DNA of 41,493 nucleotides from the NCBI GenBank assembly GCA_030693415.1, contig JAUYAR010000112.1, positions 1 through 41,493 of the forward strand. The letters are read 5' to 3'. Every line of letters starts with the position of its first letter. Within the stretch, counting starts at the first letter, position 1. The notes under the pieces were generated by a model. It made no database searches and was not told the DNA's origin. It worked only from the letters and a program-made list of their open reading frames with translations. This stretch comes from Candidatus Cloacimonadaceae bacterium (GTDB lineage: Bacteria > Cloacimonadota > Cloacimonadia > Cloacimonadales > Cloacimonadaceae). The position numbers and the translations under genes are program-made. Below are positions 1 to 41,493 of this stretch, one piece after another.

Positions 1-140
1 TCATTAACCGAAGCCCACAGTGAATTATGCTGGTCTCTTACATGAGATACCTGTTTTCTGGAGAGCCGTATGCGGGAAAACCGCACGTACGGTTCGGAGG
101 GAGGGGAGCCAGTAATGGATAACTCCCCTACCCCTATCAT
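1..140 (+). mobile_element. Group II intron, 3' end only (domains V-VI)
   Basis: Positions 63-95 fold as a canonical bacterial group II domain V. It starts GAGCCGTATGCGG, has a GAAA-containing loop, and returns as CCGCACGTACGGTTC with the usual 2-nt bulge; the AGC catalytic triad is at 64-66. Downstream, AGGGGAG (102-108) pairs with CTCCCCT (123-129), with unpaired adenines at 119-122. This is a domain VI with its branch-point A. The 3' splice site lies between about 131 (ending AC) and 140 (ending AT); I cannot fix it without the 5' exon junction. The reverse transcriptase ORF and domains I-IV lie upstream of the window. The intron RNA strand is plus, so it is antisense to the short minus-strand ORF that follows. 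Confidence 0.85.
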
Positions 141-219
141 ATTCCGTCCTTCCACCTTTTTCATTAGCTTTGGTGAAATAATCCTTGACAAGTATAGCGT
201 TGCTAAGTAGATTGTCCAT
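132..219 (-). pseudogene. 5' end of an unrecognised minus-strand gene, cut by the intron
   Basis: Read on the minus strand, an ATG at 219 is preceded by a good ribosome-binding site (TTGAGGAG, 7 nt before the start). It opens a frame beginning MDNLLSNAILVKDYFTKANE and continuing about 27-29 codons to the group II intron boundary. Beyond that the frame is intron sequence. I do not recognise the peptide. Because the intron lies in the opposite orientation, splicing could not restore this gene's message, so it is probably a decapitated gene remnant. It diverges from the repressor at 272 with only 52 nt between start codons. It could also be a chance ORF; the RBS is the main argument for it. Confidence 0.4.
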
Positions 220-271
220 GGGTATCGCTCCTCAATACTGAAATATCGGGATCGAACCCAAGGGAGTTGAT

Positions 272-1003
272 ATGACAACCGGAGAAAGATTAAAATCTAT
301 CCGAAAAGGATTGAAGCTCATCCAGCTTGACTTTGCGGAGTGCCTGGGAGTCAAGGCATCGGCGATTTCGCAGATGGAAAACGGACACATCAAGCCATCC
401 CTGGACACTTTATATTTGCTTACAACGAAGTATGGCATCAACCTGCATTGGCTGCTGACCGGCAACGGCGAAATGTATGCCAACGTAATGGACAAAAAGC
501 TCGAGGACACGGCGCAAAGTTTCAGCAAGATCAAGAACTTCCTCACCGACGAGCTGATGAATATCGTCAAAGCCAAGGAAAATGCCCAGGATTCACAGGT
601 TTTTGATATCCCGGTGATGGGAGAAATCGCTGCCGGTCTTCCGGTCGAAACCGGTGACAACATTCTGGATGTGGTCAGCGTCCGTCGGAGCATGATCAAC
701 GGCGTGATCGACGACTATATCTCGCTGAGGGTCAATGGACACAGCATGGATCCCTTCGTGATGCACAACGACGTCGTCATCATCCGCAAAAGTCAGGACT
801 GGGGACGTCTGAACGGATTGATCTGCGCAGTGCGCATCGACGGATCCATCACCCTGAAAAAACTGGCGTTGGACGACAAACGCAAGCTCATCATGCTGAT
901 GTCCATCAACGAGGAATACAAGCCGATTTTAATCGATCCGAACGAACACGAGGACGTATCGCTGATCGGTTCGCTGCACTATCTCCTGCGCAAATTACAG
1001 TAA
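272..1003 (+). CDS. XRE/S24 LexA-like self-cleaving transcriptional repressor
   Basis: This 243-aa protein has an N-terminal XRE helix-turn-helix (about residues 4-60, with the typical SAISQMENG recognition-helix segment). Its C-terminal domain is LexA/UmuD-like peptidase S24. The serine of GHSMDP (S158) and the lysine of ITLKKL (K196) form the expected Ser-Lys dyad. The segment GEIAAGLP provides an Ala-Gly cleavage bond at A121-G122. Family knowledge: such repressors autocleave when stimulated by RecA filaments, or by analogy respond to stress, and derepress phage or SOS genes. Its own target is not evident here. The RBS is AAGGGAG, 5-6 nt before the ATG. The gene sits directly downstream of a group II intron end. 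It may be a phage-type or housekeeping SOS regulator; I cannot distinguish these and assign no symbol. Confidence 0.85.
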   Translation: MTTGERLKSIRKGLKLIQLDFAECLGVKASAISQMENGHIKPSLDTLYLLTTKYGINLHWLLTGNGEMYANVMDKKLEDTAQSFSKIKNFLTDELMNIVKAKENAQDSQVFDIPVMGEIAAGLPVETGDNILDVVSVRRSMINGVIDDYISLRVNGHSMDPFVMHNDVVIIRKSQDWGRLNGLICAVRIDGSITLKKLALDDKRKLIMLMSINEEYKPILIDPNEHEDVSLIGSLHYLLRKLQ

Positions 1004-1071
1004 GTATCGCGCTTAACAGGCACATCAGCTCTCATGCGGTGTTTTCCGGATGAGGCAAAGGAGTATTTGTA

Positions 1072-2427
1072 ATGATTCTGGAAGTATTGATCGCCCTAAA
1101 TCTGGTTCTGGGCTTGGCGGTTCTGGCGATCGTCATCCGTTCTTTCCGTAAAAAAGAAGGCGGAGACGCGTTTCTGGAACCCTTGAAAGAGCTGTCCGCG
1201 CGTGTGGATTCGTTTGAAAGATACCTTAGGGACGACGTTCAGCGCCTGCGCAGCGACCTTTTGGAGATCGGTTCCCAAATCCGGATGGAGATGAGCGCAT
1301 CGATCTCGCTGCTTTCCAATAACCTGAAAACTGAAAACAAGACCAATCGCGAGGAACAGAGTAAATCCCTTTCCGACCTCAGCGAATCGCTCTCACGCAA
1401 GATGCAGGAACTTACATCCACTCAACAGACGCAATCTGACGCTCTCAAGGACTCGCTTGAAAACCGCATGGAACAGATCCGCGCCAATAATGAGACCAAG
1501 CTGGAAGAGATGCGCAAAACCGTGGATGAAAAACTGCACGATACCCTGGAAAAACGCCTCGGTGAATCATTCAACCAGGTGAGCGAACGTCTCGAACTCG
1601 TGCACCAGGGACTGGGCGAAATGCAGTCTCTCGCCAGGGGCGTGGGTGATCTCAAAAAAGTGCTCACCAACGTCAAAACGAGAGGCGTGATGGGTGAAAT
1701 GCAGCTCGACAACCTGCTGGAGCAACTCCTTGTCCCGGAACAATATGAACGCAATTTCAAACCCAATCCACGCAGGGACGAGCATGTGGAATTTGCCATA
1801 CGTCTGCCCGGCAGGGATGAAGACCTGAAATCGGTCTATCTGCCCATTGACGCCAAATTTCCCATCGAGGATTATCACCGCCTCATCGATGCCTATGACA
1901 ATAGCGATCTGGCAGGCATCGAAGCCGCACGCAAAAGCATGGTGACCCGCATCAAAGGCTGTGCCAGAGACATCCGGGACAAATACCTCAATCCGCCGTT
2001 GACGACGGATTTTGCGCTGCTCTTTCTACCCGTGGAAGGTCTCTATGCCGAGGTTTTGCGCAATTCCGGCTTGTTTGAAACCGTTCAACGCGAGTTTCAT
2101 GTGATCATCGTGGGACCCACTACTATCGCTGCCATCCTCAATTCCCTGCAGATCGGATTTCGCACACTAGCCATCGAAAAACGCAGCAGCGAGGTCTGGA
2201 AACTGCTCAGCGCGATCAAGAGCGAATTTGCCAAATTTGGCGTCGTGCTGGAAAAAACGCAGAAAAAGATCCAGGAAGCGGGAAACGTGCTTGAAACAGC
2301 CCATCACCGTTCCAAACAGATCGAACGAAAACTGAACCGGGTGCAGGAAATCCCCGTCATCGAAGCCACGCAGATCCTTGATCTGGAAGAGCTTGCTCTT
2401 GAAGCTGACGAGGATGTTGATGAATAA
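1072..2427 (+). CDS. rmuC: RmuC-family DNA recombination protein
   Basis: 451 aa. A hydrophobic N-terminal segment (residues 3-22) is followed by a long charged coiled coil (about 30-190). The conserved RmuC nuclease-like core then contains GVMGEMQLDNLLEQLL, the phrase YLPIDAKFPIEDY, and DFALLFLPVEGLYAEV further on. RmuC proteins limit inversions at short inverted repeats and have a predicted PD-(D/E)xK-like core; the biochemical role is not fully settled. The membrane anchor suggests it is tethered to the inner membrane. Start: ATG preceded by AAAGGAG. It follows the repressor by 68 nt and is separated from the aldolase gene by 126 nt. An acidic C-terminal tail ends the protein. Confidence 0.93.
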   Translation: MILEVLIALNLVLGLAVLAIVIRSFRKKEGGDAFLEPLKELSARVDSFERYLRDDVQRLRSDLLEIGSQIRMEMSASISLLSNNLKTENKTNREEQSKSLSDLSESLSRKMQELTSTQQTQSDALKDSLENRMEQIRANNETKLEEMRKTVDEKLHDTLEKRLGESFNQVSERLELVHQGLGEMQSLARGVGDLKKVLTNVKTRGVMGEMQLDNLLEQLLVPEQYERNFKPNPRRDEHVEFAIRLPGRDEDLKSVYLPIDAKFPIEDYHRLIDAYDNSDLAGIEAARKSMVTRIKGCARDIRDKYLNPPLTTDFALLFLPVEGLYAEVLRNSGLFETVQREFHVIIVGPTTIAAILNSLQIGFRTLAIEKRSSEVWKLLSAIKSEFAKFGVVLEKTQKKIQEAGNVLETAHHRSKQIERKLNRVQEIPVIEATQILDLEELALEADEDVDE

Positions 2428-2553
2428 TCGGATAATTTACCTTGACGTTAAGAGCAGGCTTTTGCACATTGACGACACATTATGATTATGACGGATCCGT
2501 ATGGATACTGGATCATAGGTGAACAACAGTAAACTTTAGAGGAGAATCAAAAG

Positions 2554-3528
2554 ATGTTTCTAACCGGAAAACAAATGGGTGAGGTATTCCTCAAAGCCAA
2601 GCGCGAGCGCTTTGGCATCATTGCTTCCAATGTGGTGTTCGACACCCAGATCCGTGCCATCGTGCAAGGCTATGCCGCGGTCAAATCCGACGGTTTGATG
2701 CAAATGAGCGGTGGTGCCTGCAAATATGCCGCCGGCGAATCTCAGGATATCAAGATCGGCGCACAGCTCATCTCCACGATGATCAAAACCTTTTCCAGCC
2801 AGTTCAAAAACAGCGGCATCGGTCTGCACATCGATCACGCTACACCAAATTACTTTGATTTCATCGTCTATTGCATCGAAAACAAGCTCGTCACTTCCGT
2901 GATGATCGATGCCTCCCAAGAGGATTTGCCGGAAAATATCCGCATCACCAAAGAAGTGGTCGATGTCGCTCACAAACACGGCATCATCGTGGAAGGCGAG
3001 ATCGGACACATCAAAGGCACGGAAGACGAGATCGTTTCGGACACCGAGCTTTATACCAAGCCGGAAGAGGCACTGGAATTTGTTCTAAAGACAAACGTCG
3101 ATCTCTTTGCCGCATCGGTGGGCACCAATCATGGTGTCTCAAGGGGCGAAAACATCGTGCTGCGCCTCGATCTGATCAAATCCATCGACGAACTTCTGAT
3201 CGCCCATAACGTGGAGCGTGGACTCGTTCTCCATGGAGCTTCCGGACTCACGGACGAACAGCAGCGCGTCGCCATCAAAAACGGAGTCGTTAAGATCAAC
3301 AAAGACACCCACTATCAAATGGACATGGCAACCGCTATTCAGGCTTTTTGGGAAAAGGAAAAATATGCCATCGTCTGCCCGCCGGACGTCGATCCCGCAA
3401 GGTATGTGCCGAACAAGAGCAAGTTCGATCCCCGCAAATGGTTGGTCAAGGGTGAAGAAATGATGCAGGACACCGTTATGGGGTTTTGCCGTGTCACCGG
3501 AAGCGCGGACAAGAGCATTTTGACATAG
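2554..3528 (+). CDS. fba: Class II fructose-1,6-bisphosphate aldolase
   Basis: 324 aa, cytoplasmic. It interconverts fructose-1,6-bisphosphate with DHAP and glyceraldehyde-3-phosphate. The metal-dependent class II signature is visible: GLHIDHATP with the zinc-ligand histidine, VEGEIGHIKG, the VGTNHG histidine loop, LVLHGASGL and the late VKINKDT phosphate-binding segment. The length is in the class II range. The ATG is preceded by AGAGGAG. Its natural neighbour is GAPDH at 5033, the next glycolytic step. A restriction-modification cassette now separates the two, starting 3 nt after this stop codon. A tagatose-bisphosphate-type substrate cannot be excluded, but the GAPDH neighbour favours glycolysis/gluconeogenesis. 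Confidence 0.92.
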   Translation: MFLTGKQMGEVFLKAKRERFGIIASNVVFDTQIRAIVQGYAAVKSDGLMQMSGGACKYAAGESQDIKIGAQLISTMIKTFSSQFKNSGIGLHIDHATPNYFDFIVYCIENKLVTSVMIDASQEDLPENIRITKEVVDVAHKHGIIVEGEIGHIKGTEDEIVSDTELYTKPEEALEFVLKTNVDLFAASVGTNHGVSRGENIVLRLDLIKSIDELLIAHNVERGLVLHGASGLTDEQQRVAIKNGVVKINKDTHYQMDMATAIQAFWEKEKYAIVCPPDVDPARYVPNKSKFDPRKWLVKGEEMMQDTVMGFCRVTGSADKSILT

Positions 3529-3531
3529 TTT

Positions 3532-4467
3532 ATGCTGATAATCAACGATCATTGGAATACCGGCGCAGACGTCTGTCTTTACAATGGAGACTGTCTTGAA
3601 TTGCTCGCCGGCATACCGGATAACACGATACGGCTTGTAATGACATCCCCGCCATATAATATCGGCAAAGCTTATGAGAAACGCCAGCCTCTGAAAGATT
3701 ATATTCTATGGCAGGAAGAGGTTATAAAGGAGTGTTGGAGAGTATTGACAAACGATGGCAGCATTTGCTGGCAAGTGGGGAATTTCGTCGATAATGGAGA
3801 GATAATACCTTTAGATATAGTTATGTTCCCAATTTTTGAAAAACTTGGCATGAAGCTCAGAAACAGAATTGTCTGGCATTTTGGGCATGGATTACACGCG
3901 AGCAAACGTTTCTCGGGACGCTATGAAGTAATTTTGTGGTTCACTAAGTCCGATAAATATGTGTTTAACCTGGATGCCGTCAGAGTGCCTCAGAAATATA
4001 CCGGCAAAAAGCACTTCAAGGGCGCAAAGAAAGGTGAACTCTCATGTAACCCCTTGGGGAAAAACCCAACTGACATTTGGGACATTCCCAATGTGAAATC
4101 AAATCATGTCGAAAAAACTATCCACCCAGCCCAGTTTCCCATAGAATTGGTTGAACGGATGGTTTTAGCATTGACCAACGATGATGATTGGACATTTGAT
4201 CCTTTCTCTGGGGTTGGAAGCACACAGATAGCTTCGATCATTCATCAGCGCAGGTCTTGCGGAGCAGAGTTATCCAATGAGTATTACCTTGTCGCCTTGG
4301 AAAGGATTGCCCTTGCACAGGCTGGAAAGCTGAAGATTAGACCGATGAATAAGCCTGTTTATGATCCATGCCGCCCAATATCGATCCCGCCTTTGAGGGT
4401 TAGTACCGGGGGAATCCACGAAAAACAACTTGAGATAGAATTAGAGAATGCAGGATATAAAAAATGA
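3532..4467 (+). CDS. Type II DNA methyltransferase, beta class (probable N4-cytosine), partner of a BglII/BstYI-type enzyme
   Basis: 311 aa. Catalytic motif IV (TSPPYN, residues 38-43) lies near the N terminus and the AdoMet-binding motif I (DPFSGVGST, residues 223-231) near the C terminus. This is the beta-class order. SPPY rather than DPPY is typical of N4-cytosine methylases, though some N6-adenine enzymes share it. It overlaps the downstream endonuclease gene by ATGA. Given that partner, it probably modifies an RGATCY- or AGATCT-type site. No clear Shine-Dalgarno precedes the ATG, and the aldolase stop codon is 3 nt upstream. This suggests translation is coupled to the aldolase gene. Base composition looks more A+T-rich than in the flanking glycolytic genes, consistent with acquisition by transfer. 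Confidence 0.9.
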   Translation: MLIINDHWNTGADVCLYNGDCLELLAGIPDNTIRLVMTSPPYNIGKAYEKRQPLKDYILWQEEVIKECWRVLTNDGSICWQVGNFVDNGEIIPLDIVMFPIFEKLGMKLRNRIVWHFGHGLHASKRFSGRYEVILWFTKSDKYVFNLDAVRVPQKYTGKKHFKGAKKGELSCNPLGKNPTDIWDIPNVKSNHVEKTIHPAQFPIELVERMVLALTNDDDWTFDPFSGVGSTQIASIIHQRRSCGAELSNEYYLVALERIALAQAGKLKIRPMNKPVYDPCRPISIPPLRVSTGGIHEKQLEIELENAGYKK

Positions 4468-5018
4468 AGATTGTTTATGAATACTCCCATCTCGGTGGTG
4501 TTGAGATTATGCAAGTTCGGCATCCTCAAATGTGGGATCAAGTTCGACAGGTGATTACAAGCGTAGAAGCTCGCAGACTGAAGATTAGTAAAGAGAAAAC
4601 CATGTTAGGACGTGCATTGGTCGATCCCAAAGATATGAATATCCAGTTTAAAACAGGATTCGAAACTTTGGGCTTTCACCAATTAATAGATAAGTACAAC
4701 ATCCAGTTGGAAGGGCGGAAAGAAGTAATCCGCGGATGTTATAAACAGATTGATTTCTCCAAGGACAAAGTCCTGGTCGAAGTGCAATTTGGGAAATACG
4801 CATTTATGTTCTACGATATGGCAAAATTCCAGTACTTCTACAATGAAAACAAAGCAGACGTAGGAATCGAAATCGTGCCTTGCCATTCGCTTTACAAATC
4901 AATGTCCAGCGGTGTCTCTTATGGGGAACAACTAATAAATGATATCGAAAGACTTAAACGACACTTTCCTGCCGTACCTGTGGCAGTTCTTTTAATAGAT
5001 GAAAACACAATTGATTAA
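4464..5018 (+). CDS. BglII/BstYI-family type II restriction endonuclease
   Basis: 184 aa. The N terminus (MKIVYEYSHLGGVEIMQV) and the core around VEVQFGKYAFMFYD closely resemble what I remember of BstYI, as does the later DVGIEIVPCHSLYKSMSSG stretch. The active site of this family is D-x8-E-x-Q, with glutamine replacing the usual lysine; here it is D97, E106 and Q108. BstYI cuts RGATCY and BglII cuts AGATCT, so a GATC-centred palindrome is the likely target. The protein appears full-length, with no missing motif, so the cassette is predicted active. It overlaps the methyltransferase stop (ATGA) and ends 14 nt before gap. Exact specificity cannot be read from sequence alone. Confidence 0.88.
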   Translation: MKIVYEYSHLGGVEIMQVRHPQMWDQVRQVITSVEARRLKISKEKTMLGRALVDPKDMNIQFKTGFETLGFHQLIDKYNIQLEGRKEVIRGCYKQIDFSKDKVLVEVQFGKYAFMFYDMAKFQYFYNENKADVGIEIVPCHSLYKSMSSGVSYGEQLINDIERLKRHFPAVPVAVLLIDENTID

Positions 5019-5032
5019 TTAAGGAGATAGAC

Positions 5033-6031
5033 ATGAAAAACGTAGCAATCAACGGATTTGGACGCATCGGGCGCCTCGTGTTCCGTGCTATTCTGAAATA
5101 CCATCCCGAAGTGAACGTGGTCGCCATCAACGACCTCACGGACGCCAAGACCCTGGCATACCTCTTCAAATATGACAGTGTCCACCGGGTGTTTGATGGC
5201 GAAGTCAGCCACAGCGAAGATTCGATCATCGTGAACGGCAAAAATATCCGCATCTATTCCGAAAAAGATCCTGAGGCATTGCCGTGGAAGGAACTCGGAG
5301 TGGAATACGTGATCGAATCCACCGGCTTTTTCACTTCCAAGGAAAAGGCTTCCAAACATCTCAAAGCAGGTGCCGGGAAAGTGATTCTCACCGCTCCCGC
5401 AAAGGATGAAGTGGACGCCACCATCGTGATGGGCGTCAATCACAAAAGCCTGAAAGCGACAGACAAAATTGTCTCAAACGCTTCATGCACAACCAATTGC
5501 CTCGCCCCCGTGGCAAAGGTGCTGCATGATAAATATGGCATCGCCCGCGGGCTCATGACCACCATCCATTCTTATACGAACGACCAGCGCATCCTCGATC
5601 AACCGCACAGCGATCTGCGCCGTGCCAGAGCTGCCGCCATGAGCATGATTCCCACCAGCACGGGTGCCGCCAAAGCAATCGGATTGGTGATCCCGGAATT
5701 GAAAGGCAAGCTCGATGGATGCGCAATCCGAGTTCCAACCCCGGACGGTTCTTTGGTCGATCTGTGCGTCACTTTGGAAAAAGCAGCCGGCAAGGACGAA
5801 ATCAATGCCGCCATGAAAGAAGCCTCCGAAACATATCTTAAAGGCTATCTGATGTATTCGGACGACCCCCTCGTCTCCATCGATATCGTCGGCAATCCAT
5901 ATTCCTCAGTTTATGATTCCCAATTCACCTATGTCAAAGACAACATGGTCAAGATCTTCAGTTGGTATGACAACGAGTGGGGTTATTCCTGCCGCGTGGT
6001 GGATCTGTTAGTTTATATGAGTAAGCTGTGA
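5033..6031 (+). CDS. gap: Glyceraldehyde-3-phosphate dehydrogenase, type I
   Basis: 332 aa. The NAD-binding Rossmann motif NGFGRIGRLVFR is at residues 5-16. The catalytic cysteine is C152 in SNASCTTNCLAP, followed by the HSYTNDQRILD and STGAAKAIG substrate loops and the C-terminal WYDNEWGYSCRVVDL. VVAINDLTD after the second strand carries the acidic residue that favours NAD over NADP. It oxidises glyceraldehyde-3-phosphate to 1,3-bisphosphoglycerate, or the reverse in gluconeogenesis. The RBS AAGGAG precedes the ATG. It originally probably followed fba directly; the intervening R-M cassette leaves only 14 nt upstream, so gap expression likely depends on read-through or on a promoter inside the cassette. 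Confidence 0.96.
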   Translation: MKNVAINGFGRIGRLVFRAILKYHPEVNVVAINDLTDAKTLAYLFKYDSVHRVFDGEVSHSEDSIIVNGKNIRIYSEKDPEALPWKELGVEYVIESTGFFTSKEKASKHLKAGAGKVILTAPAKDEVDATIVMGVNHKSLKATDKIVSNASCTTNCLAPVAKVLHDKYGIARGLMTTIHSYTNDQRILDQPHSDLRRARAAAMSMIPTSTGAAKAIGLVIPELKGKLDGCAIRVPTPDGSLVDLCVTLEKAAGKDEINAAMKEASETYLKGYLMYSDDPLVSIDIVGNPYSSVYDSQFTYVKDNMVKIFSWYDNEWGYSCRVVDLLVYMSKL

Positions 6032-6058
6032 ACATGGATCAGTGATCGGTTTCCCAAT

Positions 6059-6085
6059 GTAGCGCAGCATGCCGATGCTGCGAAG
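6059..6085 (+). repeat. REP-like hairpin repeat, copy 1
   Basis: Begins GTAGCGCAGC and ends GCTGCGAAG. The stem CGCAGCAT (6063-6070) pairs perfectly with ATGCTGCG (6075-6082) around the loop GCCG. A near-identical copy at 38050-38076 differs at two positions, which pair with each other. An inverted copy follows at 6101-6129. Confidence 0.75.
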
Positions 6086-6100
6086 CCGTGAGACCCTTTC

Positions 6101-6129
6101 GTTTACGCAGGAATGGCATCCTGCGCTTC
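6101..6129 (-). repeat. REP-like hairpin repeat, copy 2 (inverted)
   Basis: Its reverse complement begins GAAGCGCAGGATGCC and ends TCCTGCG, matching the same repeat family. The stem CGCAGGA (6106-6112) pairs with TCCTGCG (6119-6125). Together with copy 1 it makes a head-to-head doublet separated by 15 nt, reminiscent of REP/BIME arrangements. Confidence 0.65.
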
Positions 6130-6301
6130 AAGCTGATCGTCTCAAGGTAAACACATCTCGCCTCTGAAACTATTATATTGACGAAAAAAGCATCGTCAGG
6201 CATTTGGAACGGAATGTGTATAAAATAGATAGGCGTTTGGGGCTTTGCGCCCGGCGCCTTCGCCAGATATTCGCACATGCTTGATAGATAAGGAGTTTAT
6301 T

Positions 6302-7177
6302 ATGTTGCAAGGATCATTCGTAGCCTTGGTCACGCCCTTCAAAAACGACGAAGTGGACTATTCCGCGTTGGAAGGATTGATTCAATTTCACTTGGATAAC
6401 GGCACTCACGGCATTTTGCTTTTGGGCACGACTGCCGAAACCGCAGGTTTGGCTTCCGACGAAAAGGACGCGCTCTTGCGTTTTGCCCTGCAAAAGATCA
6501 ATCACCGGGTGCCGGTGATGATCGGCACCGGAACAAACAACCTGCATCAAACCCTTACGCAGACCAAAAAAGCGAAGGAATTGGCGGCGGATTTTGCCTT
6601 GGTGATCACGCCCTATTACATCAAGCCCACTCAAAACGGGATGTATGAATATTTCAAGACCATCGCTCAAAAGACGGATATCCCGATCGTGATCTACAAT
6701 GTGCCGGGACGCACCGGAGTATCGATATCCGCAGCTACAACAATCAAGCTGGCACATGAATGCCCCAATATCATCGGCATCAAGGAAGCCAGCGGAAATC
6801 TCGTGCAAGCCACGGAGATCATTCGGGACGCGCCAAAAGGCTTTTCACTGATGAGCGGAGAGGACGCTTTGAATCTTCCGTTGATGGCAATCGGCGCCAA
6901 AGGATGCATCTCGGTGACCGCAAACGTCGTTCCAAAACTGATGAGCGAACACATCCAAAGCTGCCTCGATGGCGATTTTGCCACTGCCGCGCTCCAGCAC
7001 CAAAAACTGCTCAAAATGAATAACGTGATGTTCATCGAGACCAATCCCATCCCCGCGAAGGAAGCTTTGCATATAATGGGCTATATCTGTCTCGAATTTC
7101 GCCTGCCCATCTGCCCGCTCATGGAGTCCAACCGTGAGATACTCCGCAACACCCTGAAGGAATACAAGTTAATCTAA
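6302..7177 (+). CDS. dapA: 4-hydroxy-tetrahydrodipicolinate synthase (DapA family)
   Basis: 291 aa from the ATG at 6302, chosen because AAGGAG sits 7 nt upstream; longer in-frame starts lack an RBS. A TIM-barrel aldolase of the DHDPS/NAL superfamily. The Schiff-base lysine is K161 in IIGIKEAS, and the catalytic tyrosine Y132 lies in YNVPGRTG with the substrate-binding arginine. The N-terminal GTTAET segment keeps the two threonines of the usual GTTGES motif but has Ala for Gly and Thr for Ser. The expected reaction condenses pyruvate with aspartate semialdehyde in lysine and diaminopimelate synthesis; other pyruvate aldolases of the fold are possible. First gene of the 6302-15131 operon. Confidence 0.88.
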   Translation: MLQGSFVALVTPFKNDEVDYSALEGLIQFHLDNGTHGILLLGTTAETAGLASDEKDALLRFALQKINHRVPVMIGTGTNNLHQTLTQTKKAKELAADFALVITPYYIKPTQNGMYEYFKTIAQKTDIPIVIYNVPGRTGVSISAATTIKLAHECPNIIGIKEASGNLVQATEIIRDAPKGFSLMSGEDALNLPLMAIGAKGCISVTANVVPKLMSEHIQSCLDGDFATAALQHQKLLKMNNVMFIETNPIPAKEALHIMGYICLEFRLPICPLMESNREILRNTLKEYKLI

Positions 7178-7197
7178 GAATTACAGGAGATAGAATC

Positions 7198-10128
7198 ATG
7201 AAAAAACGAGCTGCTACCCACGGCTTCGTCCTGCAGCGAACTCGGAAAATTGACGAGATCAAAAGCACCGCCCACGTCTATATTCACGAAAAGAGTGGCG
7301 CGGAGCTGATCCATCTGGCATGCGAAGATACAAATAAAGTGTTTTGCATCGCTTTCAAGACCATTCCTGAGGACGATACCGGCTGTCCGCACATACTCGA
7401 ACACTCAGTTTTGAACGGATCGCAGAAGTTCCCCGCAAAATCCACTTTCATGGAACTGATCAAGGGCAGTTTGCACACCTTCATCAATGCCATGACGGCA
7501 TCCGACATGACTCTCTATCCGGTTGCCAGCACCAACGATAAAGACTTTATGAACCTGATGAACGTCTATCTGGATGCGGTGCTCTTTCCGCTCATTTATA
7601 AACACCCGGAAATCCTGCACCAGGAAGGCTGGCACTATGAAATGACCGGTGAAACGGACGCGCTCAAGATCCGCGGCATCGTCTATAATGAGATGAAAGG
7701 CGCGTTCTCAAGCCCGGACAGCATCGTCATGCGCAGATGCCAGCAAGAGCAGTTTCCGGACAACGCCTATGGCTTTGAAAGCGGCGGGGATCCTGAATCC
7801 ATACCGGAATTGACCTATGAGAAGTTCCTCGATTTTCACCGCAAATACTACCATCCTTCCAATTCCCGCATCTTCCTCTATGGGGATATGGATATAGAAA
7901 GCTCTCTGAAACTGATCAATGATGATTATTTGAGCAAATTTGACCGCGACGAGACGGTGATCGAAGTGCCCCTGCAGGCGCCTTTTAAGAAAGCAAAAAA
8001 ACTGGAATTGGAATATCCCATCGACGAGCACGAAGACCCCGCGGGACGGTGCTATCTCACGCTGCTTTATACCTTTGGCGAGATCACGAACGTGGAGGAA
8101 AGCGCCGCTTTGGGCATTCTTGCCGGGATTTTGATGCAAAGTGCGGCTTCGCCTTTGAAACGCGCCATCATGCAATCCGGATTGGCAAAGGATTCCACTG
8201 CCACAGCCGAAACCGATCTGCGCCAACCGTCGCTTTATATCGTCTGCAAACAGGTCAAAAAGGAAGACGTCGAAACGCTCACGACCCTGATCAACAACGA
8301 GCTCAAACGTCTCGTCAAAGACGGGATCGACAAGAAACTCATCGAAGCGGTCTTGAACATGCAGGAATTCTTTCTCCGCGAAGCACAGATGCAAAACTTT
8401 CCCAAGGGTTTGTATTATGCCTGGACCTCCTACGCGCTTTGGATGCACGGCGGCGATCCTTTGGACGCCATTGGTTTCGAACCGCTATTCGCCAAGCTGC
8501 GCAAAGGACTCACCGAGCCCTATTATGAAAAGCTCATCGAAAAAGCCCTGCTTAAAAACAAGCATTCCTCAGTAATAACCTTCGTCCCCGTGCCGGGACT
8601 CGTTGCCAAACAGGAAGCCGAGACGCGTGCCAAGCTTGATGCCATACAAGAAAAGATGAGCAAAGAACAGATCCGCGATCTGGTGGAATTCAACCAACAG
8701 CTGCATCAGTGGCAAAATGCGGAAGACAGCCCCACCGACATCGAAAAGATCCCCGTTCTCGCGCTTAAAGACATCAATCCGCAGGCGCAAGCCCTTCCCA
8801 CCGAGCTGGAAACCTGGAAGGAATTCACGCTGCTCAAACATCCCGTCAGCGCCAACGGCATCGTCTATATGAAAGTCTATTTCGATCTATCTCACGCCGA
8901 GGAGGAAGATCTCCCCTGGCTGGCGATGTATTCATATCTGGTCAATTTCGTGGACAGCAAGGGTATGGATTATGCCACCCGCTCAAATGAAATCTACATC
9001 CATACCGGCGGCATCGGCATGCGTCTGAGCTTACTTAATGGCTATCAGGATCCGGCTCAGATCTTGCCAAAAATGCTCGTTTCCGGCAAAGCGGTGGTCT
9101 CCAAAGTGGACAAACTCACCGAGCTCGCTGCCGAATACGCGCTCAAGCCCGTCTTTGAAGACAAAGCCCGCCTGGCGACCCTGATCCGCGAACTCAAGAC
9201 CCGCATGGAAGCACGGATGATGTCCGCCGGTATTTCAGTGGCGATCAACCGTATGTTCAGTCCCTTCTCGCAGATTCATCGCTATAGCGACATGGTCGGT
9301 GGTTTGGCATATTATCACTTTCTCTGCGACCTCGAAAAACGCATTCTGATCGACATGGATGCCATAGTGGAAGAGCTTGAATGGGTTCGCGAGACCTTCT
9401 TCACGCAGAATAACCTCATCATCAGTCTCACCGCCACTCCCGAAGATCTCGAGGAAGCCTCCGAACACCTGGCTCCGATGGTTGAAAGTATTTCTGCGGA
9501 AGCCTATGAAAAAGCGGAAAACCACTTCATCACCAGGGATTTCAACGAAGGCATCTACGCTCCGGTCAAGATTCAGTTCTGTGTCAAGGGTGGAGACTTC
9601 TTCCGCAAAGGCTATTCCTATTCCGGCAAGATGCGCGTGCTCAACAATATCCTGAGCAACGAGTATCTTTATAAACAGATCCGCGTCAACGGAGGCGCCT
9701 ACGGTGCGATGTCCAATTTCACCACTTCGGGACATCAATACTTTGCCTCATACCGCGATCCAAACCTGCGCGAGAGCTTGGACGTCTTTGACACTGTGCC
9801 CCAGTATCTGCGTGGATTTCAATGCAGCCAGAGGGATATGGATAAATATATCATCGGCGACATCTCGAATCTGGATTATCCCAAGACCCCGGAATCAATC
9901 GGAGCCGCGGCGGATGATGATTATCTCACCGGATTCACTCATGAAGACCGGCAACAGATACGCGACGAAGTGCTTTCCACCAAGATAGAAGACATCCGCG
10001 CTTATGCAGATATGATCGAAGCAATCATGACCAAGCATCACTGTTGTGTATTTGGCAACGAAGCAATAGTGAAGGAAGCTGCGGAACTCTTCGACGTGCT
10101 CACACCAGTCTTTAAACAGGATAAATGA
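7198..10128 (+). CDS. PreP/Cym1-like M16C zinc metalloprotease
   Basis: 976 aa, the full size of presequence-protease-like M16C peptidases. The inverted zinc motif is H65-I-L-E68-H69, followed by LNGSQKFPAKSTFMEL and the distal glutamate region (IRGIVYNEMKGAFSS), all typical of PreP and falcilysin relatives. No signal peptide is seen, so it is probably cytoplasmic. Family members degrade short unstructured peptides inside a closed two-lobed chamber. The RBS AGGAG lies upstream of the ATG, and the gene overlaps rsgA by 4 nt (ATGA). Co-transcription with dapA, rsgA, nadK and recN suggests a housekeeping operon. Confidence 0.92.
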   Translation: MKKRAATHGFVLQRTRKIDEIKSTAHVYIHEKSGAELIHLACEDTNKVFCIAFKTIPEDDTGCPHILEHSVLNGSQKFPAKSTFMELIKGSLHTFINAMTASDMTLYPVASTNDKDFMNLMNVYLDAVLFPLIYKHPEILHQEGWHYEMTGETDALKIRGIVYNEMKGAFSSPDSIVMRRCQQEQFPDNAYGFESGGDPESIPELTYEKFLDFHRKYYHPSNSRIFLYGDMDIESSLKLINDDYLSKFDRDETVIEVPLQAPFKKAKKLELEYPIDEHEDPAGRCYLTLLYTFGEITNVEESAALGILAGILMQSAASPLKRAIMQSGLAKDSTATAETDLRQPSLYIVCKQVKKEDVETLTTLINNELKRLVKDGIDKKLIEAVLNMQEFFLREAQMQNFPKGLYYAWTSYALWMHGGDPLDAIGFEPLFAKLRKGLTEPYYEKLIEKALLKNKHSSVITFVPVPGLVAKQEAETRAKLDAIQEKMSKEQIRDLVEFNQQLHQWQNAEDSPTDIEKIPVLALKDINPQAQALPTELETWKEFTLLKHPVSANGIVYMKVYFDLSHAEEEDLPWLAMYSYLVNFVDSKGMDYATRSNEIYIHTGGIGMRLSLLNGYQDPAQILPKMLVSGKAVVSKVDKLTELAAEYALKPVFEDKARLATLIRELKTRMEARMMSAGISVAINRMFSPFSQIHRYSDMVGGLAYYHFLCDLEKRILIDMDAIVEELEWVRETFFTQNNLIISLTATPEDLEEASEHLAPMVESISAEAYEKAENHFITRDFNEGIYAPVKIQFCVKGGDFFRKGYSYSGKMRVLNNILSNEYLYKQIRVNGGAYGAMSNFTTSGHQYFASYRDPNLRESLDVFDTVPQYLRGFQCSQRDMDKYIIGDISNLDYPKTPESIGAAADDDYLTGFTHEDRQQIRDEVLSTKIEDIRAYADMIEAIMTKHHCCVFGNEAIVKEAAELFDVLTPVFKQDK

Positions 10129-11189
10129 AGCAAAAAGATAAAAAGAAAAGAACCCGATACACCGGTAGGCTGAGAGCTATCAGCCTGCCGGATCTCGACA
10201 TCCTCGATGACGAGCGGGAGAAAAGCGAATATAAGACCCTACGCGCCGCCCACAAACAGCAAAAGAGTTTCAAAAGCGGCATGGAACTCCTGCATGGACG
10301 CATCACCGAGATCATGAGCAACTACCTTTATGTCGTGGAGGCTGGGGGAACCTATTACAACGCTTCGCTTTGCGGGCGCATGAAGCAGTTCATCTATGGC
10401 AGTCAAGCGCTCTCAGCGGTGGGGGATTATGTTCAGCTCGATATCTCCCACGCGCCCAACCATCGCATCGAAAACATCCTGCCTCGCAAAAACACACTTT
10501 CCCGATTCACCGGAGGCTCATTCCAAAAGGAGATCATCCTCGCCGCGAACATCGATCAGGTGATCATCACCGTTTCCTGGAGAATGCCGATGATCAAACC
10601 GGGATTGATCGACCGCTATCTCTGCATCGCCGCGCTGCAAAACATCTCACCCGTCATCGTCATCAACAAGATCGACCTCTGCGAGGATCACGAGGAACTG
10701 GAAGAAACCATCTCCTACTACCGGCAGATCGGCATTCCCATCCTCTGCACTTCGATCATCAGCGGCGAGGGTATGGAAGAGCTCCGGAGCCTGGTCAAAG
10801 ACCGCGATTCCGTGTTCTCCGGTCAATCCGGCACGGGTAAAAGCTCATTGATCAACTGGTTGCAGCCTGGTTTGAATCTCCTCACCGCCGAAGTGAGCGA
10901 CTATAACGAAAAGGGCAGGCACACCACCACTCAGGCAATCTTGATCCCCTGGAGCTTCGGAGGACACCTTTTGGACACCCCCGGCATCAAGACGGTGAAC
11001 CTCCACAGTGAAGACAAGGCATTGATCCCCAAGGTCTTCCCCGGTTTCGACACCATAGCCCTAAACTGCCGGTTTCGCGATTGCAGCCACACTTGCGAAG
11101 AAGACTGCGCTGTGCTGCAAGCTCTCGAAGCGGACATTATTCCCATCGAGCGTTATGACACCTACCTGCGCATCCTGAGTTCGCTATAA
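10125..11189 (+). CDS. rsgA: Ribosome small-subunit-dependent GTPase RsgA
   Basis: 354 aa. The GTPase motifs occur in circularly permuted order, as expected for RsgA/YjeQ: G4 INKIDL, then G1 GQSGTGKSSLIN, then G3 DTPG. An N-terminal OB-fold (about residues 50-110) precedes them and a C-terminal zinc knuckle (CRFRDCSHTCEEDCAV, Cys/His ligands) follows. It aids late 30S subunit maturation. A lysine/arginine-rich N-terminal extension (KQKDKKKRTRYTGR) is present. The start ATG overlaps the previous stop codon, indicating translational coupling. Confidence 0.95.
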   Translation: MKQKDKKKRTRYTGRLRAISLPDLDILDDEREKSEYKTLRAAHKQQKSFKSGMELLHGRITEIMSNYLYVVEAGGTYYNASLCGRMKQFIYGSQALSAVGDYVQLDISHAPNHRIENILPRKNTLSRFTGGSFQKEIILAANIDQVIITVSWRMPMIKPGLIDRYLCIAALQNISPVIVINKIDLCEDHEELEETISYYRQIGIPILCTSIISGEGMEELRSLVKDRDSVFSGQSGTGKSSLINWLQPGLNLLTAEVSDYNEKGRHTTTQAILIPWSFGGHLLDTPGIKTVNLHSEDKALIPKVFPGFDTIALNCRFRDCSHTCEEDCAVLQALEADIIPIERYDTYLRILSSL

Positions 11190-11198
11190 AGGTCTGTT

Positions 11199-12056
11199 AT
11201 GAAAAACTTTGCCATCTTCATCAACCCTGCCTACCCTGACCTGAGCAGCATCTTCGACCTGTTGAACAAACTGCGCGAAGAATATCACATCACGTTTTAT
11301 GCCACGCCACAGCAACGCGACATCATCCCGGAACCGATCAAAATCTGCGATCCTGACGATAAAAACCTCCCCCGCATCGACTGCATCCTCGTTTTCGGCG
11401 GAGATGGCAGCATCCTGCGTGCCAAGGACTTGGCACTGAAAACCAAGGCTCCGATCCTGGGCATCAACCTCGGCTATCTGGGTTTCCTCTCCGAAACGTC
11501 GCTTACGGAGATCAAAGCCTCTATCGAGAATCTTATCGGCAAAAAATACCGCCTCCTATCCCGAATGCTGCTCAACTGCCATTTGAGGCGGGGTGGCGCG
11601 ATTATCTATACCGGGCTCGCGCTGAACGACGTGGTGGTCTATAAAGCTGAAACTCCACGCCTGATCCATGTGCGGATCTTCAACCACGGCAGATTCGTCT
11701 TTGACACACGCTGCGATGGAGTGATCGCCAGCACGCCAACCGGCTCCACGGCATATTCTCTTTCCGCGGGTGGACCGATTCTTTCTCCGGAAATGCAGGC
11801 GATCGTGCTTTGCCCCCTGAATCCTCATCTGCTCAGCATGCGTCCGATGGTCTTTCCCGCCAGGGACCAGATTATGTTGCGCGTGCACGGACTATGCCAA
11901 CCCGCCTGGCTGCAGATTGACGGAGTAAACACCATCCCCATCGAGGAAAACGACGAAGTGATGATCAGCGCCGCCAAACAGAGCGTATCATTCATCAAAC
12001 TTTCAAACCGCACCTTCTATCAGATCCTGCGCAAGAAACTCCATCTGGGAAAGTGA
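11199..12056 (+). CDS. nadK: NAD kinase
   Basis: 285 aa. The GGDG motif (residues 67-70, in VFGGDGSILRAKD) and the downstream TPTGSTAYSLSAGGP motif, the two NAD-kinase signatures, are intact. It phosphorylates NAD to NADP in the cytosol. RBS AAAGG lies 7 nt before the ATG. The stop codon overlaps the start of recN; the nadK-recN order is common in bacteria, which supports both calls. Confidence 0.95.
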   Translation: MKNFAIFINPAYPDLSSIFDLLNKLREEYHITFYATPQQRDIIPEPIKICDPDDKNLPRIDCILVFGGDGSILRAKDLALKTKAPILGINLGYLGFLSETSLTEIKASIENLIGKKYRLLSRMLLNCHLRRGGAIIYTGLALNDVVVYKAETPRLIHVRIFNHGRFVFDTRCDGVIASTPTGSTAYSLSAGGPILSPEMQAIVLCPLNPHLLSMRPMVFPARDQIMLRVHGLCQPAWLQIDGVNTIPIEENDEVMISAAKQSVSFIKLSNRTFYQILRKKLHLGK

Positions 12057-13753
12057 TGCTGACCGAGATATTTATCCAAAACTACCTATTCGTGCCGGAA
12101 CAACGCCTTTCCTTCGGCAAAGGAATGACCGTCCTGAGCGGTGAAACCGGTGCCGGAAAATCCATCCTCGTGGGTTCTATCTCGCTGATCTTCGCGGAAA
12201 ACTCACCCTCGCTGGAAGCTTTCGATCCTGCAAAACCCATCTATCTGGAAGCCTGTTTCGACATCTCCGCCAACCCCGAAGTAAAGGAAAAACTCGCCGA
12301 ATTCGGCTATGAAATCGATGACGAACTCACTCTCGCCCGCGAAACCGGCATCAGCGGCAAATCTTCCTATTTTCTGAATGGCAGAAAGGTCTCCGCGACG
12401 ATCATGAAAGAGCTGAAGCCGCTGATGATAGATTTTCACCACCAACGCGAGCAGCAGCGTCTGCTCTCACCCCAATACCAGCTTGAACTATTGGACATCT
12501 ATGCCGCAGTGGATGTAGAGAAAGCGGAATTTGCCCGTCTTTACAAAGGACTTAAATCCCACCTCAAAGAGCTGGAAAACCTACGCCGCGCCGAGGAGCT
12601 AAACCGTCAGTTCATCGAGCTCTATCACTATCAATATGAAGAACTTGAGAAAGCCGGACTGCGCGTGGACGAAGATCGCGAATTGCAGCAGGAATTTGAG
12701 CTGCTCTCACACGCCAAGGAGATCGACGAAGCGGCGTCCTCCATCGCCCAAAACCTTTTTGAACGCGAGGACAGCGCTTTCGACATGATCAACCGTGCCG
12801 CCTCAGAGTTATCCAGATTTGCCGCTCTGAACGAAAACATCGCACAAGTAAAGCAAAGCCTCTCCGACTGCCTTGAAATCCTCTCGGACAGCTCTTCCGC
12901 GTTAGCCAAGCTTTCCGAAAACATCGTCCAGGACCCGCAGCGCCTGCTACACATCCAAAACCGCCTGGACACGATCAACAATCTCGTCTATAAACACAAG
13001 GCACACAGCATCAAGGAACTGATCTCTCTCTTCGAAGAACGCATGCGGCAGATCGATACCTTTGCCGATCTGAACGAAAACATCGCTGCCCTCGAAGTCC
13101 TACTGGAAAAGGACTTTCTCACATTGCGCGAAGCTGGAGAAAACTTGAGCGAGCTAAGACGCTCCGCGGCAATAGCTTTGAGCCGTGTATTGCAGGAAAA
13201 CATCGCCCGGCTCTCCATCCCCGACGCAGTTTTTGAGATTAGGATTGACAAAAAAACGGATTCCAAATTACTAATGCACGAATATCTTGCCGCAACCACG
13301 GATAGCGGAATCGATGGCTGTGTATATAATTTCAGCGCCAATCAAGGCGCACAGCTTAAATCTCTGGCAGCGGTTGCTTCCGGCGGTGAGCTATCGCGCA
13401 TTCTGCTGGCGATCAAGAAAGTGTTGGCGGAGCGGATCCCTGAAAAGCTGATCATCCTGGATGAGATCGATGCCGGCATCGGTGGTAAAACTGCAGAAGC
13501 CGTGGCGGAATTTATCTTTCGCCTGGCGACCAGCCATCGGATCATGTGCATCACCCACCTGGCACAGATAGCCGCCATCGCGCATCAGCAGGTAGCGCTC
13601 AAGAAACATAGCGGCGGCGGAAAAACGCGGATCGACATGATGGTCTTGGACGAGCAAAGCCGGACGGCGGAGATCGCCAGAATGCTTTCCGGATCAGTAT
13701 CCGAGACTGCCGTCAAGCATGCTGAAGAATTGATTTTAAAATATAAACTGTGA
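12056..13753 (+). CDS. recN: DNA repair protein RecN
   Basis: 565 aa from the ATG at 12056, which overlaps the nadK stop as TGATG; a GTG one codon earlier is also possible. SMC-like ATPase: Walker A GETGAGKS (residues 29-36), a long central coiled coil (about 150-400), the ABC signature ASGGELSRILLAIK, and Walker B LIILDEIDAGIGG. The CITHLAQIAAIA segment near the end is typical of RecN. It acts in double-strand-break repair with RecA. Given the LexA-like repressor in the window, SOS control is conceivable, but the gene sits inside an operon and no operator was seen. Confidence 0.96.
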   Translation: MLTEIFIQNYLFVPEQRLSFGKGMTVLSGETGAGKSILVGSISLIFAENSPSLEAFDPAKPIYLEACFDISANPEVKEKLAEFGYEIDDELTLARETGISGKSSYFLNGRKVSATIMKELKPLMIDFHHQREQQRLLSPQYQLELLDIYAAVDVEKAEFARLYKGLKSHLKELENLRRAEELNRQFIELYHYQYEELEKAGLRVDEDRELQQEFELLSHAKEIDEAASSIAQNLFEREDSAFDMINRAASELSRFAALNENIAQVKQSLSDCLEILSDSSSALAKLSENIVQDPQRLLHIQNRLDTINNLVYKHKAHSIKELISLFEERMRQIDTFADLNENIAALEVLLEKDFLTLREAGENLSELRRSAAIALSRVLQENIARLSIPDAVFEIRIDKKTDSKLLMHEYLAATTDSGIDGCVYNFSANQGAQLKSLAAVASGGELSRILLAIKKVLAERIPEKLIILDEIDAGIGGKTAEAVAEFIFRLATSHRIMCITHLAQIAAIAHQQVALKKHSGGGKTRIDMMVLDEQSRTAEIARMLSGSVSETAVKHAEELILKYKL

Positions 13754-13760
13754 GGAAAGA

Positions 13761-14666
13761 GTGAACAAAAAAACAAAAGCCAGAGCCCAGGGGGTGGCGA
13801 TTTTCATCGTCTTTCTCGCCATCGCAACCACCATCTTTCAGGTTCAAAGAACCCGGGAAAAAGGGTCTGTCGGTTATAATTTCCAGCCCTTCAATGCCGA
13901 ATTCCACAGCCTCAAATGGTTGAACAAAGCTGCATTTTCCATGAGCAGCCATAACACCAAAAAGACAATGGATGAATTGGATCAATTGGTAAAAAACTCC
14001 GCGATCACCACCCTCCGCAAAGAAAAACATGGCGCTTTCGGAGTCTATACCTTCAGCGTCAAGAATACCGCTTTTGAAGAAGTTAGCAAGCAACTGCGCG
14101 GTATCGGCAATCTCCTCAGCACCAGCGAAAGCATTGATACTTCATTGATCAATATCAATCTTGAGGCTGAGACAGCCAATCTGGCTTCCCATGAGAAGGA
14201 TCTGGAGGAACTGGACAAGATCCGCGTCCCCACCGATCCCGAAATACGCCGTAAGGAATCCCTTCGCCGCATGAGGGATAAGACCAAGATCAGGCTGGAA
14301 AACCTGAAAAATATGGAAACTTATCTGCTGTTTGTGACCATCAAACCCGCTGTCAAGGGCTCCGGAACCATCGATGTCATAAAGTTTATGATTATCACAT
14401 TTTTGACGTGGCTTGGCATCTATTTCGTCGGCTTGATCCTGGTCTATTTCGGCACACGCCTTTTGATGTATCTACTGGGCATGATGGGAATTAAGGGTCT
14501 CGGCATGAGCGGCGTCGGCGGTTCTTACTCCTATGGCGGATATACCGGTTATGGACAAAAATATTCTTCAAAATATGGCTATGACCGCCCCAGCAAACGC
14601 AAGATCAAGCGCATCTATAAAGACAAGAAATCCGAATCCGAGACGGAAGAATCGGACAAAAGCTGA
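13761..14666 (+). CDS. Membrane protein resembling the DUF4349 family
   Basis: 301 aa starting at GTG, with GAGGA 4 nt upstream. A signal/anchor helix is at about residues 10-28. A periplasmic region with a paired helical segment follows (about 110-190; ETANLASHEKDLEELDKI), then a second membrane helix (about 208-240). The tail is rich in Gly/Tyr (GGSYSYGGYTGYGQ) and then Lys/Ser/Glu. The order TM, extracytoplasmic domain, coiled coil, TM resembles DUF4349 proteins, but I cannot confirm the match. Function unknown. It lies between recN and nfeD with 7- and 18-nt gaps, so a link to NfeD membrane biology is possible. Confidence 0.75.
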   Translation: MNKKTKARAQGVAIFIVFLAIATTIFQVQRTREKGSVGYNFQPFNAEFHSLKWLNKAAFSMSSHNTKKTMDELDQLVKNSAITTLRKEKHGAFGVYTFSVKNTAFEEVSKQLRGIGNLLSTSESIDTSLININLEAETANLASHEKDLEELDKIRVPTDPEIRRKESLRRMRDKTKIRLENLKNMETYLLFVTIKPAVKGSGTIDVIKFMIITFLTWLGIYFVGLILVYFGTRLLMYLLGMMGIKGLGMSGVGGSYSYGGYTGYGQKYSSKYGYDRPSKRKIKRIYKDKKSESETEESDKS

Positions 14667-14684
14667 TCCCTACAAGGAGGAATC

Positions 14685-15131
14685 ATGGCGATCAACCTTG
14701 CCGCCTGGCACATCTGGATGATCATCGGCATCGCCTTTGTCATCATTGAGATCTTTGACCCCGCTTTTTTCTTTATCTCATTGGGCATCGGAGGGATTGC
14801 CACAGCCCTGATCTGCCTCATGCCCTTCGTGGCAAATAGCGTTCCGCTGCAGATATTTATCTTTGCCGTCGTCAGTTTCATCGCTTTTCTCTTTATGCGC
14901 AAGCTCGGAAGGAAGGTGCTCTCCCACCCCGGGGGCGAGACCAACGTCTTTGCCCTCAAGGGCAAAACGGCTTTTGTCACCACGGACATCCCAATCGATG
15001 GCAAAGGACACGCCAAGGTTGGCGGCGAAGAATGGGTGGCGGTTGATGCCGATAATACCCATCTCGAACCCGGCACCAAAGTGATCATCCAAAACATCGA
15101 AGGAAACAAGCTTATCGTCCGCAAAGAATAG
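14685..15131 (+). CDS. NfeD-like membrane protein with OB-fold
   Basis: 148 aa. Three hydrophobic segments (about residues 8-28, 30-48, 52-72) are followed by a soluble OB-fold-like domain (about 85-148; LKGKTAFVTTDIPIDGKGHAKV, then GEEWVAVDAD). This is the short NfeD1b-type architecture. Such proteins usually partner SPFH/stomatin proteins in membrane-domain organisation; no SPFH gene is adjacent here. RBS AAGGAGG precedes the ATG. Last gene of the operon, followed by a terminator at 15175. Confidence 0.88.
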   Translation: MAINLAAWHIWMIIGIAFVIIEIFDPAFFFISLGIGGIATALICLMPFVANSVPLQIFIFAVVSFIAFLFMRKLGRKVLSHPGGETNVFALKGKTAFVTTDIPIDGKGHAKVGGEEWVAVDADNTHLEPGTKVIIQNIEGNKLIVRKE

Positions 15132-15174
15132 AGCTAAACCTCTCATATCCCCCGCCGATTAACGATTTCACTAT

Positions 15175-15210
15175 GCCCGAAGGCTTTTCCGTGAAGCCGC
15201 GGGCTTTTTT
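15175..15210 (+). terminator. Rho-independent terminator after nfeD
   Basis: GCCCG (15175-15179) pairs with CGGGC (15200-15204), and GGCTT pairs with AAGCC inside it around a short loop. Six or more T residues follow at once. It ends the dapA-nfeD operon. Confidence 0.75.
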
Positions 15211-15300
15211 CCCCCCTTGGGGTGAGTAATACTGAAGCTTAGTCCATTGCTCTTATATGCCTGCAGAATATGTGCTTACCGATGATAGCAACTTGTCCTT

Positions 15301-15374
15301 CCCCCTTAGCATTACGGAGTCAATACGGACTTAGTCCGTAATGAGTCCGTATTGATTCCGTAATGCTAAGGGGG
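15301..15374. repeat. 74-nt near-perfect palindrome between convergent genes
   Basis: A 30-nt left arm (15301-15330, starting CCCCCTTAGCATTACGGA) is the reverse complement of the right arm (15345-15374) except for one position, which is a G-T(U) wobble. The 14-nt loop contains TTAGTCCGTAATGA, part of which can re-pair with the arms (ACGGAC-TTA-GTCCGT) to form a smaller alternative hairpin. No T run follows, so it is not a classic terminator. The rest of 15211-15519 holds no gene that I can support. Confidence 0.85.
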
Positions 15375-15519
15375 AGGCGGATTTTTGAAGTGCGAGCGGA
15401 TGAACTAATGAACGATAGAAACCGAAGGGACACTAAGCGGAAAACAATAGGAAAATGAAGGAGGAATCAAGCATATATTATTCGGAAAACAGAGATGGGC
15501 TTTGATCTGATCTGAGCCG

Positions 15520-16668
15520 CTATTTGATCACGATCTTGGCAAATTTGGTGGTGATATCTCCGTTTTTTAGGTTCTTTTTCCAGTGGGCGCGCAGGCGCAA
15601 CTCGCTAACTAACGTAGCGTTTCCGCAGAGGACATAGGCTTCGCTGTGAGGGCATTTTTGTTTGAGAAAATCCCCCAATTCGTTATAGAGCAAGCCGATG
15701 GATTTCGTTTCTCCGATGCGCACGCCATAGGGCGGATTGGTGATAATCACGTGATTTGGATGTTCCGGCAAGGATTGGAAAGGGCTTTGGCGCAATTCCA
15801 CCAACCGTCCGTGGGGCAGGGAATTCAGGTTTTCCCTCGCGATTTCGATGTTGATTTCGTCGATGTCTGATCCTTTGATCATCCCCGTTTCGGGGATTTG
15901 GATGGCGCCGTCCGCCTCACGTTTCACTTTTTGCCACAAAAGAGGGTCAAAATGCGGCAAAAACCGCAGCGCTCCCTCGCCTCTCAGATAGGCGGCGGGG
16001 ATTTTGCACAGGTGCATCAAGGCTTCGCAAAGGATCGTTCCGGAGCCGCACATGGGGTCAAGCAGCGGTTTTTCGCCGTTCCAACCGGAAAGTCTGATCA
16101 ATCCTGCCGCCAAGGTTTCCTGCAAAGGGGCGTCGGCGGCGGCTTTTCGATAGCCGCGTTTGTGCATGCTGATCCCCGCGAGGTCGAGGTAGATATTGGC
16201 AAAGTTCTCGTGGATATGGAGGTTGAAAAGGATGTCCGGCGCGGAGGAAGAAAAATCCGGACGCGCCTGAAACTTGTCTCTGAAGCTGTCACAGATCGCG
16301 TCTTTGAGGATCTGTCCGGCATAGAGCGAATGCTTTATCTGGCTGGCGCTTACGTTGCTTTCGATGGCAAACTTTTGGCTCAGGTCAAAAAGCCCCGTCC
16401 AATCGATCCGTTCCCGTGCCAGCTTATATAAATACTTATCGCTATGACAGTTGAAGCTGATCAATGGAGCTAACACCCTCTGCGCCAGCCTCGAACAATA
16501 TAGCACGCGATAGAGAGTCTCGGAATCGCACTGAAAACGGACGCCCCGCGGGACTTCGCCGAGGACTTCCGCGCCCAACTCGCCAAGCTCCTGCGCGGCA
16601 TGCTTTTCCAAAGTTCCCGCGACCTGCGCGAAATACTTTTGATGTTTTTGATACTCGTAGTTTTCCAT
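15520..16668 (-). CDS. THUMP-domain RNA guanine-N2 methyltransferase (RlmL/YpsC-like)
   Basis: 382 aa. An N-terminal ferredoxin-like/THUMP region (about residues 10-160) ends at the family phrase HKRGYR (171-176). A Rossmann methyltransferase domain follows, with AdoMet loop DPMCGSGT (205-212) and catalytic NPPYG (312-316). It corresponds to the N-terminal half of E. coli RlmL, or to Bacillus YpsC, which modify 23S rRNA at a guanine N2; a tRNA substrate (TrmN-like) is an alternative. It is convergent with the dapA-nfeD operon and stands alone. The stop at 15520-15522 and start at 16668 were checked. Confidence 0.9.
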   Translation of the reverse strand: MENYEYQKHQKYFAQVAGTLEKHAAQELGELGAEVLGEVPRGVRFQCDSETLYRVLYCSRLAQRVLAPLISFNCHSDKYLYKLARERIDWTGLFDLSQKFAIESNVSASQIKHSLYAGQILKDAICDSFRDKFQARPDFSSSAPDILFNLHIHENFANIYLDLAGISMHKRGYRKAAADAPLQETLAAGLIRLSGWNGEKPLLDPMCGSGTILCEALMHLCKIPAAYLRGEGALRFLPHFDPLLWQKVKREADGAIQIPETGMIKGSDIDEINIEIARENLNSLPHGRLVELRQSPFQSLPEHPNHVIITNPPYGVRIGETKSIGLLYNELGDFLKQKCPHSEAYVLCGNATLVSELRLRAHWKKNLKNGDITTKFAKIVIK

Positions 16669-16839
16669 GACCGGCAGGATCAGGAAAAGCGGCTATCTGT
16701 CAAGAGATTTCGCTGCCAAACCTGAATACCTGTCTCATTTCAGCACCGGTTCATTATTGAAAAACCAAAAATACCTTGACAAATGCCTTTGCTGTCAAGA
16801 CTGTGATCGTCAATTGAATGAATTATTAAAGGAGTAATT
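16669..16839. promoter_or_regulatory. Divergent control region with inverted repeat upstream of the methyltransferase gene
   Basis: CTTGACA (16775-16781) and TGTCAAG (16793-16799) form a perfect 7-bp inverted repeat with an 11-nt spacer. The left arm contains a consensus -35 hexamer (TTGACA), but no good -10 follows at 17 nt. A CAATTG palindrome is at 16811-16816, and AAAGGAG precedes the GTG start at 16840. The symmetry suggests an operator overlapping the promoter; this is an inference only. Confidence 0.35.
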
Positions 16840-17988
16840 GTGCAATCTCAATTAGATTTATTCATACCAACACCTGATCATGATTATGATATAGAAGAAA
16901 ATCCACTATACTTATCAACCCAACTCCTTACCTATATCGGTAACAAAAGGAGTTTGCTCGGGTTTATCGGTCAAGGGGTTGCCATGGTTCAGAACAGGCT
17001 GAATAAAAAGAAGTTGAGAACATTTGATGTCTTTTCTGGGTCTGGTATAGTTGCTAGGTTTCTGAAACAATTTTCCAGCATGATGTATGTTAGTGACCTG
17101 GAGAAATACTCTTATGTAATCAATGAGTGCTACCTTACCAATAATGCTGACTTTAATTCTCTTCTTTACGACAGTATTTTTCGGGAGATAAAATGGAACA
17201 TTGAAGAACATGGCTTACGAGAGGGGTTGATAAGAAAGCTATATTCACCCCAAGATGATAAAATGATAGTAGCTTCCGACAGAGTATTTTACACAAATAG
17301 AAATGCCATGTATATTGACACCGTGCGTTCATACATAGAGGATGTTCCACCAGAAATGAAGAAGTTTTTATTAGCTCCACTCTTGGCAGATGCGTCAGTT
17401 CACAGCAATACATCTGGAGTCTTTAAAGGATTCTACAAGGATTCTGAGACAGGAGTAGGCCAGTTTGGCGGCACTAATCAGGACGCTCTGAAGAGGATAT
17501 TGGGTAATATTGAACTGAAAAAACCCGTACTAAGCAACTTTGAATGTGATTATCTGGTTTTTCAAGAAGATTCTAACAAGATAATCAATGAACTCGAGGA
17601 GGTCGATTTAGCCTATATTGATCCACCCTATAATCAACATCCTTATGGGTCAAATTACTTTATGCTTAATCTGATTGTAGATTATAAAGAACCACAAGAG
17701 GTTAGCAAGGTGTCCGGCATTCCTAACACCTGGAATAAATCTCTTTACAACAAAAAACGGAGCTCATTTGCTGCATTTAGACAATTGATCGAGGATGTCC
17801 GGGCGAAGTACATACTGATTTCATTTAACTCGGAAGGTTTTATCAGTCTGGATATGATGACAGAATTGCTGAATGGTATCGGCAAACTTACGGTTTTAGA
17901 AACAAAATACAATACCTTTCGCGGCTGCAGAAACCTTCATAATAGGGAAAAGCATGTGAAAGAGTATTTATACTTATTGGAGAAATAA
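16840..17988 (+). CDS. D12-class DNA adenine-N6 methyltransferase (type II R-M)
   Basis: 382 aa, GTG start with AAAGGAG 5 nt upstream. Motifs in alpha-class order: TYIGNKR (motif X, residues 31-37), DVFSGSG (motif I, 63-69), IDPPYN (motif IV, D261-Y264) followed by QHPYGSNYF. These define a Dam/D12-type N6-adenine methylase. The stop codon overlaps the start of the EcoRI-like endonuclease gene (TAATG), so the two form an operon. With that partner, the target probably contains the core AATT. The region is visibly more A+T-rich than the surrounding genes, as expected of a transferred cassette. The methylase looks complete and likely still protects the chromosome. Confidence 0.9.
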   Translation: MQSQLDLFIPTPDHDYDIEENPLYLSTQLLTYIGNKRSLLGFIGQGVAMVQNRLNKKKLRTFDVFSGSGIVARFLKQFSSMMYVSDLEKYSYVINECYLTNNADFNSLLYDSIFREIKWNIEEHGLREGLIRKLYSPQDDKMIVASDRVFYTNRNAMYIDTVRSYIEDVPPEMKKFLLAPLLADASVHSNTSGVFKGFYKDSETGVGQFGGTNQDALKRILGNIELKKPVLSNFECDYLVFQEDSNKIINELEEVDLAYIDPPYNQHPYGSNYFMLNLIVDYKEPQEVSKVSGIPNTWNKSLYNKKRSSFAAFRQLIEDVRAKYILISFNSEGFISLDMMTELLNGIGKLTVLETKYNTFRGCRNLHNREKHVKEYLYLLEK

Positions 17989-18692
17989 TGAGCGATAAGC
18001 ACAGACTCAGAAAAACCAGAGAGAGCACTGTAATCAACACGACATCCAAGAAGCAAGAGACAGACCTAACCAAGGCTTTAGAAAGAGTATTAACCGATCT
18101 GCGGGACAAATATTAGATTCGCATTGTTCACTCCAATAATTGGTATTTACGAGACATAGTTGCTGTATTAAGAGAGAGATATCCGGAAGTTGAATGGTAC
18201 AATAAATTTGACTCCTCAAACATGAAACCAGATGGTGGTATTGTGTTTATCAAAGATAACGATGATAAGAGTTACCCCATATTGATATCGGAAGCCAAAA
18301 ATCAGGGAACTAATGATTTGCGGGCTGAGGAAGGATTGAAAAAACAGGCTCATGGAAATGCAGTTGAAAGATTAGGGAAAAATGTGATTGGTTTCAAAAC
18401 AGCGGTGATGTTTGAGTCGATATTCCCTTTTGTCTGCTTTGGTTATGGTTGTGATTTTGCCGATGGTTGCAGCATTATTGATCGAGTAGTTACAATTGCC
18501 ATGTTTTCAGAGTTAAATGTTGTAAGATTACATAATGAAGGCGCAAGCCAGCAGGTTAATCGTGGCAGCTTTTTCTTCCGCAAGGAAAAATGGTCAGAGA
18601 CCGAAATGTACAATATCATGTTTGATATTGCAGACAGGAGCATATTGTATTACTTTTCCAAATATAAACAGGAGAACTTTGTCACCCAATAG
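17988..18692 (+). pseudogene. EcoRI-family restriction endonuclease interrupted by one in-frame amber codon
   Basis: The frame from the ATG at 17988 encodes 42 residues, meets TAG at 18114-18116, and stays open in the same frame to 18692 (234 codons in all, counting the TAG; EcoRI has 277 aa). After the stop it matches what I remember of EcoRI: KPDGGIV, ISEAKNQG, HGNAVER, a FPFVCF segment and IMFDIADRSI. Counting the amber as codon 43, the catalytic residues are D82, E102 and K104, with the same spacing as EcoRI D91/E111/K113. The GNA-x-ER motif equals the EcoRI/MunI residues that read AATT. A single CAG or TGG to TAG change would explain the break. The gene is probably inactive unless the amber is suppressed. 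A restart at the ATG at 18222 would begin just before the catalytic aspartate. Confidence 0.85.
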
Positions 18693-18960
18693 AGCAAGAA
18701 CATCTTCATGCTACCGGTTTTTTTGAAAAACACCTAATGTGTCTGGGATTCTTTTTGGCAACCTAGTGTCAACTATATTAGGACTTGACAAGAACTGAAT
18801 TTGGACGCTGTCCTTGGTATGCAGTGCTCCTGAGCAGCATTGGGTTCCAAAGAACTAAATCAAACATAACCCGCAAGATAGACCGATTTGGCACAGATTG
18901 TGCTTGACATGAGTATCTATCGGTAAAGCTTGACCGAAAGGATATTGAAGGGAGGATATT
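18693..18960. other. Spacer between the R-M locus and a lipoprotein gene
   Basis: No gene seen. It contains two TTGACA hexamers (near 18784 and 18905) without convincing -10 boxes, and a small hairpin (TGCTC-ct-GAGCA near 18824). The spacer ends with GGGAGG upstream of the ATG at 18961. Confidence 0.4.
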
Positions 18961-19581
18961 ATGTCCAAGTTCTTTTATTATACTGCGTTGCTGCTCGCAG
19001 TGATCGTGTTGAGCGCTTGCGAATCCGGAGGTAAATTCCGGGTCGTCAACCAGACTTCATATCCGGTTTATGTTAGAGTGGGGGATTTTCCCGAAGTGAC
19101 CATCCCAAGCGATTCCGAGCACCTTTTTGACCTTGAAACTGGAAACCAGAGCTTCTTCACCGGCACGGTCGAGGAAACTGTCCCCGTGCGTATAATAGGC
19201 GAAACTTACAGTCTGGAGGACGGTATCGAGGGTGTCTGGACAGACAGCACATGGGTTAAAATTGCCGTCGGAAAGACCACCAACGCCTATCTCGCACCAA
19301 ACCGCGCCTGCATCAAGATCGTCAATGCCAGCACCCAAAACATCGTCTCCGCCTTGATCTACCGGCACAATTTCATCTCCGCATCGCACATTGCCACTTT
19401 GCAAAATATCGCACCCGGAGAATTTCAGTTTCTGAGGGTGAATTATGCCACGGCAAACAGCAATTTCTATTATTATGTGAGCTTGCAATTGGCGGATGGA
19501 AACACCTATCAATATGGCGGAGAGAGCACGATCCTGCTCAAAGACCAGCAGTTTTTGATTACGTTGACCGATCCTCAATAG
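18961..19581 (+). CDS. Hypothetical lipoprotein
   Basis: 206 aa. A signal peptide with hydrophobic core TALLLAVIVLSAC ends in a lipobox (LSAC, Cys20), so it is predicted to be lipidated and envelope-anchored. The mature part is beta-rich with no recognised catalytic motif. RVVNQTSYPVYVRVGDF and IKIVNASTQNIVSALIY look like two related beta-sandwich halves, suggesting an internal duplication. RBS GGGAGG is upstream. Function unknown. Confidence 0.75.
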   Translation: MSKFFYYTALLLAVIVLSACESGGKFRVVNQTSYPVYVRVGDFPEVTIPSDSEHLFDLETGNQSFFTGTVEETVPVRIIGETYSLEDGIEGVWTDSTWVKIAVGKTTNAYLAPNRACIKIVNASTQNIVSALIYRHNFISASHIATLQNIAPGEFQFLRVNYATANSNFYYYVSLQLADGNTYQYGGESTILLKDQQFLITLTDPQ

Positions 19582-19697
19582 GGCAAAAATGAGCTTTGTT
19601 CAGATCCGGGGGAGCCATCGCTCTTCCTCTCTGGCAAGTGCATAAATATACAGTATGTTATAAATACAATTAGAAAATCATAGGAGCAAGAAAGAAA

Positions 19698-22520
19698 ATG
19701 AACAGGAAAAGGCTTTTCACATTGTTGATGCTGTTTGGCTTGATGCTGACAACTCTCACGGCGATCATTCCCAATGAGAACAGATCGATCCCTCTGCCAA
19801 GGGATCCGGAGCTTATGTCCGGAAAGCTAACAAACGGACTGACCTATTACATCATGGCAAACGGCAATCCAAAAAACCGCGCGGAACTGCGTCTCTTCGT
19901 CAATGCCGGCTCCGTGAACGAAGATTCCGATCAGCTCGGCTTGGCACATTTCACCGAACACATGGCTTTCAACGGCACGAAAAACTTTGCCAAAAGCGAG
20001 ATGGTGGATTATCTCAGCTCCATCGGCATGGGCTATCACAGCGGGCTGAACGGGATGACCAGCTATGATTTCACCGTCTATATGTTCAAGCTGCCGACAG
20101 ATGACCTGGAAAAAATGCGCAAGGGCATGCTGATCCTCTCCGACATGGCGCATCAAGTGAGTTTCGAACCCGTGGAGATCGAACGCGAACGCGGAGTCAT
20201 CATCGAGGAATGGCGCCTTGGGCAAAGCGCTCAAAGCCGCATCAGCAACGCACAAAACGCAGTTCGCTTTGCCGGTTCGCGCTATGCTGAACGCTCACCC
20301 ATCGGCACCTATGAGGTGCTCAGCACCTTTGATCATGATACTTTGAAACGCTATTACCGGGATTGGTATCGTCCGGACAACCAAAGCGTCGTGATCATTG
20401 GAGATTTTGATCCCTCTGCGATGCTGGCACTGGTGCAGGAATACTTTGGCAAGATTCCGGCACGGGAAAATCCCCGTCCCCTGGAACACTTTTTCGCTGA
20501 GGAAAATATTGCCCCGCAGATCGTTGTGACCGCGGATCGCGAATTTCCGATGACGATCCTGAACGTGATGTGGAAAAAACCCGTGGAACCGATGCAGTCT
20601 TTTGGGGATTATCATGATAAGCTGCGCAGCAACCTCTATTACAGCATGTTCAACACCCGTCTGGAAGAGCATAGCAAGAGTGCCGATCCGCCTTTTTCCT
20701 TTGCCTATTCCTATGATGAACCGCTGATCCGCACGCTTTCCGCCGCCACGGTTTTTGCAGTAGTGACCGAGGGAAAAACTGAAGCGGCGCTGAGAACGAT
20801 CCTCGCCGAAGCGGATAGAATCGAACGCCGGGGCTTTGTGCAAAGCGAATTTGACCGTGCCAAGATCAAGACACTCCGTGCTGCCGTGCAAGCTGTTGCA
20901 GAAAAGAAAACCCGGGAATCAGACGATATGACCTGGAGTCTCTTTGGCACGCTCGCGCATGGATATGCAGCGCTCAGTCCCGAACAGGAGGAAACCCTGA
21001 TCAAAAGCCTGCTGGATTCGATCACTTTGGAAGAAGTGAACGCCGTCGCCGCGCAACTGATCTCGGATAAAAACATGTTTGTCTCGCTCGCCGCGCCGGA
21101 TAAGAAAAGCGCCGTCTATCCCACGGAGGCGGAACTCCTGGCGATCGTCAATTCCGTTTCCGGGTCGGAGACTGCGGAATATGCCGATCAGATTGTGGAC
21201 GAACCGATCATTGCACAGATACCCACGCCCGGAAAGATCAAATCCGAAACGCTCATTCGCCGCAGCGGAGTTTCAAGATGGACACTCTCCAACGGCATCG
21301 TCGTCTATGCCAAAAAGACCAATTTCAAAAACGACGAAGTGTTGCTCACAGCCATCAGCCCCGGTGGCTATTCCCAACAACCAGAATCCGAGATTGCGGC
21401 TGGGCAAATGCTTTCCGACTATGTAATGGAAGGCGGTTTCGGCAATTTTGATTCCGTCTCGCTTAGCAAAGCTCTTGCCGGAAAGGTTGCGGACATATCG
21501 CTCTCCCTGGGACTGAATTCGGAAGGTTTCAACGCAAGCTGCTCTCCGCAGGATCTGGAACTGATGTTTCAGATGCTGCATCAATATGGCGTCAATCCGC
21601 GGTTTGAACAAAAAAGCTTCAATTCCTTTGTCCAACGCAACCGTTCGAGATATCAGGATCGCATGCTGAACCCGGAAAACGTGTTTTTCAACGAACTCAA
21701 TGCCGCGTCCTACAACTATCATCCCTACAGGAAATCGACCACGGCGGAGGATATTGATCAGATCACGCTGGAACAAATGCGCGGTATGTTTACAGAGCGC
21801 TATGCCGATTTTTCTGATTTTACTTTCTTTGTGGTGGGAAATTATGATGAAGCACTGCTCAAAGACTACCTGAAAACCTACGTCGCCACCCTTCCCGCAA
21901 AGGGGAGAATGGAACGCTACAAAGACGTCGGCATGCGCACCGTCAAGGGTCATAAGGAAATCGTCTTTTACAAGGGAGAGAGCGACCGCAGCTTTGTATC
22001 GCATTTCATTAGCGGGGATTTTCGTTTCTCGGATGAGAACAGTGTAAGCATGAGCGCGCTCGTCTATGTGCTGAATGAAAAGCTGCGCGAAAACATCCGC
22101 GAACTGCGCAGCGGAGTCTATTTCATCCAAGCTTGGAACGGTTTGGACATATATCCAAAGCCTTTTTACACGCTACAGACCGTGATGGCTTGCTCGCCGG
22201 AACGGGTGGAGGAGCTCAACCTTGCCATCTTTGCCACCATGGACAGCATCCGTGCCGGCGCCTTTGACGACAAATATGTAGCCGCTGCCCGCGCCACCTT
22301 GCAAAAGAGCTATGAAGAACGCATCCGCACCAATAACTACTGGCTCTATTCGATGCAAACCAACCTCTGGAGAAAGCGCCCACTCGATGGTTTTCTCAAT
22401 TTGCCGGCTCTCTATGCCAAGCTCGACAAAGCGACGATCGTTCAGGCGGCAAACCGCTATTTGAGCTTTGATAAAAATAGACTGACCATGATCATGCTGC
22501 CGGAGCAAAAAAGTGAATAG
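19698..22520 (+). CDS. Exported M16B (PqqL-like) zinc peptidase
   Basis: 940 aa. A signal peptide (residues 1-22, LFTLLMLFGLMLTTLTA) precedes a first M16 domain with zinc motif H84-F-T-E87-H88 and the MAFNGTKNF phrase. The distal glutamate lies in ERERGVIIEEWRLG. The C-terminal half is a second M16 domain lacking the zinc motif, as in full-length PqqL-type proteases. It is probably periplasmic and processes peptides. AGGAG lies about 11 nt upstream of the ATG. It stands alone: about 115 nt after the lipoprotein gene and 400 nt before the next gene. It is the second M16 family member in the window and differs from the cytoplasmic PreP-like one. Confidence 0.92.
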   Translation: MNRKRLFTLLMLFGLMLTTLTAIIPNENRSIPLPRDPELMSGKLTNGLTYYIMANGNPKNRAELRLFVNAGSVNEDSDQLGLAHFTEHMAFNGTKNFAKSEMVDYLSSIGMGYHSGLNGMTSYDFTVYMFKLPTDDLEKMRKGMLILSDMAHQVSFEPVEIERERGVIIEEWRLGQSAQSRISNAQNAVRFAGSRYAERSPIGTYEVLSTFDHDTLKRYYRDWYRPDNQSVVIIGDFDPSAMLALVQEYFGKIPARENPRPLEHFFAEENIAPQIVVTADREFPMTILNVMWKKPVEPMQSFGDYHDKLRSNLYYSMFNTRLEEHSKSADPPFSFAYSYDEPLIRTLSAATVFAVVTEGKTEAALRTILAEADRIERRGFVQSEFDRAKIKTLRAAVQAVAEKKTRESDDMTWSLFGTLAHGYAALSPEQEETLIKSLLDSITLEEVNAVAAQLISDKNMFVSLAAPDKKSAVYPTEAELLAIVNSVSGSETAEYADQIVDEPIIAQIPTPGKIKSETLIRRSGVSRWTLSNGIVVYAKKTNFKNDEVLLTAISPGGYSQQPESEIAAGQMLSDYVMEGGFGNFDSVSLSKALAGKVADISLSLGLNSEGFNASCSPQDLELMFQMLHQYGVNPRFEQKSFNSFVQRNRSRYQDRMLNPENVFFNELNAASYNYHPYRKSTTAEDIDQITLEQMRGMFTERYADFSDFTFFVVGNYDEALLKDYLKTYVATLPAKGRMERYKDVGMRTVKGHKEIVFYKGESDRSFVSHFISGDFRFSDENSVSMSALVYVLNEKLRENIRELRSGVYFIQAWNGLDIYPKPFYTLQTVMACSPERVEELNLAIFATMDSIRAGAFDDKYVAAARATLQKSYEERIRTNNYWLYSMQTNLWRKRPLDGFLNLPALYAKLDKATIVQAANRYLSFDKNRLTMIMLPEQKSE

Positions 22521-22927
22521 AACACTGATGACGTGATGAACCTGATCTACTTGATTTGTGATCGGGGAGGAATTGGGGGTTTGGTGACCGTGGAGACGGT
22601 TGCGGAGCGTAGCGTTGGTTGGCTGTGGACTTATACAAACTATAGAATCCTGGTCGGTAATGGGATAGATTGTTGAAAACGCTACTATGCACTTTGCAGT
22701 CACCGTGGTTTATAAACATCGTATTCAAGATGTGCGGACAGCCTGTGGAGACTTTGATAACTGTCTGACTCACATACAAATGGACGTTTCAGAAAAAAAA
22801 AAGTAAAAAAAGTGAAGTTTCTGCTTGACAAGATCACGGGGGTTGGTTATCCTGTAATTAGAATAGTAAATTATACAAAGGTATAGAGTGTAAGACAAAT
22901 AACAAAAGGAGTTTACAGGAGGAAATC
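22521..22927. other. Spacer with A-tracts and a promoter
   Basis: About 400 nt without a supportable gene; the minus-strand frames here have no RBS or recognisable product. The 3' part carries two A-tracts (22793-22802 and 22805-22811) directly upstream of the promoter listed at 22825-22853. Confidence 0.5.
22825..22853 (+). promoter_or_regulatory. Sigma70-type promoter with UP-element-like A-tracts
   Basis: A consensus -35 TTGACA (22825-22830) is followed after exactly 17 nt by TATCCT (22848-22853), 4/6 to the -10 consensus. Two A-tracts (22793-22811) occupy the UP-element position. The predicted transcript would start near 22860 and give a leader of about 70 nt to the ATG at 22928. Confidence 0.55.
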
Positions 22928-24542
22928 ATGAAACTCAAGTCAATTATCATATTTATTCTAATGCTCGGAATCGTTTCGAGTAGCTACGCAGCGTGGTGGT
23001 ATTCAAAAGATCAGGTGATCAGCCAATTGGCGAATGCCGGCACCGACTATCAGGTGCGGGTCATCGCCCATTATGGAGCTGGCTCCAGCATCGGTGAGAA
23101 TGTCTATTTGAATAGCAACGGCCGCACAGATTTTGGTGATGTCCGTTTCTTTGAGGGCATCACACCACTGAATTATTGGATGGAATCCATGACAACCAGC
23201 TCTGTGGCAGTTTTTTGGGTAAAGCTCGCCGGCAACTTGAGCTTGGGTGCCGTCACGCTTACAATCAAGTATGGCAACCCGACGGCTACCACCACTTCCA
23301 ATGGGGACAACACCTTATATTTTCTTCGATGATTTTGAACGAACAGACGGAACTCTCACCAAATGGACCAGACACAAAATAGTGGGCGTTTATCCTCGCA
23401 TCGAAGGTGATTCATACCTCAGGTGCGGTGGTGGAGTAATTTCCGCTCCCTACGGTCACACTGTGCTTGGTTCTTCTGCAACCTATGCGGGTTTTTTAAA
23501 CAACGCAGTGGAATATCGCTATCGAGTTTCCTCGAATGCAATCAGTGAGTTGAGCGTTCGTGGCAATTTCGCAGCAAATACCGGATACAAGGTTCGTAGC
23601 GACCAAAGAACGGGGGAAGGTCAGAGTGTTCTGAAACCCCCATACACGGCCTGGGCTTTTATTCCGGGTTCCTTGGCTGACGGTGTTGTTCCCGCCGCAA
23701 ATGTTTGGTATAGGGGAACCACCACTGTTTATGGCACTGGCACGGATTTTCTGAAGCTTTACCGGGATGGTATCCTGAGGAGGACTACTACCGATTCACA
23801 GTACACATCCGCCGGTCAAATATCGCTGCAAAATCACTATGGATCATATTCAGATTATGATTGGGCGGCGGTGCGCAAATTTGCCGGATCTGAACTCACG
23901 CGCGGAAACTGGACTGTCGAGTTTACCGTCCCCGTCGAACTCACCTCTTTCACAGCCGTGCCCCACGCTCAGAACTATATCGTTCTGCATTGGGTGACGC
24001 AATCTGAGACCGATGTGATGGGCTTCTATATCTACCGCAATACGATCAATGACATCGGCACTGCTTTTCGTGTGAGCCCACTGATCACGGCAACCAACAC
24101 TTCCAGCCAAACCTCCTATCAATATGAGGACAACGAGGTCACTCCCGGTATGTGGTATTATTGGCTGCAAAACATCGATTTCAACGGCAATGATGCCTTT
24201 CATGGTCCTGTCTTATGCACCTTGACTGACGGCAACAACGGTGGCTCGGTTCCCGATCTGCCATTGTTCTCCGGCATCGAGGCGATCTATCCCAATCCCT
24301 TCAATCCCAGTGCCATGATCTCTTACAATGTTTCAAGCCCTTCCGCAGTGAACGTCCACATCTACAACTCCCGCGGACAGCTCGTGCGCACGTACAACGA
24401 AGGTAACAAAGATCGCGGACGATTCAGTGTCGTCTGGAACGGTGTGGATGCATCCGGTTCCGACTGCCCCACAGGAATATATCTTATTCGCTTGACTGTC
24501 GGCAAAAACGTCTTCAGCCGCAAAGCCGCAATGGTGAAATAA
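22928..24542 (+). pseudogene. DUF2341 / C-terminal sorting-domain surface protein, frameshifted
   Basis: Frame 1 (22928-23332) encodes a signal peptide (residues 1-21, cleaved after SYA) and the start of a DUF2341-type domain (YQVRVIAHYG, then DVRFFEG, and IKYGNPTATTTSNGDNT). The domain then continues in the next frame with YIFFDDFERTDGTLTKW. A +1 (or -2) shift is therefore needed near 23312-23325. The second frame runs to 24542 through a concanavalin-like region and a fibronectin-like segment (VELTSFTAVPHAQNYIVLHW). It ends in a FlgD-like/Por-type sorting domain (YPNPFNPSAMISY, then PTGIYLIRL). With the shift corrected it is about 537 aa and complete. It may be a real frameshift, a sequence error or, less likely, programmed. 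RBS is GGAGG. Confidence 0.8.
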
Positions 24543-24568
24543 TACACGGAAAACTAATAGAATAGCAT

Positions 24569-24596
24569 AGCCCGGCCTGATCGGTCGGGCTTTTTT
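24569..24596 (+). terminator. Rho-independent terminator
   Basis: AGCCCGGCC (24569-24577) pairs with GGTCGGGCT (24583-24591) with one G-T position and loop TGATC; six T residues follow. It ends the DUF2341 gene transcript. Confidence 0.85.
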
Positions 24597-24695
24597 CTGC
24601 TTGGGGAGAAAAATCATTGACGGTTTTCCACATCGCTCCAAGATGTACTAAAGATACTTTCATATTTGCGCTACTACAATAATTGGAGGTACAAA

Positions 24696-25289
24696 ATGAA
24701 AGAAATACATGATGTGTCGAGAGTGCAAGCCTTTAGTATGGTATTGCTTACTGTCTTTGCATTGGCTATGATGCTTGCAGCATGCGTGCCGAATTTTATG
24801 CTCCGTCCCAGCACACGGGATATTGTAATGGTGGCAAGCACTACTCCCACGGTCGCCAACCCCGCCGCTACGGTCAATGCGGACAATCACTTCCTCCAAA
24901 TTGATGACTTCTTTATCATGGACAACACCCTCGATGGACATGCCTGGATCTATTCCGCCATAGCCAAGATGACCCGGGAACCCAGCCCCGACACTGATAA
25001 TCAAGGGCAATTTCTGAGAGGTATGGACGGGCAATCGATCTGGACAAGACACTGGGTGAGAACCCGCAAAGCCACCCGTGCCGATCTTGTAATCGGCAGG
25101 AAGGTAATCTTCCTTGATAGGTTCGATCAATATGGAAATTACCGTTCACCTATGAGCAACCAGGAAGCCCGCGCGAACTGGTGGCTGCATAGCCGCATCG
25201 TCGATCTCAGCGAACTTTTCCGAGGCGTCGTGATGGTCGGTGAGGGGATGATGGTGAACGAAAGCGCGCTCCGGGTAGTCGTGGAGTAA
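24696..25289 (+). CDS. Hypothetical lipoprotein
   Basis: 197 aa from the ATG at 24696 (GGAGG 7 nt upstream; an upstream in-frame start lacks an RBS). The N terminus is about 16 residues of polar sequence followed by a hydrophobic segment (FSMVLLTVFALAMMLAAC) ending in a lipobox-like LAAC. The mature part has no family that I recognise. It contains a putative central fold with DGHAWIYSAIAKMTRE and RADLVIGRKVIFLDRFD, and ends MMVNESALRVVVE. It is isolated between two terminator-like structures, so it is probably monocistronic. Confidence 0.7.
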   Translation: MKEIHDVSRVQAFSMVLLTVFALAMMLAACVPNFMLRPSTRDIVMVASTTPTVANPAATVNADNHFLQIDDFFIMDNTLDGHAWIYSAIAKMTREPSPDTDNQGQFLRGMDGQSIWTRHWVRTRKATRADLVIGRKVIFLDRFDQYGNYRSPMSNQEARANWWLHSRIVDLSELFRGVVMVGEGMMVNESALRVVVE

Positions 25290-25311
25290 GCTGATATCAT
25301 ACGAATTTATC

Positions 25312-25352
25312 ATGTCTGGAGACGTAATTTCCTGCATCTCCGGCTTTTTTAT
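25312..25352 (+). terminator. Possible terminator after the lipoprotein gene
   Basis: CTGGAGA (near 25317) can pair with TCTCCGG (near 25336) around a long loop, with some internal pairing. Six T residues follow at about 25344-25350. The stem is weaker than at the other terminators. A TTGACG hexamer follows immediately, a possible -35 for the carboxyltransferase operon. Confidence 0.45.
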
Positions 25353-25460
25353 TGACGAAAATCGGGCATGTAGGAAACTGGATTACTATGTGAATCCGGC
25401 TCACCCGGGCAGGATTTGCAAATTCAGCAAAAATACACAGATGACAAGGGAGATATAGAT

Positions 25461-27014
25461 ATGCTTTCGACTAAGGACGCGATCCAAAAGCTCTTGGACA
25501 AAGAACAAAAGATCCTGAAGATGGGTGGAGACAAAGCGATCGAGAAACAAAAACAAGGCGGCAAACTGACCGCCCGCGAACGCCTTGACCTGCTCTTCGA
25601 TCCCGGGACTTTCCGCGAGCTGGATATGTTTGTGCAGCATCGCTGCGACAATTTTGGCATGGAGAAGATCGATATCCCATCGGATGGAGTGATCACCGGA
25701 CACGGCATGATCAACGGACGCCCGGTCTTTGCCTTTTCTCAGGATTTCACTTCCCGCGGCGGCAGTCTCGGTGAAATGCACGCTGCCAAGATTTGCAAGG
25801 TCATGGACATGGCTCTCAAAAGCGGAGTGCCGATCGTGGGGATCAACGATTCCGGAGGAGCCCGAATCCAGGAAGGTGTCGATGCTCTCAAAGGCTACGG
25901 AGATATCTTTTTCCGCAATTCCCGCGCCAGCGGAGTGATCCCACAGATCACCGCGATTATGGGACCCTGTGCCGGTGGAGCGGTTTATTCACCTGCCATG
26001 AACGATTTTGTCTTCATGGTCAAAAACACCAGCTTTATGTTTATCACAGGACCAGATGTTATCCGTGCGGTCACCGGTGAGGAAACCACCCAGGAAGAGC
26101 TTGGCGGCGCGATGTCCCACAACAGCAAAAGCGGAAATGCCCATTTTGCCTGTGAAAGCGACGCGGATGCCATCTCCCGGATCAAAAGCCTTTTGAGCTT
26201 TTTGCCCTCGAACAACATGGAGGACCCTCCCCGAGTAATGTCCGGTGACGATCCCTGGCGCCTTTGCCCCGAACTTGATGAGATCATACCGGACAGCCCC
26301 AAGATCAGTTATGACATGCGCGACATCATCCACAGCCTAGCGGACGGCGGATTGTTTTTCGAGCCGCATGAGTATTATGCCCAAAACTTGATCATCGGCT
26401 TTTCACGCTTGAATGGACGCGTAGTGGGCATCGTTGCCAACCAGCCGACCGTGCTTGCCGGCTGTCTCGATATCGATGCTTCGGACAAAGCCACCCGTTT
26501 CATCCGATTTTGCGATGCTTTCAACATCCCGCTCCTGACCCTTGTGGACGTGCCTGGTTATTTGCCAGGCACAGAGCAGGAATGGAACGGCATCATCCGT
26601 CACGGCGCCAAACTGCTGTGGTGCTATTCCGAAGCCACGGTACCAAAGCTCACGGTGGTCACCCGTAAAAACTATGGCGGATCATATATTGCCATGAGCA
26701 GCAGACACTTGGGCGCGGACATGGTTTTTGCCTGGCCAGGTTCCGAGATCGCTGTCATGGGTGCCCAGGGCGCAGCCAACATCATATTTCGCAAGGAAAT
26801 AGCCGAAGCGGAAGACAAGGTAGCCAAGCGCGCGGAAATGATCGCCATCTATGAAGAGCAATTCAATAATCCTTATGCGGCTGCTTCCCGAGGCTATGTC
26901 GATGCCGTGATCCGTCCTTCCGAAACGCGCAAACGCCTCATCGACGCCCTCGAGATCCTTTGCACCAAGAGTGAATCTCTTCCTCCCAAAAAACACGGAA
27001 ATATCCCCACATAG
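25461..27014 (+). CDS. Acyl-CoA carboxyltransferase (methylmalonyl/propionyl-CoA carboxyltransferase 12S-type subunit)
   Basis: 517 aa from the ATG at 25461, chosen for its GGGAGA RBS; an in-frame upstream start has none. It shows the duplicated crotonase-like carboxyltransferase fold: the N-terminal half has [28 protein letters not shown] and [12 protein letters not shown]; the C-terminal half has [15 protein letters not shown] and then [11 protein letters not shown]. This matches the propionyl-CoA carboxylase beta / methylmalonyl-CoA decarboxylase alpha / transcarboxylase 12S group. It moves CO2 between methylmalonyl-CoA and biotin. Downstream are a 61-aa protein and a biotin-bearing pyruvate carboxylase B-type subunit, so it likely serves a transcarboxylase. 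No biotin carboxylase or membrane decarboxylase beta gene is in the window. Confidence 0.92.
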
Positions 27015-27025
27015 AGATTAGTGCC

Positions 27026-27211
27026 ATGAAGGACAAAAAAGAGCTTGCCGCCCTCTCCGCAGTGATGGCGATGATCAATTCCGAAGCCCGCCACACCTTC
27101 GTTCCCCGCATCCCCGCGGAAGTTCCCAACCCCTGGGAAGCCTCCGGCAGACAATATACGATGCAATATCGGGACATCGTTCAACGCAGATTAATAAAAA
27201 GAAGCAGATAA
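27026..27211 (+). CDS. Small protein resembling the soluble C-terminal part of OadG/MmdD
   Basis: 61 aa, between the carboxyltransferase and biotin subunit genes (gaps of 11 and 15 nt). It starts with a charged helix (KKELAALSAVMAMINSEA) and ends PWEASGRQYTMQYRD. This recalls the conserved PW-x-x-x-GR-x-x-x-M-x-x-R tail by which OadG/MmdD-type small subunits contact the carboxyltransferase. The usual N-terminal membrane helix of OadG is absent. I infer a soluble assembly or linker subunit. The RBS is weak (AGAGATTAG); short length and the inferred similarity limit certainty, but its position inside a tight operon supports a real gene. Confidence 0.65.
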   Translation: MKDKKELAALSAVMAMINSEARHTFVPRIPAEVPNPWEASGRQYTMQYRDIVQRRLIKRSR

Positions 27212-27226
27212 AGGAGACATAAGTTT

Positions 27227-29209
27227 ATGGACAAACACGGCATCCTTGAAATGAGCGCCATGCGCTATGAAGCCGACCGTCCCCAAGCAGCCAATCCCAT
27301 AAAAATTCAAGACGTGAGCTTTCGAGACGGGCACCAATCGCTCTTTGCCACCCGCGGCAGAACCGAAGACATGCTTCGCGTGGCGAAACTCATGGACAGC
27401 GTGGGTTTCTACTCCATGGAAGTATGGGGGGGGGCCACATTCGACACCATGCACCGCTACCTCGGCGAAGACCCCTGGGAGCGCATCCGCACTCTGAAAA
27501 AGCACATCACCAAGACTCCTTTTTCGATGCTCCTCCGCGGACAAAACCTCGTGGGTTATCAGAATTATGCCGATGACATCGTGGAAGCTTTCGTCCAGTG
27601 CAGTTGCGACAACGGCATCGATATCTTCCGCGTTTTCGACGCCCTTAACGATTTTCGTAACTTCATCACCGCCGTCAAGATCATCAAGAAAAACGCCAAA
27701 CATTTCCAAGGCACGATCTGCTATTCGCTCACCGAACAACGCCTCGGCGGAGAAACTTACAACACGGAGTACTTCCTGCACAAAGCCAAACAGCTCGAAG
27801 AGATGGGCGCGGACACGATCTGCATCAAAGATATGGCAGGGCTCGTGGCTCCATACGACGCTTACAATCTTGTCCGGGCGTTGAAAGAAACCGTCAAAAT
27901 CCCCATTCATCTGCACACTCATTTCACCAGCGGAATGGGCGATTTGGCACTTTTCAAAGCCATCGAAGCGGGCGTTGATATCATCGATACCTGCGTCGGT
28001 CCCTATGCCTATCGCACCTCGCATAGTGCCGTGGAGCCTCTCGTTATCTCGCTTTTGGGCACAAACCGTGATACCGGATTTGATATCAAACTGCTGAACA
28101 AGATCGGCAAGGAAATGGAAAAAGACATCCCCAAATATCTGGAATTCGCTGATAACACCAAATTTAGCATCATCGATTCCGACGTCATCATCCATCAGAC
28201 CCCAGGCGGAATGCTTTCCAACCTCGTCAACCAGCTTCGTCAGATGGATGCTTTGGACAAACTGGACGACGTCTTCGCGGAGATCCCCAAGGTTCGTAAA
28301 GAACTGGGACAGATACCACTTGTGACGCCCACCAGTCAGATCGTCGGCATCCAGGCAGTCAACAACGCTCTCTTTGATACCAAGGACGGCGAATATGCCC
28401 GCATCACCGAACAGGTCAAGGATCTTTGCTATGGTCTGTATGGCAAGACCACTCTGCCCATCGATCCGGAAGTGCAAAAGAAAGCACTGCAGGATTATCC
28501 TCGCGGAGAAACGCCTATCACGGTGCGCCCCGGAGACGTGATCGAGCCCGGCATGGAAAAAGTCAAAGCCGAAACCGAAGGCTTGGCTAGGAGCCTCGAC
28601 GACCAGCTTATCGTGGCAATATATAACCTCACCGGCAAGAAATATCTCAAAATCAAATATGGTATTGATCCGATGCCGGAGGATATGAAAGCCAAAACCA
28701 TTGAACAGGTCAAAGCTGAAGAAGAGCTTTGCCGCAAAGCAAGAGCTGGCTTACTGATGGAAAAACCCGCCAAGGACACACCCGCGAAACCAGATGATCT
28801 GCGTCAGTTCGACGTCTTTATCGATAACGATTATTATCTGGTGGAAGTTTCCGAAAAAGGCGCCCCACCGAGAGTCATCAATTCCACTCCAACTCCGCGT
28901 CCCGCAGTTGAAACACCCACCCCTATAAAATCTGCTCTCGTGCCGGAAAAGGCAAGCCCCAAAGCCGCTCCCGCGATTGCAACAGAGGGCGGAACTCCCA
29001 TCCCGGCTCCCATGCCCGGCATGTTTGTCAAATACGATAAAAAAGTGGGCGACCACGTCGAAGTAGGGCAGACCCTGCTCGTTTTGGAAGCCATGAAGAT
29101 GTATAACAACATCCCCAGTCCGATCAAAGGCACCGTCACCGCCACGCCTTTCTCATCCGGAGACAGCGTTGGCAAGGGCGACGCGCTGATCGTGATCAAA
29201 AAGGACTAA
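27227..29209 (+). CDS. Pyruvate carboxylase subunit B / transcarboxylase 5S with fused biotin carrier
   Basis: 660 aa. A DRE-TIM-like barrel carboxyltransferase with [17 protein letters not shown] at residues 27-43, [10 protein letters not shown], the metal/carboxylysine region [12 protein letters not shown] and metal ligands [10 protein letters not shown] conserved PYC_OADA region follows (about 300-480), then a Pro/Thr-rich linker and a C-terminal biotinyl domain with EAMKM; K624 is the biotin site. It carboxylates pyruvate to oxaloacetate, or reverses this, using carboxybiotin. AAGGAG lies upstream of the ATG. Together with the gene at 25461 it could form methylmalonyl-CoA:pyruvate transcarboxylase; oxaloacetate decarboxylase alpha is the alternative. 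A run of nine G residues lies at 27426-27434 inside the gene. Confidence 0.92.
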
Positions 29210-29220
29210 TGGAGTATATC

Positions 29221-29757
29221 ATGCAAACCAAAAGTCAGATCATGGACAAATCCCAAATGGAGCGCAGCATCCATCGCATGGCGCATGAGATCATCGAACA
29301 AAACCGCGGGCTTGGCAAGATTCGCCTCGTCGGCATCCGTTCCCGTGGAGTTCCTTTGGCACAAAGACTTTCGGAATATCTACGTCTGATCGAGAATCAG
29401 GAGATTCCCGTGGGGATTTTGGACATTACCCTATACCGCGATGATCTTTCCACGATCTCGCATCAGCCCGTGATCAAAGGTTCCTCGCTGGATTTTGACA
29501 TCGAAGACGCCGTCATCATCCTCGTTGACGATGTGCTATTTACCGGTAGAACGGTGCGTGCCGCCATCGACGCATTGATGGATTTCGGAAGACCAAAACA
29601 GATCCAATTAGCGGTTTTGATCGATCGCGGCCATCGCGAATTGCCGATCAAGGCGGATTACGTGGGCAAAAACGTTCCCACCTCCAAGGAAGAGATCATC
29701 AAGGTGGAATTTGAGGAGACCGATGGAACAGATTCCGTCAAGATCCTTCTGGCATAA
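29221..29757 (+). CDS. pyrR: PyrR pyrimidine regulator / uracil phosphoribosyltransferase
   Basis: 178 aa from the ATG at 29221 (GGAG 6 nt upstream; an ATG at 29209 overlapping the previous stop is less well placed). It carries the PRPP-binding signature [17 protein letters not shown] and the PyrR-specific [15 protein letters not shown] and [12 protein letters not shown] segments. In other bacteria PyrR binds pyr mRNA in response to UMP and/or makes UMP from uracil. No PyrR-binding attenuator was recognised here. It overlaps pyrF by 35 nt. Confidence 0.93.
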
Positions 29758-30538
29758 ATATCAAGCGCGTTGGCTGCAAACCGGTTCGTTAGTCTGCGTC
29801 GGGCTCGATTCCGAGATCTCGAAGCTGCCTGGTTGCGTCCTGAAATCCGAAAACCCGATCTGGGAGTTTAACCGCCAGATCATCGATGCCACCGCGGAAG
29901 CCGCTTGTTGCTACAAACCCAATCTGGCGTTTTATCTCAGCGACGGAGTGCGCGGTCTGGATGCACTTTACAAAACAGTGGAGCACATCCCCAAAGAGAT
30001 TCCAGTGATCCTGGATTGCAAGGTTGGGGATATCGGATCCACCATGCAGGGCTATGTCAGCGCTTTTTTCGATAAACTGGGAATCGATGCCATCACCACC
30101 AATCCGCTCATGGGCAGTGACGTCCTCACGCCTTTGCTGGAAAGGGAAAACGGCTTTGCCTTCGTGCTGGCGCTCACCTCCAATCCCTCGGCATTTGAGT
30201 TTTTCAAGTGCGCTTGCATGGCGGAGGAGATCGGTGGTTGGATCAAAGACTTTCCCAGTGATCGCATCGGAGCGGTGGTGGGAGCCACGCAGACTGGAGA
30301 GCTGAAACGCATGCGGGAATTGATGCCGGATCGCATCTTTCTCATCCCCGGAATCGGCGCTCAGGGCGGAGACCTTGATGCCGTGATGCAGTTTGCGATC
30401 GCATCCAAAGAACAACCCAATGTCCTGATCAATTCATCGAGAGGCATCATTTTCAAGGATTCCTCGCCTAACTTTGCCGAAACCGCCAAGGCGGAGACGA
30501 TCAAACTAAAAAACCTGATCCTTGCCGCGCTGCGCTGA
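29723..30538 (+). CDS. pyrF: Orotidine-5'-phosphate decarboxylase (PyrF type 2)
   Basis: 271 aa from the ATG at 29723, preceded by GAGGAG with a 5-nt gap inside the 3' end of pyr[11 protein letters not shown] at the start, the catalytic segment [16 protein letters not shown] (the Asp-Lys-Asp charge network of OMP decarboxylase, with the IGST phrase of the longer type 2 enzymes), TTNPLMGSD, and the phosphate-binding [11 protein letters not shown]. It makes UMP from OMP, the last step of de novo synthesis. Coupling with pyrR suggests pyrimidine-responsive control of this part of the operon. Confidence 0.93.
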
Positions 30539-30572
30539 TCCCCAAGGCTCTTCATATATCGATGAGACGCTC

Positions 30573-31913
30573 ATGGGTCAGATAAACTTGAGAAAAAACA
30601 TCATGGTGAGCGGATATTTCCGCATCATCGTGATGTTTGTCTCATTTCTGACCGGATGGATATCCACCCGCTTTCTGGGCGTGGAACTCAAAGGGCAATA
30701 CAGCTATCTGATCACGATCAGCAGTTTCGCCTGGCTGCTGCTGGATTTTGGCATTCACAAGACCTATCCCTATTTGATCCGCAAACAAGCAGAGCGCAAG
30801 GGCATGCTCTTCACCTGGTCGATATTGCAGTTTGTCTCCGAATACATATTCATCTCCGTGCTGGGTTTGGCTTTCATACCGTTTTTCAGCGCCGTGCTCA
30901 AGTTTGATTTTACCCCCTCGATCGTGGTGTTGATTGCGGGAGCGATCTCGCTCACCAAGCTCTCATTGCACATGCAGATGTATTATCTGGGCATGGACAA
31001 GATCAGGCAAAATTCGCTCTATCAAATTGCCAACAGCTTATCCATGTTAGTTTTGGTGCTGATCGGCTGGCTGCTTTTCCGCGCTTCCGATCGCTTGATC
31101 TATGTGCTTGTCTGCTACAACCTTGCCATGTTCGTCGCCGTGATCGGCTATACGCACACTGAGATTTTGACCCGTTTCTGGAAGGGATTCAAGCTCAAAT
31201 TCATCCTCATAAGCTATGGCATGGGCTTTCGGGTGTTTCTTTCCTCGGTGTTTATCACGCTCCTGATCCGTTTTGACATCGTTTTGATCAAGCGTTTTCT
31301 GGATTTTAAAGAGCTGGGCATCTATGCCGTGGCGGCGAACATTGTGGAGATGCTGCAAATGGCGGCAAACCTGGTTGGGGGCTTGCTGCTGGTAAAACTA
31401 TCCGACATCGACGACGATATCCAGCGCTGGCAGATCCTGAAAAAGGTCTTCATCGCCTTTTTCGCCTTCCTCACCGTTGCCAATCTCGGCTTTGTCTTGT
31501 TGGGCAAACCATTGTTGGGCTTGATGTATGGCGTCGAATTCGTTCCCGTTTACGGAGTCTTTCTTTGGTTGATACCGGCAACCTTCGGTCTGGCATTCGG
31601 ATCGCTGTTCAATACCTATCTTTGGAGCAAGGGTTTCCCTTTGGTCAGCGTGATTTTACCGCTGTTAGCGCTACTTTTAAACATCGGCTTGAACCTCGTT
31701 TTCATCCCCACATTCGGTATCAAAGGCGCCGCGCTCGCCACCAGCATCGCCTATGTATTGTGGTTTTTGCTTATTCTGCTGTATGAACAGATACTATCCA
31801 AAGGCAGGATGTTGCCGCATCTTGTCCCTCTCCTTAGGGACATCGGCGATGTGGCGCGGATGCTGCGGGAAAGCCTGCCATATCCGCTCCGCAACAAGAG
31901 GGGAGATAAATAG
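30573..31913 (+). CDS. Polysaccharide/oligosaccharide flippase (Wzx/MATE-like)
   Basis: 446 aa from the ATG at 30573; a weak GATGAG precedes it and a later ATG at 30603 is possible. About 12 hydrophobic segments span the whole length, starting YFRIIVMFVSFLTGWISTRFLG. This opening and the STRFLGVELKGQYSYLI phrase are typical of the polysaccharide-biosynthesis flippase family (MOP superfamily). It would move lipid-linked glycans across the inner membrane. It follows pyrF by 34 nt; no glycosyltransferase lies nearby, so the substrate cannot be predicted. The C terminus is short and cytoplasmic (LPYPLRNKRGDK). Confidence 0.85.
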   Translation: MGQINLRKNIMVSGYFRIIVMFVSFLTGWISTRFLGVELKGQYSYLITISSFAWLLLDFGIHKTYPYLIRKQAERKGMLFTWSILQFVSEYIFISVLGLAFIPFFSAVLKFDFTPSIVVLIAGAISLTKLSLHMQMYYLGMDKIRQNSLYQIANSLSMLVLVLIGWLLFRASDRLIYVLVCYNLAMFVAVIGYTHTEILTRFWKGFKLKFILISYGMGFRVFLSSVFITLLIRFDIVLIKRFLDFKELGIYAVAANIVEMLQMAANLVGGLLLVKLSDIDDDIQRWQILKKVFIAFFAFLTVANLGFVLLGKPLLGLMYGVEFVPVYGVFLWLIPATFGLAFGSLFNTYLWSKGFPLVSVILPLLALLLNIGLNLVFIPTFGIKGAALATSIAYVLWFLLILLYEQILSKGRMLPHLVPLLRDIGDVARMLRESLPYPLRNKRGDK

Positions 31914-32009
31914 GCAAGGTTTCGTTGGCGGGCGTTTTTTGTTGACACGATCCCCATGCCTAAATGAAGTGCGCAGAAGTGAAATATTATTAGCCAAGGA
32001 AGAGCTTAT
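31914..32009. promoter_or_regulatory. Possible promoter of the adaptor/ABC gene cluster
   Basis: A consensus -35 TTGACA lies at 31942-31947, after a T-run (GCGTTTTTTG). The sequence 17 nt downstream (TGAAGT) is a poor -10, so the call is tentative. AAGGAAGAG precedes the ATG at 32010. Confidence 0.3.
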
Positions 32010-33176
32010 ATGCAAAAAAAGTGGAAAATCGTGATCGGCATAGCGGTCGGAATCATCGTTCTCGGTACGCTTGGACGCCAGTGTTCCAAAGCGGGACCAA
32101 AGGTCGCCGCTTTGGACGATGAATCCCAGACCCACACAGTCGCCCGTGGTCAGATCCTTTCGCAGATCGAGATCACGGGAGAAGTGCAGCCCCAGACCGT
32201 GGTTTCGATCAAGAGTAAGGTCTCCGGCAAGATCGTCAAATTCTATGTCGGTGAAAACGACTATGTTTCAATGGGACAAAAGATTGCCGATATCGAACCG
32301 GATTATACTCAGGCAAACACGCTCTTCAACACCAAGGCGCAGCTTCAAAAAGCGGAGATTCGCCTCGCCAATGCCCGCAAAGATATGGCGGACAAGACGA
32401 TACTCTTGAGCAAGCAATATATACCCCAGCAGGAATATAACAACGCGGAAAATGAACTCAAAGCCGCGAAGATCGATTTTGAACAAGCCGCCTCACAGTA
32501 TGAAATGATTCGCGAGCTCGATGTTCCCGGAAAAGTTACGTATGTGTTTGCCACCGCCGCGGGTATGGTGATCGAGCGCAAGATCAACGTAGGCGAGATG
32601 GTTCAATCCAGCATCAACACCTATGGCGAGGGCACTGTGTTGATGAAGATCGCCGATCTGACCAGGATGATCGTCAAGAGCAATATCAACGAAGTGGACA
32701 TCGCCAAATTTACCCTCCATCAAGAGGCGAAGATCAAGCTGGACGCCCTTCCCTACGAGAGTTTTGAGGGCAGAATCATCAAGATCGCCCCATCCGCCAT
32801 CACTGAAAACAATGCCAAGGTCTTCCCCGTGGAAATCAGCATCAACGCCGGAGGAGAAAAGGTCAAACCCGGTATGACGGCAGCAGTCAACATCATTGGA
32901 GATTCCCGCGAGGACGTGCTGATCATCCCAATACGTGCGGTCTTCAGCGACGACAAGAATCAAGACATCGTCTATATGATGACTGGAAGCACTGCCAAAG
33001 CGGGAGAAAAAGACCCCAAAACCAAGACGCAAAGCGCCACGCCGCTTGCGACTCCGGTCAAGCTCGGCGCCAATGACATGCAGATGGTGGAAGTGGTCTC
33101 GGGGCTCAAAGAAGGGGACAAAATCTCCCTCACCGAGCCGCAGACGAAGCCAAACGTGCAGATCATGGCACGCTGA
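32010..33176 (+). CDS. Membrane-fusion (HlyD/MacA-type) periplasmic adaptor
   Basis: 388 aa. An N-terminal membrane anchor (about residues 6-24) precedes a barrel-sandwich half (IEITGEVQPQTVVSIKSKVSGKI). An alpha-hairpin follows (about 95-165, coiled-coil with LQKAEIRLANARKDMADK), then the returning lipoyl half (ATAAGMVIERKINVGE), and a beta-barrel and membrane-proximal domain ending GLKEGDKISLTEP. This order is diagnostic of the adaptors of tripartite efflux and type I systems. It is followed after 65 nt by a GldA-like ATPase rather than the usual MacB permease, which suggests a non-standard partner. Confidence 0.88.
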   Translation: MQKKWKIVIGIAVGIIVLGTLGRQCSKAGPKVAALDDESQTHTVARGQILSQIEITGEVQPQTVVSIKSKVSGKIVKFYVGENDYVSMGQKIADIEPDYTQANTLFNTKAQLQKAEIRLANARKDMADKTILLSKQYIPQQEYNNAENELKAAKIDFEQAASQYEMIRELDVPGKVTYVFATAAGMVIERKINVGEMVQSSINTYGEGTVLMKIADLTRMIVKSNINEVDIAKFTLHQEAKIKLDALPYESFEGRIIKIAPSAITENNAKVFPVEISINAGGEKVKPGMTAAVNIIGDSREDVLIIPIRAVFSDDKNQDIVYMMTGSTAKAGEKDPKTKTQSATPLATPVKLGANDMQMVEVVSGLKEGDKISLTEPQTKPNVQIMAR

Positions 33177-33241
33177 GCACCTGCATGGAAGACATTGATA
33201 ATCAATAATATAAAATAATCCATCGAAACACAGGAGATTTG

Positions 33242-34267
33242 ATGATAGAGATCAAAAACTTAATCCGCGATTTTGGATCACTGCGCGCGGTGAATGGCAT
33301 CAGCTTTGCAGTGGGAACCGGCGAGATCGTGGGTTTCCTCGGTCCAAACGGTGCCGGAAAGACCACCACGATGCGTATGATGGTTGGCTATCTTCAACCC
33401 ACGCAAGGTATTATCGAGCTGGATGGGCGCAGCATTTTTGAAAATCCGATGGCTACCAGTGCCCGCATCGGTTATCTCGCTGAACACAATCCACTTTACA
33501 ACGAAATGACTGTGGGAGAGTTTCTTGGCTATATTGGCAAGCTGCGCAGTATGAACTCCGTGGAGCTATCCCAAAGAATGCAGTATGTGATCCAGAAATG
33601 CGGGCTTACGACCGTCGTGAAACAAAGCATTGGCACGCTTTCCAAGGGTTTCAGACAACGCACCGGGCTCGCACAAGCGATCCTGCACGATCCCGATGTG
33701 CTCATTATGGATGAACCGACCAGCGGGCTCGACCCCAATCAAATCATTGAGATCAGAGAACTTATCCGCGAACTCGGCACCCACAAAACTGTGATCCTCT
33801 CCAGCCACATCATGCAGGAAGTGCAAGCGCTCTGCGACCGCGTGATCATCATCAACAAAGGAAAGATCGTGATAGACGACCTCAAGGACAATCTTTCCTC
33901 CTACATGGGTTCATTCAATCATCTCTATCTGGAGATCGAAGCGGAAGAACCGGATTTCAGCGCTTTCCTTGCGGACAAGGAAGACGTCGAGATTGCGGGA
34001 CAGACTTCCGCGCAAGGAATTACGAAGCTGGAGTTTCTCACTCCGGCGGAGCTTGATCTGCGCAGGGAACTCTCCGCCTACGTTGTTTCCCAAGGCTGGA
34101 ATCTGCTTTCCATGTATGTCGAAAAGCAAAGCCTGGAGGAAATATTCCACGTCCTCACCATGGAAAGCGAGGAAGAGGAGCCGGAGTTTGAGGAAGTTGA
34201 CGAGAGTGAAGAAGTTGCAGCAGAAACCAAGCTGCCGGACACGGAAAATACTGAGGAGGATCGATGA
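33242..34267 (+). CDS. ABC transporter ATP-binding protein, GldA-like
   Basis: 341 aa, ATG at 33242 with AGGAG upstream. Walker A GPNGAGKT (residues 34-41), signature LSKGFRQR, Walker B VLIMDEPTSGLDPNQ and the switch histidine in ILSSHIMQE are all present, so it is a competent ATPase. The C-terminal region (about 220-300) fits the longer ABC-2/GldA subfamily, and an acidic tail (EEEEPEFEEVDESEE) ends it. It overlaps the permease gene by ATGA. With the next genes it forms a GldA/GldF/GldG-type exporter; in Bacteroidetes such genes support gliding, but here the substrate is unknown. Confidence 0.9.
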   Translation: MIEIKNLIRDFGSLRAVNGISFAVGTGEIVGFLGPNGAGKTTTMRMMVGYLQPTQGIIELDGRSIFENPMATSARIGYLAEHNPLYNEMTVGEFLGYIGKLRSMNSVELSQRMQYVIQKCGLTTVVKQSIGTLSKGFRQRTGLAQAILHDPDVLIMDEPTSGLDPNQIIEIRELIRELGTHKTVILSSHIMQEVQALCDRVIIINKGKIVIDDLKDNLSSYMGSFNHLYLEIEAEEPDFSAFLADKEDVEIAGQTSAQGITKLEFLTPAELDLRRELSAYVVSQGWNLLSMYVEKQSLEEIFHVLTMESEEEEPEFEEVDESEEVAAETKLPDTENTEEDR

Positions 34268-34986
34268 ATACGATCATCACCATAGCCAGAAAGGAGTTTC
34301 AGCTTGCGCTGCGCTCTGTGACCACCTACATCGTGTTTGTGCTCTTTCTCGTTGCCACCGGTCTCTATTTTTCTAGCACGGTCTTCAAGGTCGGGCTTGC
34401 GGAACTGCGCGGCGTCTTTGGCATCATGCACGTCATCATGCTTTTCTATATTCCGGCGATCACCATGGGTTTGATCTCTCGTGAACGCAGCAATGGAACT
34501 CTTGAGCTGCTCTCCACCCTACCGATCCGGCTGGGAGGCATCGTCTGGGGTAAGTTTCTCGGAGCGGTGATGCTGCTCAAAACCGTGCTGTTCTTTACTT
34601 TGGTCTATCTGGGACTGATCTCCTGGTTCGGTTATGGCATCGATTATGGAGCGGTCTTTTGCGGCTACTTCGGGTTGATCCTTGCAGGCTCTGCCTACAT
34701 CTCCATCGGCATATTTGCCAGCAGTATATCCGCCAACCAAGTGCTCTCTTTCATCATCGCCCTCGCGATCTCCAGTGCGTTTTATCTGATTCGTTTCATA
34801 GCGGATTTTATGCCCTTCAGGCTGATCCGATTTGTAGAATACTTTGGTTTTGACTATCACTTGCAGAACTTTCTGCGAGGAGTGATCGACAGCCGGGACA
34901 TCCTTTTCTTTGCCGCAGTGATGGTCATCTTCAACTTGCTTGCGGAGCTTAACCTCCAATCCCACAATATGATGCAGGAGCGGTAA
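34264..34986 (+). CDS. ABC-2 type permease, GldF-like
   Basis: 240 aa with six predicted membrane helices (starting VTTYIVFVLFLVATGLYF). It has the ABC-2 permease phrase MGLISRERSNGTLELLSTLPI, which follows the second helix in NosY/GldF-type permeases. It overlaps the ATPase gene and is followed by the next gene after 1 nt, so the subunits are produced together. It is the membrane channel of the complex. It is a short permease with no large extracytoplasmic domain. Confidence 0.9.
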   Translation: MNTIITIARKEFQLALRSVTTYIVFVLFLVATGLYFSSTVFKVGLAELRGVFGIMHVIMLFYIPAITMGLISRERSNGTLELLSTLPIRLGGIVWGKFLGAVMLLKTVLFFTLVYLGLISWFGYGIDYGAVFCGYFGLILAGSAYISIGIFASSISANQVLSFIIALAISSAFYLIRFIADFMPFRLIRFVEYFGFDYHLQNFLRGVIDSRDILFFAAVMVIFNLLAELNLQSHNMMQER

Positions 34987-34987
34987 G

Positions 34988-36550
34988 ATGGCAGCTATCC
35001 AAAGCAAACAAATCCTCAGCGGCTATCTGATCAAGATCGCCATCGTCGTGATGCTCCTCGTGGTAGGCTCATACCTCTATCTACGCATCGACATCAGCAA
35101 AGGCAAGGCATATTCGATCGGTTCCCACAGTCGGGAAACGGTCTCGTCCCTCAAAGACAACATGGTCGTCAAGATTTATGCCTCAAAAGAACTACCCGGC
35201 GGGTTCGGAAACCTGAACCGGTATCTGAAGGACATCCTTGCCGATTACAAACGCGCCGGTGGTGGCAAGTTTCAATATGAATACGTCAAAACCGTTAGTC
35301 AGGATGAGCTTCGCGAAGAAGCGATGAAGAACCGCGTCCAACCGATCGCCTATCAGATGTATGAAAACGACCAGATCGTCACCAAGGAAGTGATCTTTGG
35401 CGTCGTCTTTGAATTGATGGGAAAGTTTGAGGTCTTGCAACTGTTTCCAGGAATGGAAGCCAAGCTCGAATACGAGATCACCAAACGCATCCAGCACCTG
35501 GACGGAAACCTGCTTCCGGAGATAATCGTGGCGCAGGATTCACTCTACAAATACTATCCCACGCGCATCTTCGGTAGTGAACTGAACGCAAACTATCTCA
35601 CCCGCGTCACCGAGCTCGATTCCATTCCTTCGAACAAGGAAGTGATGCTCTTCACCGGAACCACCGAATCGCTCTCGCAAACACGGCTTTACAACCTTGA
35701 TCAATTTCTCATGCGCGGCGGAAAACTCGTCATGCTTCAGGATCGGGTGGATAGCAATGAGCGCGCTGCCTTCACCTTTGATTCCAACCTCTTTTCGCTC
35801 TTGGAACACTATGGCATCCTCATCCATCCCAATCTGGTGCTGGATCGCGTTTGCGACGAACGCCGGGGGCGCGGCATGGGTCAGTCTATTCCATATCCCA
35901 TCTATCCGGTGGTGCGTGGAGGTGATAAATCCAAAATTACCAAGAACATGGACAACATCGTCCTCTATCTGGCATCGGAGATAGCGTTGCTCGATAGCGT
36001 CAACCTCAAGATGGAAAAGATATTGCAGACCTCAGCCAATTCAGGCACTATGCTGGGACCGGTGTTTGAAGTGGAGAGTATCATATTCGCACCCCAAGGA
36101 GCAGCTTTTCTGAACCAGCCTCCCAAAACCGTAGGCGCCCATTTCAAAGGCAAGCTGACCAGCTATTTTTCCAAGAACCCGGAGCTGTGGGCAAAAGACC
36201 ACATCAATGCAACGGATAAAGCGGAAATCATCATCTTCAGCGACCGCGAACTCTTTATGGATCCCGACAAAGCTGAATACATGGACCGCAGCTTCATCGT
36301 TCTAAACGCGATTGATCACTTTCTGAACCGCGATTCCATGATCAAGATCCGCTCCCGCAATTTGCAGACCAGCATCCTCAGCATCCCCTTGTATATGAGT
36401 CAACTCAAAGATCTGCCTGCCGAACCGGCTGCTGCGGAACAGAGCATCAAGCTCGCATTCAGACTGATCGGCATCATCCTTCCCTCGCTGATGCTCATCG
36501 TTCTGGGCTTGGTCGTGTTTCTGATTCACCGAGCAAGGGATTTACGATGA
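34988..36550 (+). CDS. GldG-like ABC auxiliary protein (DUF7088/Gldg_ABC_2-type)
   Basis: 520 aa. An N-terminal membrane helix (about residues 13-30, IKIAIVVMLLVVGSYLYLRI) is followed by a large extracytoplasmic part and a C-terminal helix (about 493-513, LIGIILPSLMLIVLGLVVFL). The opening ISKGKAYSIGSHSRETVSSLKDNMVVKIY is characteristic of the Gldg/ABC-type auxiliary family. A central GATase1-like fold contains MLFTGTTESLSQ and LDQFLMRGGKLVMLQD. It is probably a membrane-spanning accessory subunit reaching the periplasm. RBS GGAG; it overlaps the DUF4340 gene by ATGA. Confidence 0.85.
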   Translation: MAAIQSKQILSGYLIKIAIVVMLLVVGSYLYLRIDISKGKAYSIGSHSRETVSSLKDNMVVKIYASKELPGGFGNLNRYLKDILADYKRAGGGKFQYEYVKTVSQDELREEAMKNRVQPIAYQMYENDQIVTKEVIFGVVFELMGKFEVLQLFPGMEAKLEYEITKRIQHLDGNLLPEIIVAQDSLYKYYPTRIFGSELNANYLTRVTELDSIPSNKEVMLFTGTTESLSQTRLYNLDQFLMRGGKLVMLQDRVDSNERAAFTFDSNLFSLLEHYGILIHPNLVLDRVCDERRGRGMGQSIPYPIYPVVRGGDKSKITKNMDNIVLYLASEIALLDSVNLKMEKILQTSANSGTMLGPVFEVESIIFAPQGAAFLNQPPKTVGAHFKGKLTSYFSKNPELWAKDHINATDKAEIIIFSDRELFMDPDKAEYMDRSFIVLNAIDHFLNRDSMIKIRSRNLQTSILSIPLYMSQLKDLPAEPAAAEQSIKLAFRLIGIILPSLMLIVLGLVVFLIHRARDLR

Positions 36551-37485
36551 AAAAGCGCAATCTTCTCCTGCTCATCGTGCTCGCAGTATTGATCGGCGCC
36601 TTTTTTCTGCTGCGTCGGCAAAGCCCCACCGAAAGAAACTATCGTATCTTCGATGCCGATTCACTCAAGATCGCTTCCATCGAGATCAGGGATTCCGAGG
36701 ATGCCATCACGATGAAACTCATTGACGGAAAGTGGAGAATCACCGATCCCATCAAGTGGGACGTGAATACTGACCCTCTCAATAACTTTTGGAACACCGT
36801 GTTGAACGCCACCTATTCCCGCACCGAGATGAGCGAGGATCCAGATGCTGTTTCCAGATACAAACTCGAAGCAGATAACGCGCTGCAGGTAAAGGTACTA
36901 GACACACGAGGCAAGCTCGTCGCTCATGTATATTTCGGCAATATCGGCAATCCCTACGATTATTTCCGTTTCCAGGGCAGCGGCAAGATCTATCAGGTGC
37001 GCCAAAACATCAGCCTGATGTTCAATGCCCAGCTCAAAACCTGGCGCTCGCCATCGCTGCTCAGCATCGCTTTTGACAAACTGGACAAGATCGAGATCAA
37101 GCATCCGAAAAACAGCTATGTGCTCACCAGGAAAGGCGAAGACTGGCACTTTAAAGACAAGCTTGAGGAGTTTAAAATCCCGGCATACAATGCCGCCATG
37201 GGCAAGATACTGAACGTCCTGGAACGCCTTGACGCCTATACATACCATGACAAGGATACCGATCGCTTCAAAGCTCTGCTGGAAAATCCCGAAGGCGACG
37301 TGACGCTAACCCTCACGGACAAAAGCACCCGCCGCCTCACCTTCATCAAATCCGGCGAGGAATATCTGATGATGCTGGACGGTGATGAAAGCATCTATTA
37401 TGTGATGTCCTTCGACACCATCCATCGCTTTATCCGCAATGCCGCGATATTTCGCATTCTCGAATGGGGACAGGAACTTCAGTGA
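36547..37485 (+). CDS. DUF4340 protein of the Gld-like ABC cluster
   Basis: 312 aa. One N-terminal membrane helix (residues 5-20, LLLLIVLAVLIGAFFL) and then a repeat-rich beta domain. It shows the DUF4340 pattern of two or three related blocks (IASIEIRDSEDAITMKLIDGKW, DKIEIKHPKNSYVLTRKGEDWHF). DUF4340 genes commonly accompany GldG-like genes, supporting the assignment. It is likely anchored in the inner membrane facing the periplasm. Function of the domain is unknown. It ends just before a GNAT gene, with at most a few nt between. Confidence 0.85.
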   Translation: MKKRNLLLLIVLAVLIGAFFLLRRQSPTERNYRIFDADSLKIASIEIRDSEDAITMKLIDGKWRITDPIKWDVNTDPLNNFWNTVLNATYSRTEMSEDPDAVSRYKLEADNALQVKVLDTRGKLVAHVYFGNIGNPYDYFRFQGSGKIYQVRQNISLMFNAQLKTWRSPSLLSIAFDKLDKIEIKHPKNSYVLTRKGEDWHFKDKLEEFKIPAYNAAMGKILNVLERLDAYTYHDKDTDRFKALLENPEGDVTLTLTDKSTRRLTFIKSGEEYLMMLDGDESIYYVMSFDTIHRFIRNAAIFRILEWGQELQ

Positions 37486-37486
37486 C

Positions 37487-37912
37487 GTGGAAGCCAAGGT
37501 TATTCGCTGTCAAAAGCTTACGCAGGCAGTATTTGAACGGATAACCCATATTTGGCATGAAACCGGGATCGGCAATCCCGACCGCGCGGATAGCTTTGCT
37601 GCAATCCAGGACAATCTCGACCACGGCGGCTTGCTGTTGCTTGCTGAAATAGGCGATGACGTCATCGGAACAATCTGGCTGAGCCACGATTTTCGCAGGC
37701 TCTATATCCATCACATGGCGGTTTTGCCCGCTCTCCAGAACAGGGGAGTAGGCAAATCGCTACTGCAGGAGGCGCTTGCCATCGCCAAAGATCTTGGCTA
37801 TCAGGCAAAACTCGAAGTCCACAAGGACAATGCCGCCGCCCGGCATCTCTATCAAAACCTCGGTTTTGAAGATCTGGAGGGATATATCACGATGATCATC
37901 CGCCGGGTTTAG
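37487..37912 (+). CDS. GNAT-family N-acetyltransferase
   Basis: 141 aa from the GTG at 37487, 1 nt after the preceding stop; an ATG at 37439 inside the previous gene is an alternative. The GNAT signature is seen in IHHMAVLPALQNRGVGKSLLQEALA, whose Q-x-R-G-V-G-K loop binds acetyl-CoA. The C-terminal DNAAARHLYQNLGFEDLEGY motif is also typical. The acceptor substrate cannot be predicted. Last gene of the adaptor-ABC cluster. Confidence 0.85.
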   Translation: MEAKVIRCQKLTQAVFERITHIWHETGIGNPDRADSFAAIQDNLDHGGLLLLAEIGDDVIGTIWLSHDFRRLYIHHMAVLPALQNRGVGKSLLQEALAIAKDLGYQAKLEVHKDNAAARHLYQNLGFEDLEGYITMIIRRV

Positions 37913-38049
37913 GGATCAAGCTCAATATAAACAGACGCTTATCAGTCTCCAAAATCGAGACTGCTCGAAATCTCCCACGACACTTTCCTGCATTTGTAGG
38001 TTTCATCAAGAAATAGTGGTCTTTACTATTACCGGTTGTTGTTTTCGCT

Positions 38050-38076
38050 GTAGCGCAGGATGCCGATCCTGCGAAG
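38050..38076 (+). repeat. REP-like hairpin repeat, copy 3
   Basis: Same 27-nt unit as at 6059-6085 (GTAGCGCAG and CTGCGAAG ends). The stem CGCAGGAT pairs with ATCCTGCG around GCCG. Relative to copy 1, one C-G pair is changed to G-C, and nothing else differs. Confidence 0.75.
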
Positions 38077-38478
38077 GGGAAAATCTATCAAACATTACAA
38101 CGCTTTCAGTTTTTGCTTTTGCATTCTGCTATGGCTTTTCGCCTGCCGTTTTGCGCTTTCGTTTTCAGTTTTGACTTTAATATAAGCCCTACGTAAGATA
38201 TATCGCTACCCGCTGATGATAAAGGGCTTATATTGGGTTAAAACCAGAATTACGGATATGGAAGATGCTGAGATGCCAGCTCCAAGCCCTTCATTTTCAA
38301 GCTGCCGCGCACGAACCGACGGGGACGTCGGTAATTCCATATTAACGCCTCAATTTAGCTGAAACTTCGCTTATTTAGCAAGCAAACTGATCAGGTTTAA
38401 TGAAGGAATAGTTGAACCGTCTCCATCATCAATATCCAGCGCAGGTTATAGCGTTGAACTCCCCCGCCGATAATTTTC

Positions 38479-38506
38479 TTGACATTTATAGCGGACATTG
38501 TAATCT
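38479..38506 (+). promoter_or_regulatory. Probable promoter of the large lipoprotein gene
   Basis: A consensus -35 TTGACA (38479-38484), 16-nt spacer, and TAATCT (38501-38506) with a TG just before it. AAAGGAG follows about 35 nt downstream in front of the ATG at 38547. Confidence 0.4.
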
Positions 38507-38546
38507 GCACGCTTATGATGCAATAAAGTAAGTAAAGGAGTTCATT

Positions 38547-40760
38547 ATGAAGAAGTTGGCATACTTTGCCGTGCTGTTTATCGTAGCAGCCTTTCTCTTT
38601 ACGTCCTGCGAAAAAACCACAAAACCGGAGGACACACCCAACGTCGTAAAAGAAACCACCATCATTCTCAGCGATGCCGTTTCCGGGCAATGTCAAGATG
38701 GGGGATGGGGGGTCATCATCCTGCCATCCGTTCCTGTGACCCAAGCCCTGATCATAGGAAACATCATTGTCAGCAAACCCACAACTCAATTTCCGAATGG
38801 ATTTCTACGCCGCGTCACTCAAGTGAACGTGAACCAGCAGAATGTTTCCGTCACCACTGTTTCGGCAGCACTCACCCAAGCGCTGCAATCCGGATACGTC
38901 GGATTCAACCATGTCTTGAATCCTTCGAAACTAAAATCCACCCAAGCCGCCATCCCGGGTGTAAAACTGACGGAGGGCGCTCGCGGCAATTTCCAGTTTG
39001 AGATCGACACTGTTCTTTATGACGCTGATGGAAACGCGGGCACAACCAACGACCAGGTGGTCTTTTCCGGAACCGCCGATCTGGATATCACCCTCAAAGG
39101 ATATATTCAGATCCAAAACAACCAGCTCAAGCAGATGCGGTTCACGGCAGATCAGACCTTCCAGGTCAACGCCGCGGTCTCAAACAGCGTCAGTTTCTTC
39201 AACGTCAATCAGGAAGTCACTATCTTTTCACAGTCATTTCAACCCTTCATCGTCTTTTTTGGCGTTTTCCCGGTGGTGCTCACTCCCGTGCTGGATGTGA
39301 AGATCAACCTTGCCGGAAATGCCACTGCGACCCTCAATATCGGCTATCAATACACAAACTCTTGCTCCGCCGGAATGCTCTATAAAAACCAGCAATGGAC
39401 TCCGGTGCAAGCCATTACGGAAAGCGCCACCTCAAACATCACCGATCCGCTTGCCTTCAACGTGAGCTACAAAGCCTCGCTCAAACCGGAGATGTCTGTC
39501 ATGTTATATGGCATCGTCGGTCCTTCCATCAGCGTAGGCGCCTTTGGTGAAATGATCGTCAACCCCGCGGTGCAAAACTGGTGGCAGCTATGGGCAGGAT
39601 TCTTTGGCCAAGCCGGTATCAACATCACGGTAATCGACAATCTGTTCACCCGCCTGGGTCCATGGGAGTTATTTAATACCCGCTTCCTCGTCAAACAAGC
39701 CGCTAATCCGATTCAGGGCTACCTCGTGGGACAGGTCAAGGACGCCATTCTCAACCAGGGGCTGGAGGGAGTCTCCGTCAAAGTCTATCTGAATAACACG
39801 CTCAAAGCAAATGGTACGACCAATTCCTCCGGCGAGTTTTCCATCCTCGTAAATTCAGGATCGGACTATCGCGTCCTCTTTGAAAAGACCGGATATCACT
39901 CCGTGAACTATTACAACGTCACCATTCAGGGCAGCCAAAACACCGTCCTGCAGACGATTATGCAGATCGATGCAAGCTATACCGGCACCGGTGTCGTGAA
40001 CGGATATGTCTATAACGCCCTCAACGGAAACATCGTTCCTGCCGTCACTCTGAAGTTCAGAGCCGGTATGAACACCCAGAGCGGATCCGTGATCCAAACC
40101 ACCGAGACGGGATCAGACGGTGCATATACCATCAGTACTCTCACTACCGGTCACTATACCGTTGAAGCTAACAAGGCGGAGTTTGTGACTACCTTTTTCA
40201 GCATCTACTGCATTGGTGGACAGACACTGAACGGGCAGAACGGAGTCATCACTCCGATCCTCGATGCTTCAGAGATCCGGGTTGTCCTCACCTGGGGCAG
40301 CTCTCCCTCTGATCTGGATTCCCATCTCACCGGTCCCAACCCCGCTGGCGGACGGTTCCACGTCTATTATGGAGATGATGACTTCTATTACGGAGACATT
40401 GTCTATGCAAGCCTCGATTATGACGATACCAGCTCCTTCGGACCGGAAACCATCACCATCTATAACCAGACCGGCGGACTCTACCGCTATAGCGTGCATG
40501 ACTACTCAAACCGCTATAGCACCACGAGTTATGCATTAAGCAACAGCAACGCCACAGTACGCGTCTATTTTGGCAGCAACCTGGTGCAGACCTTCTATGT
40601 GCCCTCAAACACCATCGGCACGCTCTGGACTGTCTTTGAACTCTATGATAACCAGATCATACCCAAAAACATGATGACTAACGAGAGCAGCCCCAGCGGC
40701 GTCACAAAAGGCATGGTCACCGATGGAGATTTGCTTCTGAATCTTCCGCAAAAGGACTGA
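38547..40760 (+). CDS. Large lipoprotein with carboxypeptidase-regulatory-like repeats and a DUF2135/YfaP-like tail
   Basis: 737 aa. The signal peptide (FAVLFIVAAFLFTSC) ends in a lipobox at Cys21. Residues about 25-390 are beta-rich with no recognised family. Then come two CarboxypepD_reg/Cna_B-like repeats (about 392-470, QGYLVGQVKDAILNQGLEGVSVKVY; about 480-570, VVNGYVYNALNGNIVPAVTL). The C-terminal 150 residues carry VVLTWGSSPSDLDSHLTGP and a FHVYYGDDDFYYGD segment, the TWG-P-DLD-H pattern of DUF2135/YfaP proteins. It is expected on the periplasmic or outer face of the envelope. It is monocistronic with its own terminator. Function unknown. Confidence 0.85.
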   Translation: MKKLAYFAVLFIVAAFLFTSCEKTTKPEDTPNVVKETTIILSDAVSGQCQDGGWGVIILPSVPVTQALIIGNIIVSKPTTQFPNGFLRRVTQVNVNQQNVSVTTVSAALTQALQSGYVGFNHVLNPSKLKSTQAAIPGVKLTEGARGNFQFEIDTVLYDADGNAGTTNDQVVFSGTADLDITLKGYIQIQNNQLKQMRFTADQTFQVNAAVSNSVSFFNVNQEVTIFSQSFQPFIVFFGVFPVVLTPVLDVKINLAGNATATLNIGYQYTNSCSAGMLYKNQQWTPVQAITESATSNITDPLAFNVSYKASLKPEMSVMLYGIVGPSISVGAFGEMIVNPAVQNWWQLWAGFFGQAGINITVIDNLFTRLGPWELFNTRFLVKQAANPIQGYLVGQVKDAILNQGLEGVSVKVYLNNTLKANGTTNSSGEFSILVNSGSDYRVLFEKTGYHSVNYYNVTIQGSQNTVLQTIMQIDASYTGTGVVNGYVYNALNGNIVPAVTLKFRAGMNTQSGSVIQTTETGSDGAYTISTLTTGHYTVEANKAEFVTTFFSIYCIGGQTLNGQNGVITPILDASEIRVVLTWGSSPSDLDSHLTGPNPAGGRFHVYYGDDDFYYGDIVYASLDYDDTSSFGPETITIYNQTGGLYRYSVHDYSNRYSTTSYALSNSNATVRVYFGSNLVQTFYVPSNTIGTLWTVFELYDNQIIPKNMMTNESSPSGVTKGMVTDGDLLLNLPQKD

Positions 40761-40792
40761 TACTCCACTAATGTGGATATTACGATAACCCA

Positions 40793-40828
40793 CAAAGCCT
40801 TCCGGATCCGGAAGGCTTTGTTTTTTTT
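40793..40828 (+). terminator. Rho-independent terminator of the large lipoprotein gene
   Basis: A perfect 14-bp self-complementary stem centred on GGATCC (CAAAGCCTTCCGGA and its complement, 40793-40820), followed by eight T residues. The stem has no unpaired loop in the sequence, so the tip must open. Confidence 0.92.
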
Positions 40829-40968
40829 ATAGACTTGAGACAGTGTCCGGAGACTGTTGAAGAAATCCGAACTAAGCGCAAATCAGTTACTGTCATGCCC
40901 TCGGAGGAGGGCATCCACCATATATAGTTCTTCCTATATACTCGCAGAGACTGTTGAATAATGGGTAG

Positions 40969-41009
40969 CACTGGCTTCAGCCGGTCGTCTTGCCGGATTC
41001 ATCCGGCAA
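40969..41009 (+). repeat. REP-like element with a second hairpin
   Basis: CACTGGCTTCAGCCGGTC (40969-40986) resembles the reverse complement of 41072-41089. It is followed by a perfect hairpin TTGCCGGAT-tc-ATCCGGCAA (40990-41009). Confidence 0.6.
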
Positions 41010-41071
41010 TTATCTTGGCTGCGGGGCTTTGTGAATATGTTCAATGTCAATGAGCCAAAGCGTATACTTCG

Positions 41072-41089
41072 CACCGGCTAAAACCAGTG
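41072..41089 (-). repeat. Inverted, diverged copy of the REP-like unit
   Basis: CACCGGCTAAAACCAGTG reads CACTGGTTTTAGCCGGTG on the minus strand. It matches the copy at 40969-40986 at the outer parts and differs in the central bases. Confidence 0.5.
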
Positions 41090-41308
41090 ATACGGCTATG
41101 TGCAACGGTCTTTTGCAGTTCTTGCAGATAGAGCAACATCACGGCATTATCCCAACCCAAGTTTCGCACGAAATTGGTCAAATTTGCAATTTTGTGCTCG
41201 TAAGTCATTGATAAATAGACAGCGCGCTTCCCAAAAACAGCAAAAAATAACCAAAACGGCAACCATAATAAATCTTGACATATATTTGGCTCTCAATAAC
41301 CTGACGTC

Positions 41309-41493
41309 ATGTTTTTAAGAAAGAAAGTTTCAACGAACCCAAGTAACGGTAAGGTATATACTTACTACCAGTTAGTCGAGTCTAGAAAGATCGAGAAAGG
41401 ATCGCGCAGTTTTGTCATATTGTATTTAGGCTCTCTGGATATCAGCAGAGATGAGCAGAAGATTATCAGTTCGTTATTGAATCATCGCATTGC
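41309..41493 (+). mobile_element. IS1634-family transposase gene, 5' part only
   Basis: A frame opens at the ATG at 41309 and runs off the window after 61 codons. The peptide begins MFLRKKVSTNPSNGKVYTYY and continues QLVESRKIEKGSRSFVILYLG. This matches the usual N terminus of IS1634 (IS4-superfamily DDE) transposases, which open with MFLR/K...YTYYRLVES...R..ILYLG. The catalytic core lies beyond the window, so it is unknown whether the element is intact. The left terminal inverted repeat should lie between about 41180 and 41300; I cannot identify it without the right end. Confidence 0.8.

Follow-up and report, generated by a model that had tools for sequence, protein, structure and literature searches.

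An EcoRI-like endonuclease gene interrupted by a single TAG beside an intact D12-class adenine methylase gene in a Candidatus Cloacimonadaceae genome: a probable incipient orphan methylase

A two-gene type II restriction-modification (R-M) cassette was identified within a 41,493-nucleotide stretch of DNA from a Candidatus Cloacimonadaceae bacterium (contig JAUYAR010000112.1; this whole stretch is referred to as the window). Its D12-class N6-adenine methylase gene is intact, and the EcoRI-family endonuclease gene that follows is interrupted by one in-frame TAG. We consider it quite probable that this low-G+C cassette was acquired horizontally, that its endonuclease gene recently gained a nonsense mutation at codon 43, and that the locus represents an incipient orphan methylase. 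Translation from the endonuclease start would then halt after a helical peptide of 42 residues that contains neither catalytic nor DNA-contacting parts, and hence, no restriction would be expected; the methylase, which has an upstream start of its own, would be expected to go on modifying the DNA of the host. The features concerned are as follows.

16840-17988, plus strand: D12-class (Dam-like) N6-adenine DNA methyltransferase, 382 amino acids, intact (Pfam, PADLOC, relatives)
17988-18692, plus strand: EcoRI-like endonuclease frame, broken once (reading frame, Pfam, PDB, relatives)
18114-18116, plus strand: in-frame TAG at codon 43, at the turn that joins predicted helix 18-42 to strand 44-49; sense in relatives
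18222-18692, plus strand: frame from M79, 156 amino acids, the sole frame still open past the stop that has a usual start codon; lacks residues 1-78
18231-18299, plus strand: catalytic D82, E102 and K104 of the PD...(D/E)xK site (alignment with EcoRI and homologues)
18354-18371, plus strand: GNA-x-ER, G123-R128, equivalent to EcoRI G140-R145
18756-18794, plus strand: 39-bp terminal remnant of a repeat, just 3' of the endonuclease gene, with copies elsewhere in the genome

The endonuclease frame comprises 234 residues, and translation confirmed that the TAG at codon 43 is its one internal stop (the terminal codon is also TAG); a random 234-codon frame of the same G+C content would contain one stop or fewer with a probability of about 2e-6. 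Its start codon shares bases with the methylase stop codon (TAATG), and GGAG is found a few bases 5' of it. A profile search with the frame, in which an X was placed at the internal stop, matched the Pfam EcoRI family (PF02963) at 3.4e-15 (56.3 bits, where the cut-off is 22); in a sequence comparison with the PDB, EcoRI chains were matched at about 2e-11. The predicted structure of the read-through protein (mean pLDDT of 76) matched five EcoRI entries with E-values of about 1e-13 and a TM of 0.71, and only EcoRI entries reached E < 0.001 in this structure search. Poor alignment with EcoRI, which the original prediction had named as grounds for abandoning the assignment, was thus not encountered. 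Alignment with EcoRI and the homologues described below also bore out the two sets of key residues proposed at the outset: the catalytic D82, E102 and K104 are spaced by 20 and 2 residues, as in the D91/E111/K113 triad of EcoRI (PMC4081073), and the GNA-x-ER segment is conserved. Pfam score, fold, PD...ExK spacing and GNA-x-ER all place the frame in the EcoRI family of type II endonucleases; its coding sequence, however, is interrupted at codon 43, and consequently it is a member of the family by descent and probably not a working enzyme.

The methylase gene begins with a GTG preceded by a good ribosome-binding site, and its product carries the motifs YIGNKR, DVFSGSG and DPPY. It matched the Pfam MethyltransfD12 family at 5.3e-19 and the PADLOC type II MTase model at 1.2e-121. 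With the D12 profile, motifs I and IV (DPPY) and its full length all present, it was assigned to the type II D12-class N6-adenine methylases; that this overlapping gene is intact, as predicted, was confirmed by Pfam, by PADLOC and by alignment over its full length with an enzyme from Paracoccus. The type II cassette looks horizontally acquired. The two genes have a G+C content of about 38% compared with 45-55% in the flanks, and they lie between a gene for an RlmL-like rRNA methylase on one side and a gene of no known family, followed by an M16 peptidase gene, on the other; a search for an empty insertion site did not reveal one, since the flanking genes were located on separate contigs in the relatives. 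Just downstream of the endonuclease frame lies the 39-bp repeat TGGCAACCTAGTGTCAACTATATTAGGACTTGACAAGAA, which recurs at about ten other sites of the genome, in most cases with a contig ending about 100 bp away. It is probably one end of an insertion sequence whose copies interrupt the assembly; the body of such an element was not found behind it, as the other copies run into contig ends.

The same order of methylase and endonuclease genes was found in five relatives, namely a plasmid of Paracoccus marcusii, a Chthonomonadia MAG, two Poribacteria genomes and an IMG/VR contig. Their endonucleases are 51-57% identical to that of the window and their methylases 45-55% (45% over the full length for the Paracoccus plasmid enzyme and 52-55% for the others), and all five endonuclease genes are free of internal stops. 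Opposite the TAG, the relatives carry two or three residues that vary in both kind and number, and the window has nothing but the stop codon; the site is an indel-tolerant loop leading from the predicted first long helix (18-42) to the first strand (44-49). Given this variation in residue and length among intact homologues, the earlier expectation of a Gln or Trp at codon 43 could not be sustained. An intact conspecific allele was not found: the genus is represented by a single genome, and no near-identical DNA was present in the genome, viral and plasmid collections searched. Within the phylum, just one other of 125 genomes gave an EcoRI-like match, which is of a different type. That gene (L010:1240-1653, genome G114) is much closer to EcoRI itself, and its frame, which ends after 137 residues, may be broken too.

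Outside codon 43, the window protein retains 80 of the 92 columns that are invariant in the five relatives, its 12 changes being mostly conservative; by the same test, the intact Paracoccus protein is changed at 14 of 94. In a simulation of neutral drift, 0.1 substitutions per site left the frame free of further stops with a probability of 6% and preserved about 79% of the conserved residues; any unconstrained divergence was thereby limited to roughly 0.05-0.1 substitutions per site. With a frame as conserved as those of intact relatives, the lesion must be either recent or an assembly error. We regard as unlikely the latter alternative, namely that the TAG is an error of the consensus or assembly, or was captured from a minority strain, and that the endonuclease of the population is intact and working. 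The frame is otherwise indistinguishable from that of an active, fully functional gene, and the TAG is known from one assembly, fragmented into 185 contigs, of the only genome in its genus, with no conspecific record for comparison; on the other hand, the site contains neither a homopolymer nor a repeat that might have favoured an error, an assembled consensus seldom has substitutions, and the relatives also have loops of other lengths, so that the TAG is not one odd base in a perfect context. Neither was a phase-variable repeat seen at the stop on inspection by eye.

Production of an active endonuclease despite the TAG was also considered. That the codon is translated, by a suppressor tRNA, as pyrrolysine or through strong near-cognate read-through, to provide a low level of full-length enzyme as a tuning device, would accord with the retention of conserved residues past the stop and with its position in a loop predicted to tolerate an inserted residue, but it is judged very unlikely. 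The genome, which is estimated to be 99.8% complete, encodes RF1 (above the curated cut-off), and TAG is a common terminator, ending 8 of the 32 tabulated main genes of the window. None of the 45 tRNAs located by Infernal, all of which were assigned anticodons by ARAGORN, has the anticodon CUA, in a list that is slightly incomplete in that tRNA-Ala(TGC) and tRNA-Ile(GAT) were not found; a scan for CUA anticodon-arm patterns returned no tRNA among its matches, which were fewer than those of the reversed control. No PylS was detected in the genome above the cut-off, the single match falling far below it and being of a cross-matching type that 13 of the 14 control genomes also gave, and not one of the five homologues has a stop. 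Suppressor tRNA, pyrrolysine and loss of RF1 were therefore each rejected, and the gene has neither mark of amber recoding. The narrower proposal that selected, low-level read-through at the tolerant loop maintains a trace of endonuclease, making the stop an attenuator of restriction and not a lesion, is in our view highly improbable. The same applies to a shorter endonuclease arising by re-initiation at M79, of which we think there is scarcely any prospect: although the ATG-started frame stays open through D82, E102, K104 and GNA-x-ER, no ribosome-binding site was seen upstream of 18222, and the product would begin only three residues ahead of the catalytic D82. It would also be deprived of the first long helix, the first strand and the second helix, which make up the first third of the fold in a prediction of good confidence, and all intact relatives are full length.

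A recent loss of restriction by nonsense mutation, with the methylase kept, accordingly remains the best-supported reading, as the methylase is intact, no other damage to the endonuclease frame is seen and the homologues are intact. This was one of two interpretations originally offered; the other, amber suppression, found no support in the tRNA, PylS, RF1 and TAG-usage results above. Both had been thought unusual for the family, a view that does not hold for loss, since a route of decay has been described (PMC6471742) and an orphan methylase occurs in a related genome. Fullmer et al. (PMC6471742) reported that the stepwise loss of R-M systems begins with inactivation of the endonuclease, and a survey is cited there for the observation that orphan methylases adjoin degraded endonuclease genes. 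With Mycoplasma agalactiae, a premature stop was found to disrupt hsdR, and type I methylation was still detected (PMC9465063). The related genome, of the same family as that of the window (G043, L016:1495-2601), encodes a D12 methylase that is 55% identical to the window enzyme and has no endonuclease gene beside it. This orphan is flanked by genes of amidohydrolase-like and ABC-F type, and an apparent tRNA gene follows just downstream.

With respect to specificity, an AATT core in the recognition sequence is at most a reasonable inference. The residues ahead of GNA-x-ER, however, are KQAH in the window protein and LMAA in EcoRI-type enzymes, and hence, recognition of a G:C outer base pair is not to be assumed. 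GAATTC occurs 9 times in the window against an expectation of 11.6, with no clear avoidance.

Several other EcoRI-like genes were noted. A protein of 417 residues encoded by IMGVR_UViG_3300024261_000980 (L035:4001-5254; the same in L034) has an N-terminal EcoRI-like endonuclease and C-terminal adenine-methylase motifs, including NPPF, with weak Pfam matches to Eco57I, N6_Mtase and EcoRI_methylase; it is an apparent natural fusion of an EcoRI-family endonuclease with a methylase, and a C5 methylase gene lies nearby on the same contig (7285-8427). Many IMG/VR contigs (L036, L038, L039, L041 and others) encode members of a family of EcoRI-like endonucleases that start with MSSSDRLRETHKKIGGG and share about 31% identity with the window protein; none was detected in the annotated phage collection. 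Two further EcoRI-like genes (L042:917-1387 and L043:1138-1608) encode about 30 extra residues resembling a helix-turn-helix immediately before GNA-x-ER.

Among known systems, the window endonuclease shares with EcoRI and RsrI (PF02963) a significant sequence and fold match, the same triad spacing and the same GNA-x-ER segment, but its identity to EcoRI-type enzymes is only about 23-30%, and its frame is interrupted by the TAG. On the EcoRI-type plasmids examined, the nuclease is partnered by an EcoRI-type methylase, whereas the sub-branch found here couples an EcoRI-like nuclease to a Dam-like D12 methylase and moves with it between distant phyla; this pairing is mildly new and a minor point of interest. 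The pair on the Paracoccus marcusii plasmid pCP157_17 (WP_245008591 and WP_217847105) has the gene order and overlapping start of the window pair and is 45% (methylase) and 51% (endonuclease) identical to it over the full length, but its endonuclease gene, carried on a 6-kb plasmid, is uninterrupted. The window cassette is thus probably an ordinary type II system that was inactivated recently. Although it represents a common process at an early stage and leaves the understanding of translation and of the EcoRI family unchanged, it would provide a clean snapshot, in an uncultured lineage, of the first step from an R-M system to a solitary methylase. Like the orphan, or solitary, methylases of decayed R-M systems, the window enzyme is intact beside a disabled endonuclease; unlike in those systems, the endonuclease gene is almost undamaged, which would place its decay at a very early point.
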